NCBI GenBank assembly: GCA_017937125.1
Contig: JAGBEH010000001.1
Span: forward strand, 682,001-746,000
DNA from: Alistipes sp.
GTDB taxonomy: Bacteria > Bacteroidota > Bacteroidia > Bacteroidales > Rikenellaceae
Direction: 5' to 3'
DNA length: 64,000 nt
Under the pieces are notes generated by a model. It made no database searches and had not been told where the DNA came from. It was given only the letters and a program-made list of their open reading frames with translations. Of the stretch, positions 1 through 64,000 are shown one piece after another (position 1 is the stretch's first letter; every line of letters begins with the position of its first letter). A program made the position numbers and the translations under genes.

Positions 1-1
1 C

Positions 2-1471
2 GACAATTTCGGTACCGCACCTGCGACCGGACGTACGATTATGATAGAATACTCGTCGCCGAATACGAATAAGCCTTTGCATTTGGGACATATACGCAAC
101 AATCTGCTCGGCTATTCGGTCGCGCAGATACTGAAGGCAAACGGCCATAACATCATAAAGGTCAATCTTGTAAACGACAGGGGCATACATATCTGCAAGT
201 CGATGCTCGCGTGGAAACTCTACGGCAACGGCGAGACTCCCGAGTCGTCGGGAATGAAGGGCGACCATCTTGTGGGAAAGTATTATGTCGAGTTCGACAA
301 ACATTACAAGGAGCAGATAAAGGAGCTTGTAGCGCAGGGCAAGAGCGAAGACGAGGCTAAGAAAACGGCACCCGTGATGCTCGCGGCGCAGGAGATGCTG
401 CGCAAGTGGGAGGCCAAGGACCCCGAAGTGTATGCGCTTTGGGAGACGATGAACGGCTGGGTGTACGACGGTTTCGATGTAACTTACAAGGCTTTGGGTG
501 TCGATTTCGATAAGGTGTATTACGAGTCGCAAACCTATCTGTTAGGCAAAAGCCTTGTGGAGGAGGGACTTGCGAAAGGCATCTTCTTCCGCAAGGAGGA
601 TAACTCCGTGTGGATAGACCTTACGGCCGACGGTCTCGACCAAAAACTGCTGTTGCGCGGAGACGGCACCTCGGTCTATATGACGCAGGATTTGGGTACC
701 GCATTCCGCCGTTTCGAGGATAATAAGCTCGACGATATGATATATGTGGTCGGGAACGAGCAGAATTATCATTTTCAGGTGTTGAAGCTCATACTCAAGA
801 AGTTGGGGTATGACTGGAGCGACAATATATATCACCTCTCATACGGTATGGTCGAGCTGCCCGAAGGTAAGATGAAGTCCCGCGAGGGTACCGTAGTCGA
901 TGCCGACGACCTGATTGCGGATATGGTATCTACGGCGCGCGAAATGTCGAAAGAGCTCGGCAAGCTCGACGGATGCAGCGACGAAGAGGCAGATGCCGTT
1001 TCGACTATGGTAGGGTTGGGCGCTCTCAAGTATTTCATTCTCAAGGTCGATCCGAAGAAGACGATGCTGTTCGACCCGCGCGAATCCATCGATTTCAACG
1101 GCAATACGGGACCTTTTATTCAGTATACGCACGCGCGTATATGTTCGATCCTGCGCAAGGCGAAAGATGCCGGCATCGACAGATCGTTGCAGTGCGGCGA
1201 TATACTGCCCGTTGAAACGGAGTTGATAAAGACTTTGTGCGATTACCCGAATGTCGTGGCGGCGGCAGGGGAGTCGTTCGCACCCTCTTTCATTGCGAAT
1301 TATGCGTATGAACTCGCCAAGAAATTCAACGGCTACTATCACGATTATTCTATTCTGCGTGAGGAGAATACGGCCATATGCGCTATGCGCCTGCGCCTTG
1401 CGGAGAGTGTCGCCAAGGTGTTGAAGTCGGCGATGAAACTGTTAGGTATCGACGTGCCCGACAGGATGTAG
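2..1471 (+). CDS. argS: Arginyl-tRNA synthetase, 5' end cut by window edge
   Basis: Charges tRNA-Arg with arginine in the cytoplasm (class I aminoacyl-tRNA synthetase). The frame is open from base 2, so the true start lies before the window; the ATG at 41 is internal. The class I HIGH motif is visible as HLGH near the start (within NKPLHLGHIRNN). A KMSKS-type loop reads KMKSREG at about 882-902, the common form in ArgS. The C-terminal part is the alpha-helical anticodon-binding (DALR) domain, ending in a GIDVPDRM tail typical of the family. Missing are only the N-terminal tRNA-binding domain and the first part of the catalytic domain. A strong terminator follows at 1522. Confidence 0.97.
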   Translation, partial: DNFGTAPATGRTIMIEYSSPNTNKPLHLGHIRNNLLGYSVAQILKANGHNIIKVNLVNDRGIHICKSMLAWKLYGNGETPESSGMKGDHLVGKYYVEFDKHYKEQIKELVAQGKSEDEAKKTAPVMLAAQEMLRKWEAKDPEVYALWETMNGWVYDGFDVTYKALGVDFDKVYYESQTYLLGKSLVEEGLAKGIFFRKEDNSVWIDLTADGLDQKLLLRGDGTSVYMTQDLGTAFRRFEDNKLDDMIYVVGNEQNYHFQVLKLILKKLGYDWSDNIYHLSYGMVELPEGKMKSREGTVVDADDLIADMVSTAREMSKELGKLDGCSDEEADAVSTMVGLGALKYFILKVDPKKTMLFDPRESIDFNGNTGPFIQYTHARICSILRKAKDAGIDRSLQCGDILPVETELIKTLCDYPNVVAAAGESFAPSFIANYAYELAKKFNGYYHDYSILREENTAICAMRLRLAESVAKVLKSAMKLLGIDVPDRM

Positions 1472-1521
1472 ACGTTCCTGTCGGCGAGTTGTTAAGGAAC
1501 GTCATCTGTGGTATTATATCG

Positions 1522-1556
1522 ATCGCTCTCCTGCCAATCGGCGGGAGAGCGATTTC
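1522..1556 (+). terminator. Rho-independent terminator after argS
   Basis: A 14-bp stem (1522-1535 with 1540-1553) with one G-T wobble and a 4-nt loop, followed by TTTCG. It sits 50 bp after the argS stop and before the OmpA-domain gene, so the two are probably separate transcripts. Confidence 0.75.
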
Positions 1557-1618
1557 GTAATATGGCTTGATTGTTGAAAGCGATAACGCGAAAAGGTATA
1601 ACTTAAAATATATTTCGC

Positions 1619-2488
1619 GTGAAAACTTTGATTTCTACTTTGGCTTTGTCTCTTGCTTTGTGCGGCATTAGCGATGCCGTGGCACAGAATGCGAGACCCG
1701 TGTCGAAACCTGCATCCGATACGGTATTGCTGTCGCAGAGCCGCGACGGCGATTATATGGTTCGCAGGTATCTTGTAAAGAGCAACGGCGGCTGCAATTC
1801 CGATTTCGCCGTGCGTTACAGGATAAATCTGTCTACTATGTCGCCATCGTTGTCGGACAACGGTGTCGAACTTTCGGCCCTGAATGCATTTATCGATTCG
1901 TTGGCGACGGATTCGATGATGCACGTGCGTTCGGTGACGATCACCGGATATGCTTCTCCGGACGGTACGGAGACCGCGAATATGAAACTCGCGCACGCCC
2001 GTGCTGCCGATTTCAAGAAATATCTCGATAACAAATACGGCCTTTCGTCGAAATACGACGTCAGGGTCGATGCCGTCGTAGACGGTTGGGATTCGTGTAT
2101 AGACGGTATCGAGGCTTCGAACCTCGCACAACGTAAAGACGCCGTCGCGATTATCCGCAGCAACGATGATATGTCCGTCAAACAGCGGAAGCTGAAGTCG
2201 ATGAAGGGCGTTTGGAACTATCTTGCCTCGAACGTTTTGCCGCCGCTGCGCCAGGCCGACATCGAGTTCGATTACGGCCGTGACGATATTGCCGAGACCC
2301 GTGTGCTGGTTGCGCGCCCCGTGCCTGCGGCTCCGGCGGCCACTGCGACCCTCGTCAGCCGACCTGCAACTACTGACAAAAGCGCGTGTCCCTGCGGGTG
2401 TGCGGAACAGGTGACATCCGTGGTGCTGGTCGAGGATATGACCAACGGGCTGATAATCGAAATGGGAGAGGTGGATATTGACTATTAG
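1619..2488 (+). CDS. Secreted protein with OmpA-like domain
   Basis: 289 aa, probably an envelope protein of the periplasm or outer membrane. Residues 1-22 form a signal peptide ending in VAQ. From about residue 70 to 190 it resembles the OmpA/MotB peptidoglycan-binding fold: the signature ITGYASPDGTE followed by N-x-x-LAHARA is the classic OmpA_C pattern. The C-terminal 60 residues are Ala/Pro-rich with a CPCGC cluster. The start must be GTG at 1619, because an in-frame TAA lies at 1604 and the signal peptide begins right there. It is monocistronic as far as can be seen. In Bacteroidales similar proteins occur near fimbrial or major outer-membrane operons, but nothing here confirms that partner. 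The family call is fairly sure, the role is not. Confidence 0.75.
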   Translation: MKTLISTLALSLALCGISDAVAQNARPVSKPASDTVLLSQSRDGDYMVRRYLVKSNGGCNSDFAVRYRINLSTMSPSLSDNGVELSALNAFIDSLATDSMMHVRSVTITGYASPDGTETANMKLAHARAADFKKYLDNKYGLSSKYDVRVDAVVDGWDSCIDGIEASNLAQRKDAVAIIRSNDDMSVKQRKLKSMKGVWNYLASNVLPPLRQADIEFDYGRDDIAETRVLVARPVPAAPAATATLVSRPATTDKSACPCGCAEQVTSVVLVEDMTNGLIIEMGEVDIDY

Positions 2489-2571
2489 CCGATATCCGAC
2501 CGCTTTTATGTCGGCCGCCGCGAATCCGCGGCGGCCGATTTTGCATATGGTCAAAAACATATGCCGCTGTG

Positions 2572-2602
2572 TTTGGTAATACGAAAGGTTTTAGTATCTT
2601 TG
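2572..2602 (+). promoter_or_regulatory. Bacteroidetes-type promoter
   Basis: TTTG at 2572-2575 and TATCTTTG at 2595-2602 with a 19-nt spacer match the Bacteroidetes -33/-7 consensus exactly. The predicted start of transcription is about 15 nt before the ATG at 2626. Confidence 0.8.
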
Positions 2603-2625
2603 CATAGGAAAAAACTTATTTCGAT

Positions 2626-2907
2626 ATGGCTAATTTAAGAGACATCAAAAAGGAGATCGATTATCGCCTTGAGGAGTTGCTGTTCGATTGTGAAATGGCA
2701 ATCTATGTTCACCCGTCCAAAGAGAATGAGGTGTTCGGGCTTATGCAGAAAGGGGTTGATTTACGCAATATGTTGTTCGTTAAGGTGAATAATCCTGCCG
2801 ATGCAAAGAACCGCAGTCTTGTACGCAAGCACTTCGCGGCACTGCGCAATGAGATGATCGCCGAGTTCGACAAACTCTTTCAGGAGTTGAGCGCCGCCAA
2901 CAAATAA
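2626..2907 (+). CDS. Small conserved Bacteroidetes protein
   Basis: 93 aa, charged and mostly helical, without signal peptide or membrane segment, so probably cytoplasmic. It has no motif I can assign to an activity; it resembles a short conserved hypothetical protein common in Bacteroidales. The start is fixed by a near-perfect promoter 24-54 nt upstream, and a good terminator follows 29 nt after the stop, so this is a single-gene transcript. A strong promoter and tight terminator suggest it is expressed well. Confidence 0.8.
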   Translation: MANLRDIKKEIDYRLEELLFDCEMAIYVHPSKENEVFGLMQKGVDLRNMLFVKVNNPADAKNRSLVRKHFAALRNEMIAEFDKLFQELSAANK

Positions 2908-2935
2908 TCGTTCGTGCTCGACATCGTATGAAATG

Positions 2936-2960
2936 CAGCCCGCATTATGCGGGCTGTTTT
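2936..2960 (+). terminator. Rho-independent terminator
   Basis: Perfect 9-bp GC-rich stem (2936-2944 and 2948-2956) with a 3-nt loop, followed by TTTT. It ends the transcript of the small gene at 2626. Confidence 0.85.
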
Positions 2961-3027
2961 CGTATTCGCAATGGCCGTATAGAACCGAATAGTCATCGTC
3001 CGTTCATCAGTTGCGGGACGAATCTGT

Positions 3028-3780
3028 TCAGTCGTCGTGCGAACCGAGTACGGTGTGCGGGATATTGCCGTGCGAGATTATCTGAATAGGGCAGTTGTAG
3101 TTTTGCAGCTGTTCTTCGGTAATGATATTGGAATGGTGGCGGTGCACCGTTCTATTGACGCAAACTATCTCTTTGACGACACTCGTAATGGTCCCGATGT
3201 CGTGCGAAACCATCACGATAGCCATATCCTTGTTCAGGCGCTTCAGCATCGTATATAATTCGTTCTCGAAACGGTTGTCCACGAAATTGGCAGGTTCGTC
3301 GAGAATCAGCAGCTTGGGATTCATTATTATGGCCCGACAAAGCAATGTGCGTTGCAACTGCCCGCCCGATATTTCTCCTATCTGCTTGTCCGCCAATCCA
3401 TTCAACCCTGCCGTGTCGAGAAGCTCCGCCACGCGCAGACGGTCGTTTTTGCCGTATTTCGACGTAAATCCGTGTTCGGACTGCAAGCCAGACATAACGA
3501 CCTCGCTGACTGATATCGGAAATGCCTTATCGAACTTGGTTTGCTGGGGCATATATCCTATAAGGCGTTTCGAGCCGTCGAACAGCAATGGCGACAGGGT
3601 AACGGTTCCCGAGTAGGGCAGTGCTCCGACGATAGTGTTCACGAGGGTGGTTTTGCCGCCGCCGTTAGGTCCTATTATGCCGATGAAATCGTTGTCGAAA
3701 ATATCCAGATCGACATTTTCGAGAGCCGTGCAGTCGTCGTATCTGACGGTTACGTTTCGGAGTGAAACAATCTCTGTCAT
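3028..3780 (-). CDS. znuC: Zinc/manganese ABC transporter ATPase
   Basis: 250 aa ATP-binding subunit of an ABC metal importer (ZnuC/TroB type) that drives uptake through an inner-membrane permease. Walker A reads GPNGGGKTT near residue 37, the ABC signature ISGGQLQR near residue 138, and Walker B LLILDEPANFVD near residue 157, followed by the switch His in MVSHD. Its start codon overlaps the stop of the binding-protein gene by 4 bp (ATGA), so the two are translationally coupled. No permease gene lies next to it; the only metal-type permease in the window is at 46108-46944. Zinc is the likelier substrate because the partner binding protein has a His-rich loop. Confidence 0.9.
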   Translation of the reverse strand: MTEIVSLRNVTVRYDDCTALENVDLDIFDNDFIGIIGPNGGGKTTLVNTIVGALPYSGTVTLSPLLFDGSKRLIGYMPQQTKFDKAFPISVSEVVMSGLQSEHGFTSKYGKNDRLRVAELLDTAGLNGLADKQIGEISGGQLQRTLLCRAIIMNPKLLILDEPANFVDNRFENELYTMLKRLNKDMAIVMVSHDIGTITSVVKEIVCVNRTVHRHHSNIITEEQLQNYNCPIQIISHGNIPHTVLGSHDD

Positions 3781-4640
3781 TCTGTAATCAGGCGGGCTAT
3801 GGATTCTATATTCTCGAAAACGTCCTCTTTCAGCGGATCTATCTCCGTCGGCTCAGCGTCGATGTCCGAGGCTACGGTCTCCACGACGGTACGCGGGAAT
3901 TGCGTCTGGTAAAATACCTTTCCGATATTGTCCCGTCTGGCTTTATCGATGATGTCGGATAAGCGCTTGACACTCGGCTCTTTGCCTTCGTGCTCTATGG
4001 CTATCTGTTCGATTCCGTAGTCGCGCGCGAAGTATGTCAGAGCAGGGTGGTAAATGATGAAATATTTATTACGGGCGTTTGCGCACATATCACTGACACG
4101 CTTGTCGAGAATTTCGAGACGTTCGTTCAGACGTATATAGGCCGTTTCGTATTTTACGGAATCGGGATACGCCTTGTGTATGGCCTCGTAGGCATTTCGA
4201 GCCATAATCTTAAGGGTCTGCGGTGAACTCCAGATATGAGGGTCGATGCCGTGGCGGCAGCCGTGGCCGCGATGATTGTGCGAGCAACTGCCTGCAATAA
4301 GTTCGATACCTTGGCTTAAATCGGTGATTTTTTGCGGGTCGCTTATTTTGCTCATAAGGTTGCGCTCGAAATCAATAAGGCCGACATTGAATACCAATCG
4401 GGCGCTGTTGAGCGCGATGAACTGTTTCGGAGTAGGCTCGAACGATTCGGGAGATGCTCCCGACGGTACGAGTATCTCGATGTCGAAATCTTCTCCGACG
4501 ATTTCATGGACGATGCATTTTAACGGTGCTATCGATACGAAGATTGTTCGGTCGCTATCTTTTCGGGAACCCGTGCAACCTGCCGAATACAGCAGCAGTA
4601 TAATATATATAGGTATATATCTTATTGCATTTTTAGTCAT
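3777..4640 (-). CDS. znuA: Zinc-binding lipoprotein of ABC transporter (ZnuA/TroA family)
   Basis: Solute-binding protein that captures Zn2+ (or Mn2+) for the importer. The N-terminus is a signal peptide with a lipobox ending SAGC, so it is probably a membrane-anchored lipoprotein. The cluster A-I fold is recognisable: SIAPLKCIVHEIVG, SGASPESFEPTP, a central His-rich loop (SHNHRGHGCRHG) followed by DPHIW, a YHPALTYFARDYG segment and a late IEHEGKEPS. The His-rich loop before DPHIW is characteristic of zinc-specific members. I chose the ATG at 4640 because it gives a compact signal peptide; an in-frame ATG at 4667 is possible, and longer upstream extensions are not signal-like. It is the first gene of the znuA-znuC pair. 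Confidence 0.87.
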   Translation of the reverse strand: MTKNAIRYIPIYIILLLYSAGCTGSRKDSDRTIFVSIAPLKCIVHEIVGEDFDIEILVPSGASPESFEPTPKQFIALNSARLVFNVGLIDFERNLMSKISDPQKITDLSQGIELIAGSCSHNHRGHGCRHGIDPHIWSSPQTLKIMARNAYEAIHKAYPDSVKYETAYIRLNERLEILDKRVSDMCANARNKYFIIYHPALTYFARDYGIEQIAIEHEGKEPSVKRLSDIIDKARRDNIGKVFYQTQFPRTVVETVASDIDAEPTEIDPLKEDVFENIESIARLITE

Positions 4641-5104
4641 CCTATTTGCGCGCGATACGTTTTTCATTGATATTTCGGTTGTTTTACTTTTTGTCCGTAG
4701 CCTGTGAATAATATTGTTAATAGAATCGCATACGCATATTAAATTTAACATAATATACATATTGATTCAATTGTATTCCGATATTCCGCATATACATTAT
4801 ATATATTTCGCGATCGAACGGTCGAACAAAATTATAAAAAAATACCGAACCTCCCGCATCGGTATTGCAGTTTCTTGCTCCGATGGTTTTGCGGGTTTCG
4901 GTGTTGGATGTCTGTTTTGGATGTTTGTGGTTTTGACGGTTGGCTGCATTTGCCGTCCTCGGGTTGAAGTCGATTGTACGGCTTACCGGTCTTGCGGATC
5001 AAAGCAACGCGGGCGATGAATCTGTCGTCCGTTCCGTTGCATTAAAGTTGATGTGCAGCAGTCGAATGGTACCCGTATTTTTGGTTCGGTGCTTATCGTG
5101 CCGT
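4641..5104. other. 464-bp gap without recognisable gene
   Basis: The part next to znuA (4641-4840) is very AT-rich and presumably holds its promoter. The rest holds a minus-strand terminator at 4834-4866 and a roughly 240-bp stretch between it and the XRE gene. In that stretch the open frames look like accidental ones and I see no family. Confidence 0.6.
4834..4866 (-). terminator. Terminator on minus strand
   Basis: 8-bp stem AATACCGA/TCGGTATT (4841-4848 and 4859-4866) with a 10-nt loop, followed on the minus strand by a run of T (complement of 4835-4840). It would end the transcript of the XRE gene after a 240-nt 3' tail. Confidence 0.65.
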
Positions 5105-5575
5105 TTATCTCGGTTTGTAGTCCGAAAAACTTCCGTCCGTATAAAATACTACAACCCGTTCGATTCGCGATGCCTCCTGAGATTTTAATCTTTCCCGACT
5201 GTCGTATTCCTCCGAAGAAATATTCCCTTCCTGAGAAGTTCGCATATTTCTGTTTGCCGACTGCTCGGTACGCACCATCGATCGTTCGGTATTCGCGGCT
5301 GTCTTGTCGGAGAATAAATTGCCGTCGGTCGGAGATTGCGGCTGTCCGTCGCCGTTATATGTTTCCGTGCGGAACATTTGCCCGTCATCGAGCAGTAGCC
5401 AATCCGGATTTATCTTAGGAAAGCGCCGTAAGATTTTTTGCAGTAAATCGAAGCTCGGTTTATTTCTCCCTGCAAGCAGATGCGAAACGCCCGCCGGCTG
5501 TATCTCCAAGATTTCCGCCAGACGACTCGCCGATAAACCTTCGGTTTTCATCAATTGTTGCAATTTATCCTTCAT
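5105..5575 (-). CDS. XRE-family helix-turn-helix regulator
   Basis: 156 aa DNA-binding protein. Residues 1-60 are a Cro/C1-type HTH: the helices read GLSASRLAEILEI and AGVSHLLAGRNKPS, followed by NPDWLLLDDGQMF, the usual ending of the Bacteroidetes subgroup of this family. The remaining 90 residues are polar, low in hydrophobics and probably disordered, ending with a short VVVFYTDGSFSDYKPR tail also seen in this subgroup. It has its own promoter (5591-5622), and palindromic sites lie in and upstream of that promoter, which suggests autoregulation. The genes it controls are unknown. Confidence 0.88.
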   Translation of the reverse strand: MKDKLQQLMKTEGLSASRLAEILEIQPAGVSHLLAGRNKPSFDLLQKILRRFPKINPDWLLLDDGQMFRTETYNGDGQPQSPTDGNLFSDKTAANTERSMVRTEQSANRNMRTSQEGNISSEEYDSRERLKSQEASRIERVVVFYTDGSFSDYKPR

Positions 5576-5590
5576 ACGGCTAATTTTTTA

Positions 5591-5622
5591 CAAATATAAA
5601 AACTTTTCATTTGTAAAACAAA
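5591..5622 (-). promoter_or_regulatory. Promoter of the XRE regulator gene
   Basis: On the minus strand TTTG (complement of 5619-5622), a 20-nt spacer and TATATTTG (complement of 5591-5598) match the Bacteroidetes consensus, about 20 nt before the start codon at 5575. A 15-bp palindrome (5609-5623) overlaps the -33 element. Confidence 0.75.
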
Positions 5623-5677
5623 TAAATTTACTACTTGTAAAATGTTAATAACTGATAAATATGTTTACAAGTGTAAA
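5609..5677. promoter_or_regulatory. Operator-like palindromes at the XRE promoter
   Basis: Two palindromes: ATTTGT-AAA-ACAAAT at 5609-5623, overlapping the -33 element, and TTTACA-AG-TGTAAA at 5664-5677, about 40 bp upstream. A half site, CTTGTAAAA, lies between them. Their position fits binding by the XRE protein, but this is inference. Confidence 0.45.
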
Positions 5678-5998
5678 TGCGTTTATTTTGTTAAAATAAC
5701 GGCTTGCGATTATTTAGTGTTATAATTTATATAAACTGATTTAATACGCTGAAATATATGGTATTTATATCGTCAAATATACGTGTAGCCCCGCTTTGCC
5801 GTGATTACTTTGCTTAGAGCTCGATTACATATATTTGTATTTCATATAACATTTATAATCGGCTGGTTTTTAGCAATATTAATGTGGATATTCAATGATT
5901 TGATCCGTATACGTTGGTGTTTTATGACGTTATTTATTACTCGCTTAATTTACTTGTTATATTGTTAATAAATAACATTTATCAACAGGCTATGTATT

Positions 5999-6023
5999 TT
6001 ACAGATGTAACAAATATATTTGT
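5999..6023. promoter_or_regulatory. Two adjoining palindromes in AT-rich region
   Basis: TTACA-GA-TGTAA at 5999-6010 has the same TTACAnnTGTAA core as the palindrome at 5665-5676. It directly adjoins the 14-bp palindrome ACAAATATATTTGT at 6010-6023. The recurrence of one core 330 bp apart suggests a specific binding site. Confidence 0.4.
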
Positions 6024-6174
6024 ATTGCCGTTATGATTACATTAACATATGTTAATGAAGTATTCCAAAACGGATGATTTTGCAAGATTATTCAATATAT
6101 CCTACTGCTGCTGAATAATTATATTGTTGATAATTTATTCCGCATATATTATGTTAAATCGTATGCGGGCATAA

Positions 6175-6214
6175 TATAAGCAGGGCGGCTTGTTGTCATC
6201 CTACCCTGCTTATA
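6175..6214 (-). terminator. Inverted repeat downstream of HIT gene
   Basis: 11-bp arms TATAAGCAGGG (6175-6185) and its complement (6204-6214) with an 18-nt loop, 32 bp past the HIT stop on the minus strand. The following sequence is AT-rich but has no clean T-run, so it is a possible terminator or mRNA-end hairpin. Confidence 0.45.
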
Positions 6215-6245
6215 TACAGATTATTATATATTTGTAAACAGAGAC

Positions 6246-6632
6246 TTATTCTCTCAGCTTTTCGGCGATTGCATTGAATTCTTCCGTGGTTAATTTTAGC
6301 TTCTCCCGATGAAAATCCACGTCATTTTCGCTGTTTATGGGTATAAGATGTATGTGTGCATGCGGCACTTCGAGCCCTAAAACTACGACGGCTACCCTTT
6401 TGCAGTCTATTTTCCGACCTATTCGCTCCGCTATTTTTTTTGCGAATACGGTCATACCCGCCAATGTCTCGTCGTCGAGGTCGAAAATGTAGTCTACTTC
6501 TTTCTTGGGAACAACCAATGTATGTCCCTTAGTCAGCGGATTGATGTCGAGAAATGCGAAATAGTTATCATCTTCGGCTACCTTGTAGCACGGAATCTCT
6601 CCGTTGATGATGCGTGTAAATATCGATGCCAT
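6246..6632 (-). CDS. HIT-family nucleotide hydrolase
   Basis: 128 aa, full length for a HIT/HINT protein. Such proteins hydrolyse nucleoside phosphoramidates or dinucleoside polyphosphates in the cytoplasm. The signature histidine triad reads HAHIHL near residue 91; the N-terminal half shows the usual IINGEIPCYKV and GHTLVVPKKE blocks. It is the last gene of a minus-strand run bcp-recA-rsh-DUF4834-HIT, 13 bp after the DUF4834-like gene. The substrate in the cell is unknown for most members. Confidence 0.93.
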   Translation of the reverse strand: MASIFTRIINGEIPCYKVAEDDNYFAFLDINPLTKGHTLVVPKKEVDYIFDLDDETLAGMTVFAKKIAERIGRKIDCKRVAVVVLGLEVPHAHIHLIPINSENDVDFHREKLKLTTEEFNAIAEKLRE

Positions 6633-6645
6633 TTGTTTTATGGTG

Positions 6646-7176
6646 TTAGTCTTCGAATTTCGGGTGCATTATCTCCGAGTAGATGACCGCATCCGCGAGA
6701 TTGAATTTTTCGGCGAATTCCGACCCGCTGCCGCCATTCGTTTCGGTGCGGTTGTCCGTAGCGGCATTCATAGTCTCGGATGCGTTGTTTCGGACCTTAT
6801 TTCCCGTTGAAACGGACTGCCGTGCGTCTTCGACCTGTATTTTACCCGTATTTGCATATTCTGCGGCGTACTTATGCGCCTTTTTTCTGCTTTGTGTATA
6901 GACGGGCGCGACTTGCGGAGTATTTCTCGCTGATCGGCCCGTAACGGGGCGGGAAGGCGATGCTGTTTCCTGCATTTTCGTTAATGACTCCTGTGCGCGG
7001 CGCAACAGCTCCTCGACGGTCGGCAGTTCCGAACCGTTCGGGCCGCTCTGCCCGTCGCGTTGAGGCGATCGTGTCGTGGTTTTATCCGTACGTTTCTTCT
7101 GCTTTGCTTTAGTTAAACTTGATAGTACGGTTATTATCAGTATTATCGCCCAAATGTAGCTGCTGTAGTCATCCAT
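6646..7176 (-). CDS. Single-pass membrane protein, DUF4834-like
   Basis: 176 aa. One hydrophobic N-terminal segment (about residues 7-22) is followed by a long basic, polar, low-complexity middle rich in Thr, Ser, Gln and Arg. A short conserved-looking C-terminal motif (FNLADAVIYSEIMHPKFE) follows. This plan, N-terminal anchor plus disordered linker plus a terminal helix ending in a Pro-Lys/Arg motif, is typical of small Bacteroidetes proteins encoded in operons like this one. The start is 1 bp after the stop of the rsh gene. No activity can be proposed. The protruding C-terminal motif may dock another protein. Confidence 0.7.
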   Translation of the reverse strand: MDDYSSYIWAIILIITVLSSLTKAKQKKRTDKTTTRSPQRDGQSGPNGSELPTVEELLRRAQESLTKMQETASPSRPVTGRSARNTPQVAPVYTQSRKKAHKYAAEYANTGKIQVEDARQSVSTGNKVRNNASETMNAATDNRTETNGGSGSEFAEKFNLADAVIYSEIMHPKFED

Positions 7177-7177
7177 C

Positions 7178-9388
7178 TTAACTCAATATTCGTTTAACCG
7201 TTTCTATACCTTTTACCTTTCTTATTTTGTCGAGTATGGTATTCAGACTTTCGGCATCTTTTACGTATATGCTCAGTGTCCCTTCGAATATCCCGTCGTG
7301 GCTCTGTATCGATACGGCTCGTATGTTGATGCTGTAATCTCCCGAAATCACTTTCGTAAGGTCGAGCAGGATGCCCATTCGGTCTATGCCACGCAATTCT
7401 ACGGTCGAGAGATAGGACATTGATTTGTGCTGCGACCATTGTATCTCCTCTTTGATGATGTTGTTGCCGAATTGCGAGGCCAGCCTGTTCAGCTCTTCGC
7501 AATTAGCCTTATGGACGATGATTTTGCCCGTCGTCTGGTCTCTGAACCCTATTACGGGGTCTCCGGGGATCGGGTTGCAACACTCCGCCCTTACGAATTG
7601 TTCGGCAGCCTTTGCGGGCTTTTCGGATGGCTCTTTTTCCGCCGCCGCTTCGTCGTCGTCATTGTCGTTGTTGTTGATGAACAGCGTCCAGAATTTGAGA
7701 ATCTTGCTTTTGGAACTCGATTTCAATACCTTTTCCAGGTCGTCGAGGTTGATTATGCCCGCCCCGAGCTTGCTGTAAAATTCATCCTTGTTCGAACAGT
7801 CGTATGCTGGTATTACCTTGCGCAATACGCGCCCGCTCGATTTGATATTGAATTTGTTGATCTGCTCCTCGAATATTTTTATGCCGCGCTCGATATTGTT
7901 CTGCTGTTCGCGCTTTAGGAAGCTCGTTATCGACTGTTTGGCCTTGGTCGTCGTGACGATATTGATCCATTCGGGTTTCGGCTTTGCATTGTCGGCCGTG
8001 ATGATCTCTATTTGGTCGCCGTTGTTTATCTGCTTGGTTATGGGCTCGATTTTATGGTTTATCTTCGCGCCGATAGCCTTGTTGCCTATCTTCGAGTGTA
8101 TGTCGTATGCGAAATCCAGAGCCGTTGCCCCGTATGGCATCGTTCGTTGCTCTCCCTTGGGTGTAAATACCGTTATTTCAGATGTATATAACGATAACTT
8201 GAAGTTATCGAGGAACTCGACGGCGTTTTCGTTCGGCCCGTTCAGGGCGTCGCGTACTTTTTTCAGCCACTTGTCGAATTCGTCTTCGTCCTGGGAAATG
8301 GTGGCTTTTTTGTATTTCCAGTGCGCGGCAAATCCCTTTTCCGCTATTTCGTCCATACGCTCCGAGCGTATCTGAACCTCCACCCAAATGCCGTCGGGTC
8401 CCATTACCGTGAGGTGCAGGGCTTCGTATCCGTTGGCCTTGGGCATACTTATCCAGTCGCGAAGGCGCCCGGGTTTGGGGGCGTAAATGTCGGTTATCGA
8501 CGAGTATATCTGCCAGCACTGCGTCTTTTCGGACGGAAATTCTTCGGCGTGGAATACGATGCGGATCGCAAACAGGTCATATACCTCCTCGAACGGGATC
8601 TGCTTGCGCTGCATCTTCGACCATATGGAGTATATGCTCTTTACCCTGCCCGAAATCTCGTATTTAATATTGTTGCGGTTCAGGGCATTGATTATCGGCG
8701 TATTGAACCGCTCGATATATTTCTGGCGCTCCGATTCGGTCTCTTCCACTTTTCTGGAAATCTCTTCGTAGTCTTTCGGGAACCGATATTTCAGACACAG
8801 GTCTTCCAACTCGTTCTTTATGGCGAACAGCCCCAGTCTGTGTGCCAACGGCGCGAAAAGGTGGAATGTCTCGCCCGTGATTTTAATCTGTTTGTCGAGC
8901 GGCATATAGCCGAGTGTGCGCATATTGTGCAGCCTGTCGGCTATCTTTATCAATATGACGCGGACATCATCCGAGAGCGTCAGCAGCACCTTTCTGAAAT
9001 ACTCGGCCTGCTCCGAAGTGTCGGCGTTGAATACGCCCGACATCTTCGTCAGCCCGTCCACCATCGAGGCTATTTTCGGGCCGAAAATCCTCTCCATATC
9101 TTCGACCGTGTATTCCGTGTCCTCCACCACGTCGTGGAGCAGCGACGAGACTACGGATTTGACGCCCAGCCCTATTTCATCGACGACTATCTGCGCTACA
9201 GCTATGGGATGCAGCAGGTACGGCTCGCCTGAACGGCGCCGTACCCCCTGGTGCGCCTCTTTCGCGAGGAAAAAGGCGCGTTTTATGAGATTTCGGTCCT
9301 CTTCGTTTTTGCAGATCTTATCGCAGGATCGAAGAAGTATCTCCCATTTCTCGTTGATTATTCTCTCATCCTCTTCGCTGTAACCCAT
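7178..9388 (-). CDS. rsh: RelA/SpoT-type (p)ppGpp synthetase/hydrolase
   Basis: 736 aa, the length of a long bifunctional Rsh enzyme that makes and degrades the alarmone (p)ppGpp. Domains in order: HD hydrolase (about 50-200, with HDVVEDT and the distal DRLHNMRTL), synthetase (about 240-360, GRVKSIYSIWSKM and YEALHLTV), TGS (about 405-465, containing TPKGE), a helical linker, a zinc-finger-like CCNPIPGD segment near residue 598, and a C-terminal ACT domain (about 660-735). The HD residues are intact, so hydrolysis is expected as well as synthesis. It lies 11 bp after recA and is probably cotranscribed with it. Confidence 0.95.
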   Translation of the reverse strand: MGYSEEDERIINEKWEILLRSCDKICKNEEDRNLIKRAFFLAKEAHQGVRRRSGEPYLLHPIAVAQIVVDEIGLGVKSVVSSLLHDVVEDTEYTVEDMERIFGPKIASMVDGLTKMSGVFNADTSEQAEYFRKVLLTLSDDVRVILIKIADRLHNMRTLGYMPLDKQIKITGETFHLFAPLAHRLGLFAIKNELEDLCLKYRFPKDYEEISRKVEETESERQKYIERFNTPIINALNRNNIKYEISGRVKSIYSIWSKMQRKQIPFEEVYDLFAIRIVFHAEEFPSEKTQCWQIYSSITDIYAPKPGRLRDWISMPKANGYEALHLTVMGPDGIWVEVQIRSERMDEIAEKGFAAHWKYKKATISQDEDEFDKWLKKVRDALNGPNENAVEFLDNFKLSLYTSEITVFTPKGEQRTMPYGATALDFAYDIHSKIGNKAIGAKINHKIEPITKQINNGDQIEIITADNAKPKPEWINIVTTTKAKQSITSFLKREQQNNIERGIKIFEEQINKFNIKSSGRVLRKVIPAYDCSNKDEFYSKLGAGIINLDDLEKVLKSSSKSKILKFWTLFINNNDNDDDEAAAEKEPSEKPAKAAEQFVRAECCNPIPGDPVIGFRDQTTGKIIVHKANCEELNRLASQFGNNIIKEEIQWSQHKSMSYLSTVELRGIDRMGILLDLTKVISGDYSINIRAVSIQSHDGIFEGTLSIYVKDAESLNTILDKIRKVKGIETVKRILS

Positions 9389-9399
9389 AATCGTACCGA

Positions 9400-10413
9400 T
9401 TATAACTTTTGCGTCTTCATCGCTTCGCGTACCTTGGCCTCTATTTCATCGCGAAGCTGTTCGTCGTTCTGAAGCAGCTCCTTCACCGAGTCGCGTCCCT
9501 GACCTATCTTGCGCTCGCCGTACGAGAACCACGAGCCTGCCTTTTTGATTACTCCATAATCTACGCCAAGGTCGATGATTTCGCCCAACTTGGATATGCC
9601 CTCTCCGAACATAATGTCGAATTCGGCCTTTTTGAACGGGGGCGCGACCTTGTTCTTGACGATCTTTACCCTCGTGCGTGTGCCCAACTGCTCTTCGCCG
9701 TCCTTGATTACCGATACGCGACGGATATCCATACGTACGCTGGCGTAGAATTTCAATGCGTTTCCGCCCGTCGTGGTCTCGGGGTTGCCGTACACCACGC
9801 CTATCTTGTCACGCAGCTGGTTGATGAATATACATACGGTTTTGGTTTTAGCGATACTTGAGGTGAGCTTGCGCAACGCTTGGGACATCAGGCGTGCCTG
9901 CAATCCCATTTTCGAGTCGCCCATCTCGCCTTCGATTTCCGCTTTCGGTGTCAGTGCGGCTACGGAGTCGATGACGATGATGTCTATCGCGCTGGAACGT
10001 ATGAGCGAGTCTGCGATTTCGAGAGCCTGCTCGCCGTTGTCGGGCTGCGAAATCAGCAGGTTGTCCACGTCTACGCCTAATTTCTGCGCATACGAACTGT
10101 CGAAAGCGTGCTCGGCATCGATGAAAGCCGCGATACCGCCCGCTTTCTGCGCCTCGGCTATTGCGTGTATCGCCAGCGTGGTTTTGCCCGACGATTCGGG
10201 ACCGTATATTTCGATTACGCGGCCTTTGGGGTATCCTCCCACGCCGAGTGCGGCGTCGAGCGTTATGGAGCCTGTTGGGATGACCGGAACATCGGATACG
10301 GTCTCGCTGCTCATACGCATAATCGAACCCTTGCCGAAATCTTTTTCTATTTTTTCCATTACTGCGTTAAGCACTTTCAGCTTATCCGCATTTACCTGAA
10401 CTTTTTCTGCCAT
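9400..10413 (-). CDS. recA: RecA recombinase
   Basis: 337 aa, full length. Forms ATP-dependent filaments on single-stranded DNA for homologous recombination and SOS induction. Walker A reads GPESSGKTT near residue 70; other landmarks are the [14 protein letters not shown] block, the [14 protein letters not shown] Walker B block and the [21 protein letters not shown]2-loop region. The gene follows bcp by 16 bp and precedes rsh by 11 bp on the minus strand. The very acidic C-terminal tail of E. coli RecA is replaced by a short basic end (TQKL). Confidence 0.98.
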
Positions 10414-10429
10414 ATCGGTATCTTGGTTA

Positions 10430-10891
10430 TTATTTATATGCTTCTATTATCTGTTCGTAGTGGTTCGCCGTATCGACTTTCTCGAAAACTTTCTCGATTC
10501 TGCAATCGGCATCTATTATGAACGTCGTCCGCACTACTCCCATATACTTGCGTCCGTACATCGATTTTTCGGCCCATACGCCGAATGCCTCGCAGACACT
10601 GTGGTCTGTGTCGGCCAACAGCGTGAAATTCAAATCGTGCCTGGAGCAGAAATTTTGGTGCGACTTCTCGCTGTCGGGACTTACGCCGACGATTTGGAAT
10701 CCCATTTCTACCAACTTGGCTTTCCCGTCGCGCAGGCTTTTGGCCTCGAGCGTACAGCCCGACGTATTGTCTTTCGGGTAAAAATAGAGTATCGTGCGTT
10801 TGCCGATAAGGTCGTCCGACGAGAACATCGCTCCGTCTTGGGTCGTTGATTTGAATTCGGGTACCCGATCCCCTGCCGTAAGTTTTGCCAT
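10430..10891 (-). CDS. bcp: Thioredoxin-dependent thiol peroxidase (Bcp/PrxQ)
   Basis: Reduces peroxides in the cytoplasm. The peroxidatic cysteine lies in NTSGCTLEA near residue 45. In E. coli Bcp a second cysteine follows five residues later; here that position is Lys. Another Cys occurs in [10 protein letters not shown], the place where PrxQ enzymes of the alternative type carry the resolving cysteine, so a two-cysteine mechanism is still likely. The start at 10891 ([13 protein letters not shown]) aligns with the family; an in-frame ATG at 10918 would add nine unrelated residues. A -7-like TAACTTTG lies on the minus strand at 10920-10927, so this gene probably leads the recA-rsh transcript. 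Confidence 0.9.
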
Positions 10892-10980
10892 ATAGTTTCG
10901 AATAGGTAGATTAAACACTCAAAGTTACTGAATTTTTCCTGAAAAATATAAATGTACGGCCGTTTTTTATCTTGCGTACT

Positions 10981-11190
10981 TTAATCCCACATCATCACCG
11001 TCTCGATTTGTTTATCGAACTCCTCTTGCGAGGTGTTGATGCGCCCCATACACGCCGGACATCTTATCGGTGCTTCGGTTTCGACGTGGCCGCATCCTAT
11101 GCACATTATCGTCGTGCCGTAATCGTTTCCGTTGTAATGGTCGAATTGCGTTCCGCAATACCGACATCTGATTTTGTAAGCTGTTCCCAT
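10981..11190 (-). CDS. Small zinc-ribbon protein
   Basis: 69 aa with three CxxC pairs (CRYC, CIGC, CPAC) and a short helical tail. The pairs probably bind one or two zinc ions. No catalytic motif is visible, and such proteins may bind nucleic acid or a protein partner. The in-frame ATG at 11214 would extend it by eight residues, but a promoter-like TTCCTTTG at about 11215-11222 (minus) would start transcription inside that extension, favouring 11190. A perfect 19-bp inverted repeat (11229-11247) lies just upstream, and the preceding gene on this strand is a WYL regulator. Confidence 0.7.
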   Translation of the reverse strand: MGTAYKIRCRYCGTQFDHYNGNDYGTTIMCIGCGHVETEAPIRCPACMGRINTSQEEFDKQIETVMMWD

Positions 11191-11228
11191 AGTTTTTGAT
11201 TTTTCATACTGCAAAGGAACGGCTCCCG

Positions 11229-11247
11229 AGTGTCAATTTATGACACT
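11229..11247. promoter_or_regulatory. Inverted repeat upstream of zinc-ribbon gene
   Basis: AGTGTCA-ATTTA-TGACACT, 7-bp perfect arms with a 5-nt centre. It covers the region where the -33 element of the zinc-ribbon gene would lie on the minus strand (TTGACAC). The size and symmetry suit a dimeric regulator. The WYL protein encoded at 11366 is the nearest candidate. Confidence 0.5.
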
Positions 11248-11307
11248 AATTGCAAAAACTGAGATTTTTTTGCGAATATTGTAAAAATATGCCGCGGGAG
11301 AACGGTA

Positions 11308-11342
11308 AATGCCGAAGGTCGATATCGGCGGCTTTCGGCATT
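11308..11342 (-). terminator. Hairpin after the WYL regulator gene
   Basis: 9-bp perfect arms AATGCCGAA/TTCGGCATT (11308-11316 and 11334-11342) directly downstream of the regulator gene on the minus strand. The sequence beyond it is not T-rich, so termination is only possible. Confidence 0.35.
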
Positions 11343-11365
11343 ATACGATGATTTCGGCTCCGTGT

Positions 11366-12277
11366 TTATCGGGCTTTTAAGGTTTCGCCGTACTCGGCTA
11401 TGTAGTCGGATATGTATGTTCTCAATTCGTCGGACTCTATGATGCGAATATCGTCGAGCAGGCCGACGGTAAAGCGTCCGACGCCTTCGAAGCTTGCGAC
11501 TTCCGTGTCGAGGATCCAGCGGTTGCGGCCGATCGGGCGTATGTCCCGTTCCGCAAGCGGGTATTCTTCGAGCAGGAGGTTGCAGGACATAAGTCCGAGC
11601 TCCAATTTTATGCGTTTAGGCTCGCGGCCGTTCATCCTGAATATGTCGATAAAACCTTTTTTGTGAAGGTGTTCGCAGCCCCATTGTTCGGGCAGTATCT
11701 CTACCGCCCCGATGCGCGATGTCTTGAACAGCTTGCAGGTCCCGTCTTCGATGTCGTAACACCACACCTGAACGTAATTCGTCGTAAAGGCGAACGGCTC
11801 GACCCAGCGGTCCCTGACCGCCCCTCCGTGCCCCGACTGGTATTTGCACAGCACCGTACGGCGTTTGTCTTCGATAGCTTCCAACAGCGAACGGACGTTC
11901 GCGGAGTTCTTTCCCCTGACGACCGTGTCGGCCAGCAGTTTGTTGTCGTAAACCGAGTATAATTTGCGTTTCAGGTTCTGTTTCAGCAGATTCGTGTCGT
12001 CGATGCTCTCTATCGCGCTTTTGAGTATCGATGCCTCCTCTTCGGTGAAATGGACGAGCTGCGATATGTCTTTGAAATGCGGCGACTCCTTGTCCAGCCG
12101 AATGCAGTCGCCGCTTTTTTTAATGAGGAAGCCTGCCTCGCGAAAGGTGTCTATGTATCTGTACACGGTTCGTCGCGACATAGACAGCCGTTCCGCAATG
12201 TCGTCTACCGTGTATGACACGTTTGCGGTCAGCATCTTCATCAGACGCAAAAGCCGTTCTATTTTGGGCTGGTCCAT
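11366..12277 (-). CDS. WYL-domain transcriptional regulator
   Basis: 303 aa. Residues 1-60 are a DeoR/HTH_11-type winged helix (VDDIAERLSMSRRTVYRYID). A middle helical linker is followed by a WYL sensor domain (about 135-205), in which the usual W-Y-L positions are partly changed but the block AFTTNYVQVWCYDIEDG aligns, and a C-terminal WCX-like extension. WYL proteins respond to nucleic-acid or nucleotide ligands and control stress, DNA-damage or defence genes. Downstream on the same strand lies a small zinc-ribbon gene with a palindromic operator candidate at 11229. It starts 109 bp after the dnaA stop. Confidence 0.88.
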   Translation of the reverse strand: MDQPKIERLLRLMKMLTANVSYTVDDIAERLSMSRRTVYRYIDTFREAGFLIKKSGDCIRLDKESPHFKDISQLVHFTEEEASILKSAIESIDDTNLLKQNLKRKLYSVYDNKLLADTVVRGKNSANVRSLLEAIEDKRRTVLCKYQSGHGGAVRDRWVEPFAFTTNYVQVWCYDIEDGTCKLFKTSRIGAVEILPEQWGCEHLHKKGFIDIFRMNGREPKRIKLELGLMSCNLLLEEYPLAERDIRPIGRNRWILDTEVASFEGVGRFTVGLLDDIRIIESDELRTYISDYIAEYGETLKAR

Positions 12278-12386
12278 AAGTCTGTAAAGGTGGTGTCTCT
12301 GCGTATCGGAACTTTCCCGATTCCCTTGCCGATTCGTATGTCTTGCCGCTGTCGTCCGCCTTGCGGTAAAGCAAAACGGTCCCGAC

Positions 12387-13796
12387 TTATGCCAAGACCG
12401 ATTTCTCTATCTCTTCTACTTGCTGCCTGAATGCCTTGTCGGTTTCGATAAGGTTCGAAACCGCTTTGCAGGAGTGCAATACCGTCGCGTGGTTGCGGCC
12501 TCCGATTGCGGCGCCGATAGTCGTCAGCGGCGCTTTCGTATGCTGCTTGGCCAGATACATCGCAATCTGCCGCGCCTGGGCTATGTCGCGTTTGCGCTCG
12601 GGAGAGTTGAACCGTTCGCGGTCGAGATTCAGATGGCTGCATACGACGTCGATGATGTGGTCGATGGTTATCTCCTTTTGGGTCAGCTGCACATAGACCT
12701 TAAGGATGTCTTTGGCCAGCGAAGTGGTTATCTTGCGCCCGAGGAACGAAGTGTTCGCCACGAGCGACGAAAGAGCACCTTCTATCTCGCGGACATTCGC
12801 CGAGATGTTGTCTGCCAAATAGTTTATCACATCGTCCGATATCTGAGCGCCGATGCGCTGCGCTTTGGCGCGTATGATCTTTATCTTGGTCTCGTAGTCG
12901 GGCGTATTGATCTGCGCCGACAGTCCCCACTTGAATCTCGTCAGCAGGCGCTGTTCTATGTCTTTGAGTTCCACGGGCGGCTTGTCCGAGGTCAGGACGA
13001 GCTGCTTGCCCGACATTTGCAGGTGGCTGAAGATGTTGAAGAACGCGTTCTGCGTGCCGGGCTTTCCCGACAATTCCTGTATGTCGTCGATTATCAGCAC
13101 GTCTATCATTTGGTAGAAGTGGATGAAATCGGTTATGGTCCCGTTCTTTATGGCCGTCTGGTACTGTGCCTGGAATTTGTTCATCGACACGTACAGAACC
13201 TGCAAATCGGGATGACGCTGCTTGATTTCATGGCCTATGGCCTGCACCACGTGCGTCTTTCCCAACCCCGAATCGCCGTAGATGTATAACGGGTTGAACG
13301 GAGTGCTGTTGCCGGGGCTGACCGCCACCGACATTCCCGCCGAACGTGCCAGACGATTACATTCGCCCTCGATGAATGTGCCGAAAGTGTAGTTCGGATT
13401 CAACTGCGGGTCGATAATCATCTTTTTTATGCCGGGAATTACGAACGGATTCGGTATATTTGCGGTGTCCGTTTGCGGATTGAAGCGCGGTATGGCCGTC
13501 GAATCCGCCTCCGATGAGAGCGGAATCTGGGTGTTCGATCTCGGAACGGCGTATCTCAGTCGTGTCTGCTGGCCGTATATCTGTGTGATTATCGGCTTGA
13601 GAAACGGGATGTAGTTCTTTTCGATCTGGCGGACGTAGCTTTCATTGGGCACGCACAATCGCAATGTAGTACCGTCGAATTCGAGCGGAACTATCGGGAG
13701 GAACCATTTGGTAAACTCCTCTTGCGACGTTTGTTCTTTGATGCGGGCGAGACAATTCTGCCACACATCGTTGTGTGCCGTGTTTGATGCTAACAT
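12387..13796 (-). CDS. dnaA: Chromosomal replication initiator DnaA
   Basis: 469 aa, full length. Binds DnaA boxes at the origin and opens DNA. N-terminal DnaB-interacting domain (WQNCLARIKEQTSQEEFTKWF), a variable linker (about 85-130), AAA+ domain with Walker A GDSGLGKT (174-181) and Walker B DVLIIDDIQ, and a C-terminal DNA-binding domain with the signature around KAPLTTIGAAIGGRNHATVLHS. The gene is transcribed alone on the minus strand, away from the phosphohexomutase gene. No dnaN or good DnaA box is adjacent, so it does not mark oriC by its own neighbourhood, which is usual for Bacteroidetes. Confidence 0.98.
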   Translation of the reverse strand: MLASNTAHNDVWQNCLARIKEQTSQEEFTKWFLPIVPLEFDGTTLRLCVPNESYVRQIEKNYIPFLKPIITQIYGQQTRLRYAVPRSNTQIPLSSEADSTAIPRFNPQTDTANIPNPFVIPGIKKMIIDPQLNPNYTFGTFIEGECNRLARSAGMSVAVSPGNSTPFNPLYIYGDSGLGKTHVVQAIGHEIKQRHPDLQVLYVSMNKFQAQYQTAIKNGTITDFIHFYQMIDVLIIDDIQELSGKPGTQNAFFNIFSHLQMSGKQLVLTSDKPPVELKDIEQRLLTRFKWGLSAQINTPDYETKIKIIRAKAQRIGAQISDDVINYLADNISANVREIEGALSSLVANTSFLGRKITTSLAKDILKVYVQLTQKEITIDHIIDVVCSHLNLDRERFNSPERKRDIAQARQIAMYLAKQHTKAPLTTIGAAIGGRNHATVLHSCKAVSNLIETDKAFRQQVEEIEKSVLA

Positions 13797-14005
13797 CTTT
13801 CCTGTTAAAATTAAATCTGGTGTCGAATCCGCTACCGGTACGGTTAGGTTCCGCTTGAACGGAGATGGCCTGATGGTTGCTTCTTATTGACACCACAAAG
13901 TTGTAAATAAAATAATAAAAAAAAGTATCCGTTTTAGTTGTTTATTTACTTTTTTTATGTATGGAAAAAAGGGTGTTCGGAAGTGCTTATTTTTAACTGT
14001 CTGAT

Positions 14006-14037
14006 ATTGAATAATTGAAAAATTATGACTATTTTTG
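14006..14037 (+). promoter_or_regulatory. Promoter of the phosphohexomutase gene
   Basis: TTG at 14007-14009, a 20-nt spacer and TATTTTTG at 14030-14037. It lies in the 296-bp AT-rich region between the divergent dnaA and phosphohexomutase genes; the leader would be about 50 nt. Confidence 0.6.
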
Positions 14038-14092
14038 CATATAAATTTTTTATAAACAGATAGTATAGACTATAAATAAAACTTATGTATTT

Positions 14093-15844
14093 ATGACTAA
14101 CGAATTGGAACGACAAGTGCTGGCCAAGGCCGAAAAATGGCTTGGCGCGGAGTACGACGAAGCTACGAAACAACAGGTTAAACACCTGATTGAGAGCGAT
14201 AAGAACGAGCTTATCGAAAGTTTTTACAAAGACCTCGAATTCGGCACGGGCGGCTTGCGTGGCATTATGGGAGCCGGTACGAACCGTATGAATATCTATA
14301 CGGTCGGTTTCGCTACGCAGGGTTTGGCCAATTACCTGAAGAAGAATTTCCCGAACGAAGAGATACGTGTCGCCATTTCGCACGACTCGCGCAATAATTC
14401 GCGTATGTTCGCCGAGCGCGTTGCCGACATCTTCGCTTCGAACGGCTTCAAGGTATTCCTGTTCGACGCTCTGCGTCCGACGCCCGAGTTGAGTTTCGCC
14501 ATTCGCGAACTGAAATGCCAGTCGGGCGTTATGGTGACCGCTTCGCACAATCCGAAGGAGTACAACGGCTACAAGGCTTATTGGAGCGACGGTTCGCAGG
14601 TGACCGCCCCGCACGATACCAATATCATAAAGGAGGTCGAGAAGATCACCGAGGTGTCGCAGGTGCTGACGGGCAAGAACGGCGAGAACATCACCGTTCT
14701 CGGCGAGGAGTTCGACGAAATCTATCTCGCGGCTATCAAGAAATTGTCGTTGTCGCCCGAGAGCGTGAAGAACTGCCACGATATGAAGATCGTTTATACG
14801 CCGCTGCACGGTGCGGGTGTGCGTCTCACGCCTGCTTCGCTGCGCAATTTCGGTTTTACGAACATCATTCTCGTGAAGGAGCAGTGCGTGCTCGACGGGA
14901 ATTTCCCCACTGTGGAGTCCCCGAACCCCGAAGAGCGCAAGACGATGTCGATGGCTATAGAGCTCGCCCGCAAGGAGGGCGCCGATCTCGCTATGGCTAC
15001 CGACCCCGACTCCGACCGTATCGGTCTGGCGCTGCGTAACGGCAAGGGCGAGTACGTATTGCTCAACGGCAACCAGACGCTCGTGCTGCTTATGTGCTAC
15101 CAGCTGACGCGCTGGGCGGAGCTCGGACTTATCAAGGACGGCGATTATGTCGTGAAGACGATAGTTACGTCGATGATGCCCGATGCCGTTGCCGAGCATT
15201 ACGGCGTCAAGTGCTATAACTGCCTTACAGGTTTCAAGTATATCGCCAAGATCATCCGCGAACACGAGCAGAGCGGTGCGAAATATATCGGCGGCGGCGA
15301 GGAGTCGTTCGGTTATCTCGCAGGCGACTATGTTCGCGACAAGGACGGCGTTTCGGCCTGCTCGTTGGCTGCGGAGGCTGCTGCGTGGTGCCGCGATACG
15401 AAGGGTATGACGCTTTACGAATGGTTGCAGGATCTGTATGTTAAGTTCGGCTTCTACCGCGAAGGTCTCGTAAATGTAGTCCGCAAGGGCAAGGACGGCG
15501 CGGAACTTATCCAGAATATGATGGTCGAGTATCGTGCGAATCCTCCCAAGAGCATTCTCGGGTCGCCCGTAGTGAAGATTTACGATTATAAGACTTTGGA
15601 GGTTCTCGATGTCGAAAGCGGTGCGAAATCCGCTATCGAGGGGGTTACCGACCATAGCAATGTACTTCAGTGGGTTACGGCCGACGGCACGAAGGTGTCG
15701 GTTCGTCCTTCGGGAACGGAGCCTAAAATCAAGTTCTATTTCGGCGTGAAGGCTACCCTGCCCTCCGTCGCCGAATTCGAAAAGGTGCAGGCCGAACTCG
15801 ATGCCAAGATAGAGAATATCAAAAAGGAGCTGAAGCTCGAATAA
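14093..15844 (+). CDS. Phosphoglucomutase/phosphomannomutase
   Basis: 583 aa alpha-D-phosphohexomutase that interconverts hexose 1- and 6-phosphates for sugar nucleotide or glycogen metabolism. The active-site serine loop reads TASHNPKEYNGYK (Ser151). The metal-binding loop DPDSDRIG lies near residue 307, the sugar-binding loop GGGEESFGY near 402, and the phosphate-binding loop RPSGTEPKIKFY near the C-terminus. This is the long form common in Bacteroidetes and Firmicutes (PgcA-like). Glucose- versus mannose-phosphate specificity cannot be settled from sequence. It has its own promoter and a strong terminator, and is one of the better-codon-biased genes here, suggesting high expression. Confidence 0.93.
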   Translation: MTNELERQVLAKAEKWLGAEYDEATKQQVKHLIESDKNELIESFYKDLEFGTGGLRGIMGAGTNRMNIYTVGFATQGLANYLKKNFPNEEIRVAISHDSRNNSRMFAERVADIFASNGFKVFLFDALRPTPELSFAIRELKCQSGVMVTASHNPKEYNGYKAYWSDGSQVTAPHDTNIIKEVEKITEVSQVLTGKNGENITVLGEEFDEIYLAAIKKLSLSPESVKNCHDMKIVYTPLHGAGVRLTPASLRNFGFTNIILVKEQCVLDGNFPTVESPNPEERKTMSMAIELARKEGADLAMATDPDSDRIGLALRNGKGEYVLLNGNQTLVLLMCYQLTRWAELGLIKDGDYVVKTIVTSMMPDAVAEHYGVKCYNCLTGFKYIAKIIREHEQSGAKYIGGGEESFGYLAGDYVRDKDGVSACSLAAEAAAWCRDTKGMTLYEWLQDLYVKFGFYREGLVNVVRKGKDGAELIQNMMVEYRANPPKSILGSPVVKIYDYKTLEVLDVESGAKSAIEGVTDHSNVLQWVTADGTKVSVRPSGTEPKIKFYFGVKATLPSVAEFEKVQAELDAKIENIKKELKLE

Positions 15845-15865
15845 TAGAGCTATGTAGATATGATG

Positions 15866-15900
15866 AACCCACCAGACCGCAACGGTCTGGTGGGTTTGTT
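15866..15900 (+). terminator. Strong terminator after phosphohexomutase
   Basis: Perfect 14-bp stem (15866-15879 and 15882-15895) with a very short loop, followed by TTGTTTTG. It separates the gene from the convergent O-methyltransferase gene. Confidence 0.85.
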
Positions 15901-15973
15901 TTGTCGATATCGGGCGGAATGATAATTTGCAGAAGGCCGTTGAAAAGGGAGTCGTGCCGACTTGCTCCGATAT

Positions 15974-16621
15974 TTATTTCACCCTTATGATATTCAGGCC
16001 GTCGCGGATGGGCAGGATGACATTTTCGACCCTTGCGTCCTCGCGCACCGTACGGTTGAACTCCAAAAGAGCCTGCGTATGACGGTCGTTGTGCGCCACG
16101 GGCTGCACGACCTTGCCGTACCACAGAATATTGTCGGCTATCATCACCGAACCGCTGCGAAGCAACGGTTTTCCGCCGTTGTCGCCCATAAGCATACGGT
16201 AGTAGTCGGGATATTCGCGTTTGTCGCCGTCGATGAACACGAGGTCGAATATCTCCCCGAGCAACGGTGCGATGTCGAGTGCCGAACCTATGTGCAGTCG
16301 GATTTTGCGGCCGTGGGAGCTGCGGTCGAAGAACGATTGCGCGAGCGGTTCGAGCTCGTCCTCGACCTCGCAAGTGTGCAATATGCCGTCGTCTTCGAGC
16401 CCTGCTGCCATACATAGAGCCGAATAGCCAGTAAATGTCCCGATTTCGAGAATGCGTTTCGGCCGCAACATACGGACGAGCAGTTCGAGCAGCTTGCCCT
16501 GAATATGCCCCGAAATCATTCGCGGCTGGACGACGCGCAGATTGGTTTCGCGGTCGAGTTCATACAGCAGTTTATCTTCGGGCGATGACAAATCGCGGAT
16601 ATATTGTTCGAGCGGTTCCAT
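15974..16621 (-). CDS. Class I SAM-dependent O-methyltransferase
   Basis: 215 aa, the length of the catechol/caffeoyl-CoA O-methyltransferase family (Methyltransf_3). The SAM-binding motif I reads ILEIGTFTGYSALCMA near residue 56; later landmarks are HIGSALDIAPLL and DLVFIDGDKREYPDYY, where the Asp residues hold the divalent metal, and ADNILWYGKV. The natural substrate of bacterial members is mostly unknown. It is the last gene of the dapB-lepB-yigZ-uvrA-M16-OMT run, starting 1 bp after the M16 peptidase stop. Confidence 0.9.
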   Translation of the reverse strand: MEPLEQYIRDLSSPEDKLLYELDRETNLRVVQPRMISGHIQGKLLELLVRMLRPKRILEIGTFTGYSALCMAAGLEDDGILHTCEVEDELEPLAQSFFDRSSHGRKIRLHIGSALDIAPLLGEIFDLVFIDGDKREYPDYYRMLMGDNGGKPLLRSGSVMIADNILWYGKVVQPVAHNDRHTQALLEFNRTVREDARVENVILPIRDGLNIIRVK

Positions 16622-16622
16622 T

Positions 16623-17837
16623 TTACTTGTAAATAAGTATAGAGTTGCCTGTTAGAATCTCGTTCGCCGCTTCCGTAAGCTGTTCGGCGCGCAGGGCGTC
16701 GATTTTGCGGTAGATGTCGGCGAGCGTATCCACCTCGTCGTGCACGAGCAGGCTTTTGCCCAACCCGAGCATATACCCTTCGTTGCCGTCCATCGATATG
16801 GCCATTTGTGCCGTGAACTGTTTCTTTGCCATAGACAGCTGCCGCGAGGTCAAAGGTGTGCTTTGCAGCTTTTTGATCTGCTCGTCTATAAGTTCCAGAC
16901 ACAGATCGGAATTCCCGTTGTCGGAGCTGAAATAGACGGCCACGATGCCGCTGTCGCAGTATGCCGTGTAGTTGGCTTCTATGTTGTATGACAGGCCGTG
17001 CTTCTCGCGGACGACGACGTTCAGCAGCGAGTTCGCGCACGGGCCCCCGAGAATGTTTATCAGCAATGCGAGCGGCAGTCGGCGTTCGTCCATAATGCCG
17101 TATGCGCGGTTGCCTACGATGCAATGCGTCTGGTGTGTGTGCTTTATCACCGTCTTTTCGAAAGGGGTATGCGCGGTCGGCGCGACACGCCCGATTTCGC
17201 GTGTGGAAGCGGGGCGCGATGCGAAATAACATCCTGCTGCGGCTTCGGCGGTTTTAGGGGAGATATTGCCTATCGATGCGAAAACCATTCGGTCGGTAGT
17301 GTGTGTGCGGCGGCGGAACTCCGCGATGCGTCGGGCGTCGAATCGGCCGAGCGACGATTTGCTGCCCAATATGTTGTGCCCCAACTCCGAACCGGCGAAG
17401 AGCATATCTTCGAACGTGTCGTATATCATCTCCGTCGGCGAGTCCTTGTAGGTGTTTATCTCGTCGCAGATAACCTCACGTTCTTTCGCGAGCTCCCTTT
17501 CGGGAAAGGTCGATTCGAACGCCACGTCCGATATGAGTTCCGCAGCTTTTGCGAAATCGCTTTTCAGTACCGTGGCGTGTATGGTGGTATCCTCTTTGGT
17601 CGTGTATGCGTTGAGCTCTCCGCCGAGATTTTCCAGTCTGCAATTCACCTGATAGGCTTTGCGGCGCTGTGTCCCCTTGAAGAAACCGTGCTCGGTGAAG
17701 TGTGCCAATCCGTATTCCGACGGCAATTCGTCGCGACTGCCCGCATTGATGACTAAAGCGCAATGCGCGACGCCGCTTTTCACCTGACGATGAATGCCGC
17801 GAATGCCGTTCGGGAGAGTATAGGTGTAAAATTCCAT
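16623..17837 (-). CDS. M16-family zinc metallopeptidase
   Basis: 404 aa, a processing-peptidase-like protein. The inverted zinc motif HxxEH reads HFTEH near residue 48, and the third zinc ligand glutamate lies in the downstream block EREVICDEINTYKDSP. The N-terminal half is the catalytic M16 domain; the C-terminal half is the inactive M16C domain with the expected VREKHGLSYNIEA block. A single pair of domains means it would work as a dimer of the mitochondrial-processing-peptidase type. The start at 17837 lies 2 bp after the uvrA stop; the longer open frame upstream is a shadow of uvrA. It is probably cytoplasmic, since no signal peptide is visible. Confidence 0.93.
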   Translation of the reverse strand: MEFYTYTLPNGIRGIHRQVKSGVAHCALVINAGSRDELPSEYGLAHFTEHGFFKGTQRRKAYQVNCRLENLGGELNAYTTKEDTTIHATVLKSDFAKAAELISDVAFESTFPERELAKEREVICDEINTYKDSPTEMIYDTFEDMLFAGSELGHNILGSKSSLGRFDARRIAEFRRRTHTTDRMVFASIGNISPKTAEAAAGCYFASRPASTREIGRVAPTAHTPFEKTVIKHTHQTHCIVGNRAYGIMDERRLPLALLINILGGPCANSLLNVVVREKHGLSYNIEANYTAYCDSGIVAVYFSSDNGNSDLCLELIDEQIKKLQSTPLTSRQLSMAKKQFTAQMAISMDGNEGYMLGLGKSLLVHDEVDTLADIYRKIDALRAEQLTEAANEILTGNSILIYK

Positions 17838-17839
17838 TT

Positions 17840-20629
17840 TCAGTTCTTCATTTTGGATTTGAGAAAACGTCCCGTGTAGCTCTCTTTGCAGTCGGTCAGC
17901 CGTGCGGGGGTGCCTTCGAAAACGAGATGCCCGCCTTCGTCGCCCGCTTCCGCTCCCAGATCGATAACGTAGTCCGCGCATTTGATAACATCCGTGTTGT
18001 GCTCTACGACCACTATGGTGTGGCCGTTGTCTATCAGGGCGTTGAATGCCGCGAGCAACTTGTTTATGTCGTGGAAGTGCAGGCCTGTCGTCGGTTCGTC
18101 GAAGATGAACATCATGCTACCCGAATTGCCGTCCTTGGACAGGTACGAAGCGAGTTTCACGCGCTGGCTCTCCCCTCCAGACAGCGTGGACGACGATTGC
18201 CCGAGTTTGACGTATCCCAATCCTACGCTGCGCAGCGGTTGCAGCCGTTCGACTATCCGTCGGCAAGTGGCGTTTTTGACATCTTCGCCGAAGAACTCTA
18301 TCGCTTCATCGACGCTCATTTCGAGTACGTCGTAGATATTCTTATCTCGATACCTGACCTCGAGTATTTCGTCCTTGAACCTTTTGCCGCCGCAAGCATC
18401 GCATACCAGTTCGACGTCGGCCATAAATTGCATACTTACCTTTATGACACCCTCTCCCTGACACTCCTCGCAACGACCTCCCGCCATATTGAACGAGAAA
18501 CTTGCGGGTTGCAGTCCCGTGTGTACGGCGTACGGTTGTTCGGCGAACAGTTTGCGTATCTCGTCGTATGCCTTGATATATGTTACGGGGTTGGAGCGCG
18601 TCGATTTGCCGATAGGGTTCTGGTCTACCATCTCCACCGCTTTCAACAGGCTTATGTCGCCGTCTATGCGGTCGAAATCCCCTGGTTTGTCGCCCGCGTC
18701 GAGCAGGAGCCGTCGCAGCGCGGGATATAATATGCCCTTGACGAGCGATGATTTGCCGCTGCCGCTTACACCCGTTACGCAGGTCATCACCCCCAGAGGT
18801 ATCCTGACGTCTATGTTTTTCAGATTGTTCTCGCGTGCCCCCCGTACCGTGATGCTGCCGTTGCTACCGCGGGGCGATTTCGGAACGGCTATCGCCCGTC
18901 TTCCCGTCAGATAATCGGCCGTGAGGCTGTTCGGGGATTCGAGCAGTTGCGGGAACGTGCCGCTGAAGACTACCTTGCCGCCGTTGCAACCCGCTTCGGG
19001 GCCTATGTCCACGATGTAATCTGCCGCTCGGATGATCTCCTCTTCGTGTTCGACCACTATTATCGTGTTGCCCAAATCGCGCAACTGCTTGAGCACCTTT
19101 ATCAATCGTTCGGTATCGCGGGGATGCAGGCCGATGCTCGGCTCGTCGAGAATATAGAGCGAACCCGTCAGGTTGCTGCCGAGAGAGGTGGAGAGGTTGA
19201 TGCGCTGGCTTTCGCCGCCCGAAAGGGTCGAGGAGAGACGGTCGAGCGTAAGGTAACCCAACCCCACGTCGCTCAAATATTGCAGCCTGTTACGTATTTC
19301 GACGAGGATGCGGCCTGCCGTTTGGGTGTCGTGGTCGTCCAATTCCAGCCCGTTGAAGAAATCGAGCAGTGCATCCGCCGACATACGTACGAGGTCTGCG
19401 ATGTTTTTGCCGCCCACTTTGACGTACAGCGCTTCTTTGCGCAGGCGGCTTCCGCCGCACTCGGGACATATCGTCTTGCCCGTATAGCGGGCTTTCATTA
19501 CGCGGAACTGGATTTTATGGCGTTCCTTGTCTATGTATTCGAAAAATTCGTTCAATCCGTGGAAAAACTCGTTCCCGCACCACAACAGGCGCCTTTGTTC
19601 CGCCGTAAGTTCGTGGAACGGCGCGTGTATCGGGAAATCGAACTTGTACGCATTGGCGACCAGCTGGTCTCTCCACCATTTCATAGTGTCGCCGCGCCAG
19701 CAGGCTATGGCATTGTCGTAGATGCTGCGGCTTTTGTCGGGAACCACGAGGTCTTCGTCTATGCCTACTATTTTCCCGTAGCCTTCGCATTTGGGACAGG
19801 CGCCTAAAGGATTGTTGAAACTGAACAGATATTCGTTCGGCCGTTCGAATTCTATGCCGTCGGCTTCGAAACGCGATGAAAACTCCTCGTTTCCGCTCTC
19901 CGTTATCACGTTGCACACCCCGTTGCCGTAGCTGAAAGCGCGGGCTATGGCATCGCGCAGGCGCGAGGCCGTATCGTCGTCATCGGAGACCTTTATGCGG
20001 TTGAGGATGACGTATATGTCCTCGGCGGTCGTTTCGAGTGTCACGGTCGGCAGGAAATCCTCTATCAGAACCGCTTTCCCGTCTGCGTAAAGGCGCTGGA
20101 TGCCGTCTCCCGCGAGCGACAGCAGTTGCTCTATTATGCCTTGGCCGCCGTCGAGAATGAGCGGGGCGGCAATCATCACGCGCGTGCCGTTCGGCAGCGC
20201 CAGTACGTAATCGGCTATGTCGTCTACGTCGCAGCATTTCACTTCGCGTCCCGATATCGGCGAGAATGTCTTGCCTATGCGGGCGTACAGCAATTTCAGA
20301 TAGTCGTATATTTCAGTCGTCGTGCCGACCGTAGAACGCGGGTTGCGGGTATTTACTTTCTGCTCGATGGCTATCGCGGGGGCTATTCCCGAGATGAGAT
20401 CCACGTCGGGTTTGTTTATGCGGCCGAGGAACTGGCGGGCGTATGCCGACAGGCTCTCCACATAGCGGCGCTGCCCTTCGGCGAAAATGGTGTCGAACGC
20501 CAGCGTGGATTTGCCCGAACCCGACAGTCCCGTTATGACGACGAGGGCATTGTGCGGTATGTCGAGGTCTATGTTTTTGAGATTGTGAACTCTCGCTCCG
20601 TGTATGCGTATGTATTTGTCCTTATTCAT
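17840..20629 (-). CDS. uvrA: Excinuclease ABC subunit A
   Basis: 929 aa, full length. UvrA is the damage-sensing ATPase of nucleotide excision repair, working with UvrB. Two ABC ATPase modules are present: first Walker A GLSGSGKSTL near residue 34, second GVSGSGKSSL near residue 620. Both signature sequences read LSGGESQRI/V. Zinc-finger cysteine sets occur in the UvrB-binding insertion (CPKCEGYGK region), near CPECGGSRL, and in the GGRCEECQGEG/CDACGGKRF pair. It overlaps yigZ by 8 bp and is followed after 2 bp by the M16 gene, so it is inside an operon. Confidence 0.98.
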   Translation of the reverse strand: MNKDKYIRIHGARVHNLKNIDLDIPHNALVVITGLSGSGKSTLAFDTIFAEGQRRYVESLSAYARQFLGRINKPDVDLISGIAPAIAIEQKVNTRNPRSTVGTTTEIYDYLKLLYARIGKTFSPISGREVKCCDVDDIADYVLALPNGTRVMIAAPLILDGGQGIIEQLLSLAGDGIQRLYADGKAVLIEDFLPTVTLETTAEDIYVILNRIKVSDDDDTASRLRDAIARAFSYGNGVCNVITESGNEEFSSRFEADGIEFERPNEYLFSFNNPLGACPKCEGYGKIVGIDEDLVVPDKSRSIYDNAIACWRGDTMKWWRDQLVANAYKFDFPIHAPFHELTAEQRRLLWCGNEFFHGLNEFFEYIDKERHKIQFRVMKARYTGKTICPECGGSRLRKEALYVKVGGKNIADLVRMSADALLDFFNGLELDDHDTQTAGRILVEIRNRLQYLSDVGLGYLTLDRLSSTLSGGESQRINLSTSLGSNLTGSLYILDEPSIGLHPRDTERLIKVLKQLRDLGNTIIVVEHEEEIIRAADYIVDIGPEAGCNGGKVVFSGTFPQLLESPNSLTADYLTGRRAIAVPKSPRGSNGSITVRGARENNLKNIDVRIPLGVMTCVTGVSGSGKSSLVKGILYPALRRLLLDAGDKPGDFDRIDGDISLLKAVEMVDQNPIGKSTRSNPVTYIKAYDEIRKLFAEQPYAVHTGLQPASFSFNMAGGRCEECQGEGVIKVSMQFMADVELVCDACGGKRFKDEILEVRYRDKNIYDVLEMSVDEAIEFFGEDVKNATCRRIVERLQPLRSVGLGYVKLGQSSSTLSGGESQRVKLASYLSKDGNSGSMMFIFDEPTTGLHFHDINKLLAAFNALIDNGHTIVVVEHNTDVIKCADYVIDLGAEAGDEGGHLVFEGTPARLTDCKESYTGRFLKSKMKN

Positions 20630-21227
20630 TCTCTTCGATCGTAATGCCGCTGACCTTTTGCAGTTTGCCGCGCAGGCTTTCGGCTTTTCCCGCGCGTATG
20701 GAGAGCGTCATTGAACATACGTTGTCGAACCGTTGTTCGCAAATATTCGGCTCCATCTCTTTGACTATGCGCATAACGTCGTTCATAACGACATATGGAA
20801 AGCGTATGGCTATGGAGATGTCGGTCGTGCGTTCTACTATATTGCCTGCTTCGAGTGCCGCTCGTGCGGCCTCCTTGTAAGCCGTTATCAGTCCCGATAC
20901 TCCCAATTTGGTGCCGCCGAAATACCTGACCACCGCTATCAGGCAGTATGTCACCCCGTGCGACAGCAGTTGTCCGAGTATCGGTTTTCCCGCCGTACCC
21001 GAAGGCTCGCCGTCGTCGTTGGATCTGAAATTTTCGCCGTGTGCACCGAGCCGCCAAGCATAGCAGTGATGCGTGGCATCGTAATACTGTTTTTTTAGGC
21101 TGTTGAGGATGTCGCGTATCTCTTCTTCGGAGCGCACGGGATATGCATAAGCGAGAAATTTACTGCTTTTCTCCTTATATACGGCCCCGCATTCGGCTTC
21201 GATGGTCAGATAACGATCGTCTTCCAC
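20622..21227 (-). CDS. yigZ: YigZ/IMPACT-family protein
   Basis: 201 aa. N-terminal UPF0029/IMPACT domain with its hallmark blocks: KSSKFLAYAYPV, DATHHCYAWRLG, NDDGEPSGTAGKPIL and VRYFGGTKLGVSGLI. The C-terminal part is the small DUF1949 ferredoxin-like domain. The role is not fully settled; relatives bind nucleic acid or ribosomes and have been linked to translation control. Starts 4 bp after the lepB stop and overlaps uvrA. Confidence 0.93.
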   Translation of the reverse strand: MEDDRYLTIEAECGAVYKEKSSKFLAYAYPVRSEEEIRDILNSLKKQYYDATHHCYAWRLGAHGENFRSNDDGEPSGTAGKPILGQLLSHGVTYCLIAVVRYFGGTKLGVSGLITAYKEAARAALEAGNIVERTTDISIAIRFPYVVMNDVMRIVKEMEPNICEQRFDNVCSMTLSIRAGKAESLRGKLQKVSGITIEENE

Positions 21228-21231
21228 CCTG

Positions 21232-22581
21232 CTATCTCACTTTTTTGAACAGTCGGCTCCAGCGTATGCCTTCGCCGTTCTCCTTGTCGCGCGAAAACCA
21301 TATGAACGATGCCTTGCCTACGATGTGGTCCTCGGGTACGAATCCCCAGAAGCGCGAATCTGCCGAATTGTGGCGGTTGTCGCCCATCATCCAGTAATAG
21401 TTCATCGCGAACGTATAGGTGTCGGCAGGCTCGCCGTCTATATATACGGTGTCGCCCTCGGTGCGCAGTTCGTGCCCCTCGTATGCGGTTATGATGCGTT
21501 CGTACAACGGCAGATTCTCTATGGACAGCTTTACCGTCGCCCCTTTGGCGGGAATCCATATCGGCCCGAAGTTGTCCTGCGTCCATTCGTAATCCTTGCT
21601 GTGGGGGAATACGTCCGTATTCGGCGTTTGCGCATCGTATTTCGTTACGCTTATCACGTTCGGCATTGCGCGAACCTTCTCGGCTGCCGCATCGGTGAGC
21701 GTCATATAATAATACGAACCGCTGCCGCTCCATTCCGTAATGCCGAGGTTGTCCATAGCGTATTTGGTGACGGGAGATGCCGATTGCACGAAATATATGT
21801 ATTGCTTTTGCGGCAGCTCGATCTGTCTTTCGCCGTTGATGAAGACCTCGGTGCCGACGATACGCAACGTGTCGCCTGGTACGGCGACGCAACGCTTGAT
21901 ATAATGTTCGCGTTTGTCTGCGGGTCTGGCGATTACCGTATAGTCGCGGTTCAGCCGTTTGCGCCCCGCATCTTCGCCGAATCGCTCCTGATAGTCGCGC
22001 AGTACGTCATAATAGGTAACGGCCTGATTCTCGAGCAGAACCGTGTCTCCTGCGGGAAAGTTGAATACGACCACGTCATTGCGTTCGATGTCGCGGAACC
22101 CTTTCAATCGGTGATACGGCCATTTTATACACTCCGAGAATGATTTCTTGGTTTGCGATAACGGCATCGTATGGTGGACGAACGGGAACGACACCGGTGT
22201 GTTCGGCACGCGCGGGCCGTATGTCACTTTGCTGACATACAGATAGTCGCCGATAAGCAGAGTCTTCTCCATGGACGACGTCGGGATGACGTAGAGCTGA
22301 AATACGAACAGGTGTATTAGCGTAGCCACTACCGTTGCGAATACGATTGCGTTTACCCATTCGTATATCGAATTGTAGGTTTTGCTGCGTTTGCGAAGGT
22401 CGTCGTTGTGGTGCCATACGTAGCGGTAGAAGAATTTGGTTATGTATGCGTCGAATATTATCGGCAATCCGAACAACATCCATAAATTGCCTGTCCAGAC
22501 TACGGCCAGAAGTATATACAGCAGGCTCATCGAGATGAACCCCACCCATTTGTTTCCGAAAAAGGCTTTCAGCTTGTTCAT
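21232..22581 (-). CDS. lepB: Signal peptidase I (long Bacteroidetes form)
   Basis: 449 aa inner-membrane serine protease that removes signal peptides from exported proteins. Two or three hydrophobic segments (about 13-45 and 75-98) precede the catalytic domain. The nucleophile is Ser103 in IPTSSMEKTL, the general base Lys229 in YIKRCVAVPGD. Box E is conserved as MMGDNRHNSADSR. Compared with the 320-residue E. coli enzyme there is a roughly 120-residue insertion between the catalytic Lys and box E, as in other Bacteroidetes enzymes. It lies 9 bp after dapB. Confidence 0.95.
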   Translation of the reverse strand: MNKLKAFFGNKWVGFISMSLLYILLAVVWTGNLWMLFGLPIIFDAYITKFFYRYVWHHNDDLRKRSKTYNSIYEWVNAIVFATVVATLIHLFVFQLYVIPTSSMEKTLLIGDYLYVSKVTYGPRVPNTPVSFPFVHHTMPLSQTKKSFSECIKWPYHRLKGFRDIERNDVVVFNFPAGDTVLLENQAVTYYDVLRDYQERFGEDAGRKRLNRDYTVIARPADKREHYIKRCVAVPGDTLRIVGTEVFINGERQIELPQKQYIYFVQSASPVTKYAMDNLGITEWSGSGSYYYMTLTDAAAEKVRAMPNVISVTKYDAQTPNTDVFPHSKDYEWTQDNFGPIWIPAKGATVKLSIENLPLYERIITAYEGHELRTEGDTVYIDGEPADTYTFAMNYYWMMGDNRHNSADSRFWGFVPEDHIVGKASFIWFSRDKENGEGIRWSRLFKKVR

Positions 22582-22590
22582 TGTCCAGTT

Positions 22591-23304
22591 TTATTTTAAG
22601 AGGTCGTCCATAGAGTATGCACCTTTTTTGCCATAGAGGAATTCTGCGGCGGCAACGGCTCCGAATGCTAACGTACGACGGTTTTTTATAGTATGTTTCA
22701 ATTCGAGAATATCGTCTTCGGATTCATATGTCACGGTGTGTATCCCCGGAACCATACCTTCCCGAACGGAGGTTATCGCTATTTCGTCGCTCGGTGCGGT
22801 TTGCCGGTTAATCCAACCGCTCTTTCGGTCGAGACGGGCTATGATGTCGTCGGCGAGGGTTATGGCCGTTCCGCTCGGGGCGTCCTTCTTCTGTATGTGG
22901 TGCACCTCTTCGATGCGGACGTCGTATTGCGGCAGCGTATTCATTATCTCCGCCAGACGGCGGTTGAGGCGGAACATCAGGTTTACCCCCAGCGAGTAGT
23001 TCGATGCGTAAAACATCGCACCTCCGACTTGCGCGCAATATTCCTGCAACTCGCCGAGCCTGTCCGTCCAGCCCGTGGTGCCGCTGACTATTGCCGTACC
23101 GTTGTCGAGACAAAGTTTTATGTTGTCGTATGCCGTTGCGGGCGTAGTGAATTCTATCGCCACATCTATGCCGGCAAGGTTGTCGGCATTCAGATCGGCC
23201 GCATTGTCGGCATCGATGATCAATCCGATCGAATGGTCTCTTTCGAGGAGAATCTTTTCGATCTCCCTGCCCATTTTCCCGTATCCTATTATCGCAGTTG
23301 TCAT
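22591..23304 (-). CDS. dapB: 4-hydroxy-tetrahydrodipicolinate reductase
   Basis: 237 aa. Reduces hydroxy-tetrahydrodipicolinate with NAD(P)H in the lysine/diaminopimelate pathway, supplying peptidoglycan. N-terminal Rossmann motif GYGKMGREIEK, the FTTPATAYDN block, the GTTGWTDRL segment and the substrate-binding motif HHIQKKDAPSGTA are present. The start has a near-consensus promoter 28-60 nt upstream (minus strand), making this the first gene of a six-gene operon ending with the O-methyltransferase. Confidence 0.96.
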   Translation of the reverse strand: MTTAIIGYGKMGREIEKILLERDHSIGLIIDADNAADLNADNLAGIDVAIEFTTPATAYDNIKLCLDNGTAIVSGTTGWTDRLGELQEYCAQVGGAMFYASNYSLGVNLMFRLNRRLAEIMNTLPQYDVRIEEVHHIQKKDAPSGTAITLADDIIARLDRKSGWINRQTAPSDEIAITSVREGMVPGIHTVTYESEDDILELKHTIKNRRTLAFGAVAAAEFLYGKKGAYSMDDLLK

Positions 23305-23332
23305 AGTCGTTTATTCACGGTTTGTCGAAATG

Positions 23333-23363
23333 CAAAGATAGCATAACCCGCGCGAAGAACAAA
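23333..23363 (-). promoter_or_regulatory. Promoter of the dapB operon
   Basis: On the minus strand TTTG (complement of 23360-23363), a 19-nt spacer and TATCTTTG (complement of 23333-23340), a full match to the Bacteroidetes consensus. It is divergent from the truA promoter. Confidence 0.8.
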
Positions 23364-23420
23364 ATTTTCATAACCTTCTTGTCGATTGCGGGCGTGCCGA
23401 CGGCGCTTTTTCCCGCCGAT

Positions 23421-23452
23421 TTTGAATAGTCGGGTGAAAATTCATATCTTTA
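23421..23452 (+). promoter_or_regulatory. Promoter of truA
   Basis: TTTG at 23421-23424, a 20-nt spacer and TATCTTTA at 23445-23452. The -7 element ends only 8 bp before the truA ATG (23461), so the mRNA would have almost no leader. Confidence 0.65.
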
Positions 23453-23460
23453 CGCTCGTT

Positions 23461-24219
23461 ATGAGATATTTTTTGGAGTTGAGATACGACGGCGGTGCGT
23501 ATTGCGGCTGGCAGCGCCAGAACGATGTCCCGTCGGTGCAGCGGACGATAGAGCGGGCGCTGTCCACCCTGTTGCGCTCCGAGACGGAGACTGTCGGTGC
23601 GGGGCGTACCGACACGGGGGTCAATGCCTCGTATTACGTTGCGCATTTCGATGCGGAGCGGCCGATAGAGGATTGTGCAAGGCTCGTCTACAAACTCAAT
23701 CTCATATTGCCGCCCGACATAGGCGTTATGGCGGTTTCGCCCGTGGCGGATGATGCGCATGCGCGTTTCGATGCCGTCAGACGCGAGTATCGCTATTATG
23801 TCGAGCAGTGCAAGAACCCGTTTACGCGCGGCGGCAGCTGGCAGTATTACGTACCGCTCGATGTCGATGCGATGAACCGTGCGGCTGAACGTCTGCTGCA
23901 CTATGACGATTTCACGTCGTTCGCCAAGCTTAACTCGAACAATAAGACCAACATCTGTCATATATATCGCGCCGAGTGGGAGCGCGACGGCGACAGATTG
24001 TGTTTTACGATCTGCGCCGACAGGTTTCTGCGCAATATGGTGCGGGCGATAGTCGGCACATTGGTCGATGTCGGGCGCGGACGTTATTCCGTCGGGGAGT
24101 TCGACGATATTGTCGCCAGCCGCGATTTGTCGCGGTCGAGCGGCGGTGCTCCCGCGCAGGGGCTGTTTCTGAGCGATGTAGTATATCCCGAAGATATTTT
24201 CGAACGCAAGGCGCGGTGA
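23461..24219 (+). CDS. truA: tRNA pseudouridine(38-40) synthase TruA
   Basis: 252 aa. Converts uridines 38-40 of the tRNA anticodon arm to pseudouridine. The catalytic aspartate lies in GAGRTDTGVNA near residue 53. N-terminal LRYDGGAYCGWQRQ and C-terminal FLRNMVRAIVGTLVDVG blocks are typical. The ATG at 23461 aligns with family starts; the frame is open upstream to 23386, but the added residues are unlike TruA and the promoter overlaps them. Confidence 0.96.
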   Translation: MRYFLELRYDGGAYCGWQRQNDVPSVQRTIERALSTLLRSETETVGAGRTDTGVNASYYVAHFDAERPIEDCARLVYKLNLILPPDIGVMAVSPVADDAHARFDAVRREYRYYVEQCKNPFTRGGSWQYYVPLDVDAMNRAAERLLHYDDFTSFAKLNSNNKTNICHIYRAEWERDGDRLCFTICADRFLRNMVRAIVGTLVDVGRGRYSVGEFDDIVASRDLSRSSGGAPAQGLFLSDVVYPEDIFERKAR

Positions 24220-24370
24220 ACGGCGCTTCTGCGGCGGGCGTCTTCCGATATCTGTTCCCTTAGAGCCGTATGCCGTTTTGTTCATCGGGGTTTTTCCGCC
24301 GCGGCCGTCCGATTGCCGTATCGTGGGAGTGGAAAACGGCGCCTGTATCGAAGAAAAAACGCCGAACATG

Positions 24371-24400
24371 TTGTGTATATTGATTTTATAATTATATTTG
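24371..24400 (+). promoter_or_regulatory. Promoter of the 24488 membrane cluster
   Basis: TTG at 24371-24373, a 19-nt spacer and TATATTTG at 24393-24400. The leader to the ATG at 24488 would be about 80 nt. The rest of the gap after truA shows nothing else. Confidence 0.65.
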
Positions 24401-24487
24401 CAAAACTTTGTTTCCTTGTGAAACGATGCGGAGAAAGTCGATTCGCCGAAAAGGAGGTAGACGCAAGCTAATAACCCAATTAAATTT

Positions 24488-24928
24488 ATGGCAAACTTGA
24501 AATCAGGGATCATTCTGAATCCCGGTGAGAATCTCGTAATGGAACTCGAAGCCGAATTATGGTCGGCCAGTGCCAATCCTATCGCTAAATTTTTTGGCAG
24601 CATTCGCAAATTTATCGCGTTCCTGTTAGGTAATAAGGCTGAAGGGTATCTGGTAATCACCGACAAACGTGTTGTCGAAATCATCCAGTACAAGGCTCTG
24701 TGGGTGCTCAATGCAGGCAAAAATGTCCGCTATCTGCTCCCCGCCAGCGTAAAAGAGATCGGCTATACGAAGGAAGGAACCTGCTTCGGCTGCTTCTGCC
24801 AGTCGTATAACCTCTATTACGAAGCGTTCACGCAGCGTACTTCCATCCTGCTGGCCGATGTTACGGACGAGTCCGAAGCCCAGAAAGTAGTCGATAGTTT
24901 CTATAAGGCTATCAGCTCGGCGCAGTAA
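24488..24928 (+). CDS. PH-like domain protein of unknown role
   Basis: 146 aa. I do not recognise a named family with certainty. The middle part, EGYLVITDKRVVEIIQY, followed by alternating short strands, resembles bacterial PH (bPH) domains, in which a G-x-L-x-x-T-x-x-R turn is typical. A short hydrophobic stretch (about 35-47) could be a membrane-contact helix. A Cys-rich patch, TCFGCFCQSYN, lies near residue 98. It has its own promoter and is followed after 3 bp by two small membrane-protein genes, so it probably works at the membrane with them. Confidence 0.6.
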   Translation: MANLKSGIILNPGENLVMELEAELWSASANPIAKFFGSIRKFIAFLLGNKAEGYLVITDKRVVEIIQYKALWVLNAGKNVRYLLPASVKEIGYTKEGTCFGCFCQSYNLYYEAFTQRTSILLADVTDESEAQKVVDSFYKAISSAQ

Positions 24929-24931
24929 ATA

Positions 24932-25384
24932 ATGGATTGCGATGCGATGAACCGAAAACAGACCGTCGCGACACTGCCGAGATTCATCTATCTCAACGGT
25001 TATGCGTTTCTCCTGCTGTTTATGGGGGCGTGTGCCGTTGCCGTGCCGTTGTTTTCGGTCTGCAAATGGTTCGTCATTCCGCAGGTCATTCTGCTTGCCA
25101 TATGTTGGAAAGGTGCGTTCACGATTTTCAGGTCGTGGGGCGACAAACAGCGCAAGTATTCGCTGTTGATGCAGCGAAATGCTGCGGGGCTGCGTCCCGA
25201 CACCTTTACCGAGTTTATGCAGGCTCCCTGCGGGCGGTTGCTCGTAAAGGTTGTGCTCGAAGATTTGGATATGTCGGATCGGTATTCCGAACTGCAATAT
25301 CTGCGTCAATCGTTTCGGCACAACCTTAAAAGCGGCTGCAAATCGAAAAAAACGGTTATTTACTACCCCGAAGAACGGCTATGA
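24932..25384 (+). CDS. Small membrane protein, unknown
   Basis: 150 aa with two adjacent hydrophobic segments (about 22-40 and 45-62) forming a hairpin, then a basic cytoplasmic-like tail of 85 residues with several Cys. No family recognised. The start could be the ATG at 24932 or the in-frame ATG at 24947. Its stop overlaps the start of the next gene by 4 bp (ATGA), showing translational coupling within the three-gene cluster 24488-26046. Confidence 0.6.
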   Translation: MDCDAMNRKQTVATLPRFIYLNGYAFLLLFMGACAVAVPLFSVCKWFVIPQVILLAICWKGAFTIFRSWGDKQRKYSLLMQRNAAGLRPDTFTEFMQAPCGRLLVKVVLEDLDMSDRYSELQYLRQSFRHNLKSGCKSKKTVIYYPEERL

Positions 25385-26046
25385 GTACGATACTCATTAT
25401 TCTTTGCGCATTGATGATGGCGGGGGCAGGTGCGGCGGTCGTCCGGCTCGCTCTCGTATATCTGGTTTCGCGGCGTCATAAGGTATTGATAATTGCGGGG
25501 GCGGTTATAGCGGTCGTGTTGTTCGAGGTGCTTTTCCTGTCCGCGGCGGCGCTGCCTCGCAAGGTAAACGGTTTGCTGAATGATGCCGTGCGGGATGTCG
25601 TATTGCACCTCGAGGAGGTTTCTCCCGGTGCTACGACCGAAGAACTCGGTATCGAGGATATCAAAACCCTGGTCTCGGCCGCGAAGGATTTCTCTTCGTT
25701 TTCCGATATGGACGACGAGACGGGTTTTGTGGTGCGTATGATATACGAAAGCATCGTCGGCGACAGAATCCATAGTCTGTGCGAGAACGTGGAGGCTGAA
25801 GTCGCCCTTTTCGAGCAGACGGGTACGACGCCTACAGTATGCAACATACTCGATTATACCGTACATCGTGCCGACGACCCGATACGCAGGGCGGCGAAAA
25901 TTCTGGAAACCGTTATTCTGGTAATCGCGTTTATCTGTTTCGTCGTTTTGGGAGCGCTCATCTGGGCCATACGCAACGATTTCTTCTCCTCCGAAAGCAA
26001 GATTATCTACGGTGAAGATATTTCGGAGCGAAATTCGGAGGAGTAA
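25381..26046 (+). CDS. Membrane protein with large loop, unknown
   Basis: 221 aa. Two N-terminal hydrophobic segments (about 3-28 and 36-56) and one near residues 175-200 flank an acidic loop of about 115 residues; the C-terminal tail is acidic. No family recognised. The topology suggests a periplasmic loop carrying the variable part. Last gene of the cluster, followed by a strong bidirectional terminator. Confidence 0.6.
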   Translation: MSTILIILCALMMAGAGAAVVRLALVYLVSRRHKVLIIAGAVIAVVLFEVLFLSAAALPRKVNGLLNDAVRDVVLHLEEVSPGATTEELGIEDIKTLVSAAKDFSSFSDMDDETGFVVRMIYESIVGDRIHSLCENVEAEVALFEQTGTTPTVCNILDYTVHRADDPIRRAAKILETVILVIAFICFVVLGALIWAIRNDFFSSESKIIYGEDISERNSEE

Positions 26047-26071
26047 ATCTTTCGGTACGGATTTACGATGA

Positions 26072-26113
26072 AAATCATAAGCCGCGAGTACGACACTCGC
26101 GGCTTATGATTTG
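26072..26113. terminator. Bidirectional terminator between cluster and lpdA
   Basis: 18-bp perfect stem (26072-26089 and 26095-26112) with a 5-nt loop, A-rich on the left and T-rich on the right, lying between two convergent genes. Confidence 0.85.
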
Positions 26114-26125
26114 TGAATATTCGTG

Positions 26126-27499
26126 TCAAAGGTGTATGGCCGCACCTTCGGCGGCTTCCGACGCCTCCACTATGCCTTCGTTCATCGTGGGATGCGAGTG
26201 AACGGTTTTGGCTATTCGGTGCGCCGTCGCTCCGAGCATTTTCGCCAATGTCGGCTCCCCTATCATCTCCGCAACGTTCGCGCCGACGAGATGCGCACCG
26301 ACGAGCTTCTTATCCTTGTCGAAAATCAGCTTTACGAACCCGTCGCGGTCTCCTGCGGCGGCGGCCTTGCCCGATGCGGTGAACGGATAGCGGCCGACCG
26401 TGTACTCTGCGCCGCTTTCGCGCATAGCCTGTTCGGTGAAGCCTACCGACGCCACTTCGGGAGAGGTGAATATGCACGACGGTATGGAGGTATAATCTAT
26501 CGGCTCGGGAGCGAGCCCGTACATAGCCTCGACGCAGCATACGGCTTCGGCCGATGCCACGTGTGCCAATGCGGGTGTCGCTATGATGTCGCCTATGGCA
26601 TAGACGTTCGGTACGGAGGTGCGGTAAAACTCGTCCACGACGATTTTATCGCGTTCCGTCTTTACGCCGATCTCCTCCAACCCCATATTCTCTATATTGG
26701 ACTTTATTCCGACGGCAGAGAGCACGATTGCGGCCGAGATGGTTTCGCTGCCCTTTTTGCCCTCGATTTCGACATTGCAACGCCCGCTGTCCTGCGAAAC
26801 GTTCTTTACCGTCGTACCCGTCAGAACGTTTATGCGCATTTTTCGGAAGCATCGTTCCATAGTTTTCGATACCTCTTCGTCTTCGAGCGGCATCAGGCGC
26901 GGCAGGTACTCCACGACCGTTACCTTTACGCCGAGCGTTGCATAGAGATAGGCGAATTCGCTGCCGATTGCCCCCGAGCCCACTATTATCATATCTTCGG
27001 GCAGCTCGGTGAGAGTCAGAGCCTCTTTCGACGAAATTATGCGCTTGCCGTCGATGGGCATAAACGGCATTTCCCGCGAGCGGGCTCCCGTAGCGAGTAT
27101 TATGGCCTCGGCCGCGTATTCCGTGCCGTCGATATCTATTTTGCCGTCGCCTTTGAGCCTGCCGAATCCGTTTATGAGGTCGATATTGTTCTTCTTCAGC
27201 AGGAAATCCACGCCCTTGCTCATCGTTGCGGCAACGTTGCGCGAACGCTCTACGATTTTTGCCATATCGGGTTTCGCTTCGCCCGACAGCTCGATGCCGT
27301 AATTTGCCGCCGACTTGCAGTAGCCGAAAACTTGGGCGCTTTTAAGCAATGCCTTTGTCGGGATACAGCCCCAGTTGAGGCATACTCCGCCTGCTTCGGA
27401 CTTCTCGACAAGCGCGACTTTCTTGCCGAGCTGCGCCGCCCGTATCGCAGCGACATATCCGCCCGGACCGCTGCCGATGACTATAAGATCGTATTTCAT
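26126..27499 (-). CDS. lpdA: Dihydrolipoyl dehydrogenase
   Basis: 457 aa FAD flavoprotein that reoxidises dihydrolipoamide in 2-oxoacid dehydrogenase or glycine cleavage complexes. FAD motif GSGPGGYVAAIRAAQLG at the N-terminus, redox disulphide GGVCLNWGCIPTK (Cys about 41 and 46), NAD motif GSGAIGSEFAYL near residue 178, and the C-terminal HSHPTMNE with the active-site His. No E1, E2 or lipoyl-protein gene is in the window, so the complex it serves is unknown. It lies 24 bp after the C69 peptidase gene on the minus strand. Confidence 0.95.
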   Translation of the reverse strand: MKYDLIVIGSGPGGYVAAIRAAQLGKKVALVEKSEAGGVCLNWGCIPTKALLKSAQVFGYCKSAANYGIELSGEAKPDMAKIVERSRNVAATMSKGVDFLLKKNNIDLINGFGRLKGDGKIDIDGTEYAAEAIILATGARSREMPFMPIDGKRIISSKEALTLTELPEDMIIVGSGAIGSEFAYLYATLGVKVTVVEYLPRLMPLEDEEVSKTMERCFRKMRINVLTGTTVKNVSQDSGRCNVEIEGKKGSETISAAIVLSAVGIKSNIENMGLEEIGVKTERDKIVVDEFYRTSVPNVYAIGDIIATPALAHVASAEAVCCVEAMYGLAPEPIDYTSIPSCIFTSPEVASVGFTEQAMRESGAEYTVGRYPFTASGKAAAAGDRDGFVKLIFDKDKKLVGAHLVGANVAEMIGEPTLAKMLGATAHRIAKTVHSHPTMNEGIVEASEAAEGAAIHL

Positions 27500-27523
27500 A
27501 GGTTTTCAGGATATATTCCGATG

Positions 27524-29146
27524 TTATTTCACCACTTTCAACACCTCGCCGTTGTCGGCGGCTACGGCGCGTTTCCACTTTTCGTCGTAACCGGGCCACT
27601 GGATTTTATCGGGAATGTCTTTTCCGTTCCCGTTGTCGATAAATCCGTTTTCGTTCTCGGATTTGACATTGCCGTCGATGTATTTTACCAGCAGGTATTT
27701 GTCCAAATCCTGCCACTTGTCGAACAAAGCCTGTGCCGTAGCGACCGAATACTCCGTAAGTTTTTTCGAACGTATCTTCGGCGAGGAGACATATACGGCA
27801 TCTATCTGCTTGACCTCTTCGAGTTTGCCGTTTTCCCATTCGTCTATCGTCTTGCGAATGTCGGGAGCTACCCTGTCATAATAGAGATATGCGAAATTGG
27901 TTACGCGGTTGAATAGCCAGAAGGCCGATGTCGGCGAGTATTTCAGCATCGAGCCGTTGTTCTCGCTGAAACATTCGGGTACGGCGCTCGTCGAACAGTA
28001 TATCGGCGTCAGGCACGATGTAGCGGCGTCGTCCACTCCGAACCAGAGGATACCCATATCTGCGGGCAGATGGGGACGCGCCTGCGCCACGAACCAGAAT
28101 CCCGTTTGCTGCGTGGCCGTAGCGCGTTCGTTGCAGTATTCCACGCCGTCCACCTCGAAATACATAGGACGCCAGCGGTAGGGACAACGGCTGCCGCCCG
28201 CGCCGATGTCGGTCGTCATATCCATAGGCGTACCCTCGTAGTGGTCGCGCATACAGTCGAATACGGTTTTAGGCGAGACTTTCGCGCGGGGTTTCACCCA
28301 CAGCGGCATTCGGTTGGAGGGGTTGTGCCCCATTGCATAATCGACATATTTGTCCATATCGTCGGCCACGGTGCGGAAAAACGCCCATACGCGCGCTTCG
28401 CAACCGCGCATAGCTCCGAAATCGAGCGGAGCATAGGCGTCGCAGAAGCTGAAATCTGCGTCTTTGCCATTGAAATATCCGCGTTCGCGGGCGAACGATA
28501 TTACGTCGGGCGAGAAAAGGCAGTTCTCGCTGTCGTTTTGCGGGAACGTCGTAATGCGCGACTGGTTGGCGTGCGCCGAGACGTATCCGTCGGGAATGCG
28601 GCGTGCGACCCATACGATGCCTTTGCCGTATTCGCCCTTGCTTATCAGTTCCATAATCCACGCCTCGTTGCGGTCGGCAATCGAGAACGACTCTCCGCTC
28701 GACGCGTAACCGTACTCCTCGGCGAGGGACGCGATGACGGCTATCGCTTCGCGGGCGGTTTTCGCGCGTTGCAGCGCGATGTATATCAACGAACCGTAGT
28801 CCATAATCCCGTTCGGACGGTCGAGCTCGGCGCGGCCTCCGAACGTGGTTTCGGCGATGATGAGCGAATGTTCGTTCATATTGCCGACCGTTGCATAGGT
28901 CTTTTCGGCCTGTGCTATTTCGCCGAGATATTTGCCCGTATCCCATTCGTAGACGGGCATAACGGCTGCAAGCCGTTTCGGAGGATTGTATTTGTACAGA
29001 CACCCGTACAGCTGGTGCGAATCGGCGGCATAGCTCACCATTATCGAACCGTCGGAAGAGGCGCCTTTGGTGACGATGAAATTCGTGCAGGCGAGTGTCG
29101 GGAAAATGCTCGCCACGAAAGCAAGAGTTGAAATCAGTCGTTTCAT
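27524..29146 (-). CDS. C69-family dipeptidase
   Basis: 540 aa. Signal peptide of about 19 residues ends immediately before Cys20 in LACTNFIVTKGAS; in C69 (PepD-like) Ntn-hydrolases this cysteine becomes the N-terminal nucleophile. Downstream blocks ETTFGGRAEL, NEAWIMELI and DMTTDIGAGGSRCPYRWRP fit the family. Export and N-terminal Cys could also suggest a lipoprotein, but the C-T-N-F context favours the nucleophile. The start at 29146 is set by the signal peptide; the open frame continues upstream only as a shadow. Probably digests dipeptides in the periplasm. Confidence 0.88.
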   Translation of the reverse strand: MKRLISTLAFVASIFPTLACTNFIVTKGASSDGSIMVSYAADSHQLYGCLYKYNPPKRLAAVMPVYEWDTGKYLGEIAQAEKTYATVGNMNEHSLIIAETTFGGRAELDRPNGIMDYGSLIYIALQRAKTAREAIAVIASLAEEYGYASSGESFSIADRNEAWIMELISKGEYGKGIVWVARRIPDGYVSAHANQSRITTFPQNDSENCLFSPDVISFARERGYFNGKDADFSFCDAYAPLDFGAMRGCEARVWAFFRTVADDMDKYVDYAMGHNPSNRMPLWVKPRAKVSPKTVFDCMRDHYEGTPMDMTTDIGAGGSRCPYRWRPMYFEVDGVEYCNERATATQQTGFWFVAQARPHLPADMGILWFGVDDAATSCLTPIYCSTSAVPECFSENNGSMLKYSPTSAFWLFNRVTNFAYLYYDRVAPDIRKTIDEWENGKLEEVKQIDAVYVSSPKIRSKKLTEYSVATAQALFDKWQDLDKYLLVKYIDGNVKSENENGFIDNGNGKDIPDKIQWPGYDEKWKRAVAADNGEVLKVVK

Positions 29147-29171
29147 ATTACGGATTTGTTTGTGTTTCGTA

Positions 29172-29179
29172 CAAAGATA
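29172..29179 (-). promoter_or_regulatory. -7 element before C69 peptidase gene
   Basis: TATCTTTG on the minus strand, 26 bp before the ATG; the -33 element is not convincing. Confidence 0.5.
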
Positions 29180-29200
29180 TACATTTTTCGCGAAAGCGCG

Positions 29201-29236
29201 GAAAAACGAAAGCTCTCCGCAGTAAACGGAGAGCTT
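29201..29236 (-). terminator. Terminator after secreted protein gene 29263
   Basis: 10-bp perfect stem AAGCTCTCCG/CGGAGAGCTT (29210-29219 and 29227-29236), followed on the minus strand by TCGTTTTTC. It separates the two secreted-protein genes from the peptidase gene. Confidence 0.8.
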
Positions 29237-29262
29237 CGGCAGTATATTTCGCTGAATGCGGA

Positions 29263-29934
29263 CTATTTTTTCGTCTTCAGCCATTCGTCGTAGGGACGTG
29301 CCATAACCGTAACGTCGTCCTTCAACTCCTTTTTGCGGGCCTTGCCCTCTTTGCCCTTGAAGTAGCTTTTGTACATTTCGCCCAACCCGGGGTGCGTGGT
29401 CTTGAACATCGCGGGGAGCAGGAGATTGAAGTTGTAGACGATGTCTTCGCCGTTGAAACGTATGCCGTAGGCGGTCACGAGCTTTACTATCGTCCGCTGG
29501 CCGTTGTATGTCTGGTCCCAGTATTTCCACCAGTATATCGTCGAGTTTTCGCACTTCGAATCCACGCATACGAAACGGCGTTCGGTGTGGTATCTGTCGG
29601 CTATCGACGGCAGTGCCAGATTCCAAACCTCCCAGCGCAGGCCGTCGGGATGATTCTCCCGCGGTTCGGTATATTCCACGCTCGCAACCGAGTCGGCCGT
29701 ATACTTTACGGCATCCTTACCGTCGGGGGCAGGGGTGAGTTTGAACGAGTAGTTGGGCCTTTTGAAATGGGAGGATTCGGCGTGCCAGCCTCTCTTGACA
29801 TACCCTTCCACTTTCTCGCCCGACGTGAGGGTCACCACTACCCGATTGAATTCCTGATCTTCGGGCTTCTTCGCTTGCGAGTCCGACAGGCCGCATAACA
29901 ATGCGACTGCGGATAAAAACAGAATACGTTTCAT
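29263..29934 (-). CDS. Secreted protein of unknown function
   Basis: 223 aa. Cleavable signal peptide (about residues 1-21, ending DSQA). The mature part begins with a strand-rich segment (VVVTLTSGEKVEGYVKRGW) of the kind seen in small beta-barrel or LSm-like modules in Bacteroidetes exported proteins, then an aromatic-rich middle with WEVWNLALPSI and STIYWWKYWDQ, and a basic C-terminal tail. No family recognised. It follows a second secreted-protein gene by 7 bp and shares its general plan, so the two may be diverged copies. Expression probably depends on the upstream promoter with the G9 tract. Confidence 0.7.
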   Translation of the reverse strand: MKRILFLSAVALLCGLSDSQAKKPEDQEFNRVVVTLTSGEKVEGYVKRGWHAESSHFKRPNYSFKLTPAPDGKDAVKYTADSVASVEYTEPRENHPDGLRWEVWNLALPSIADRYHTERRFVCVDSKCENSTIYWWKYWDQTYNGQRTIVKLVTAYGIRFNGEDIVYNFNLLLPAMFKTTHPGLGEMYKSYFKGKEGKARKKELKDDVTVMARPYDEWLKTKK

Positions 29935-29941
29935 TATTCGT

Positions 29942-30559
29942 CTATTTTTGAGGTTTGTAATGTTGCAGCATAAGCAGCGTTTTGCTGCGTATCGCACTCG
30001 ACTGTCGTATCATCTCCTCGGTCGAGGGATCATCCTTGATATAGCGGCAGATGCGTTCGCGGAAACTGTCTTTGGGGTTGCGATTCATTCCGCCGGCGTA
30101 GTACGGTTCGTCGGTGCCCCGTTTCATCAGAAAGCAGCATACCTCCGACTGGCTGAGCGAACCTCTGGTCTGAATGTCCTCTATCCCGCCGTTCGCCGAA
30201 ATGAAATAGCCTTTTTGTGAAAATATGTATACGGTAATGTACGGGGTCTCGAAATATACGCGGCACCATCCCGACTTTGTCGGTACTATTTTGTGCTTCC
30301 GTTCGGGCTGCCGCGGGTGGCAGCATACTATAGAATCCGTTTCGTCGAATTTGTATGTCTCCGTTTTCCTGTTTTTCCCGTAGGCGTTGCGCAGGATTTT
30401 CAGCGAGGAGCGGTTTTTGGGCAGTTTTATCCTGTCCGTATCCTTGCACTCTGCGGTAGTGCCGTTTTTCAGATATACGGTCCCGATGACCGACGATGCG
30501 TAAGCCGTGTGTGCAGCCAGCAGCAAAGCGATAGTAATCAGGTAAGATTTGGCATTCAT
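29942..30559 (-). CDS. Secreted protein of unknown function
   Basis: 205 aa with a signal peptide (about 1-21, ending AYA). The mature N-terminus, GTVYLKNGTTAECKDTDRI, again looks like a short strand-rich module opening, similar in layout to the neighbour at 29263. Cysteines in CKDT, CCHPR, WCRVY and VCCFLM may form disulphides. No family recognised. It is the first gene behind a Bacteroidetes promoter whose spacer contains nine G in a row, so its expression could vary between cells by slippage. Confidence 0.7.
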   Translation of the reverse strand: MNAKSYLITIALLLAAHTAYASSVIGTVYLKNGTTAECKDTDRIKLPKNRSSLKILRNAYGKNRKTETYKFDETDSIVCCHPRQPERKHKIVPTKSGWCRVYFETPYITVYIFSQKGYFISANGGIEDIQTRGSLSQSEVCCFLMKRGTDEPYYAGGMNRNPKDSFRERICRYIKDDPSTEEMIRQSSAIRSKTLLMLQHYKPQK

Positions 30560-30582
30560 CTCGAAATGATTTTTCTAAAATG

Positions 30583-30613
30583 CAAAATTACCCCCCCCCT
30601 CGAAAAATGCAAA
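30583..30613 (-). promoter_or_regulatory. Promoter with G9 tract in spacer
   Basis: On the minus strand TTTG (complement of 30610-30613), a 19-nt spacer, and TAATTTTG (complement of 30583-30590) directly abutting nine G. Both elements and the spacing match the Bacteroidetes consensus. The predicted transcript starts about 15 nt before the ATG at 30559. Change in tract length would change the spacer. Confidence 0.7.
30591..30599 (-). repeat. G9 mononucleotide tract in promoter
   Basis: Nine consecutive C on the plus strand, G on the minus, within the promoter spacer of the secreted-protein gene. Confidence 0.9.
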
Positions 30614-30705
30614 TTTTTCGGGAAGAAAATACCGTAATGCTCGAAAAATATGCCGATGACGGCAAGATTTGCCTTGACGGTTGGCGGATATTCCCTCCGA
30701 TTTAT

Positions 30706-30713
30706 TATTTTTG
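30706..30713 (+). promoter_or_regulatory. -7 element before yggS
   Basis: TATTTTTG 21 bp before the ATG at 30734. TTG at 30681-30683 would give a 22-nt spacer, slightly long. Confidence 0.5.
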
Positions 30714-30733
30714 TCGAACCAAAAACGAACAAT

Positions 30734-31405
30734 ATGTCGATCGCATCTCAATTATCGTATATCAGGTCTTCATTGCCCGAAGGCGTCACGCTCGTCGCCG
30801 TTTCCAAGACGCACCCGTCGGCTGCCGTGCGCGAGGCCTACGATGCCGGGCAGCGGATATTCGGCGAGAGCCGCCCGCAGGAGCTAAAGGCCAAGTACGA
30901 AGAGCTGCCGAAAGATATAGAGTGGCATATGATAGGCCATCTGCAAACCAACAAGGTCAAATACATTGCGCCGTTCGTCGCCCTCGTACATTCGGCAGAC
31001 AGTGCCCGTCTGCTCGAAACGATCGACCGCGAGGCACGGAAATGCGGGCGTGTGATCGATTGTCTGTTGGAGATCCACGTCGCCGCCGAGGAGACCAAAT
31101 CGGGTTGGGCGTATGATGAATTGAAAGAGTATCTGCGCAGCGGTGCTTTGTCGGCTTTGTCTGCGGTGCGCATTCGCGGCGTTATGGGGATTGCGACCAA
31201 TACGGACGACGAGAGTGTCGTGCGCCGCGATTTCGAAAGGCTGGTGGAGTGCAAACGCGAGTTGTCGGCTTTCTTCGGCGACGATTTCGATATCTTGTCT
31301 ATGGGTATGTCGGACGACTACCCTCTTGCCGTAGAATGCGGTGCCGATATGGTGCGTATCGGGTCGAAAATATTCGGAGCACGCGATTATAATATCGTCG
31401 GATAG
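30734..31405 (+). CDS. yggS: YggS-family PLP homeostasis protein
   Basis: 223 aa pyridoxal-phosphate-binding TIM-barrel protein (alanine-racemase N-terminal fold, PLPBP family) that maintains vitamin B6 and amino-acid/keto-acid balance. The PLP lysine lies in LVAVSKTHP near residue 24; FGESRPQEL, WHMIGHLQTNK, and the C-terminal LSMGMSDDYPLAVECGADMVRIGSKIFG are hallmark blocks. The ATG at 30734 aligns with family starts; the upstream open frame is not conserved-looking. Single-gene unit with its own -7 element and a bidirectional terminator. Confidence 0.93.
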   Translation: MSIASQLSYIRSSLPEGVTLVAVSKTHPSAAVREAYDAGQRIFGESRPQELKAKYEELPKDIEWHMIGHLQTNKVKYIAPFVALVHSADSARLLETIDREARKCGRVIDCLLEIHVAAEETKSGWAYDELKEYLRSGALSALSAVRIRGVMGIATNTDDESVVRRDFERLVECKRELSAFFGDDFDILSMGMSDDYPLAVECGADMVRIGSKIFGARDYNIVG

Positions 31406-31440
31406 GCGTCCGCAAGGTGTGGGTCGCCGAGAAAAGGCAC

Positions 31441-31473
31441 AAAAAAGGACGATAGCTAATATCGTCCTTTTTT
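31441..31473. terminator. Bidirectional terminator
   Basis: 14-bp perfect stem (31441-31454 and 31460-31473) with six A on the left and six T on the right, between convergent yggS and the M23 peptidase gene. Confidence 0.9.
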
Positions 31474-31486
31474 GCGATTGTCGCGC

Positions 31487-32545
31487 TTATAATACTCTCA
31501 ACCTCTTGCCGATACTCAATGTCTTGTTGCGGCTGATGCCGTTGAGCTGGCATATGCGGGTTACGGTCGTATGATATTTGACGGCTATGCCGCTCAACGT
31601 ATCGCCTTTGCGCACCACGTAATAACGGCGTGCGGCGGCCTCTGCGGCTTCGCGCTTGTCGTCCTCCTCGTTGGCTATTTCGTCGTCGAAATTCTGGTCG
31701 TATTTAGAATATATGTCGAAGTAGCTGCGTTTGAGCAGGAAGGTCTCGCGACGCAGCAGTCCCGAACTGAAATCTATGAGCCGCTCGGGATCGAACGACT
31801 GTCCGTAATAACGAACCTCGAAATGGAGGTGCGGTCCCGTGCTTCGTCCCGTATTGCCGCCGAGACCTATGACCTGACCTGCGGTAACCCATTGCCCCGC
31901 CTCGACTTTGCGCTCGGAGAGATGACCCATATAGGTTTCGAGCCCGTTGTCGTGGCGTATTATGACGAGGTTGCCGTACCCCGTTTTGGTATCCTGCGAG
32001 AAGCGCACGCGCCCGTCGAACGTGGCGTATATGGGATCGCCCTCTTTCAGTGGGAGGTCTACGCCGTTATGGTTGCGTCTGCGCCGCGGGCCGTAGCGGG
32101 AACTCATCTTCCCCTTGTACGGGTAGTGATAGTTTTTCAATGAATCGACCAATGCTATCGCGACCGATTTGGGCAGATCGCTTAACGGGACTTCCCGATA
32201 CGGCGAGATTGCTTCCGTGTTCCAGTATTTGGCATATACGGTGCTGTCCTGCACTATTTCGCGGTCGCGGACATAACGCCACGTGTTGTCGTTGAACAGT
32301 ACGATTTTGACGGCGCTGTTTATAGTCGGCAGCGTATCCACCACGAGAATGTCTTCCAGCTCCCTTACGGGTGCTACAGGCGACGGTTTGGCGGTCGGAG
32401 TTGCCGTTGCAGAATTGTCGGGTGTTGCAGTGGTCGTGTTGTCGGCTACGAGATCGGTATTGTCGGATGCGGCGGGTGTCTGTGCGTAGACCGATGATAG
32501 CGATATTGCCGCAGCCAACGGCAGTACGAGTCGCAGATATTTCAT
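31487..32545 (-). CDS. M23 peptidoglycan endopeptidase with LysM
   Basis: 352 aa secreted protein. Signal peptide (ending VYAQ), a Thr/Pro/Ala-rich linker (about 23-60), a middle region, an M23 LytM-type domain (about 150-270) with zinc ligands in HNGVD, YMGHLS and GPHLHFE, and a C-terminal LysM module (about 305-352, YVVRKGDTLSGIAVKYH). The zinc ligands are all present, so it is probably an active murein hydrolase, anchored to peptidoglycan by LysM. Its start overlaps the DUF3109 stop by 4 bp; it ends the yicC-gmk-nadD-ddl-DUF3109 operon. Confidence 0.93.
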   Translation of the reverse strand: MKYLRLVLPLAAAISLSSVYAQTPAASDNTDLVADNTTTATPDNSATATPTAKPSPVAPVRELEDILVVDTLPTINSAVKIVLFNDNTWRYVRDREIVQDSTVYAKYWNTEAISPYREVPLSDLPKSVAIALVDSLKNYHYPYKGKMSSRYGPRRRRNHNGVDLPLKEGDPIYATFDGRVRFSQDTKTGYGNLVIIRHDNGLETYMGHLSERKVEAGQWVTAGQVIGLGGNTGRSTGPHLHFEVRYYGQSFDPERLIDFSSGLLRRETFLLKRSYFDIYSKYDQNFDDEIANEEDDKREAAEAAARRYYVVRKGDTLSGIAVKYHTTVTRICQLNGISRNKTLSIGKRLRVL

Positions 32546-33120
32546 TTTCCGTTATTTTTTATGAATCGTTCGGCAGCTTCGAGGGCTCGGTAAAACTCTT
32601 CGCCGAAATGCCGTGTAATGGGTTCTTTCAATGCTTTGTAAACGGGGATGCCGAGCCGCCGCCCGTTCTCGCAGGCCGTACGGCATACATCCCAGCGGTG
32701 ATAGTTCAGTCCTACGGTGCCGTTCGAGAATTTGACGATGCGTATGGGGTACAGATGGCACGAAACGGGTTTGCGGAACGAGCATTCGCCTTTCAGGAAC
32801 GCCTTTTCGACGGCACACATCGTTATGCCGTTTTCCGTATAGGAATAGGCGCATTCGGCGTCGTTTACCAACGGCGTAGTGTAGTCTCCGTCCTCATCGA
32901 CGACCATAAATCCCTGCTTCTCTATGGCATCTATGCCTTCGGCCGTCATATAGGGACGGTAATTCCCGAACTCCTCTTCGAGAATGTCCACTTCGTCCGT
33001 TTCGAGCGGTGCGCCTGCATTGCCTTCGACACAGCACATACCCTTGCATTTCGCTATGTCGCAGGCGAAATGTTCGGTCAGCAGGTCGGTGCTTACTATT
33101 TTACCATCTATCTCTATCAT
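32542..33120 (-). CDS. DUF3109 cysteine-rich protein
   Basis: 192 aa cytoplasmic protein. Cysteines in CDIAKCKGMCC near residue 20, in CAYSY, MCAVE, ECSFRKPVSCHLYPIR and DVCRTAC match the DUF3109/YkgJ-like pattern, thought to hold a metal or Fe-S centre. The biochemical role is unknown. ATG at 33120 overlaps the ddl stop by 4 bp, and its own stop overlaps the M23 gene, so it is translationally coupled on both sides. The open frame upstream of 33120 is a shadow of ddl. Confidence 0.85.
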   Translation of the reverse strand: MIEIDGKIVSTDLLTEHFACDIAKCKGMCCVEGNAGAPLETDEVDILEEEFGNYRPYMTAEGIDAIEKQGFMVVDEDGDYTTPLVNDAECAYSYTENGITMCAVEKAFLKGECSFRKPVSCHLYPIRIVKFSNGTVGLNYHRWDVCRTACENGRRLGIPVYKALKEPITRHFGEEFYRALEAAERFIKNNGK

Positions 33121-34115
33121 TTCGACATCGATTTGCCGCAAGTGTCGGCGATTATTATGTCGAAAAGTTCGCCTAACGACATTCCCATAGCCTTGGCTTG
33201 CTTGGGCACTATGCTGCCGGCGCTCATTCCGGGGATGGAGTTTATTTCGATGAGATACGGCTGTCCTTCGGGCGTTACGATGAAGTCGATGCGCACTATG
33301 CCGCGGCAACGGCAGGCCTTGTATGCCTCGCGCGTCAATCTGTTGAGTTCCGCTTTGGTTTCTTCGTCGATGTCGGCAGGGGTTATTTCATCCGACATTC
33401 CTGCGGTGTATTTGGCCTCGTAATCGAAGAACTCTTTTTTCGAGACGATCTCCGTTATGGGAAATATGTATTCACGGTCTTCGGTTATCATTACGCCGCA
33501 CCCCATTTCGCGGCCGCCGATGAACTCCTCGATGATAACCTCGTCGCTCTCCTCGAAAGCATCGGCTACGGCCTTAGCTATCTGCGCTTTTTCGGTTACC
33601 TTGGTTACGCCGAAACTGCTGCCGCTGGCATTGGGCTTTACGAAAATCGGCAGGCCGAGTTTCTTCGTTACGGCATCTGCGTCTACCCTGTCGCCTTTGC
33701 AGAGGAAAATGTCTTCGGCTACGCGGATACCGCGTGCCGCTACCGTGCGTTTGGTCGTTATCTTGTCGAATGTAATGACCGACGACGTTGCCGAGCAGGA
33801 GGAGTACGGAATGCCCATAAGATCGAGATAGCCTTGCAGTTTCCCGTCTTCACCGGGGGTGCCGTGAATTATGATAAGTGCATATTCGAATTCCGTGCGC
33901 TCTCCGTCTATGGTAACGGAAAAATCGTTCTTGTCCAAGCGGAAGCAGCGCCCGTCCTCGGAGGTGTAGTACCAGTCGCGGTTATGGACGTCTATCACTT
34001 TTACGTCGTATTTGTCTTTGTCGAGCGCGTCGTTTATCTGCCGTGCGCTTTGCAGGGCGATTTCACGTTCCGAAGAATTGCCGCCTGCGAGCAACGCTAT
34101 TTTCAGTTTGTTCAT
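33117..34115 (-). CDS. ddl: D-alanine--D-alanine ligase
   Basis: 332 aa ATP-grasp enzyme joining two D-Ala residues for the peptidoglycan stem peptide. N-terminal LLAGGNSSEREIALQSA, the central HGTPGEDGKLQGYLDLMG block, the ATP-grasp segment KPNASGSSFGVTKV and the late DFIVTPEGQPYLIEINSIPGMS with metal-binding Glu/Asn are all present. Starts 3 bp after the nadD stop. Confidence 0.97.
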   Translation of the reverse strand: MNKLKIALLAGGNSSEREIALQSARQINDALDKDKYDVKVIDVHNRDWYYTSEDGRCFRLDKNDFSVTIDGERTEFEYALIIIHGTPGEDGKLQGYLDLMGIPYSSCSATSSVITFDKITTKRTVAARGIRVAEDIFLCKGDRVDADAVTKKLGLPIFVKPNASGSSFGVTKVTEKAQIAKAVADAFEESDEVIIEEFIGGREMGCGVMITEDREYIFPITEIVSKKEFFDYEAKYTAGMSDEITPADIDEETKAELNRLTREAYKACRCRGIVRIDFIVTPEGQPYLIEINSIPGMSAGSIVPKQAKAMGMSLGELFDIIIADTCGKSMSK

Positions 34116-34118
34116 ATC

Positions 34119-34943
34119 CTATGGGTTGTATATATCCTTGTACCTGAATGCGAGTATGTTTTCTATCATCTTAACGTATTCCGCCGCCTCTTTGTTGCGG
34201 GGGTCGAGTTTCAGCGCGCGGCGGAAAGCGTTGAGGGCTTCGCCCCATTCGTTGCGGCCGAAAAACGCACGGCCTCGCGCAATCTCCTCTTCGATGTTCG
34301 CTCCGCCGTGTGCAGCAGCGTCGCGTACCGTATCATCTCGCCCTGCGACCTTGTGGCCTGTTCCGAAGAGTTTGTGCGAGGCGATATACTCCGCCACCTC
34401 TTTTTGCAGCATCCCCGAGGTATCCCTGCCTTCGGCGAAGGCGCTGCGTATGTCGGTCGAAGAGTAATCGAATACGGGCGCATCGGCTAAATAGTTGATT
34501 TTGTCCGTGTATTTGTCTGCCGCATACCCTTTGCGCGGGTAGACGTATATCGGATAGTCGGCAAGTATCTCTTCATACTCGCGCCACAGATGGAAATCTC
34601 GGAGTATGTCGGCTCCCATCAACACCGCAAAACTCATTTCGTGTCCGTTGTTCTCCTTCAGGTATCGCAGGGTGTTGATCGTGTACGACGGCCTTTCCAG
34701 CAGAAACTCGATCGCCGAAGCCTGTATGGCATTCGGGTATTCGGAGGCATTGCAGGCGATTTCGGCCATTTCGAAACGCGTGAGTTCTGGCAACAGTCCC
34801 GAACTGTCCTTATGCGGATTCTGCGGCGAGACTATCAGTACGACGCTGTCGCACAATTTCTGCTCTACGACGTATTCCGCCAGAGAGATATGCCCTTTGT
34901 GTATCGGGTTGAAAGACCCGAAATATAGAAATACGCGCTTCAT
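34119..34943 (-). CDS. nadD: Nicotinate-nucleotide adenylyltransferase with C-terminal TPR-like extension
   Basis: 274 aa. Residues 1-190 are NadD, which makes deamido-NAD from nicotinate mononucleotide: GSFNPIHKGH motif, then LVSPQNPHK-type block, MGADILRDFHLWREYEEI and the late SSTDIRSAFAEG motif. Beyond about residue 195, where ordinary NadD proteins end, there are about 75 extra residues whose last part (FFGRNEWGEALNAFRRALKLDPRNKEAAEYV) reads as one TPR repeat. Starts 10 bp after the gmk stop. The extension is in frame with no sign of a separate start. Its function is unknown. Confidence 0.92.
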   Translation of the reverse strand: MKRVFLYFGSFNPIHKGHISLAEYVVEQKLCDSVVLIVSPQNPHKDSSGLLPELTRFEMAEIACNASEYPNAIQASAIEFLLERPSYTINTLRYLKENNGHEMSFAVLMGADILRDFHLWREYEEILADYPIYVYPRKGYAADKYTDKINYLADAPVFDYSSTDIRSAFAEGRDTSGMLQKEVAEYIASHKLFGTGHKVAGRDDTVRDAAAHGGANIEEEIARGRAFFGRNEWGEALNAFRRALKLDPRNKEAAEYVKMIENILAFRYKDIYNP

Positions 34944-34953
34944 CGCTATGCCT

Positions 34954-35517
34954 TTATTCGGAAAGGAATATGTTGATGATGTCCGTGGTTTCCCGTACGG
35001 CCGTGTCGAGATCGTCGTTGATAACCACGTGGTCGAATGCGCTCGATTTGCTCAGTTCGAATTCGGCCTTGGCGATGCGCCGTTCTATGACCTCCGCACT
35101 GTCGGTGCCGCGCCCGCGCAGCCTGTTGCCGAGCTCTTCTATCGACGGGGGCATTATGAATATCGAGCAGGCATCGTCGCCGAATATCCGTTTCAGGTTG
35201 ATGCCGCCGATGACGTCCACGTCGAAGATTATGATATTGCCCTTGTTCCAGATGCGCTCCGTTTCGCTTTTCAAGGTGCCGTAACACGAGCCGCTGTAAA
35301 CCTCTTCCCATTCTATGAACCTGTCCTCCTCTACCGCCTTGCGGAACTCGTCCTGCGAAAGGAAATAATAGTCGATGCCGTTGCGCTCGTTGCCGCGCGG
35401 GGCGCGGGATGTCGCCGAAATGGAAAATTCGAATCGGGGGAATTTTTCGAGCAGCCGTTTTACTATCGTCGTTTTGCCGCTGCCGCTGGGAGCCGAGAAA
35501 ATGATGAGTTTGCCCAT
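34954..35517 (-). CDS. gmk: Guanylate kinase
   Basis: 187 aa. Phosphorylates GMP to GDP. Walker A APSGSGKTT near residue 9, GMP-binding blocks (SATSRAPRGNERNGIDYYFL) and the lid region (RLRGRGTDSAEVIERR) are present. It follows yicC by 7 bp, the usual yicC-gmk pairing, and precedes nadD. Confidence 0.97.
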   Translation of the reverse strand: MGKLIIFSAPSGSGKTTIVKRLLEKFPRFEFSISATSRAPRGNERNGIDYYFLSQDEFRKAVEEDRFIEWEEVYSGSCYGTLKSETERIWNKGNIIIFDVDVIGGINLKRIFGDDACSIFIMPPSIEELGNRLRGRGTDSAEVIERRIAKAEFELSKSSAFDHVVINDDLDTAVRETTDIINIFLSE

Positions 35518-35524
35518 AATAGCA

Positions 35525-36397
35525 TTAAAGAATGTTGAGCACCTGCTCCTTGATTTTTTCGAGCTCGTCTTTCATCTTGACAACCAGTATCTGGATGTCG
35601 GTATCGTTGGCTTTCGACCCCATCGTGTTGATTTCGCGCCCGAGCTCCTGTGCGATGAACCCGAGCTTGCGGCCTGCGCACTCTTCCGCTGCGGCCACTT
35701 CGCGGAAATATTTGCAATGGTTCTGAAGGCGTACCTTCTCTTCGGTGATGTCGAGTTTTTCGATGTAGAATATCATCTCCTGCTCCAATCGGTTATTGTC
35801 AGCTTCTATTCCGAGGCTGGCGATACTGTCGCGAATGCGGTTCTTTATAGTCTCCGTACGCGCCTTTTCGAACGGGACGACTTCGTTTTTGTACGCTTCG
35901 ATCCTGTCGATGCGTTTGAGCAGGTCGGCGATAAGAGTGGCCCCCTCCTGCCGGCGGAATGCATCGAGTCTCGCGGTCGCCTCGCCGACAGCCTGCATCA
36001 GAGCGTCGTGTTCGTCCTCGGCAATAGTGCTTTCGGCCGTCGAGACTACATTGGGCAGTTTCATAACGGCGGGGACTATCGAGTCGTAACTCGCGTCGAT
36101 TCCCGAAAATGCGAGGGCGTCGTTTATCTGAAGCAGATAGGCGCGGAACATATCGCGGTCGATCCTGACGGCTGTGTCGGGCGTCGCCGATTCTGCCGAG
36201 ACGTATACTTCGACCTTGCCCCGTTGCAGGTCCCTGCTTACCGCATTGCGGATTTCGTATTCGGCTTCGCGGTATGCGGCGGGTATCCTTATCGATAGAT
36301 CGAGCTGTTTGGAATTCAGCGACCGTATTTCGACCGTGAATTTTTTATTTCCGGCTGCGGCTTCGGCCTTGCCGAAACCGGTCATCGATTTGATCAT
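35525..36397 (-). CDS. yicC: YicC-family endoribonuclease
   Basis: 290 aa. N-terminal MIKSMTGFGKAEA and C-terminal LGREINTMGSKANDTDIQ are the diagnostic ends of the YicC family, some of whose members cleave RNA and influence small-RNA turnover. First gene of a six-gene minus operon through the M23 peptidase. A -7-like TAACTTTG lies on the minus strand at 36421-36428. Confidence 0.93.
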   Translation of the reverse strand: MIKSMTGFGKAEAAAGNKKFTVEIRSLNSKQLDLSIRIPAAYREAEYEIRNAVSRDLQRGKVEVYVSAESATPDTAVRIDRDMFRAYLLQINDALAFSGIDASYDSIVPAVMKLPNVVSTAESTIAEDEHDALMQAVGEATARLDAFRRQEGATLIADLLKRIDRIEAYKNEVVPFEKARTETIKNRIRDSIASLGIEADNNRLEQEMIFYIEKLDITEEKVRLQNHCKYFREVAAAEECAGRKLGFIAQELGREINTMGSKANDTDIQILVVKMKDELEKIKEQVLNIL

Positions 36398-36511
36398 TGC
36401 GTTTGAGTTTATATTGTCGGCAAAGTTACAAAACTATCGGCAAATTCTCATTATCGCGCCGTGAAAAAGAGAATTTATTTGCAGTCGGCGTATAAAGTTC
36501 GCGATTTTTAT

Positions 36512-36519
36512 TATCTTTG
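36512..36519 (+). promoter_or_regulatory. -7 element before serC
   Basis: TATCTTTG, 58 bp before the serC ATG. The -33 element is not clear. Confidence 0.5.
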
Positions 36520-36576
36520 TATATTGTTACTGTTAGCGAGAGAACACACATATTTAGAAACATATTTTTACTCATT

Positions 36577-37653
36577 ATGAAAAAGCACAATTTCAACGCC
36601 GGACCGTCGGTTTTGCCTGACGTCGTCCTGAATAATGCCGCAAAGGCGATCATCGATTTTAACGGTTCGGGTCTTTCGTTGTTGTCTATTTCACATCGTA
36701 CGAAAGATTTCGAGGATGTGTTGAACGAAGCGCAGTCCTTGTTCCGCGAATTGTTGCATATTCCCGATAATTATAAGATTTTCTTCGTCAGCGGCGGCGC
36801 AAGTACGCAGTTTTTCCATATACCCGCCAATTTCCTCAAGACCAAGGCGGGCTATGTGAATACTGGCGTATGGTCGAAAAAGGCGATAAAAGAGGCGAAA
36901 TATTACGGGGAAGTGGAGGTCATCGCTTCATCCGAGGATCGTAATTTCAGCTATATCCCCAAAGGGTTCGACATCCCGTCGGATCTGGACTATCTTTATA
37001 TATGTGCCAACAACACGATTTACGGTACGGAGTACAAGACGGATTTGGATTCGCCCGTACCCCTGATAGCGGATATGAGCTCCGACATTATGAGCCGTCC
37101 CGTAGACGTGTCGAAATATGCGCTGATTTACGGAGGTGCGCAGAAAAACCTCGCTCCTGCGGGCGTTACGTTCGTAATCGTTCGCGACGATATGCTCGAC
37201 AAGGTCGTGCGCGACCTGCCGTCTATGGTGAATGTGAATACGCACGTGGCGAACAATTCGATGTTCAATACCCCTCCCGTGTTCCCTATCTATGTGTTGA
37301 ACGAGACTTTGAAATGGCTGAAGAGCATAGGCGGCGTGGAGGAGATATATCGTCGCAATGTCGAGAAGGCGCAGCTGCTTTACGATGAAATCGACCGAAA
37401 TCCGCTGTTCAGAGGTACGGTGGAAAAGGAGGACCGCTCGTTGATGAATATCTGTTTCGTAATGACCGAAGGCAACGAAGAGCTCGCACCCGAATTCCTC
37501 GAATTCGCCAAAGAGCGCGGAATGGTCGGCATCAAGGGGCACCGTCTGGTCGGCGGGTTCCGTGCGTCGTGCTACAATGCCTGCCCGAAGGAGAGCGTAG
37601 AGGCGTTGGTGGCTTGTATGCGCGAGTTCGAGAAGCTGAAAACGGCAAAATAG
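36577..37653 (+). CDS. serC: Phosphoserine aminotransferase
   Basis: 358 aa PLP enzyme converting 3-phosphohydroxypyruvate to phosphoserine. Start [14 protein letters not shown] aligns exactly with the family; the open frame upstream to 36517 overlaps the promoter. The PLP lysine lies in [12 protein letters not shown]; the N-terminal SGGASTQF and C-terminal [15 protein letters not shown] are hallmark blocks. Heads the serC-serA-DUF1015 cluster. Confidence 0.97.
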
Positions 37654-37660
37654 CGCAGTT

Positions 37661-38689
37661 ATGGGATATTCGTATAACATACCGACCGATTACAACCCGT
37701 TTACGGGAGAGGTCACTGCGTGGAAAAATACGGAAATAGTGGAAACGACGACATTGTTCAAAAATATGAAAGTTCTTGTAGCAACACAGAAACCGTTCGC
37801 GAAAAAGGCTGTGGACGGTATTCGCGATATAATAGAAAAAGCGGGCGGCGAACTGGTGCTGCTCGAAAAATACACCGAAAAGGAGCAGCTGCTCGAAGCC
37901 GTTGCCGATGTCGATGCGATGATAGTCCGCAGCGACAAGGTTACGGCGGAGGTTTTGGATGCGGCCCGAAAGCTCAAAATCGTAGTGCGTGCGGGTGCGG
38001 GTTACGATAACGTCGATCTCGCGGCTGCTTCGGCCAAAGGGATAGTCGTTATGAACACGCCCGGCCAGAATTCGAATGCCGTTGCCGAGTTGGCGATAGG
38101 TATGATGATATATGCCGCGCGCAATCTGTTCAATGCAGGTACAGGTTCTGAAATTCAGGGCAAGACGCTGGCCATACACGCTTACGGCAATGTCGGCAGG
38201 CTGGTCGCGCGTAAAGGCAAGGCTCTCGGTATGAACGTAGTTGCCTACGATCCGTTCGTTACCGATGCCCGTATATTCGAGAACGACGGCGTGAAAAAAA
38301 TCGATACGGTCGAAGAGTTGTATGCCGCAGCCGATTATCTGTCGTTGCATATTCCCGCTACCGAGCAGACGAAGAAATCGATAGGATACGACCTGCTTAT
38401 GTCGATGCCCAAAGGTGCGACTCTGGTGAATACCGCGCGAAAAGAGGTGATGGACGAAGAGGGTTTGGCAAGGGCTTTGACCGAGCGTGAAGATTTGAAG
38501 TACGTAACCGACATCGCGCCCGATACGGCGGCCGAACTGTCCGAGAAATTCGGTAAGAGATTTTTCGCCACGCCGAAAAAGATGGGTGCGGAGACCGCCG
38601 AAGCGAATATGAATGCGGGTTTGGCGGCGGCGCGTCAGATCGTGGATTATATCATTAACGGGAACGTCAAGTTTCAGGTAAATAAATAG
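37661..38689 (+). CDS. serA: 3-phosphoglycerate dehydrogenase, lysine-type
   Basis: First step of serine synthesis, oxidising 3-phosphoglycerate with NAD. The family start aligns at the in-frame ATG 37766 (MKVLVATQKPFA); the earlier ATG at 37661, 8 bp after the serC stop, adds 35 residues with ordinary coding composition, so the true start is open. NAD-binding motif HAYGNVGRLVA and catalytic Arg block NTARKEVMDEEGL are present. Where other D-isomer dehydrogenases have the catalytic His in TPHxG, this has TPKKMGAE, a Lys. This is known from a subgroup that includes Entamoeba and Bacteroides enzymes. No C-terminal ACT domain, so serine feedback through ACT is not expected. Confidence 0.93.
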   Translation: MGYSYNIPTDYNPFTGEVTAWKNTEIVETTTLFKNMKVLVATQKPFAKKAVDGIRDIIEKAGGELVLLEKYTEKEQLLEAVADVDAMIVRSDKVTAEVLDAARKLKIVVRAGAGYDNVDLAAASAKGIVVMNTPGQNSNAVAELAIGMMIYAARNLFNAGTGSEIQGKTLAIHAYGNVGRLVARKGKALGMNVVAYDPFVTDARIFENDGVKKIDTVEELYAAADYLSLHIPATEQTKKSIGYDLLMSMPKGATLVNTARKEVMDEEGLARALTEREDLKYVTDIAPDTAAELSEKFGKRFFATPKKMGAETAEANMNAGLAAARQIVDYIINGNVKFQVNK

Positions 38690-38693
38690 CATT

Positions 38694-39938
38694 ATGGTCA
38701 AGATCAAACCGTTCAAGGGTATACGTCCTCCCAAAGAGCACGCGGCCGAGGTGGCTTCGCGCCCTTACGACGTATTGAATTCCGTCGAGGCGAAAGCCGA
38801 AGCTACGGAGCGTTCGCTGTTGCATATCATTAAACCCGAGATCGATTTCGATCCGATTGCCGATGAGCATTCGCAGCCCGTATATGAAAAGGCCGTAGAG
38901 AATTTCAAACTGTGGCGCGATAACGGCTGGTTAGTGCAGGACGGCGAAGAACACTATTATATATATTCCCAAACGATGGACGGCCGTACGCAGTACGGTT
39001 TGGCGATGTGCTGCCATTACGAGGATTATCTCTCGGGTGCAATCAAGAAGCACGAGCTTACGCGTCCCGACAAGGAGGAGGACCGTATGATACACGTGTT
39101 CAACCAGAAAGCCAATATAGAACCCGTATTTTTCGCTTATCCCGACAATGCGGAGATAGATGCTATCGTGGCGGATGCGGTGAAGAACAATGCACCCGAT
39201 TACGACTTTACGGCGGACGACGGCTTCGGACACAGTCTTTGGGTTATACGCGATGCGGAGGTGAATAAGCGCATCACCGCAATCTTTGCCGATATTCCCG
39301 CCTTGTATGTCGCGGACGGACACCACCGTACGGCTGCGGCAGCCCGTGTCGGCCAAGCTATGGCGGAGAAAAATCCGAAACATACGGGCGAAGAGGAGTA
39401 TTGCTATTTTCTGGCCGTTACTTTCCCCGCTTCGCAGTTGAAAATCATAGATTACAACCGCGTAGTCAAGGATTTGAACGGAAAGACGCCTGCGGAGTTC
39501 GTAGAGGCTCTGAAAGCTGACTTCGACGTGGAGAAAAAGGGAACGGAGATATATACGCCGTCCCGACTGCACAATTTCGCTATGTATCTCGACGGCGAAT
39601 GGTACAGTCTGTCGGCAAAGCGGGGAACGTATGACGATGACGACCCTATAGGGGTGCTCGACGTTACCGTACTGTCGAACTTGGTGCTCGATAAATTGCT
39701 CGATATAAAAGACTTGCGGACGTCGAAGAGAATAGATTTCGTCGGCGGTATTCGCGGGCTCGGCGAATTGAAGAGACGTGTGGACAGCGGCGAAATGAAG
39801 GTGGCATTCGCCTTGTATCCCGTTTCGATGAAACAGTTGATAGATATTGCCGATACGGGCAACATTATGCCGCCGAAGACTACGTGGTTCGAACCGAAAC
39901 TGCGGTCGGGAGTGGTGATTCATTCGTTCGAAGAATAG
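38694..39938 (+). CDS. DUF1015 family protein
   Basis: 414 aa. Opens with MVKIKPFKGIRPPKEHAAEV and contains the conserved HHRTAAAARV block near residue 215; both are typical of DUF1015 (SerC-neighbouring) proteins. The fold and activity are not established. The gene starts 4 bp after serA and is followed by a terminator, so it ends the serine operon. Conserved association with serC-serA suggests a link to serine or phosphoserine metabolism. Confidence 0.9.
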   Translation: MVKIKPFKGIRPPKEHAAEVASRPYDVLNSVEAKAEATERSLLHIIKPEIDFDPIADEHSQPVYEKAVENFKLWRDNGWLVQDGEEHYYIYSQTMDGRTQYGLAMCCHYEDYLSGAIKKHELTRPDKEEDRMIHVFNQKANIEPVFFAYPDNAEIDAIVADAVKNNAPDYDFTADDGFGHSLWVIRDAEVNKRITAIFADIPALYVADGHHRTAAAARVGQAMAEKNPKHTGEEEYCYFLAVTFPASQLKIIDYNRVVKDLNGKTPAEFVEALKADFDVEKKGTEIYTPSRLHNFAMYLDGEWYSLSAKRGTYDDDDPIGVLDVTVLSNLVLDKLLDIKDLRTSKRIDFVGGIRGLGELKRRVDSGEMKVAFALYPVSMKQLIDIADTGNIMPPKTTWFEPKLRSGVVIHSFEE

Positions 39939-39944
39939 ACGGTA

Positions 39945-39974
39945 AAGGCGAAGACGGGTTCTTCGCCTTCGTTA
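39945..39974 (+). terminator. Terminator after the serine operon
   Basis: 9-bp perfect stem AAGGCGAAG/CTTCGCCTT (39945-39953 and 39961-39969) with a 7-nt loop and a CGTTATTTG tail. Confidence 0.65.
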
Positions 39975-40031
39975 TTTGTCGTTTGACCGATTTTATACCG
40001 TTTCGGATGTTCATTATCTCGTATTTTTTCT

Positions 40032-40039
40032 TATATTTG
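40032..40039 (+). promoter_or_regulatory. -7 element of the kor operon
   Basis: TATATTTG 26 bp before the korD ATG at 40066; no clear -33 match. Confidence 0.55.
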
Positions 40040-40065
40040 TAGCACTACGCTTAAAAATCGCTACA

Positions 40066-40293
40066 ATGGCTAAAATCAAAGGAAGAATAGTCGTGGACAA
40101 GGAGCGTTGCAAAGGTTGCGGCGTTTGTGTGGCGTCGTGCCCCTGCAATGTACTCGCTTTGTCCGTCTATGTAAACGGCAAGGGGTATCCTTTTGCCGAA
40201 ATGGCCGCTCCCGATGCCTGCACGGGTTGTGCTTCGTGCGGAATAATATGTCCCGACAGCTGTATTACGGTTTATCGTCAAAAGTTCGAATAG
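40066..40293 (+). CDS. korD: 2-oxoacid:ferredoxin oxidoreductase, delta (ferredoxin) subunit
   Basis: 75 aa with two [4Fe-4S] motifs: CKGCGVCVASCPC and CTGCASCGIICPDSC. It carries electrons from the thiamine-diphosphate subunit to ferredoxin. The start at 40066 follows the -7 element; the longer open frame from 39976 has hydrophobic residues unlike the family. First of four consecutive genes encoding the complete enzyme, in the order delta, alpha, beta, gamma. Confidence 0.93.
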   Translation: MAKIKGRIVVDKERCKGCGVCVASCPCNVLALSVYVNGKGYPFAEMAAPDACTGCASCGIICPDSCITVYRQKFE

Positions 40294-40295
40294 AT

Positions 40296-41393
40296 ATGGC
40301 AGACAAAGAGGTCAAATTGATGAAAGGCAACGAAGTGATAGCTTATGCTGCCATTCGTTACGGGTGCGACGGTTATTTCGGCTACCCTATCACGCCGCAG
40401 TCGGAGGTTATGGAGACGCTTATGGAACTGAAGCCTTGGGAGACTACGGGTATGGTGGTTTTGCAGGCCGAGTCCGAGATAGCGTCGGTGAATATGTTGT
40501 ACGGCGGTGCCGCTACGGGAAAACGGGTGATGACGTCGTCGTCGAGCCCCGGTGTCAGCCTTATGAGCGAAGGAATGAGTTATTTGGCGGGGGCGGAACT
40601 GCCCTGCCTTATCGTGAACTGTCAGCGCGGCGGTCCGGGTCTCGGGACGATACAGCCTTCGCAGGGCGATTATTTTCAGGCGTGCAAAGGCGGTGCGCAC
40701 GGTGATTTCCATCTGATAGTGCTTGCACCGAACTCCGTGCAGGAGATGCACGATTTCGTGGCGCTGGCTTTCGATCTGGCTTTCAAGTATAGGAATCCCG
40801 CGATGATATTGGCCGACGGCGCTATCGGGCAGATGATGGAGAAGGTTACGCTCGCTCCGCAGCGCCCGCGTAAGACGGATGCCGAAATCGAGGCCGAGTG
40901 CAAGAGCTGGGCTATCTATGGAAAACCTGCGGACAGGGCGCGAAATGTAGTAACCTCGCTCGAATTGCGTTCGGAGGAGATGGAAAAGATAAATCTTCGG
41001 TTGCAGGCCAAATACAGGGCTATGGAGGAAAACGAGGTGCGTTACGAGGCTGTGGAGTGCGACGATGCGGATTATGTAATCGTGGCATTCGGTTCGTCGG
41101 CGCGAATATGTTCCGCAACCGTTGAGTTGGCGCGTGCCGAAGGCTTGAAAGTCGGTTTGTTGCGTCCCGTAACCCTCTATCCGTTCCCGAAAAAGCCGAT
41201 TGCCGAGTTGGCGAAACGCGGTGTGAAGGGCTTCCTGAGCGCGGAGCTCAATGCGGGGCAGATGGTCGAGGACGTGCGTCTGGCTGTGAACGGTCTCGTA
41301 CCCGTCGAACATTACGGACGTCAGGGCGGATCGTTGTTTACGCCCGATGAGGTATATCGGGCGTTGAAAGATAAAATAATAAACAGGGGATAG
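40296..41393 (+). CDS. korA: 2-oxoacid:ferredoxin oxidoreductase, alpha subunit
   Basis: 365 aa. The pyrimidine-binding-domain subunit; blocks KGNEVIAYAAIRYGCDGYFGYPITPQ (substrate side), AESEIASVNMLYGGAATGKR and SSSPGVSLMSEG are typical of KorA/VorB. It starts 2 bp after korD. Oxidative decarboxylation of a 2-oxoacid (2-oxoglutarate or branched-chain, from valine) to the acyl-CoA with reduced ferredoxin. Sequence alone does not separate the Kor and Vor substrates; many databases call this subunit VorB in Bacteroidales. Confidence 0.93.
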   Translation: MADKEVKLMKGNEVIAYAAIRYGCDGYFGYPITPQSEVMETLMELKPWETTGMVVLQAESEIASVNMLYGGAATGKRVMTSSSSPGVSLMSEGMSYLAGAELPCLIVNCQRGGPGLGTIQPSQGDYFQACKGGAHGDFHLIVLAPNSVQEMHDFVALAFDLAFKYRNPAMILADGAIGQMMEKVTLAPQRPRKTDAEIEAECKSWAIYGKPADRARNVVTSLELRSEEMEKINLRLQAKYRAMEENEVRYEAVECDDADYVIVAFGSSARICSATVELARAEGLKVGLLRPVTLYPFPKKPIAELAKRGVKGFLSAELNAGQMVEDVRLAVNGLVPVEHYGRQGGSLFTPDEVYRALKDKIINRG

Positions 41394-41395
41394 TT

Positions 41396-42154
41396 ATGTG
41401 TGAAGTCGAATTGAAAAAGGAAAATATCGTATATGCGAAGTCCTCGCTGATGCTGGACAACGTTATGCATTACTGTCCCGGTTGCAGTCACGGAACGGTT
41501 CACAAACTCATTGCCGAGATTGTCGAGGAGATGGGATTGCAGTCGAAGACGATAGGCGTAAGTCCCGTAGGTTGCGCCGTATTCGCATATAATTATATCG
41601 ATGTCGATTGGGCGGAGGCTGCTCACGGGCGTGCCTGTGCCGTAGCGACGGGTATAAAGCGTCTGCATCCCAATAAGATGGTGTTCACTTATCAGGGCGA
41701 CGGCGATTTGTCGGCTATCGGTACCTGCGAGACAATTCACGCGGCGGCGCGCGGCGAGAATATAGCCGTAGTTTATATCAACAATGCGATTTACGGTATG
41801 ACGGGCGGACAAATGGCGCCTACTACCCTGCTCGGGATGAAGACGGCGACGACGCCATACGGCCGCGACCCGCGACTGAACGGATATCCGTATAAAATCG
41901 CCGATATGCTGGCGCATCTCGACGGCGTATGCTATATCACCCGTCAGAGCGTGCATACTCCGGCGAATGTCCGCAAGTGCAAAAAAGCCATACGCAAGGC
42001 GTTCGAGAATGCTATGGCCGGAAAGGGATTTTCTATGGTGGAGGTCGTCTCGACCTGCAACAGCGGTTGGAAACTTTCGCCCGTGCAGGCCAATGAATGG
42101 CTCGAACAGAATATGTTGCCGTTCTATCCGCTCGGCGATGTCAAGGATATTTAA
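41396..42154 (+). CDS. korB: 2-oxoacid:ferredoxin oxidoreductase, beta subunit
   Basis: 252 aa thiamine-diphosphate-binding subunit. The block MHYCPGCSHG near residue 23 and the ThDP motif GDGDLSAIG followed by INNAIYGMTGGQ are diagnostic. Starts 2 bp after korA. C-terminal NEWLEQNMLPFYPLGD is typical of the subunit when paired with a separate gamma subunit. Confidence 0.93.
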   Translation: MCEVELKKENIVYAKSSLMLDNVMHYCPGCSHGTVHKLIAEIVEEMGLQSKTIGVSPVGCAVFAYNYIDVDWAEAAHGRACAVATGIKRLHPNKMVFTYQGDGDLSAIGTCETIHAAARGENIAVVYINNAIYGMTGGQMAPTTLLGMKTATTPYGRDPRLNGYPYKIADMLAHLDGVCYITRQSVHTPANVRKCKKAIRKAFENAMAGKGFSMVEVVSTCNSGWKLSPVQANEWLEQNMLPFYPLGDVKDI

Positions 42155-42171
42155 TCGAAGGAGACATAATT

Positions 42172-42717
42172 ATGAAAGAGACTTTGATTATAGCGGGTTT
42201 CGGAGGACAGGGCGTCCTTTCGATGGGCAAGATACTCGCCTATGCGGGTGTTATGCAGGATTTCGAGGTTACGTGGATGCCGTCTTACGGTCCTGAGATG
42301 CGCGGCGGTACGGCCAATGTTACGGTCATTCTGTCGGACAGACGCATATCGTCGCCTATAGCGTATGAATTCGATACGGCAATCATTCTGAACCAGCAGT
42401 CGATGGACAAGTTCGAGCCGTTGGTGAAGGCGGGCGGAACGTTGATATACGATGTGAACGGCATCACGCGCCATCCCGAACGGAAAGATATAAACGTATA
42501 TTCGATAAATGCGACCGAAGAGTGTGCGAAAATGGGTAATGCCCGATTGTTCAACACTATGATTTTGGGCGGATATTTGAAGGTCTGTCCGGTCGTGAGT
42601 ATGGAGAATATAATGTCGGGATTGAAAAAATCGTTGCCCGAACGTGCGTGGAAAATGCTGCCCGCCAACGAGCAGGCTATTTTACACGGCGCCGCCATTA
42701 TAGAGAAGAAGAATTGA
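42172..42717 (+). CDS. korC: 2-oxoacid:ferredoxin oxidoreductase, gamma subunit
   Basis: 181 aa. Opens with MKETLIIAGFGGQGVLSMGK and carries MPSYGPEMRGGTAN, both typical of the gamma subunit. GAAGGAG at 42157-42163 is a full Shine-Dalgarno 8 nt before the ATG, one of the few clear ones in the window and the site that decides the start. The open frame before 42172 overlaps korB. It completes the heterotetramer korDABC. Confidence 0.93.
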   Translation: MKETLIIAGFGGQGVLSMGKILAYAGVMQDFEVTWMPSYGPEMRGGTANVTVILSDRRISSPIAYEFDTAIILNQQSMDKFEPLVKAGGTLIYDVNGITRHPERKDINVYSINATEECAKMGNARLFNTMILGGYLKVCPVVSMENIMSGLKKSLPERAWKMLPANEQAILHGAAIIEKKN

Positions 42718-42739
42718 TCCTGCGTGCGGGCAGAACGAT

Positions 42740-42782
42740 AATCGGCGGAGCGACGGAATTTTTTCCCGTCGCTCCGCCGATT
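42740..42782. terminator. Bidirectional terminator after korC
   Basis: 17-bp perfect stem (42740-42756 and 42766-42782) with a T-rich loop, between convergent korC and the DUF892 gene. Confidence 0.85.
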
Positions 42783-42797
42783 GTAAGGAAGAATGCG

Positions 42798-43508
42798 CTA
42801 CTCTACCGCGGCGTATTCGTTGATGAACTCTTCGGCAAGTTTCGTCAGACTGCCGTCGGTCTTCTTCTCGCCGACGAGGATCCTGCCTAAAAGTTTTGCG
42901 ACTCTCTTTTCGGGGAGGTATTCCGCCAGTGCGGCCAATGTCCCGTAAGTGGCTATCTCGTAGTGTTCCGCCTTTTGCGAGGCCATAATCAGTGCGGCGT
43001 CGCGGACGAAACTGTTCTTTTCAGTGTCGGCAATCGCGCTGTCGGCTTCTTCGAGCAGACCTGCCATTGCCGCGCAGCGTTTGGTTGCGGGTTTCTCGCC
43101 GAGCAGCTCGAATACCTGCTCGATGACGGCCGTCTGCTTGTCGCTTTCGGCGATGTGCTTGTCGAATGCCGCAGCCAGTTTCGGGCTGGTGGCGGCTTTG
43201 CTCATCTTACGCAAGCCCTTTATGAGGTTCTGCTCGGCCCAATATATGTCTTTGAGGGCATCGACGAAGAATTTGTGATATTCGCATTGCGTCGATTTCA
43301 TCTCGGGTTTGTTTGTGCTGCGGCCGTTGCTGCCGTCTTTGGTATAACCCGATTTGCCGCTGTTGCTGATGCCCTTGACGTCGTTGCCGCTGCTTGCGGA
43401 CATACGGCTGTTTTTGCCCGAACCGCTGATTCGGTTCTTGTTGTCGTCGCTCATACGACGGCTGTCGTTTTTGTCGCTTGTGCTTTTTGTGTTTTTCTCG
43501 GTATTCAT
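42798..43508 (-). CDS. DUF892 ferritin-like protein with disordered N-terminus
   Basis: 236 aa. Residues about 75-235 are a DUF892 (YciE/YciF-like) four-helix ferritin-like domain: EYHKFFVDALKDIYWAEQNL, the later LGEKPATKRCAAMAGLLEEAD and ASQKAEHYEIATYG blocks are diagnostic, with Glu/His residues suitable for a di-iron site. Residues 1-72 are almost all Ser, Asn, Lys, Gly, Asp and Arg, a long disordered polyampholyte absent from typical members. Associated with stress or stationary phase in other bacteria. Single-gene unit on the minus strand. Confidence 0.85.
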   Translation of the reverse strand: MNTEKNTKSTSDKNDSRRMSDDNKNRISGSGKNSRMSASSGNDVKGISNSGKSGYTKDGSNGRSTNKPEMKSTQCEYHKFFVDALKDIYWAEQNLIKGLRKMSKAATSPKLAAAFDKHIAESDKQTAVIEQVFELLGEKPATKRCAAMAGLLEEADSAIADTEKNSFVRDAALIMASQKAEHYEIATYGTLAALAEYLPEKRVAKLLGRILVGEKKTDGSLTKLAEEFINEYAAVE

Positions 43509-43603
43509 AGCAAATTTGTTTTGGTTCCGGACCGTTTACGGCAAATTATATACCAAAACGACATATTGCAAGCGACCTTAAATGATATGAACAGCCCGTT
43601 AAA

Positions 43604-43634
43604 ACAATGAAAAACAGTGCCTTTGCAGGCACTG
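43604..43634 (-). terminator. Terminator after fmt
   Basis: 7-bp perfect stem CAGTGCC/GGCACTG (43615-43621 and 43628-43634), followed on the minus strand by TTTTTCATTGTTTT. It ends the znuB-lptG-fmt transcript. Confidence 0.75.
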
Positions 43635-43659
43635 TCGTCGATATGTATGTTATGTCCGT

Positions 43660-44634
43660 TTAATGTGTCGGATAGCAACGGTAAGCTGCGATATTTCTGA
43701 ACCCGAGCAATAACTCTTTGGTTTTCATCCGTTTCTTGCCCGCTATCTGCAATTCGTCTATGTCTATCCAACCGTCGTTGCAGGCAATGCGTATGTATGT
43801 GCGTCCGTCGGTGCCGAGGCTGCCTGTATCCGCATCGTGAACCTCGGGAATGAATCTTGCCGAGAATATTTTTGCCGTCAGCGGCGGAAGATCGTCGCCG
43901 TCCAACTGTGTCCAAGCGGACGGATAAGGCGAAAGTCCGCGTATGAAGTCGATTATCTCTTTGCCGTTGCGGCTCCAGTCGATGATGCAGTCCTCTTTGA
44001 ATATTTTCGGGGCGGGCCTGAGCGTGGCCTCGTCGATGTTCTCTTGCTCGACGGGATGTATGTTGCCCGAACTTATACGTTCTACGGTGTCGATTACGAG
44101 CGAGGTGCCTATGTTCATCAGCTTTTCGTACATCGAACCGACGTTGTCGGTGCTGTCTATCGGAACTCGTATCTGCCCTATTATGCCGCCTTTGTCTATT
44201 TCGTGATTGAGCAGGAACGTCGTTACTCCCGTCTCCGTTTCGCCGTTTATGACAGCCCAATTGATGGGCGCCGCACCGCGATATTGCGGCAGCAGCGAAG
44301 CGTGCAGGTTGAAGGTCCCGAAACGCGGCATAGCCCAGATGATTTCGGGCAGCATCCTGAATGCGATGACGATACCCAGATCGGGTTTCAAGGCCTCCAT
44401 TGCCGCTACGAACTGCGGGTCTTTCAATTTCTCTGGCTGCATAACGGGCAGGCCGAGTTCCCGCGCGGCCGTCTTGACCTCGCTTTCGCGGAGCTTTTGC
44501 CCGCGCCCTGCGGGTTTGTCGGGCGCAGTTACTACGGCCACGACATTATATCCCTCCGCGACGAGTGCGCGGAGCGACGGCACCGCGAATTCGGGGGTGC
44601 CCATAAATATTATGCGTAAATCTTTTGCGTTCAT
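43660..44634 (-). CDS. fmt: Methionyl-tRNA formyltransferase
   Basis: 324 aa. Formylates initiator Met-tRNA. N-terminal FMGTPEFAVPSLRAL, the catalytic-domain block NLHASLLPQYRGAAPINWAVINGE with the HxSLLPxxxG formyl-binding signature, and a C-terminal OB-like domain are present. The ATG at 44634 overlaps the lptG stop by 4 bp; the longer open frame is a shadow. Last gene of the znuB-lptG-fmt run. Confidence 0.97.
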   Translation of the reverse strand: MNAKDLRIIFMGTPEFAVPSLRALVAEGYNVVAVVTAPDKPAGRGQKLRESEVKTAARELGLPVMQPEKLKDPQFVAAMEALKPDLGIVIAFRMLPEIIWAMPRFGTFNLHASLLPQYRGAAPINWAVINGETETGVTTFLLNHEIDKGGIIGQIRVPIDSTDNVGSMYEKLMNIGTSLVIDTVERISSGNIHPVEQENIDEATLRPAPKIFKEDCIIDWSRNGKEIIDFIRGLSPYPSAWTQLDGDDLPPLTAKIFSARFIPEVHDADTGSLGTDGRTYIRIACNDGWIDIDELQIAGKKRMKTKELLLGFRNIAAYRCYPTH

Positions 44635-46124
44635 CGTGTTTTCACCTTGTTTATCTTCTCCCGCAACCGTTCGGGCAGGTGTGCGATGAATATGTCGCGA
44701 TAGTGCTTGTAGCGTCCGACATACCAATCCACATCGAGCAGCGCCGAGTCGTTGGTCGCCTTGTATGTAAGGTAAACGGCTATCGGCGCCAGTATCAGCG
44801 AGGAGATCCACATACCGAGCAACGAGCTCCAGTCGCCTTCGCGTGCGCTCTTTTCGCCTGAGGTGCTTATGATATAATATATTACGAAGAATATTACCGA
44901 AATGACGATCGGCATACCCAATCCTCCTTTGCGTATTATCGCTCCGAGAGGTGCCCCGATAAGGAAGAATATCATTATGGATACGGGGAACGCGAGTTTG
45001 CGGTGCCATTCGTTTTTGTTCCTGTAAAGCTGGTTCAGCGCCTCTTTGGCCGTGGATTCGTCGAACGCGAACATATTGCGCGAACTTTTTGCGGCATTAC
45101 GCGCCGATTTCCATATGTCGTTCTTGTCGCGCGTGCCGAGCTTCGGTATGGAGTCGGTCGCCGACATAGGTTTATAGTCGCTTCTGTCCACATACAGCGA
45201 GTCGCCGCGCAGGGCGAGTATGGTGTTGTCGCGGGCGAAAATCTGCTGTTTGAGCAGCGGGTCGTACGAACTCGTCGTGGAGGTGCTGACCAGAACGTCG
45301 AGCGAGTCTATGGCGTGTTGCAACTGCGCGATATTGCTCGTCTGGCTCCTGTTGCCGAAAGCGCTTTCGTCCGTGCGTTCGAAATCGAATCCCGACATCG
45401 GGATGGTTCCGTCCTGACGGTCGAACCGGTGGCGGCGCAGGGCGCTTTTGGTGTACCACTGGTTGTTGCGCGTCTGCTCGTAGGTTTCGCCGTTGAACAG
45501 CGTCACGAGCAGGAATTTCTTGTCGTCCGAAAGCCGTATGTATCCCGAGTCGGCAATCGTCGTCGTCATATTGCCGTTTATATTGCGGTTGTCGTATATG
45601 AGTACCTTCTGCAATAATTTGGTTTTGGGGTCTTGTTTTTCGACGCGGATGCTCATATTGTCGATGCCGTTGAAAAACAATCCGTCCTGAAATTCTATGG
45701 TCTGTTTTTGCTGTCGTATGTCGTAGATGATGCTGAACAGCTTGCGGTTGGCATACGGTACGAGATTGTTGATGATGAAAAATCCGCCTATCGATATGAG
45801 ACCCACTATTATTATCAGCGGCTTGAGAATCTTCATCAGCGACATACCCGCCGATTTCATCGCCAGCAGCTCGTAGTTCTCTCCGAGGTTGCCCATAGTC
45901 ATAATTGCCGCAAGCAGCATCGCGAGCGGCAGGCCCATAGTAATCATATTCACCGTCGCATAGCATAACAGCTCGATTATGACGAGGGGGTCGAGTCCCT
46001 TCCCCACCAGCTCGTCGATGTATCGCCATACGAAATTCATCATCAGGACGAACGTCACGATGAAGAAGGTCATAAACATAGGACCCAGATAGGCTTTGAG
46101 GACGAGTTTATGTATGGTTTTCAT
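44631..46124 (-). CDS. lptG: LptF/LptG-family lipopolysaccharide export permease
   Basis: 497 aa inner-membrane protein of the LPS transport machine (LptB2FG). The first transmembrane block (KAYLGPMFMTFFIVTFVLMM) and the following conserved LGLP-type segment (MITMGLPLAMLLAAIMTMGNL) with the GENYELLAMKSAG motif are diagnostic. A long periplasmic beta-jellyroll part (about 105-370) separates the first three from the last three transmembrane segments. It overlaps fmt by 4 bp and znuB by 17 bp. Only one such gene is present here; the F/G pairing partner lies elsewhere, so F versus G is not settled. Confidence 0.9.
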   Translation of the reverse strand: MKTIHKLVLKAYLGPMFMTFFIVTFVLMMNFVWRYIDELVGKGLDPLVIIELLCYATVNMITMGLPLAMLLAAIMTMGNLGENYELLAMKSAGMSLMKILKPLIIIVGLISIGGFFIINNLVPYANRKLFSIIYDIRQQKQTIEFQDGLFFNGIDNMSIRVEKQDPKTKLLQKVLIYDNRNINGNMTTTIADSGYIRLSDDKKFLLVTLFNGETYEQTRNNQWYTKSALRRHRFDRQDGTIPMSGFDFERTDESAFGNRSQTSNIAQLQHAIDSLDVLVSTSTTSSYDPLLKQQIFARDNTILALRGDSLYVDRSDYKPMSATDSIPKLGTRDKNDIWKSARNAAKSSRNMFAFDESTAKEALNQLYRNKNEWHRKLAFPVSIMIFFLIGAPLGAIIRKGGLGMPIVISVIFFVIYYIISTSGEKSAREGDWSSLLGMWISSLILAPIAVYLTYKATNDSALLDVDWYVGRYKHYRDIFIAHLPERLREKINKVKTR

Positions 46125-46944
46125 CGATTCGGTCTTTTACGCAAAGGTAGCATTTTATTGTTATAAGCGTAACGGTGAGTATAAATATTATGGATGCTCC
46201 CGACGGCACCTCCAAATAATAGCTCGCGATTACACCCGCTAAGCTCGCGGCGGCGGCCGTTGCGGCCGACCATATCGTAATCGTGCGGTATGATTTGGTG
46301 AAGGAGTTCACTATTACGACCGGCATCGTAAGCAGCGAAATCAGCAGTACGATACCCATTATGCGAATCGAGAGTACGATGATTACGGCCAGCAGTGCCG
46401 ACATCGCATATGAAACGGCCTTGGCGGGGATGCCCTGCGTCGCGGCATATTCCCGATCGAAAGCGACATACATTATCGGGCGCAGCCATAATGCAGCACC
46501 TGCGAGCACGGCCAGTGTCAGTACGGCAAGCGCGACGGTGTCGGCGGCGGTTACCGTGATTATGCTGCCGAACATATAGCTCGACAGGTCCCCCGACGTG
46601 TAGCCTGCCCTCAGGCTCATAAAGAGCGCACCGACAGCCATACCGAATCCCCAGATTATGCCTATTGCCGAATCCTCGCGGATTTTACCCTTGGCGCTCG
46701 CCCATTCGATGCCGAGCGACGAGCCGACGGCGAACAGCAGGGCGCCCATTATGGGGTCGGCGCCGAGGTAGAATGCTATTCCCAACCCGCCGAAAGACGC
46801 GTGTGTGATGCCTCCACTCAGGAACACCATACGTCGGCAAACTACATAGGTGCCTGCTATGCCGCACAGAATGCCGCATAATATGCACGCTATGACGGCA
46901 TTGCTCAGATACCCGTATTGAAATATGTCTCGTATGAACTCCAT
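46108..46944 (-). CDS. znuB: Zinc/manganese ABC transporter permease
   Basis: 278 aa, eight or so hydrophobic segments, ABC-3 family. N-terminal blocks YGYLSNAVIACILCGILCG and FLSGGITHASFGGLGIAFYLG, and the later IRIMGIVLLISLLTMP, are typical of ZnuB/TroC permeases. It is the only metal permease here; the ATPase and binding protein of the same family are at 3028-4640. It overlaps lptG by 17 bp and begins the znuB-lptG-fmt run. Confidence 0.9.
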   Translation of the reverse strand: MEFIRDIFQYGYLSNAVIACILCGILCGIAGTYVVCRRMVFLSGGITHASFGGLGIAFYLGADPIMGALLFAVGSSLGIEWASAKGKIREDSAIGIIWGFGMAVGALFMSLRAGYTSGDLSSYMFGSIITVTAADTVALAVLTLAVLAGAALWLRPIMYVAFDREYAATQGIPAKAVSYAMSALLAVIIVLSIRIMGIVLLISLLTMPVVIVNSFTKSYRTITIWSAATAAAASLAGVIASYYLEVPSGASIIFILTVTLITIKCYLCVKDRIDENHT

Positions 46945-47071
46945 CGTCGGTTCGCCCGAATGTTTTCGGCGCGTAAAAATACTCTTTTTTATCCTATTAT
47001 TCTCAAACTTTTCCTACTTTCGCACACTTTTTATACCTTCGCATAATTAAATATGAGAAAAGAGACGGATT

Positions 47072-48367
47072 ATGCCGCGCAGAGTTAGTTTCCATACATT
47101 GGGCTGCAAATTGAATTTTTCCGAGAGTTCGACATTGGCCAGAGAGTTCGAGCAGGGCGGCTTCGTAAGGGTCGCTCCGGATGCCGAGGCCGATATTTGC
47201 GTGATCAACAGCTGTTCCGTGACGGAACACGCGGACAAGAAGTGCAGGAACCTGATACGCAAGCTCCACCGTCGCAACCCTGCGGCCGTCATAGCCGTTA
47301 CGGGATGTTATGCGCAGCTCCGCCCGAATGATATTGCGGCGATAGAAGGTGTGGATATAGTGCTGAGCAATAACGACAAGGGTGATTTATACAAACGTGT
47401 TGCGGAGCTTGGCGAGCGTGGAAAGGTGCAGGTCTACAGTTGCGAAACGGACGAGCTGACATCGTTTTTCTCGGCATTCTCGAGCAATGACCGTACACGT
47501 GCGTTTCTCAAGGTGCAGGACGGCTGCGATTATAAATGCGCGTATTGCACCATTCATTATGCGCGGGGGGCGAGCCGCAATATACCGATTGCCGAAATCG
47601 TTGCTCAGGCCGAGAAGATTGCGGCCGCAGGATTGAAGGAGATTGTCATCACGGGTGTGAATACGGGCGATTTCGGCCGCACGACGGGCGAAAAGTTCAT
47701 AGACCTGCTGCGTGCGCTCGACGGTGTCGCGGGCATAGAGCGTTATCGCATCTCCTCCATCGAACCCAATTTGCTTACGGACGAGATAATAGAATTCTGT
47801 GCCGCATCCCCTAAGTTCCAGCACCATTTCCATATTCCGTTGCAGAGCGGTTCCGACAAGATATTGGGCGCGATGCGCCGCCGTTATACCGCTGCCAAAT
47901 TCGAGGGCAGAATAGGATACGTGCGGCGGCTTATGCCCGATGCCTTTATCGGTATCGATGTAATAGTCGGTTTTCCGGGGGAGACGGAGGAGGATTTTCA
48001 CGTCACATATGAATTTTTAGAAAAAATAGCTCCTTCATATATTCATATCTTCCCGTTCTCGGAACGTCCCGGTACGCCTGCTGCGGATATGCCGAATAAG
48101 GTCAGGCCTTCGGTGGCTACGGAGCGGGTGCGGCGGCTTGAGGCACTGTGCGCGCGGCTGCACTACGACTTTTGCCGCAAGATGTCGGGAACGACTGCCG
48201 AAGTGCTGTTCGAGAGCACGATGCGCGGCGGGTATATGTTCGGATTTACGGGAAACTATGTCCGTGTGAAGGTGCCGTACGACAAATCGAAAATAAATAC
48301 GATTTGCAGGACGGAATTGCTCGAGGCGGAGCCGTCGGCGGAGGTTGTCGGCCGTTTGGCGGAGTGA
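47072..48367 (+). CDS. mtaB: tRNA t6A37 methylthiotransferase MtaB
   Basis: 431 aa radical-SAM enzyme that adds the methylthio group to t6A at position 37 of tRNA. MTTase N-terminal domain (first Cys in FHTLGCKLN, then NSCSVTEHA and GCYAQ) followed by the radical-SAM cluster CDYKCAYC and a C-terminal TRAM domain. The order of cysteines and the GASRN block after the SAM motif favour MtaB over MiaB or RimO. ATG at 47072 opens with the family-typical first residues. A -7-like TATACC element is near 47030. Confidence 0.93.
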   Translation: MPRRVSFHTLGCKLNFSESSTLAREFEQGGFVRVAPDAEADICVINSCSVTEHADKKCRNLIRKLHRRNPAAVIAVTGCYAQLRPNDIAAIEGVDIVLSNNDKGDLYKRVAELGERGKVQVYSCETDELTSFFSAFSSNDRTRAFLKVQDGCDYKCAYCTIHYARGASRNIPIAEIVAQAEKIAAAGLKEIVITGVNTGDFGRTTGEKFIDLLRALDGVAGIERYRISSIEPNLLTDEIIEFCAASPKFQHHFHIPLQSGSDKILGAMRRRYTAAKFEGRIGYVRRLMPDAFIGIDVIVGFPGETEEDFHVTYEFLEKIAPSYIHIFPFSERPGTPAADMPNKVRPSVATERVRRLEALCARLHYDFCRKMSGTTAEVLFESTMRGGYMFGFTGNYVRVKVPYDKSKINTICRTELLEAEPSAEVVGRLAE

Positions 48368-48471
48368 GTTTCCGCGTTTGCCGATTTCGCTGGAATCTAA
48401 AGTAACTATATACAACTTTACACCAAATCGATTTTAATAATCGGCTATCTATTCCTGACAGTCGTGTTGCT

Positions 48472-48489
48472 CGCGGCAGAGCCGCGTTT
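48472..48489 (+). terminator. Possible terminator after mtaB
   Basis: 6-bp GC stem CGCGGC/GCCGCG (48472-48477 and 48481-48486) with a 3-nt loop and TTTG following, about 100 nt after the mtaB stop. Confidence 0.45.
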
Positions 48490-48500
48490 GCAGATTTGAC

Positions 48501-48540
48501 CCACCCCTAAATCCCCGCCTTAGGCAGGGACTTTCGGTGG
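48501..48540 (-). repeat. REP-like intergenic palindrome
   Basis: Contains CCACCCCTAAATCCCCGCC and its partner arm, an inverted repeat (48512-48520 and 48522-48530) that pairs fully on the minus strand only with a G-U wobble. The CACCCCTAAATCCCC...GGGACTTT pattern is like a short palindromic element I know from many Bacteroidetes intergenic regions. One copy is visible here. Confidence 0.5.
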
Positions 48541-48583
48541 AACTCGCAAGGATACAAGGCTTTGGAAGAAAGTTGGTGTAAAA

Positions 48584-48614
48584 TTGTATATAATTGCCAA
48601 ATTTAATATATTTG
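48584..48614 (+). promoter_or_regulatory. Promoter of the sensor-TrkH operon
   Basis: TTG at 48584-48586, a 20-nt spacer and TATATTTG at 48607-48614; the ATG follows at 48638. Confidence 0.75.
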
Positions 48615-48637
48615 CATAAACTATAAAACGTAAGATT

Positions 48638-49432
48638 ATGACCGGTATTCGCAAACGGGTTACCATAGGTTTTTTGAGCATCGTTACCCTGCTGTTCGTC
48701 TCGGGGATGATTTCGCTCTTCGAACTCGGACAACTGAGCAATGATGCCGAGATGCTGATGTCCAAAAACCGTCGGAATATGGAGTTGGCGAAAGATATGT
48801 TCGAGGCTATGTATCTGCAAAGCAACGCTATGGCGCATATAGCAGTGCTGGGCGAGCGCGACGGTTACGACACTCTTTGTCTTAACGGGCTTGTAAGGCT
48901 GGAGACATCATTGACGGCCGCGTACGACAACTCGAAAAGCAACGGTTATCTCGATTCGCTGACCCTGTCCGTCGCCGAGCTGCGTATGCTGACCGAAACA
49001 TTCCTCGCGAACGTACGGGATGAAAACGCAGGGACCGAGGATGAAAATGCGCTGACGGCTGCTGCGGCACGCAACTGGTTCTCTACTCGCTATGAAACGT
49101 CTATGGCCAAGATTTCGGAACAGATAAGCGGATATATCGCATTCACTTACAAGGGTCTGGCTCCGCGTGCCGAGCAGTTGAGCCGAAATGCCTACCGTGC
49201 CGTGACGCCGGTTCTTATCTCGCTTTTGGTGATGATAGCGATCGTGTTGATGCTTTTCTATTTCGTTATGATATATTGCGTCAATCCCGTTTTGGGAATC
49301 AACAGGGGGCTGGCCGATTATCTCTCGTTCAAGCTGCCTTTCGCCGTCAAACAGGAGTGCCGCGACGAGTTGCAGGAATTGAAGGAAAACATCGAAACTC
49401 TCATAAACATCTCCAAACAAAACAAGGCCTGA
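48638..49432 (+). CDS. Sensor-like membrane protein without output domain
   Basis: 264 aa. First transmembrane helix (about 9-28), a long helical extracytoplasmic part (about 30-185) of the four-helix-bundle kind found in chemoreceptors and histidine kinases (opening FELGQLSNDAEMLMSKNRRNMELAKDM), a second transmembrane helix (about 188-212), then a short basic/acidic helix pair resembling a HAMP linker (NRGLADYLSFKLPFAVKQECRDELQELKENI). It stops there: no methyl-accepting, kinase or cyclase domain. Followed after 4 bp by trkH. Likely a signal-receiving partner of the transporter or the third protein; inference only. Confidence 0.65.
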   Translation: MTGIRKRVTIGFLSIVTLLFVSGMISLFELGQLSNDAEMLMSKNRRNMELAKDMFEAMYLQSNAMAHIAVLGERDGYDTLCLNGLVRLETSLTAAYDNSKSNGYLDSLTLSVAELRMLTETFLANVRDENAGTEDENALTAAAARNWFSTRYETSMAKISEQISGYIAFTYKGLAPRAEQLSRNAYRAVTPVLISLLVMIAIVLMLFYFVMIYCVNPVLGINRGLADYLSFKLPFAVKQECRDELQELKENIETLINISKQNKA

Positions 49433-49436
49433 CGCT

Positions 49437-50882
49437 ATGCGGTTCAATGTCATATTGCGATATGCGGGAATGGTGATGCTGTATGTGGCGGCATTTATGC
49501 TGGTGTCGGCGGCGATTTCATTCATCGACGGAATGGATTCGGCGTTTTACCCGCTGATACTCTCTGCATTGCTTACGGCCCTGCTCGGCGGATTCCCGTT
49601 GCTGTTCGTCCCTAAAATCGAGCAGATAAGCAACAAGGAGGGCTTCTGTATCGTCGTCGGCGCGTGGGTTATGGCCTGCATCGTGGGTACGTTCCCTTAC
49701 CTGATTTGGGGCGGCGAGTTCTCGGTGATAAATGCATGGTTCGAGAGCGTTTCGGGATTCACGACGACGGGCGCCACCGTCCTGAACGATATTGAAGCGC
49801 TGCCCAAGGGATTGCTGTTCTGGCGCTCCTCGACGGCGTGGATGGGAGGTATCGGCGTCGTGATGTTCGCGTTGGTGATTTTGCCGTCTTTGGGCAAGAC
49901 CAAGATGACGTTGTCGAATGTCGAACTATCGTCGCTGGCCAAGGACAATTATCGTTATCGTACGCAGCAGATCGTGCAGATCCTGCTTGTCGTGTATTTC
50001 GGTTTGACGTGCATCTCCACCCTGCTGCTCAAATTTGCCGGTATGGGATGGTTCGATGCACTCAACCACGCTATGTCGGCGTGCGCCACGTGCGGACTCG
50101 GCACCAAAAACAGCAGCATCGCATTTTACGACAGTGCCGTCATAGAAACGATTCTGGCGGTTACGATGACGATTGCGGGTATTCATTTCGGATTGATATA
50201 TGCGACAGTCGTCGGCAAATCCAAAAACATATTCCGCTCCGAAGTTACTCGCGCCTATTTCGCCGTCATAGCAGTCGGCGGCCTGCTCGTTTCGGCGAGT
50301 CTGTATGTTTCGGGCGTGTATCCTGATATATTGTCATCGTTGAGATACGGATATTTCCAATTCGTATCGTTGCTCACCACGACTGGATTCGCCACGGCGA
50401 ATACCAATTTGTGGCCGTCGCTGGCTGTTATGGTGCTGATATTCGCGTCGGTGGTCTGTGCCTGCGCAGGCTCGACGTCTGGCGGTGTCAAGATCGACCG
50501 AATGCTGCTGTTCGGGAAATTGGTAAAGGCGCGTCTGCGCCGTCAGCAACATCCCAATGCCGTTATCAGAATCAAGGTGGACGGCATTATTCAGGACGAC
50601 GAGGCTTTGGGCTCCGTTATGATTTTCATAGTGACGTATATCGCATTGATCGTAGTCGGGGCGACGGTAAATACCGTTTTCGGTCTCGATTTGCAGACGA
50701 GCATTACCGAGCCTATCGCCTGCATCGGAAATGTCGGGCCGGGGTTCGGGGCCGTAGGGTCGTTGGACAATTATTCCTCGCTGCCCGTAATAATCAAGCT
50801 GAACAGCACGTTGTTGATGTTGATGGGGCGTCTTGAGATATTCGGATTTATTCAACTGTTTTTTATGAAATGGTGGCGATGA
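49437..50882 (+). CDS. trkH: TrkH-family potassium transport protein
   Basis: 481 aa, K+ channel-like translocating subunit of Trk systems. Four pore-loop repeats are visible; the first two carry the selectivity-filter-like segments VSGFTTTGATVL and SACATCGLGTKNSS, the third LTTTGFATANT, the fourth GNVGPGFGAVG. About ten hydrophobic segments. No trkA-type regulatory gene lies nearby. The stop overlaps the next start by 4 bp. It is flanked by the sensor-like gene and a periplasmic coiled-coil gene in one operon. Confidence 0.93.
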   Translation: MRFNVILRYAGMVMLYVAAFMLVSAAISFIDGMDSAFYPLILSALLTALLGGFPLLFVPKIEQISNKEGFCIVVGAWVMACIVGTFPYLIWGGEFSVINAWFESVSGFTTTGATVLNDIEALPKGLLFWRSSTAWMGGIGVVMFALVILPSLGKTKMTLSNVELSSLAKDNYRYRTQQIVQILLVVYFGLTCISTLLLKFAGMGWFDALNHAMSACATCGLGTKNSSIAFYDSAVIETILAVTMTIAGIHFGLIYATVVGKSKNIFRSEVTRAYFAVIAVGGLLVSASLYVSGVYPDILSSLRYGYFQFVSLLTTTGFATANTNLWPSLAVMVLIFASVVCACAGSTSGGVKIDRMLLFGKLVKARLRRQQHPNAVIRIKVDGIIQDDEALGSVMIFIVTYIALIVVGATVNTVFGLDLQTSITEPIACIGNVGPGFGAVGSLDNYSSLPVIIKLNSTLLMLMGRLEIFGFIQLFFMKWWR

Positions 50883-52423
50883 GACTTAAGATACGGTTTA
50901 CGGTGTTTCTGTCGTGTGCATTCCTGTCGGTTGCGGCTCAACAGCCGCATGCCCGTATTGCAGGGCTCGAAAGCAATGCCGAGTATGTCTCCCTGATACG
51001 CGAGGACGAAGCTTTGGCGCGCAGTATCGACTCTCTTGCCGATTTGGCAGCCGGCCTGCGCGAAAAGCTGGACGAGGATGACGGCAAGCGCAAGGAGCGC
51101 TCTGCTGCGATACTGAAACTCGAAGGCGAACTGTTCGCCGTGCGGAACAACCGCAGCCGTTTGTCGGGACGCATAAATACTATCGAGCAGAATTGGATAT
51201 TGTCCCATATGTCGTCGGCATCCGTTAGAGACAATGTGCGGGAGACGTCCGATGTGGATGGTTCTTCATCGGCGGATAATATGCCTGAATATGCCGATCT
51301 CGTGCGCAATGCCCGTTTTGCGGCCTCGCTTCCGAAGGCCGATTATGCCGCGTTGCTGAAGGCGCAGCGCAATGAGCGGACAGCTGTGCGGCTGCTCTCC
51401 GAGTTTGCGGCCGCCTATAATGAAGCGGTATTGTTGAAAACGGAGTATGAAGCGGCGGGAACTGAATCTGCGGCGGACTCGTTGATGACGCTGTTTCTGG
51501 AAAAACAATCGGACTGCACCGTTATCTCCGATTCTTTGTCGTCGGTGTGGAGCAATACATTCGATAACAAGATGTATATATATGATCTGCTGTTCGATAA
51601 GGACGGCCGCGATGATGTACTGTCCAAAGCCGAGCAGAGCAGGTTCGCAATGCGTCGAAATATCGATCGGTTGCGGGGGACATATGCATCGGATGCGGTT
51701 ACGGAGTATTATTTCCAGAAGCGTTGTGTCGTGGATTACGAAATAGATGCCGCCGTAATCGCGGGGTTGAACAAGGCGGCGGATTCGTTGCGTGCCGTAC
51801 GAAAGTCCCTCGACGGGTTGCAATACAAGTACGATAAGGTGTATATTGCGCGACGCTATTTCCTTGACTACGAGCCTCTGCAATTTTCGACGCAGTATGT
51901 ATATAACGCTAAGAATCCCGTACCGGAATGCGTGGTATACGAACACGGCGAAATGTATCGTATAAAGTTGGGCGAATTCGCCGCCAAACAGCCCGTGTCG
52001 AAATTCCGCGGTTTGGAGCCCGTATCTTATTTGAAGGCCCCGAACGGGGCGTGGCGGTATTATGCCGGCGGATATGCGTCGGCGGATGAGGCGGTAAAGC
52101 CGTTGCAGACCGTACGGCGCCTCGGGTTCCGTAATGCCGATATTGCCGCTTGGATAGATGGAGCGTATGCGGATAATGCTGCGGAACTGGCGGAGCTGAA
52201 ATCGAAAACGTTCCTTGTGGAGATTTCGGGAACGGAGGCGCTGTCGGATGATGTTCGGAATGCCGTATTGCGCAATACTCCCGAAGCGAACATTTCGCGT
52301 GCGGGAAAAAACACGTTTGTCGTCGGGAGTTTCAGGTCGCGGGAAGAGGCCGATCTGGCCGTTCGCAATATAATCGCGGCTGACGGCTCGTTGTCGGCGA
52401 CGATCAGGGAGCAAGGCAGATAG
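50879..52423 (+). CDS. Secreted coiled-coil protein with SPOR-like repeats
   Basis: 514 aa. Signal peptide (ending VAAQ), then long helical and probably coiled-coil stretches (about 30-110 and 150-330), and a C-terminal part (about 355-510) that reads as two SPOR-like modules: YRIKLGEFAAKQP...WRYYAGGYASADEAV and FLVEISGTEALSD...TFVVGSFRSREEADL. SPOR modules bind denuded peptidoglycan; the sequence match is moderate. ATG at 50879 overlaps the trkH stop (ATGA); the ATG at 50870 would add three residues. The terminator at 52442 ends the operon. Confidence 0.7.
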   Translation: MRLKIRFTVFLSCAFLSVAAQQPHARIAGLESNAEYVSLIREDEALARSIDSLADLAAGLREKLDEDDGKRKERSAAILKLEGELFAVRNNRSRLSGRINTIEQNWILSHMSSASVRDNVRETSDVDGSSSADNMPEYADLVRNARFAASLPKADYAALLKAQRNERTAVRLLSEFAAAYNEAVLLKTEYEAAGTESAADSLMTLFLEKQSDCTVISDSLSSVWSNTFDNKMYIYDLLFDKDGRDDVLSKAEQSRFAMRRNIDRLRGTYASDAVTEYYFQKRCVVDYEIDAAVIAGLNKAADSLRAVRKSLDGLQYKYDKVYIARRYFLDYEPLQFSTQYVYNAKNPVPECVVYEHGEMYRIKLGEFAAKQPVSKFRGLEPVSYLKAPNGAWRYYAGGYASADEAVKPLQTVRRLGFRNADIAAWIDGAYADNAAELAELKSKTFLVEISGTEALSDDVRNAVLRNTPEANISRAGKNTFVVGSFRSREEADLAVRNIIAADGSLSATIREQGR

Positions 52424-52441
52424 CGTATGCAAGCGGCGGGC

Positions 52442-52476
52442 AAAAAAAGAATCGGCAGTTCTGCCGATTCTTTTTT
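52442..52476. terminator. Bidirectional terminator
   Basis: 12-bp stem (52447-52458 and 52461-52472) with A-run on the left and T-run on the right, between the convergent SPOR-like and lipoprotein genes. Confidence 0.8.
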
Positions 52477-52494
52477 GTATGATGTTCGCGACTG

Positions 52495-53508
52495 CTATTC
52501 GTACAGTTCGCCGCTGTATGACCCTTTTACCGTGTGGTTGTATCCGTCCTTGAGTTCGAACGAGATGTTGTAGATGTTATCTGCGTGCGTAATGTCTACC
52601 GTACCGTTGCACAGGGCGGCTTCGTCCTGCCCTTGGAAATACCAGCATCCGAAAAGGTATATGCCGCTCAACATTCCGGGAACGAGCGTATATGCGGGGA
52701 TTTCATTACCGCTCAGTGCCATCTCGTATTTGCCGTCCGGAATTTCGGTGGCACCTACGGGAATATTGAGGTATAATGTCACGCCGTTGCCTTTGCCGAG
52801 AAGCGACACTATGTCGAAATTGTCGTCGCCCAATACGATGACTGCTATATCCGACTTTGCGCCTTCGAACAGGCTCTCGCCCATCAACTCGACATAGCCC
52901 TGGCTTAAGCCCGTTACGGCTCTGTCCTCCGTCAGCGTGGTGTACATACCCTCTTCGGTCCTGTTGTGGAAAATGATTTTCCCTACATAGGCGTATTCGT
53001 AGGATTCGTCGTTCGCGAGTTTCAAGTCGCAGTTGATTTCATAGACGCCCTGACTGTATTTGAGATTTATCGACCCGCCGGTTATCGGTGCCTGCACGGT
53101 CTCGCCGTTTATCATACGAGTCAAATAAGTGGCATCTTCGTTGTTGATAGCGAATGTCATATTGCCGCCGTTTTCCGAACCCGCGTACTCGCCTGATACG
53201 AGTGCCGCGTAGTCGGGATTCGCGGACAGCGGTGCTTGGAACGAGATGCAGAGAATGTAGCCGTTTTCGTCGCTGAGATCTCCGAAGTCGTCTACTTCCT
53301 GATCCTCGGGATAGAAGTTGATCCAATAACTGCCGTACTCCTCATTGTCGTCGGCACCTCCGTAATAAGCTTCGGCTACGACTCCTTCCGTCAATACCGG
53401 AGGTGTGATTTCACCCCCCCCCTGATTTCCGCCGTTGTCGGAATTTCCGCTTTCGCAGGATGCGAATCCGAGGGCGCATACTGCGATCGCAAACAAGAAT
53501 TTCTTCAT
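52495..53508 (-). CDS. Surface lipoprotein with in-frame G9 tract
   Basis: 337 aa. Signal peptide with lipobox FASC (Cys18), followed by a Glu/Ser/Asp/Gly-rich tether (CESGNSDNGGNQGGGEI), the type of lipoprotein export signal that sends Bacteroidetes lipoproteins to the cell surface. The rest looks beta-rich with three or so repeated strands ending in NGETV/NGGNMTF-like turns; no named family recognised. Codons 30-32 are encoded by nine consecutive G. A loss or gain of one G would stop translation almost at once (see findings). A -7 element TATATTTG lies on the minus strand at 53539-53546. Confidence 0.75.
   Translation of the reverse strand: MKKFLFAIAVCALGFASCESGNSDNGGNQGGGEITPPVLTEGVVAEAYYGGADDNEEYGSYWINFYPEDQEVDDFGDLSDENGYILCISFQAPLSANPDYAALVSGEYAGSENGGNMTFAINNEDATYLTRMINGETVQAPITGGSINLKYSQGVYEINCDLKLANDESYEYAYVGKIIFHNRTEEGMYTTLTEDRAVTGLSQGYVELMGESLFEGAKSDIAVIVLGDDNFDIVSLLGKGNGVTLYLNIPVGATEIPDGKYEMALSGNEIPAYTLVPGMLSGIYLFGCWYFQGQDEAALCNGTVDITHADNIYNISFELKDGYNHTVKGSYSGELYE
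53414..53422 (-). repeat. G9 mononucleotide tract inside lipoprotein gene
   Basis: Nine consecutive G on the minus strand, coding Gly-Gly-Gly just after the lipidation site. Nearby frames are closed: ten G puts a TGA directly after the tract, eight G gives a TGA eight codons later. Confidence 0.9.
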
Positions 53509-53538
53509 AATGATCTATTGTATTAAAAAGTTACATTG

Positions 53539-53546
53539 CAAATATA
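53539..53546 (-). promoter_or_regulatory. -7 element before lipoprotein gene
   Basis: TATATTTG on the minus strand, 31 bp before the ATG at 53508; -33 not clear. Divergent from the nfeD promoter. Confidence 0.5.
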
Positions 53547-53630
53547 AAGTAAAAATCTTTAATATCTGTTATTCCGATGTGCGTTTCGGCGCAATTCGAT
53601 GATTCGGGGTGCGAAAATAAGCGGGTTTTC

Positions 53631-53661
53631 TTGTAAATCTCGCTTCTAATGCGTATCTTTA
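53631..53661 (+). promoter_or_regulatory. Promoter of nfeD-floA
   Basis: TTG at 53631-53633, a 20-nt spacer and TATCTTTA at 53654-53661, 22 bp before the nfeD ATG. Confidence 0.65.
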
Positions 53662-53682
53662 ACCGATCAATACGGTATTATT

Positions 53683-54150
53683 ATGGTTCTGATTATTGTA
53701 CTTATCGCTTTGGGCGTATTGTTCCTGCTCGCGGAGCTTCTGTTGCTGACCGGTTCCGCCATAGGCGGCATATTGTCGCTCGTATGTTACGGCAGTGCCA
53801 TATATATGTCCTATCGTAGTTTCGGTGTCGTCACCGGAACCGTAGTCGTTGCGGTGATTCTGGTATTGTCGCTCATCGCCACGGTGGTGTCGTTGCGTGC
53901 GAAGACCTGGCAGCGTCTTATGCTGAAGCAGGAGATCGACTCGTCGAGTATGGAGCGTCCCGACCGTAAACTGAATGTCGGGGACAGCGGCATTACCCTT
54001 TCGCGTCTGTCGCCTATGGGAAAGGTCGAGATAGGCGGGGAGATTTACGAGGCGAAATCGCTCGATGCTTATGTGGAGCCGAAATGCGGCATCGAGGTGG
54101 TCGGCTTCGAGAATTTCAATGTGATAGTTAAAAAAACATCTAAAAAATAA
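53683..54150 (+). CDS. NfeD-family membrane protein
   Basis: 155 aa. Three or four hydrophobic segments in the N-terminal half (about 2-75) and a soluble C-terminal OB-fold domain (GKVEIGGEIYEAKSLDAYVEPKCGIEVVGFENFNVIVK), the short NfeD form. NfeD proteins partner with flotillin-type proteins in membrane microdomains; here the next gene, 6 bp downstream, is floA, which supports this. Confidence 0.9.
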   Translation: MVLIIVLIALGVLFLLAELLLLTGSAIGGILSLVCYGSAIYMSYRSFGVVTGTVVVAVILVLSLIATVVSLRAKTWQRLMLKQEIDSSSMERPDRKLNVGDSGITLSRLSPMGKVEIGGEIYEAKSLDAYVEPKCGIEVVGFENFNVIVKKTSKK

Positions 54151-54156
54151 ACAGCT

Positions 54157-55128
54157 ATGTATTTTCAAATCGGTACGATCGCGATAGTCGTGTTCCTGTC
54201 GCTGATTGCGTTGTGGTTGGTCTTCTATTTTATTCCGGTCGGATTGTGGTTCTCGGCGCTGGTGTCGGGAGTGAGAATCAACCTTCTCCAGCTGGTGCTT
54301 ATGCGTTGGCGCAAGGTTCCGCCTTCGGTTATCGTTTCGTCTATGATCGAGGGGACCAAAGCGGGTCTGAACCTCAATCCCAACGAGCTCGAGGCGCACT
54401 ATCTTGCGGGCGGAAACGTGACTAATGTGGTGCACGCCCTCGTGTCGGCGCAGAAAGCGAGCATTATGCTCGATTTCAAGATGGCTACGGCCATCGACCT
54501 TGCGGGCCGCGACGTATTCGAGGCCGTACAGATGTCGGTGAATCCGAAGGTCATAAATACTCCTCCCGTCGCAGCTGTGGCCAAAGACGGTATCCAGCTG
54601 ATCGCAAAGGCACGGGTTACAGTACGCGCGAATATCAAGCAGCTCGTCGGCGGTGCGGGCGAAGAGACGGTGCTGGCACGTGTCGGCGAGGGCATAGTTT
54701 CGTCCATAGGCTCGGCGGATTCGCATAAGACGGTGCTTGAAAATCCCGATTTCATTTCGCGTGTCGTGCTCGAAAAGGGTCTCGATGCAGGTACGGCGTT
54801 CGAAATCCTCTCTATCGATATTGCCGACATAGATGTCGGAAAGAATATCGGTGCGCAATTACAGATGGATCAGGCCGATGCCGATAAGAATATAGCACAG
54901 GCCAAGGCCGAGGAGCGTCGTGCTATGGCGGTGGCGCTCGAACAGGAAAACAGAGCCAAAGCCCAGGAGGCGCGTGCGAAAGTCATCCTTGCGGAGGCCG
55001 AGGTCCCCTTGGCTATGGCGGAAGCTTTCCGTAACGGCAATCTCGGGATTATGGACTATTACAAGATGAAGAACGTGATGGCCGATACGACTATGCGCGA
55101 GTCGATCGCCAAGACGGAGAAAAAATAG
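54157..55128 (+). CDS. floA: Flotillin-like protein FloA
   Basis: 323 aa. N-terminal membrane anchor (about 6-40), an SPFH/band-7-type domain with the [34 protein letters not shown] and [31 protein letters not shown] blocks, and a C-terminal Ala/Glu-rich helix. This is the FloA (formerly YqfA) family that scaffolds lipid-ordered membrane zones. Paired with nfeD upstream; the terminator-like hairpin at 55184 follows. Confidence 0.95.
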
Positions 55129-55183
55129 AGACATACGGCCGTCTTGCGATGTTGGTCGGTGTGCCAAAACGGCCTTCAATGAT

Positions 55184-55223
55184 TCCACCCCTGTCGGAGC
55201 TTATACCGACAGGGGTGGATTTT
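55184..55223 (+). terminator. Terminator hairpin after floA (copy 1)
   Basis: 14-bp perfect stem (55184-55197 and 55206-55219) followed by TTTT. Its core is nearly identical to the hairpin at 56995-57028, with a T-A to C-G paired change. Confidence 0.8.
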
Positions 55224-55433
55224 AATATGATATACGGATGATTCCGAATAATATCGGTAATGGCCATATAATAAGTAAATCGGTGGCCGCTGCACCCGAC
55301 GTATATCGAATCGTAAGACGATTTTCGGCGTTCCCCGTATACTAACCGATCGTAATGACCGTTAGCTGTATGTCGATAAACGGTTTCGATGCAAATATTT
55401 GCGGAAGGTTTCGGTTTATTCGGCGCTTTTTAA

Positions 55434-55441
55434 TATATTTG
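55434..55441 (+). promoter_or_regulatory. -7 element before FISUMP-like lipoprotein
   Basis: TATATTTG 34 bp before the ATG at 55475. Confidence 0.55.
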
Positions 55442-55474
55442 CAAATATTTTTGGACGAAGCAAATCATTGGAAT

Positions 55475-56950
55475 ATGAGAAAGTTTTTCGAAAAGGGGCT
55501 GATTGCTATGTTTGTCGTATCGGCATTCGCGGCTTGCAAGAATGACGATTCGTGCAAAGTGTCGTTTCCCGTAGCCGGTGCATTCGTGTCCGACTGGGGC
55601 GAAAGCACTACGGTTCGGTTCAATGCCGTAAATGTCAAACATATAGGAGTGACATCCGTAACGGGCGGCTGGAAAGCGGAGGTCGATCTCGCGTCCAGAA
55701 CTATCGTCGTAACCGCTCCCGAGTCCGCCGATGCCGAAGGGGCGGACAAGAAGACCAATATCACATTGACGGCCGCATCGCCGAAGGGTGCTTCGGCAGG
55801 TGCCGTGCTGGTCGCATATTTGGTCGATAATACGATAAACCTCAGCGGTGACGGCGGTCACTCCAACTGCTATATAGCGGCCGTCCCCAATGTGAAATAC
55901 AAGTTCGATACGACGGTTAAGGCTGAAACCGACGAAGCGCTGGCGACGGCCGATGTCGGAATATTGTGGCAGTCGTCGAGCGCCTTGATTCAGTATCTTA
56001 ATCTGGATGATGACGGGTTCGCCAATTTCTATATAGGCTTCGGAGAGGATGAGGACGGCGAAGCGACGTCCGAAGCTCCCGACGGCAATGCCGTGATCGC
56101 CGCATACGACAGTGCGGGCAATATCATATGGAGCTGGCATATATGGACGGCGGCGAAGGATCCGCGGACCGAGAATGTGGCGACATATTCGAACGGATTG
56201 ACTTTTATGGGGCGCAATTTGGGCGCATACGCCAATTCGGATGAATCCGAGAAAACGGAGGATATTTGGAAGGCATACGGGCTGTATTATCAATGGGGAC
56301 GCAAGGATCCGTTTTTGCGGCCTCGGTATTACGATTGCGCGCGCAGTATGTCCGAAACGGTGTATGATGCCGACAAGAATGCCGTATATATTTCATCGGA
56401 GGCTTCGGATGCGGAAAAGGGTACCGTATCGTACACGATTGCGCATCCTGACGTTTTTCTTACGGCTAATGCCGAGGACGGCGGCGACTGGCTCTACGGG
56501 GCGGGCGATAATTCGCTTTGGGGTGCCGATGGCGCAAAAACCGAGTATGACCCGTGTCCGAAGGGCTGGCGCGTTCCGTCGAAGGATGCCTTTGCGGTTT
56601 TGGATATTGCGGAGACCGAAGACAATATGGATCTGGATAAGGCCAAGAAGATTTTCGGGTGGAATCTCACGGATAAGGGTTCTTCCGCTAAATATTTCTA
56701 TCTCGGCGGCGGCTACAAGAGCTATTTCAACGGGCTACTGTCGAATCTGAACTATAAGGACGAGTATCCTTATACTCCCGTTCCTTGGGTTGGATATTAT
56801 TGGACCGACGGTGTCGGCAGTATGCTGCCGTCCAAAGGCATTGCGATGTTTTTCGACTTGAATACGAGCCGTGCGGTGGTGAATGCATTCGACCCGCATT
56901 CCGAGCAGTATCGTGCGAACGCTATGCAGGTGAGGTGTGTCAAGGAGTAG
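55475..56950 (+). CDS. Surface lipoprotein, FISUMP-like C-terminus
   Basis: 491 aa. Signal peptide with lipobox ending FAAC, so probably a surface lipoprotein. Middle part strand-rich with an SNCYIAAV motif that occurs in Bacteroides fimbrial-like proteins. The C-terminal part has DPCPKGWRVPSKDAFAVL and the closing QVRCVKE, features of the Fibrobacter succinogenes major paralogous (FISUMP) domain and related Mfa-like proteins. The ATG at 55475 is set by the lipoprotein signal; the frame is open further upstream by accident. Binding target unknown. Confidence 0.8.
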   Translation: MRKFFEKGLIAMFVVSAFAACKNDDSCKVSFPVAGAFVSDWGESTTVRFNAVNVKHIGVTSVTGGWKAEVDLASRTIVVTAPESADAEGADKKTNITLTAASPKGASAGAVLVAYLVDNTINLSGDGGHSNCYIAAVPNVKYKFDTTVKAETDEALATADVGILWQSSSALIQYLNLDDDGFANFYIGFGEDEDGEATSEAPDGNAVIAAYDSAGNIIWSWHIWTAAKDPRTENVATYSNGLTFMGRNLGAYANSDESEKTEDIWKAYGLYYQWGRKDPFLRPRYYDCARSMSETVYDADKNAVYISSEASDAEKGTVSYTIAHPDVFLTANAEDGGDWLYGAGDNSLWGADGAKTEYDPCPKGWRVPSKDAFAVLDIAETEDNMDLDKAKKIFGWNLTDKGSSAKYFYLGGGYKSYFNGLLSNLNYKDEYPYTPVPWVGYYWTDGVGSMLPSKGIAMFFDLNTSRAVVNAFDPHSEQYRANAMQVRCVKE

Positions 56951-56994
56951 CGAGGAATGAAGCGGCCGCCTGACAAGGCTGCGGAAATTGGAAA

Positions 56995-57028
56995 TCACCC
57001 CCGTCGGAACTTATTCCGACGGGGGTGA
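56995..57028. terminator. Terminator hairpin (copy 2)
   Basis: 14-bp perfect stem (56995-57008 and 57015-57028) with loop ACTTAT, between the convergent lipoprotein and LuxC-like genes. Near-identical to the hairpin at 55184. Confidence 0.75.
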
Positions 57029-57086
57029 AATGTCGAAACACACCTGTCTGACAGACCTTTTCGGTATCCGCGGCATATCGCCGTTG

Positions 57087-58067
57087 TTATATCGATTGCA
57101 AAAATCTCATAACGTCGTTGTCATCGGGATAATCTGTCAGACGGGGGCGTTGCGCTTCGCCGAATGCCACCCTGCGCGGATGGTTTATGCAGTTCGAGAC
57201 CACGCATTGCAATTCGTCGTCGTGTGCGGCGAGCCACTCTTCCGCTTCCGACAGACTGCCGTATTCGAAATAGGAGATTGTGCTTAACGATGCGGGAAAT
57301 TGGTCGTTTTCCGTAAGCAGGCATATGCCGTTGTCCGTGAACTTTTGCCGTGTCATCGTAAGCAACGCCTTGGTTTGGCGGTAATTGTCGGCATATTTCC
57401 TGTTCACGGGAACCTCTCCGATATTCGGAACGTACCCGCGAGGTACCAATAACAGGGATACGTTGCGGCATCCGAGTCCCGAGTATCTGAAGATGTCGGA
57501 CTGAAGGCCGTCGAGCTCCGCGGCGCTTTCGTCTCCCGACAATACGGCTGCGGAGTGCCTGTTCCCTCTCAGAAGCGACGGCTTGTCCGCGAATTCCGAT
57601 GAAAAATAGCGTTTGGTATTGTTGCTTCCCGTAGCTATTATCGCGTCTATTTCGCAGCCGTCGCTGTAGCTGTCTATCGGGATTCGCGGCTCGATGTCCC
57701 GTAAAGCGTCGATTACGTATCGCATCAATACGCTGTCTTTGTTCGACGGCTTGACAAGTGCCGCGTGTCCGCTTGCCAGTACGCACAGCAGGTCGAAGAA
57801 CCCGACGAGGGGTATGTTGCCGGCCATAATTATCGCTACCCTTTTTTGCGTCTTGCCGCTGAAATCATAGGCCGAAAGCCACGCGGATAGTTTTTCCTCC
57901 TGCAACATCTCCGCCCGCAAGGCATCGACCGCATACAGTATGTCTTCGGCCGTAAACCACCCGTTCCGTGCCGTCGCTTCGGCAATGATATTGCGTGATG
58001 CGTCATCGCGGCCGAACGATTCGAAGCGCTCGCCGAGTGCGGAAAATATCTCTGCTGCTGTTTTCAT
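57087..58067 (-). CDS. LuxC-like acyl-CoA reductase
   Basis: 326 aa, about two thirds of a full LuxC. NAD(P)-binding and catalytic blocks: IIMAGNIPLVGFFDLLCVLASG, AALVKPSNKDSVL and the catalytic-cysteine region FRYSGLGCRNVSLLLVPRGY. Acyl-CoA reductases of this family reduce fatty acyl groups to aldehydes. There is no luciferase or LuxD/E partner; non-luminous Bacteroidetes carry such genes for other pathways. Alone on the minus strand with a -7-like TACATTTG at 58073-58080. Confidence 0.85.
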   Translation of the reverse strand: MKTAAEIFSALGERFESFGRDDASRNIIAEATARNGWFTAEDILYAVDALRAEMLQEEKLSAWLSAYDFSGKTQKRVAIIMAGNIPLVGFFDLLCVLASGHAALVKPSNKDSVLMRYVIDALRDIEPRIPIDSYSDGCEIDAIIATGSNNTKRYFSSEFADKPSLLRGNRHSAAVLSGDESAAELDGLQSDIFRYSGLGCRNVSLLLVPRGYVPNIGEVPVNRKYADNYRQTKALLTMTRQKFTDNGICLLTENDQFPASLSTISYFEYGSLSEAEEWLAAHDDELQCVVSNCINHPRRVAFGEAQRPRLTDYPDDNDVMRFLQSI

Positions 58068-58133
58068 TGCCGCAAATGTAGCGAAAAAGAAGGTATGGAG
58101 GAGTTTTTCGCGTGAAATTTATTCGTGCGGCAC

Positions 58134-58163
58134 TTTGACGACCGTTATTTATGTTTATATTTG
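58134..58163 (+). promoter_or_regulatory. Promoter of the 58188-miaA pair
   Basis: TTTG at 58134-58137, an 18-nt spacer and TATATTTG at 58156-58163; the ATG follows at 58188. Confidence 0.7.
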
Positions 58164-58187
58164 TATTGAATTAAACATTTGAAAGAT

Positions 58188-58694
58188 ATGTCGATGATAC
58201 TCCAATTCCGAATGCTCAGCGACGAGAACGACAATTTCGTGCGCGATTACGAGGTTATGTACGATATGACGCTGGCGAATTTTCATAAATTCATCCTTGC
58301 ATCGCTCGATTACGAGGATTGTATGGCATCGTTTTTCACGGCCGATGACCGCTGGGAACGTCTGCACGAATTTACGGCTGTCGATATGGGCGGCGGCGAG
58401 GATGCCCCGACACCGATGGATGCCGTTACGCTCGGACAGATAATTCACAATCATCGCGACCGTCTGATTTATCAGTTCGATATGCTTACGGATAGGGCCT
58501 ATTATCTCGAACTTACCGGTGCCAAAGAGGCCGAGGCGGGTTTCGACTACCCTCGCGTGGCATTCGAGAATGCTCCAGCTCCCGACCAGTTCGACCCCGA
58601 TGCCGTAGATTCGAACGAGGGTTCTATCTTCGACGAGATGATGGACGGTTTCAACGACTTCGAGGGCGACGACAACTACGATGATGAGTACTAA
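58188..58694 (+). CDS. pRiA4b ORF-3-like protein
   Basis: 168 aa. The first 120 residues resemble the plasmid pRiA4b ORF-3 family (PF07929, also called IS1096 passenger protein): LQFRMLSDENDNFVRDYEVMYDMTLANFHKFILASLDY and later WERLHEF. The last 40 residues are acidic and tail-like (DDNYDDEY). Function unknown; the IS link of the family name does not imply a mobile element, and no transposase is near. Start at ATG 58188; a TTG at 58179 is possible. Its end overlaps miaA by 14 bp. Confidence 0.6.
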   Translation: MSMILQFRMLSDENDNFVRDYEVMYDMTLANFHKFILASLDYEDCMASFFTADDRWERLHEFTAVDMGGGEDAPTPMDAVTLGQIIHNHRDRLIYQFDMLTDRAYYLELTGAKEAEAGFDYPRVAFENAPAPDQFDPDAVDSNEGSIFDEMMDGFNDFEGDDNYDDEY

Positions 58695-59580
58695 ACGGCT
58701 GGTAGTCATAGTCGGCCCGACGGGTTCGGGAAAAACCGACCTGAGTATCGGGCTGGCATTGCGTTTCGGCGCACCGATAATTTCGACGGATTCACGGCAG
58801 ATTTATCGCGGACTGCCCGTCGGAACGGCGCAGCCGACGGCGGAGCAGCTTGCGGCTGTACGTCATTATTTCATCGCGTCGTACGACATTACCGAACATT
58901 TCAGCTGCGGAGAGTACGAGGTGCAGGCGCTGGCTCTGCTCGAAAGGCTGTTCGCAGACTGCGATACCGTTATTGCCGTCGGCGGATCGGGCTTGTACGT
59001 CAAGGCGTTGTGCGAGGGTATGGACGACTTGCCGCGTGCGGACGAAGCGCTGCGCAGCCGACTTAACGAACGGTTGTCGAATGAAGGTATCGGCTCGTTG
59101 CTCGACGATTTGCGGCGGCTCGACCCCGAATATTACGAACAGGTAGACAGGGATAATCCGTCGCGCGTGCTGCGTGCCGTAGAGGTGTGCATGCAGAGTG
59201 GCAAACCCTACTCTTCGTTTCGGACGGGAACTAAACGCACCCGCGATTTCGATATCGTCAAAATAGGCGTCACGATGCCGCGCGAGCGACTGTATGAACG
59301 TATAGACCGTCGTGTCGATATGATGATGGAGGCGGGGTTGGAGGAGGAGGCGCGTGCCGTATATCCGTATAAGCATCTCAATGCGCTGCAAACCGTCGGC
59401 TATCGCGAGATGTTCGACTGGTTCGACGGTAAAATATCGCGCGACGAGGCCGTGGAACTGATTAAAAGAAATTCCCGCCGCTATGCGAAACGCCAGATGA
59501 CGTGGTTTCGGCGGGATGATGAGATAAAATGGTTCGAGCCGACCGAACTCGATGCGATAACGGAGTATATACGGAAATAG
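58681..59580 (+). CDS. miaA: tRNA dimethylallyltransferase
   Basis: 299 aa. Transfers the dimethylallyl group to A37 of tRNAs reading U-starting codons. P-loop GPTGSGKTDLSIGLALRFG near residue 12, the STDSRQIYRGLPVGTAQPT block and the later GGSGLYVKALCEG are present. Two adjacent ATGs (58681, 58684); it overlaps the upstream gene, suggesting coupled translation. Confidence 0.96.
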   Translation: MMSTKRLVVIVGPTGSGKTDLSIGLALRFGAPIISTDSRQIYRGLPVGTAQPTAEQLAAVRHYFIASYDITEHFSCGEYEVQALALLERLFADCDTVIAVGGSGLYVKALCEGMDDLPRADEALRSRLNERLSNEGIGSLLDDLRRLDPEYYEQVDRDNPSRVLRAVEVCMQSGKPYSSFRTGTKRTRDFDIVKIGVTMPRERLYERIDRRVDMMMEAGLEEEARAVYPYKHLNALQTVGYREMFDWFDGKISRDEAVELIKRNSRRYAKRQMTWFRRDDEIKWFEPTELDAITEYIRK

Positions 59581-59603
59581 AGCGATGCCGCAAGCATCGC
59601 TCT
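59579..59603. terminator. Terminator overlapping miaA stop
   Basis: 10-bp perfect stem (59579-59588 and 59594-59603) whose first bases lie in the miaA stop codon, between convergent genes. Confidence 0.65.
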
Positions 59604-59607
59604 ATTG

Positions 59608-60285
59608 CTAAAAGTTGAACCCGAGACAGAAAGATAGAAAGTCGGTATAAAAGTATCCGTTTAGTCTTGTGGCATCCGAAACTACGACATTATTATTGAA
59701 ATCAATAGATCGGAATTTAGTGATATATCGCCGCGGGCTCCAATCTATATGTACCGAAAATCTACCGTATTCTACGCCCAAACCCAAAAGAAAGTACAAC
59801 CCTCGGAATTTGGTGAATTCTCTATTTCTTATAGCAACGTGCTCGTTTTCGGCATTATCATATTCCCAATCATATTTATAACTCAATTTATATCCCAATC
59901 CGATATTATATCCCGCTCTGAACTCGACATACGGTTTAATTCGAGTTTTGGTAATATAGGTTTTAACAGTTGCGAATATGGGAATGGAGTACGCTATGCG
60001 TTGTGAAGTTTTGGCTAACAGCGGATTTCCGAGCAGACCCGTACCGCCTCCGACAAAAAGAATATTATTGAATTGGTATCCGTGGGTAGTTGTAATGTCG
60101 AAACCCGTATATTCGGGCTGAATCAGATCTACCGATACTCCTGCATCAGCAAACCCACGATAGCCGTGCGGCAATATGTAGCGGGATGCATTCTTCTCGA
60201 CGATAAGGCTCGACGAGGTGATAACCTGTGCGGAGAGCAGTTGTGTGCCCGCCGCACAAAATAACAGAATAAGGAACCGTTTCAT
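59608..60285 (-). CDS. Outer-membrane beta-barrel protein
   Basis: 225 aa. Signal peptide (ending LSAQ) and a mature part of alternating strands ending in the C-terminal Phe motif DFLSFCLGFNF typical of outer-membrane beta-barrels (porin_2 or DUF-type). Base composition is clearly more AT-rich than the core genes around, hinting at foreign origin or weak selection. Its start overlaps the lipoprotein gene stop by 4 bp. Confidence 0.75.
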   Translation of the reverse strand: MKRFLILLFCAAGTQLLSAQVITSSSLIVEKNASRYILPHGYRGFADAGVSVDLIQPEYTGFDITTTHGYQFNNILFVGGGTGLLGNPLLAKTSQRIAYSIPIFATVKTYITKTRIKPYVEFRAGYNIGLGYKLSYKYDWEYDNAENEHVAIRNREFTKFRGLYFLLGLGVEYGRFSVHIDWSPRRYITKFRSIDFNNNVVVSDATRLNGYFYTDFLSFCLGFNF

Positions 60286-60779
60286 TGTTTGAATATGTTG
60301 AATCGACGTGGTGTTTGGGCCTGTTCGGTATTACCTGCATCTTCGGCGTTCGAGGCGGACAGCGTGCCGTAAGCGGAAATCAACCATATGTCTTTTTCGG
60401 TCATAGTGCGAAACTCTGTGTATTTCGCAGGATACCCCGTTACGGTGATTTTCAAATACCCTTCGTCGGTGGTTTCGACATTTATGAGTGCTGCGACCAG
60501 AGTGTCGGCATTGTATTTTTTTGCGGCGTTGAGCAGTGCGATTTTTTTGAAATTATTTACATTGCCGATAAGTTCCGGAGTTATGGCGTACGGGAGTATT
60601 TCGACATAGGGTGCGATCTTGTTCTCGGAAATAAGTTCCAGATTGGCGACGAGAGGCGTGATTACCGCACTTTGCGCCGGCTCGATGTTGCGCCCTGACG
60701 ATTCGCGATAGATGAGACGTTGTTCTGCACACCCTGTCATAACCGACACGGTGATGAGGAAAAATAAAAATCTTTTCAT
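60282..60779 (-). CDS. Lipoprotein of unknown function
   Basis: 165 aa. Lipobox VMTGC after a signal of about 16 residues. The body, NADTLVAALINVETTDEGYLKITVTGYPAKY, resembles small Bacteroidetes lipoproteins predicted to be strand-rich. It overlaps the beta-barrel gene by 4 bp, so both are cotranscribed. Start at the signal peptide; a long leader precedes it if the promoter at 61085 is used. Confidence 0.65.
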   Translation of the reverse strand: MKRFLFFLITVSVMTGCAEQRLIYRESSGRNIEPAQSAVITPLVANLELISENKIAPYVEILPYAITPELIGNVNNFKKIALLNAAKKYNADTLVAALINVETTDEGYLKITVTGYPAKYTEFRTMTEKDIWLISAYGTLSASNAEDAGNTEQAQTPRRFNIFKQ

Positions 60780-61063
60780 AATTGTTTTAGAGTTTTTTGC
60801 CGCATCGGCCCCTGTGTGGCGTTCGTAATAAAAACAGAAAGTGTGGAGCCGAAATTCGTTTATCGAACGGAGGTTGTGGAAAGACCTTGACAAAATAAAC
60901 GATACGCAATACCCCACACCTGTAATAGAATATGACGTATACGGGCACAGTGCGTGCCGTTCGCATAATCCATACAAGATATGAGTGTCGTCCGTACGTC
61001 CTTTTGTCTTAGAAACTTCCACATTTCCGTTCGGGACAGTGCGAAAACACTTTCAAAAATATG

Positions 61064-61083
61064 TATGTCGAATAATCGACATA
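61064..61083. promoter_or_regulatory. Palindrome next to minus-strand -7 element
   Basis: TATGTCGA-ATAA-TCGACATA, 8-bp perfect arms, adjoining the minus-strand TATCTTTG at 61085-61092. It could be an operator or the 5' hairpin of a leader RNA. Confidence 0.4.
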
Positions 61084-61084
61084 G

Positions 61085-61092
61085 CAAAGATA
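61085..61092 (-). promoter_or_regulatory. -7 element, minus strand
   Basis: TATCTTTG; would give a leader of about 295 nt before the lipoprotein gene at 60779. No clear -33. Confidence 0.35.
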
Positions 61093-61175
61093 GGAATTAG
61101 TTTCGTATGAATCGATATTTTGACGATGAACTTTGACGAAATATCCGTTTATCCGTTATTTCGGAAGAAAAATTC

Positions 61176-61205
61176 TTGTGCATTTCGAAAAATGCACTAT
61201 CTTTG
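61176..61205 (+). promoter_or_regulatory. Promoter of rho
   Basis: TTG at 61176-61178, a 19-nt spacer and TATCTTTG at 61198-61205, with a leader of about 65 nt to the ATG at 61276. Confidence 0.7.
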
Positions 61206-61275
61206 TACCCGCTATCGGAAACACGGTCGTTCGTCCGTGCAGAAATCACTAAAGAAGAATTATTATTGAAATAAT

Positions 61276-62925
61276 ATGCAAGATTTGAAAGCCCTTGAAG
61301 GTAAAACTATCGCTGAATTGCGAGAAATAGCCAAGGTACTCGGTGTGGCGGATGCCGCATTGAAAAAAAAGGAACTTATTGAAAAAATCATATCGGCGGC
61401 AGGCGCGGAGGAGAGTGTCGCCGAGCCGGTACGTACGGAGCCCGTCAAGCGCGGCCGCCGTCCCCGTGTCGGAGGAGTCAAGGTCGGTGTCGGAGTGCAA
61501 GCGGTACGTGAGACCGTTCCCGAGACGGAATCCGAACCTGCGGACGCACATGCCGATGCCGTTGTCGCAGAGGAGCCTGCACCGCGAACGAATACGGTTG
61601 CGGATGCTCCGGTTCCGGTCGTGAAACGCCGCGGCCGCAAACCTAAAAATGCGGTTCCCGTGCAGGAGGATATGTTTGTCGCCGAATCTGCATCGGATGA
61701 CAATCGGGCGGGTGCTGTTGAGCACAATATCGAGGCGCAGCCTGCCGCCGCGCAGGTTCAGGAGCCCGAAGGCCTGCCGAAAAACGAAGTCGTGACCAAG
61801 GATGATTTCGCGGCCGAGATAGCGGGCGAAGGCGTATTGGAGATAATTCCCGACGGATACGGGTTCTTGCGTTCGGCCGATTACAACTATCTCAATTCAC
61901 CCGATGATATTTATGTCTCGCCGTCGCAGATAAAACTGTTCGGTCTGAAGGCGGGCGATACCGTAAGCGGCATAATCCGTCCGCCGAAAGAGGGCGAGAA
62001 GTATTTCCCGCTGATAAAGGTTACGCAGATAAACGGCCTCGACCCCGAATATATCCGCGACCGCGTGCAGTTCGAATATATGACGCCGCTGTTCCCGAGC
62101 GAGAAGTTCAACCTCACGGGCAACGGCCATAATAATCTGTCGAACCGTGTCGTCGATCTGTTCTCGCCTATCGGTAAGGGGCAGCGCGGACTGATAGTCG
62201 CACAGCCGAAAACGGGTAAGACGATGCTTTTGCAGTCTATTGCCAATGCCATTGCCGATAATCATCCCGAGGTTTATATGATAGTCCTGCTGATCGACGA
62301 ACGCCCCGAGGAGGTTACGGAGATGGCGCGCAATGTCAAGGCCGAAGTCGTGGCTTCGACGTTCGACGAGCAGGCTTCGCGTCACGTGAAGGTGGCCGAA
62401 ATGGTGCTGGAGAAGGCGAAGCGAATGGTGGAATGCGGCCACGATGTGGTGATTTTCCTCGATTCGATAACCCGTTTGGCGCGTGCTTACAACTCGGTGC
62501 AGCCTGCATCCGGCAAGGTGCTGTCGGGCGGTGTGGACGCCAATGCGCTGCATAAGCCTAAAAGGTTCTTCGGTGCTGCCCGTAATACCGAGGAGAAAGG
62601 GTCTTTGACGATTATCGCTACCGCCCTTATCGATACGGGTTCCAAGATGGACGAGGTTATTTTCGAGGAGTTCAAGGGGACGGGCAATATGGAGTTGCAG
62701 CTCGACAGAAAGTTGGCGAACAAACGTATCTACCCTGCCGTCGATGTTATCGCATCGGGCACTCGCCGCGAAGACCTGTTGTTGTCGCGCGAGGTTATGA
62801 GCCGTACGTGGATTTTGCGCAAATATCTCTCGGATATGACTACGGTGGAGGCTATGGAGTTCCTCCAGAAGCAAATGGGACTGACCGAGACCAACGAGGA
62901 GTTCCTCGCCACTATGAACCAGTAA
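61276..62925 (+). CDS. rho: Transcription termination factor Rho with long insertion
   Basis: 549 aa against 419 in E. coli. RNA-dependent hexameric ATPase that ends transcription. N-terminal Rho_N helical region (1-45), a low-complexity insertion (about 46-175, Ala/Glu/Pro/Val-rich), an S1-like RNA-binding domain (about 180-260) and the ATPase with Walker A QPKTGKT (309-316) and late [11 protein letters not shown]. The insertion carries two basic motifs, KRGRRPR (58-64) and KRRGRKPK (117-124), resembling AT-hooks. Eight consecutive A at 61363-61370 encode the lysines near residue 31. Own promoter. Confidence 0.96.
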
Positions 62926-62937
62926 AACCTTGCGGAA

Positions 62938-63717
62938 ATGAAGAGACGTCTGTTGGTTTTGTCGTTGATGCTGTCTGCGGCCTTGCAGTCGTTCGGCTGG
63001 GGGCAGAAAGGGCACGATGTTATCGCGTATATCGCCGAATGCAACCTCGCACCCGAAGCGTATGCCAAGGTCGTGAAGGCTTTGGGCGGGCATTCGCTCG
63101 TCTATTATTCCAACTGGCTCGATAATGCGAGCCATACACCCGAATATGCCTATACCAAGACGTGGCATTATGCCAATGTAGATAAGGGCCTGACATACGC
63201 CACGATGCCCAAGACCAAGCGCGGCGATGTCGTCACGGCAGTTACGGACCTGTCGGCGAAACTAAAGGCGGGCGGCTTGAATGCGGAAACGGAAGAGCTG
63301 TATTTGAAGATGTTGATACATCTCGTCGGAGATATGCACTGCCCTATGCACGCGGGGCATTTGTCGGATCTCGGGGGCAATAAGGTATTCGTGAAATACT
63401 TCGGCAGCAAGCGTAAACTCCACAGCGTCTGGGATACGGCGCTCGTGGAATCGGCGCATAAGTGGGGATATACCGAGTGGCAGTTCCAGCTCGACCGTCT
63501 GACCGACGGGGAGAAGGTATCCGCAAGCGAAGGGACCCCGACGGACTGGTTCAACCAAACGCAGGAGATATGTACCGAGATATACGAGTCCACCCCTGCG
63601 AAAAGCGATTTGTCGTTCGATTATATAGCCAAGTACACACCGGTTATCGAGCAGCAGTTCCTGCGCGGCGGCTATCGTCTGGCACGCCTGCTGAACGATA
63701 TTTATTCCGACAAATAG
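62938..63717 (+). CDS. S1/P1-type secreted nuclease
   Basis: 259 aa. Signal peptide ending just before Trp in SFGWGQKGH, the mature N-terminus that supplies zinc ligands in this family. Further zinc ligands lie in HLVGDMHCPMHAG and in LHSVWDT. S1/P1 nucleases cut single-stranded DNA and RNA, here likely in the periplasm or outside. Starts 12 bp after rho stop. Confidence 0.92.
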   Translation: MKRRLLVLSLMLSAALQSFGWGQKGHDVIAYIAECNLAPEAYAKVVKALGGHSLVYYSNWLDNASHTPEYAYTKTWHYANVDKGLTYATMPKTKRGDVVTAVTDLSAKLKAGGLNAETEELYLKMLIHLVGDMHCPMHAGHLSDLGGNKVFVKYFGSKRKLHSVWDTALVESAHKWGYTEWQFQLDRLTDGEKVSASEGTPTDWFNQTQEICTEIYESTPAKSDLSFDYIAKYTPVIEQQFLRGGYRLARLLNDIYSDK

Positions 63718-63730
63718 ACCCATATAACCC

Positions 63731-63772
63731 GACCTTAACCTACTGTAAAATGACCTTAACCTACTGTAAAAT
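63731..63772 (+). repeat. 21-bp perfect tandem duplication
   Basis: The unit GACCTTAACCTACTGTAAAAT occurs at 63731-63751 and again at 63752-63772. The second copy ends inside the ATG of the following gene; the junction creates an earlier in-frame ATG at 63750. Confidence 0.9.
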
Positions 63773-64000
63773 GAAACTGTTGAAAACCGCCCTGATGCTG
63801 TTGCTGTCGTCTTGCGCGGTGCAGGCCGCGACGGTGCGGCAGCCGCTCGATGCCGGCTGGAAATTCAGACAGCAGCGACTTGAAAACTGGTATGATGCTA
63901 CGGTCCCCGGGACGGTGCATACCGATCTTATGGCCAACGGGATTATCGAAGACCCGTTTTTCAGACTGAACGAGCGGGGCGTGCAATGGATCGACAAGGA
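63771..64000 (+). CDS. GH2 beta-mannosidase-like protein, 3' end cut by window edge
   Basis: 76 residues visible. Signal peptide (ending VQAA), then the first sugar-binding (jelly-roll) domain of glycoside hydrolase family 2 as in beta-mannosidase: PLDAGWKFRQQRL, ATVPGTVHTDLMANGIIEDPF and the NERGVQWIDK block are typical. The catalytic barrel lies past the window. It would trim mannose residues from glycans outside the cytoplasm. The tandem duplication before it also offers an alternative start at 63750, which would add seven residues. Confidence 0.85.
   Translation, partial: MKLLKTALMLLLSSCAVQAATVRQPLDAGWKFRQQRLENWYDATVPGTVHTDLMANGIIEDPFFRLNERGVQWIDK

What the first reader, a model, noticed from the sequence alone, without database searches (positions are those of the whole stretch)
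53405..53470. G9 tract in the tether of a surface lipoprotein, with stops in both other frames
Seen: nine G encode Gly30-Gly32 just after the lipidated Cys. With ten G the next codon is TGA; with eight G a TGA follows after eight codons. So any single-base slip switches the protein off. Known: in-frame homopolymers with this design are contingency loci in many host-associated bacteria. Inferred: this lipoprotein, likely exposed on the surface, may be phase-variable. Two such tracts in one window, both next to exported proteins, fit a common theme.
Basis: partly seen in the sequence, partly recalled or inferred. Interest (0 to 1): 0.72.

Follow-up and report, generated by a model that had tools for sequence, protein, structure and literature searches.

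The report
Poly-G switch in an Alistipes lipoprotein
A run of nine Gs near the start of a gut bacterium's predicted surface-protein gene looks like a slippage switch that could turn the protein on and off, and it is one of 56 such runs in the same genome, many of them at genes for surface structures.

Summary
A G9 run at 53414-53422 (minus strand) encodes Gln29-Gly32 in the tether of a 337-aa predicted lipoprotein (52495-53508). One extra G gives TGA at once; one fewer gives TGA after 6 whole codons. Early stops in other frames are ordinary here; the run itself is not. In this Alistipes draft genome, runs of exactly 7/8/9/10/11 G number 2/6/47/8/1, against 1.4-2.1 expected G9 start positions (66 seen). 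In 23 of 26 hand-picked Alistipes genomes exact G9 outnumbers G8 and G7. The 56 tracts avoid intact ORF interiors; 5 of 56 fill the spacer of a TTTG-N18/19-TAnnTTTG promoter, the window's second tract among them, and a relative of that gene in another species has the same design. In 4 of 9 loci read closely a gene is split into two frames at the tract. Genes include SusC receptors, fimbrillins, ECF sigma factors, glycan genes. Against: this gene's orthologues lack the tract, the tether is naturally Gly-rich, and length variation in a population could not be tested. Best reading: a poly-G contingency locus, a known kind, in a large phasome I did not find described for Alistipes.

The parts
53414..53422 (-). 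G9 tract, gene nt 87-95, codons 29-32 (Gln-Gly-Gly-Gly)
52495..53508 (-). gene of the 337-aa predicted lipoprotein (P0001), in frame in this assembly
   Evidence: no Pfam family
53455..53508 (-). signal peptide and lipobox, codons 1-18, ending in Cys18
   Evidence: read from the translation; weak NCBIfam lipoprotein match to residues 1-22, below cut-off
53389..53454 (-). flexible tether, about codons 19-40, holding the tract
   Evidence: AlphaFold2 pLDDT under 50 for model residues 1-32, which are protein residues 2-33
53411..53413 (-). TGA met at once if the tract gains one G
   Evidence: phase arithmetic
53391..53393 (-). TGA met after 6 whole codons if the tract loses one G
   Evidence: phase arithmetic
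53539..53546 (-). TATATTTG, -7-like promoter element of the gene; no tract in this promoter
   Evidence: read; consensus from PMC7366714 (passages)
52443..52476 (.). 16-nt perfect inverted repeat with a 2-nt loop between two convergent genes, terminator-like
30591..30599 (-). second G9 tract of the window, inside a promoter spacer
30583..30613 (-). TTTG-N19-TAATTTTG promoter whose spacer ends in the G9
29942..30559 (-). 205-aa predicted exported protein driven by that promoter; no Pfam family

Best explanation
The G9 tract is a translational contingency switch. Slippage during replication lengthens or shortens it; a single-base change puts the folded domain out of frame with the signal peptide and Cys18, and a stop codon ends the protein in or just after the tether, so the lipoprotein is OFF until a compensating slip. 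The tract lies in the disordered linker, where a Gly more or less should be harmless. It is one of 56 tracts of nine or more G that together look like a poly-G phasome of this Alistipes. Shown: the sequence, the frame consequences, the genome-wide excess with a peak at exactly nine, placement near gene starts and in promoter spacers, and genes split in frame at sister tracts. Inferred: slippage, reversible switching, surface exposure, benefit.
For: Exact run lengths 7/8/9/10/11 = 2/6/47/8/1 in the genome against 1.4-2.1 expected G9 start positions, 66 seen. Exact G9 exceeds G8 and G7 in 23 of 26 hand-picked Alistipes genomes. Only 23 of 56 tracts lie inside an intact ORF where 87% is coding; 12 of the 23, or 10 of 21 after dropping two doubtful ones, lie in the first 60 codons. 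5 of 56 fill a consensus promoter spacer, 0.04 expected, and one relative of the second tract's gene in another species (L101) has a G9 in a 19-nt consensus spacer too. 4 of 9 loci read closely are split in frame at the tract. Tethers or signal regions of other lipoproteins carry the same design (L079; L013, L072, L075 with C9). The tract lies where the model is disordered. A peak near nine fits the shift from insertion bias at G8-9 to deletion bias at G10-11 reported for C. jejuni (as cited in PMC4085013, passages).
Against: Orthologue L083 (59% identity, same neighbours) and relatives L033, L034 and L035 have no run over 5 in the first 60 codons; L034 and L035 have three glycines in the tether written with other codons, so Gly3 there needs no switch. 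No read data and no second strain of the species: within-population variation untested. Flanking bases are biased in this genome, which slippage alone does not predict. In genome G022 none of 85 tracts lies in a consensus promoter spacer.
Confidence: 0.7

Rival explanations
1. Chance codon choice: three glycines in a naturally Gly-rich tether happened to be written GGG GGG GGT after CAG; nothing switches.
For: GGG is an ordinary Gly codon here (11.8 per 1000 codons); two of four relatives with a readable tether have Gly3 there without a long G run; orthologue L083 lacks the tract.
Against: Chance gives 1.4-2.1 G9 start positions per genome, 66 are seen; exact G7 runs number 2, although Markov start-position counts imply about 31 by difference, so a G9 by chance without many G7 and G8 is unlikely.
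Confidence: 0.15
2. Mutational equilibrium without benefit: Alistipes replication and repair drive G runs to nine, and they persist where frameshifts do little harm.
For: The peak is at exactly nine whatever the frame or gene, in 23 of 26 genomes; tracts are absent from most orthologues; flank bias.
Against: Five promoter spacers hit with consensus spacing, 0.04 expected; the same promoter design at a related gene in another species; gene classes differ from control genes, 20 of 40 against 1 of 18.
Confidence: 0.12
3. Sequencing or assembly artefact: true run lengths are compressed or averaged to nine, and split genes are consensus errors.
For: G000 is an unnamed draft of 12 contigs, platform unknown; homopolymers are error-prone on some platforms (recalled).
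Against: The same peak appears in 23 of 26 separately held genomes; A and T runs in the window show no such peak; promoter spacing is 19 nt with G9 and with G10.
Confidence: 0.03

Closest known systems
Poly-G contingency loci of Campylobacter jejuni and Neisseria (PMC4965091, search listing; PMC4085013, abstract and passages)
   Same: G runs of about 8-11 in reading frames or promoters of surface genes; the C. jejuni strain NCTC11168 abstract counts 29 loci with polyG/polyC of seven or more
   Different: Those have measured switching; here nothing is measured. Here lengths are sharply peaked at nine and the organism is a gut commensal genus of Bacteroidota
Bifidobacterium breve sortase-dependent pilus G-tract slippage (PMC9187656, abstract and outline)
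   Same: Slippage at an intragenic G-tract of a surface structure in a gut commensal
   Different: Two pilus clusters in an Actinobacterium, measured by deep sequencing; here 56 tracts, unmeasured
Bacteroidales phase variation by DNA inversion (PMC12632263, passages)
   Same: Surface proteins, SusC/D orthologues and polysaccharide genes as targets in the same order
   Different: Recombinase and inverted repeats there; no inverted repeat around this tract
Homopolymeric tracts near gene 5' ends as a general mechanism (PMC2831843, passages)
   Same: Tracts placed towards the start of genes, able to break the frame
   Different: That study found poly-A and poly-T overrepresented; poly-G of more than 2 bases generally underrepresented

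Membership tests
Simple-sequence (poly-G) contingency locus | Tract longer than genome composition predicts | tested here: met
   66 G9 start positions against 1.4-2.1 expected; exact lengths 2/6/47/8/1 for 7 to 11
Simple-sequence (poly-G) contingency locus | Placed so that a one-base change alters expression | tested here: met
   TGA at once or after 6 whole codons, before the folded domain; by itself not rare in this gene
Simple-sequence (poly-G) contingency locus | Tract length varies within a population or between strains | not testable with these tools
   one genome per species is held and no reads; orthologues of other species lack the tract
Simple-sequence (poly-G) contingency locus | ON and OFF expression states demonstrated | not testable with these tools
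   needs clones; sister tracts show split frames in 4 of 9 loci read
Surface-exposed Bacteroidota lipoprotein | Signal peptide II with lipobox cysteine | tested here: met
   LGFAS-C18 read by eye; only a weak NCBIfam lipoprotein match, 20.5 bits against cut-off 50
Surface-exposed Bacteroidota lipoprotein | Lipoprotein export signal after Cys (SDDDD-like in B. fragilis, K-(D/E)2 in C. canimorsus; PMC5080379, passages) | tested here: inconclusive
   ESGNSDN follows Cys; acidic and polar, but not the consensus
DNA-inversion phase variation of Bacteroidales | Inverted repeats flanking the promoter or segment | tested here: not met
   only a terminator-like repeat with a 2-nt loop in 52400-54200, minimum length 14

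The most novel reading that the evidence does not exclude
Alistipes, a gut commensal genus, carries a genus-wide poly-G phasome held at exactly nine Gs. It acts both by reading frame (lipoprotein tethers, signal peptides, ECF sigma factors, receptors, glycan enzymes) and by the spacer length of Bacteroidetes promoters, with some genes under double control (L077, L060): a second phase-variation system beside the DNA inversions known in the order.
Probability: 0.57. Interest if true: 0.78.

Novelty: new member of a known kind. Interest (0 to 1): 0.6.

Why it matters
[quoted passage not shown] A 2025 review of gut Bacteroidales (PMC12632263, passages) speaks of phase variation by DNA inversion, and the words slipped and homopolymer do not occur in its text. 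If these tracts switch, a commensal Bacteroidota genus has a repeat-driven phasome of a size comparable to that of C. jejuni (29 loci of seven or more in one strain, PMC4965091, search listing), with receptors, fimbriae, sigma factors and glycan genes among the targets, and strain studies of Alistipes would need to read tract lengths. The claim can be tested directly on existing isolate or metagenome reads.

Tried and rejected
Rejected: 'stops in both other frames' as evidence, because early stops are the rule in this gene. Rejected: inversion control at this tract.

Second tract's gene in relatives: 15 of 179 other Alistipes genomes have a relative. I read the upstream regions of all 15. One (L101, genome G087, 40% identity) has G9 in a 19-nt TTTG/TAnnTTTG spacer; one (L099, genome G076) has a C9 in the leader instead; in the other 13 I saw no run of 7 or more within the stretch read.

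Dropped: position statistics for G022 (85 tracts found in 79 stretches; 86 exact G9 listed). The simple gene caller picked what look like antisense ORFs in that genome, so its p-values are not used. G022 shows no promoter-spacer tract (0 of 85) and a weaker flank bias, so the promoter arrangement is not shown to be genus-wide. The 26 genomes were chosen by hand for completeness of 90% or more and mostly high counts, so '23 of 26' leans upward; G062, G029 and G018 do not show the peak. In the order, 14 of 147 genomes also have more G9 start positions than exact G7 or exact G8 runs. The contig end beside the site in G025 was not used as evidence. Of the 40 ORFs scanned, those of L067 and L068 may not be real genes (calls genes on the other strand there), and several lie 140-230 bases or more from their tract. 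The gene classes counted as surface, glycan or ECF were chosen after seeing the matches.

Full report
What is there. The window lies in an unnamed 2.16-Mb, 12-contig assembly of 90% completeness. The five records that a protein search of public genomes returned are all Alistipes, four MAGs and one record without that mark, so I treat it as Alistipes. Gene 52495-53508 (minus) encodes a 337-aa protein with a signal peptide ending LGFAS-C18, then the tether ESGNSDNGGNQGGGEITPP, then a folded domain. G9 at 53414-53422 spans codons 29-32. The AlphaFold2 model, from six sequences and starting at residue 2, has mean pLDDT 84; model residues 1-32 (protein residues 2-33) are under 50, and strands begin at model residue 42. 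So the disorder ends where the tract ends. No Pfam family matched; NCBIfam gave weak matches below cut-off; the PDB search gave no credible relative. Neighbours are a divergent NfeD/FloA pair and a convergent gene with a weak SPOR match, with a terminator-like repeat between.

Is it more than chance? In the window, runs of nine are mildly unusual. In the genome, overlapping matches to G7, G8 and G9 number 192, 128 and 66; exact lengths 7 to 11 number 2, 6, 47, 8 and 1 (for 7-9; for 10-11). Markov models fitted to the window expect 46-57, 8-11 and 1.4-2.1 start positions. So exact G7 is scarcer than expected (about 31 by difference, my arithmetic) and G9 start positions are 30-45 times more frequent: the runs form a class of their own. 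A and T runs in the window fall smoothly to 8.

Is it wider than this genome? All 180 Alistipes genomes searched, this one included, have at least one G9 match, from 1 to 219. Median density is 10.6 per Mb against 1.2 in 147 other genomes of the order, one of them of the same family; this genome has 30.6 (sizes rounded by the tool). In 26 Alistipes genomes chosen by hand (completeness 90% or more, mostly tract-rich) exact G9 exceeds G8 and G7 in 23; sums for exact G7, G8 and G9 are 363, 496 and 1534. In the 147 others the sums decline (exact G7 5723, exact G8 1347, G9 start positions 1218), though 14 of 147 show a G9 excess.

Where do the tracts lie? I fetched the surroundings of all 56 tracts of nine or more. 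With a simple codon-score caller, 23 of 56 lie inside an intact ORF although 87% of the window is coding (p 3e-16), and 12 of the 23 lie within the first 60 codons (p 3e-4). One of the 12 (L073) is really a split gene and one (L018) a doubtful 56-codon ORF; without them it is 10 of 21, p 0.002. 5 of 56 sit between TTTG and TAnnTTTG, four with 19 nt and one with 18 nt between, against 0.04 expected from window positions. This is the Bacteroides sigma-ABfr consensus (PMC7366714, passages). One of the five has G10 and still 19 nt. The window's second tract, 30591-30599, is one of the five. Of 15 relatives of its gene in other Alistipes genomes, one (L101, 40% identity) has G9 at another place inside a 19-nt TTTG/TATCTTTG spacer, one (L099) has C9 in the leader, and 13 show no run of seven or more in the upstream stretch read.

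Which genes? 40 ORFs at or downstream of 40 of the 56 tracts were scanned in Pfam; 30 have a match at E 0.001 or better, a few of them below the curated cut-off. The target was scanned (no match); 15 tracts had no ORF scanned. They include four SusC-type TonB receptors, two ECF sigma factors, two Mfa-like fimbrillins, two DUF3575/OmpA proteins, six glycan genes (LicD, NTP_transf_5, two Polysacc_synt_2, DUF4422, a glycosyltransferase), two sulfatase-domain proteins, two DUF6562 proteins, one BspA-type and one BACON protein; also ordinary ones (pyruvate oxidoreductase, PspC, two M16 peptidases). Receptors, ECF, fimbrillin, DUF3575/OmpA, glycan, DUF6562, BspA and BACON make 20 of 40. A control of 18 window genes (every third of 57 called; 19 drawn, one set aside because it is the second tract's gene) gives 1 of 18, a sub-threshold OmpA match. 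The control is one region and the classes were chosen afterwards, so this is a contrast, not a measured enrichment. By eye, tracts follow lipoprotein-like cysteines in L079 (Gly), L013, L072 and L075 (Pro, from C9) as well as here; the script's stricter rule counted 3 in all.

Are any OFF? I read nine candidate tracts in all frames of the G strand, keeping pieces apart. In four the gene is split at the tract: L073 first tract (lipoprotein-like start of 69 codons in one frame, 616 codons in another), L030, L060 second tract and L077 second tract. At L030 the upstream piece matches DUF4422 positions 1-28 (E 0.0005, below cut-off) and the downstream piece positions 46-218. The other five (L025, L068 twice, L071, L078) were unclear. 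L077 and L060 each have one tract upstream and another inside the gene.

Evidence against. Orthologue L083 (59% identity, same neighbours) and relatives L033, L034 and L035 have no G or C run over 5 in the first 60 codons; L034 and L035 have Gly-Gly-Gly in the tether in other codons. The 64% relative's contig ends just before the site. So this tract is young or local, and Gly3 there needs no switch. Flanks are biased in this genome: A is the second base after the tract in 38 of 56, and TA follows in 22 against 3.9 scaled from G4-6 runs. In G022 the bias is weaker and no promoter spacer is hit, 0 of 85. Slippage alone does not explain the bias; AT-rich leaders may in part. I leave it open.

How it most likely works. 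Shown: the anatomy, the frame arithmetic, a genome-wide class of G9 runs, split genes at sister tracts. Inferred: replication slippage, reversible loss of the lipoprotein, surface exposure (the residues after Cys are not the published export consensus) and a role in meeting hosts or phages. The peak at nine fits the shift from insertion bias at G8-9 to deletion bias at G10-11 reported for C. jejuni, as cited in PMC4085013 (passages).

Known or new. The kind is known: poly-G contingency loci in Campylobacter and Neisseria, and a slippage switch in the gut commensal B. breve (PMC9187656, abstract and outline). For Alistipes or other Bacteroidales I saw no description of a homopolymer phasome in the listings of searches of an open-access library; most of those papers I did not open, and most subscription papers are not held. 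The gene is therefore a new member of a known kind; the genus-wide pattern is the part of real interest.

Noticed in passing
window 30583-30613 and L101 1124-1154: The same promoter design, TTTG and TAnnTTTG 19 nt apart with a G9 in the spacer, stands before related genes (40% identity) in two Alistipes species, with the G9 at different places inside the spacer.
   Followed up: partly
L012 and L064 (G000): Two different ECF sigma factors carry an in-frame G9 at about the same place, codons 33-38, just before the conserved ..DDIIQEVF / ..AEDIFHDAL stretch.
   Followed up: no
L077 and L060 (G000): Two genes (a SusC receptor and a DUF3575/OmpA protein) have one G tract upstream and a second one inside the gene, and are split in frame at the second: possible double control.
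   Followed up: partly
flanks of the 56 tracts (G000): Bases next to the tracts are biased (TA 22 and AA 14 of 56 on the 3' side; TC 16 and GA 14 on the 5' side), more than around G4-6 runs; unexplained.
   Followed up: partly
L076 (G000): Two G9 tracts about 130 bases apart have copies of a GGAACGGAGCAGG-like unit between them, next to a gene start.
   Followed up: no
G029 and G018: Two Alistipes genomes have their peak at exact G8 (47) or G7 (22) instead of G9, which might reflect different repair or assembly.
   Followed up: no
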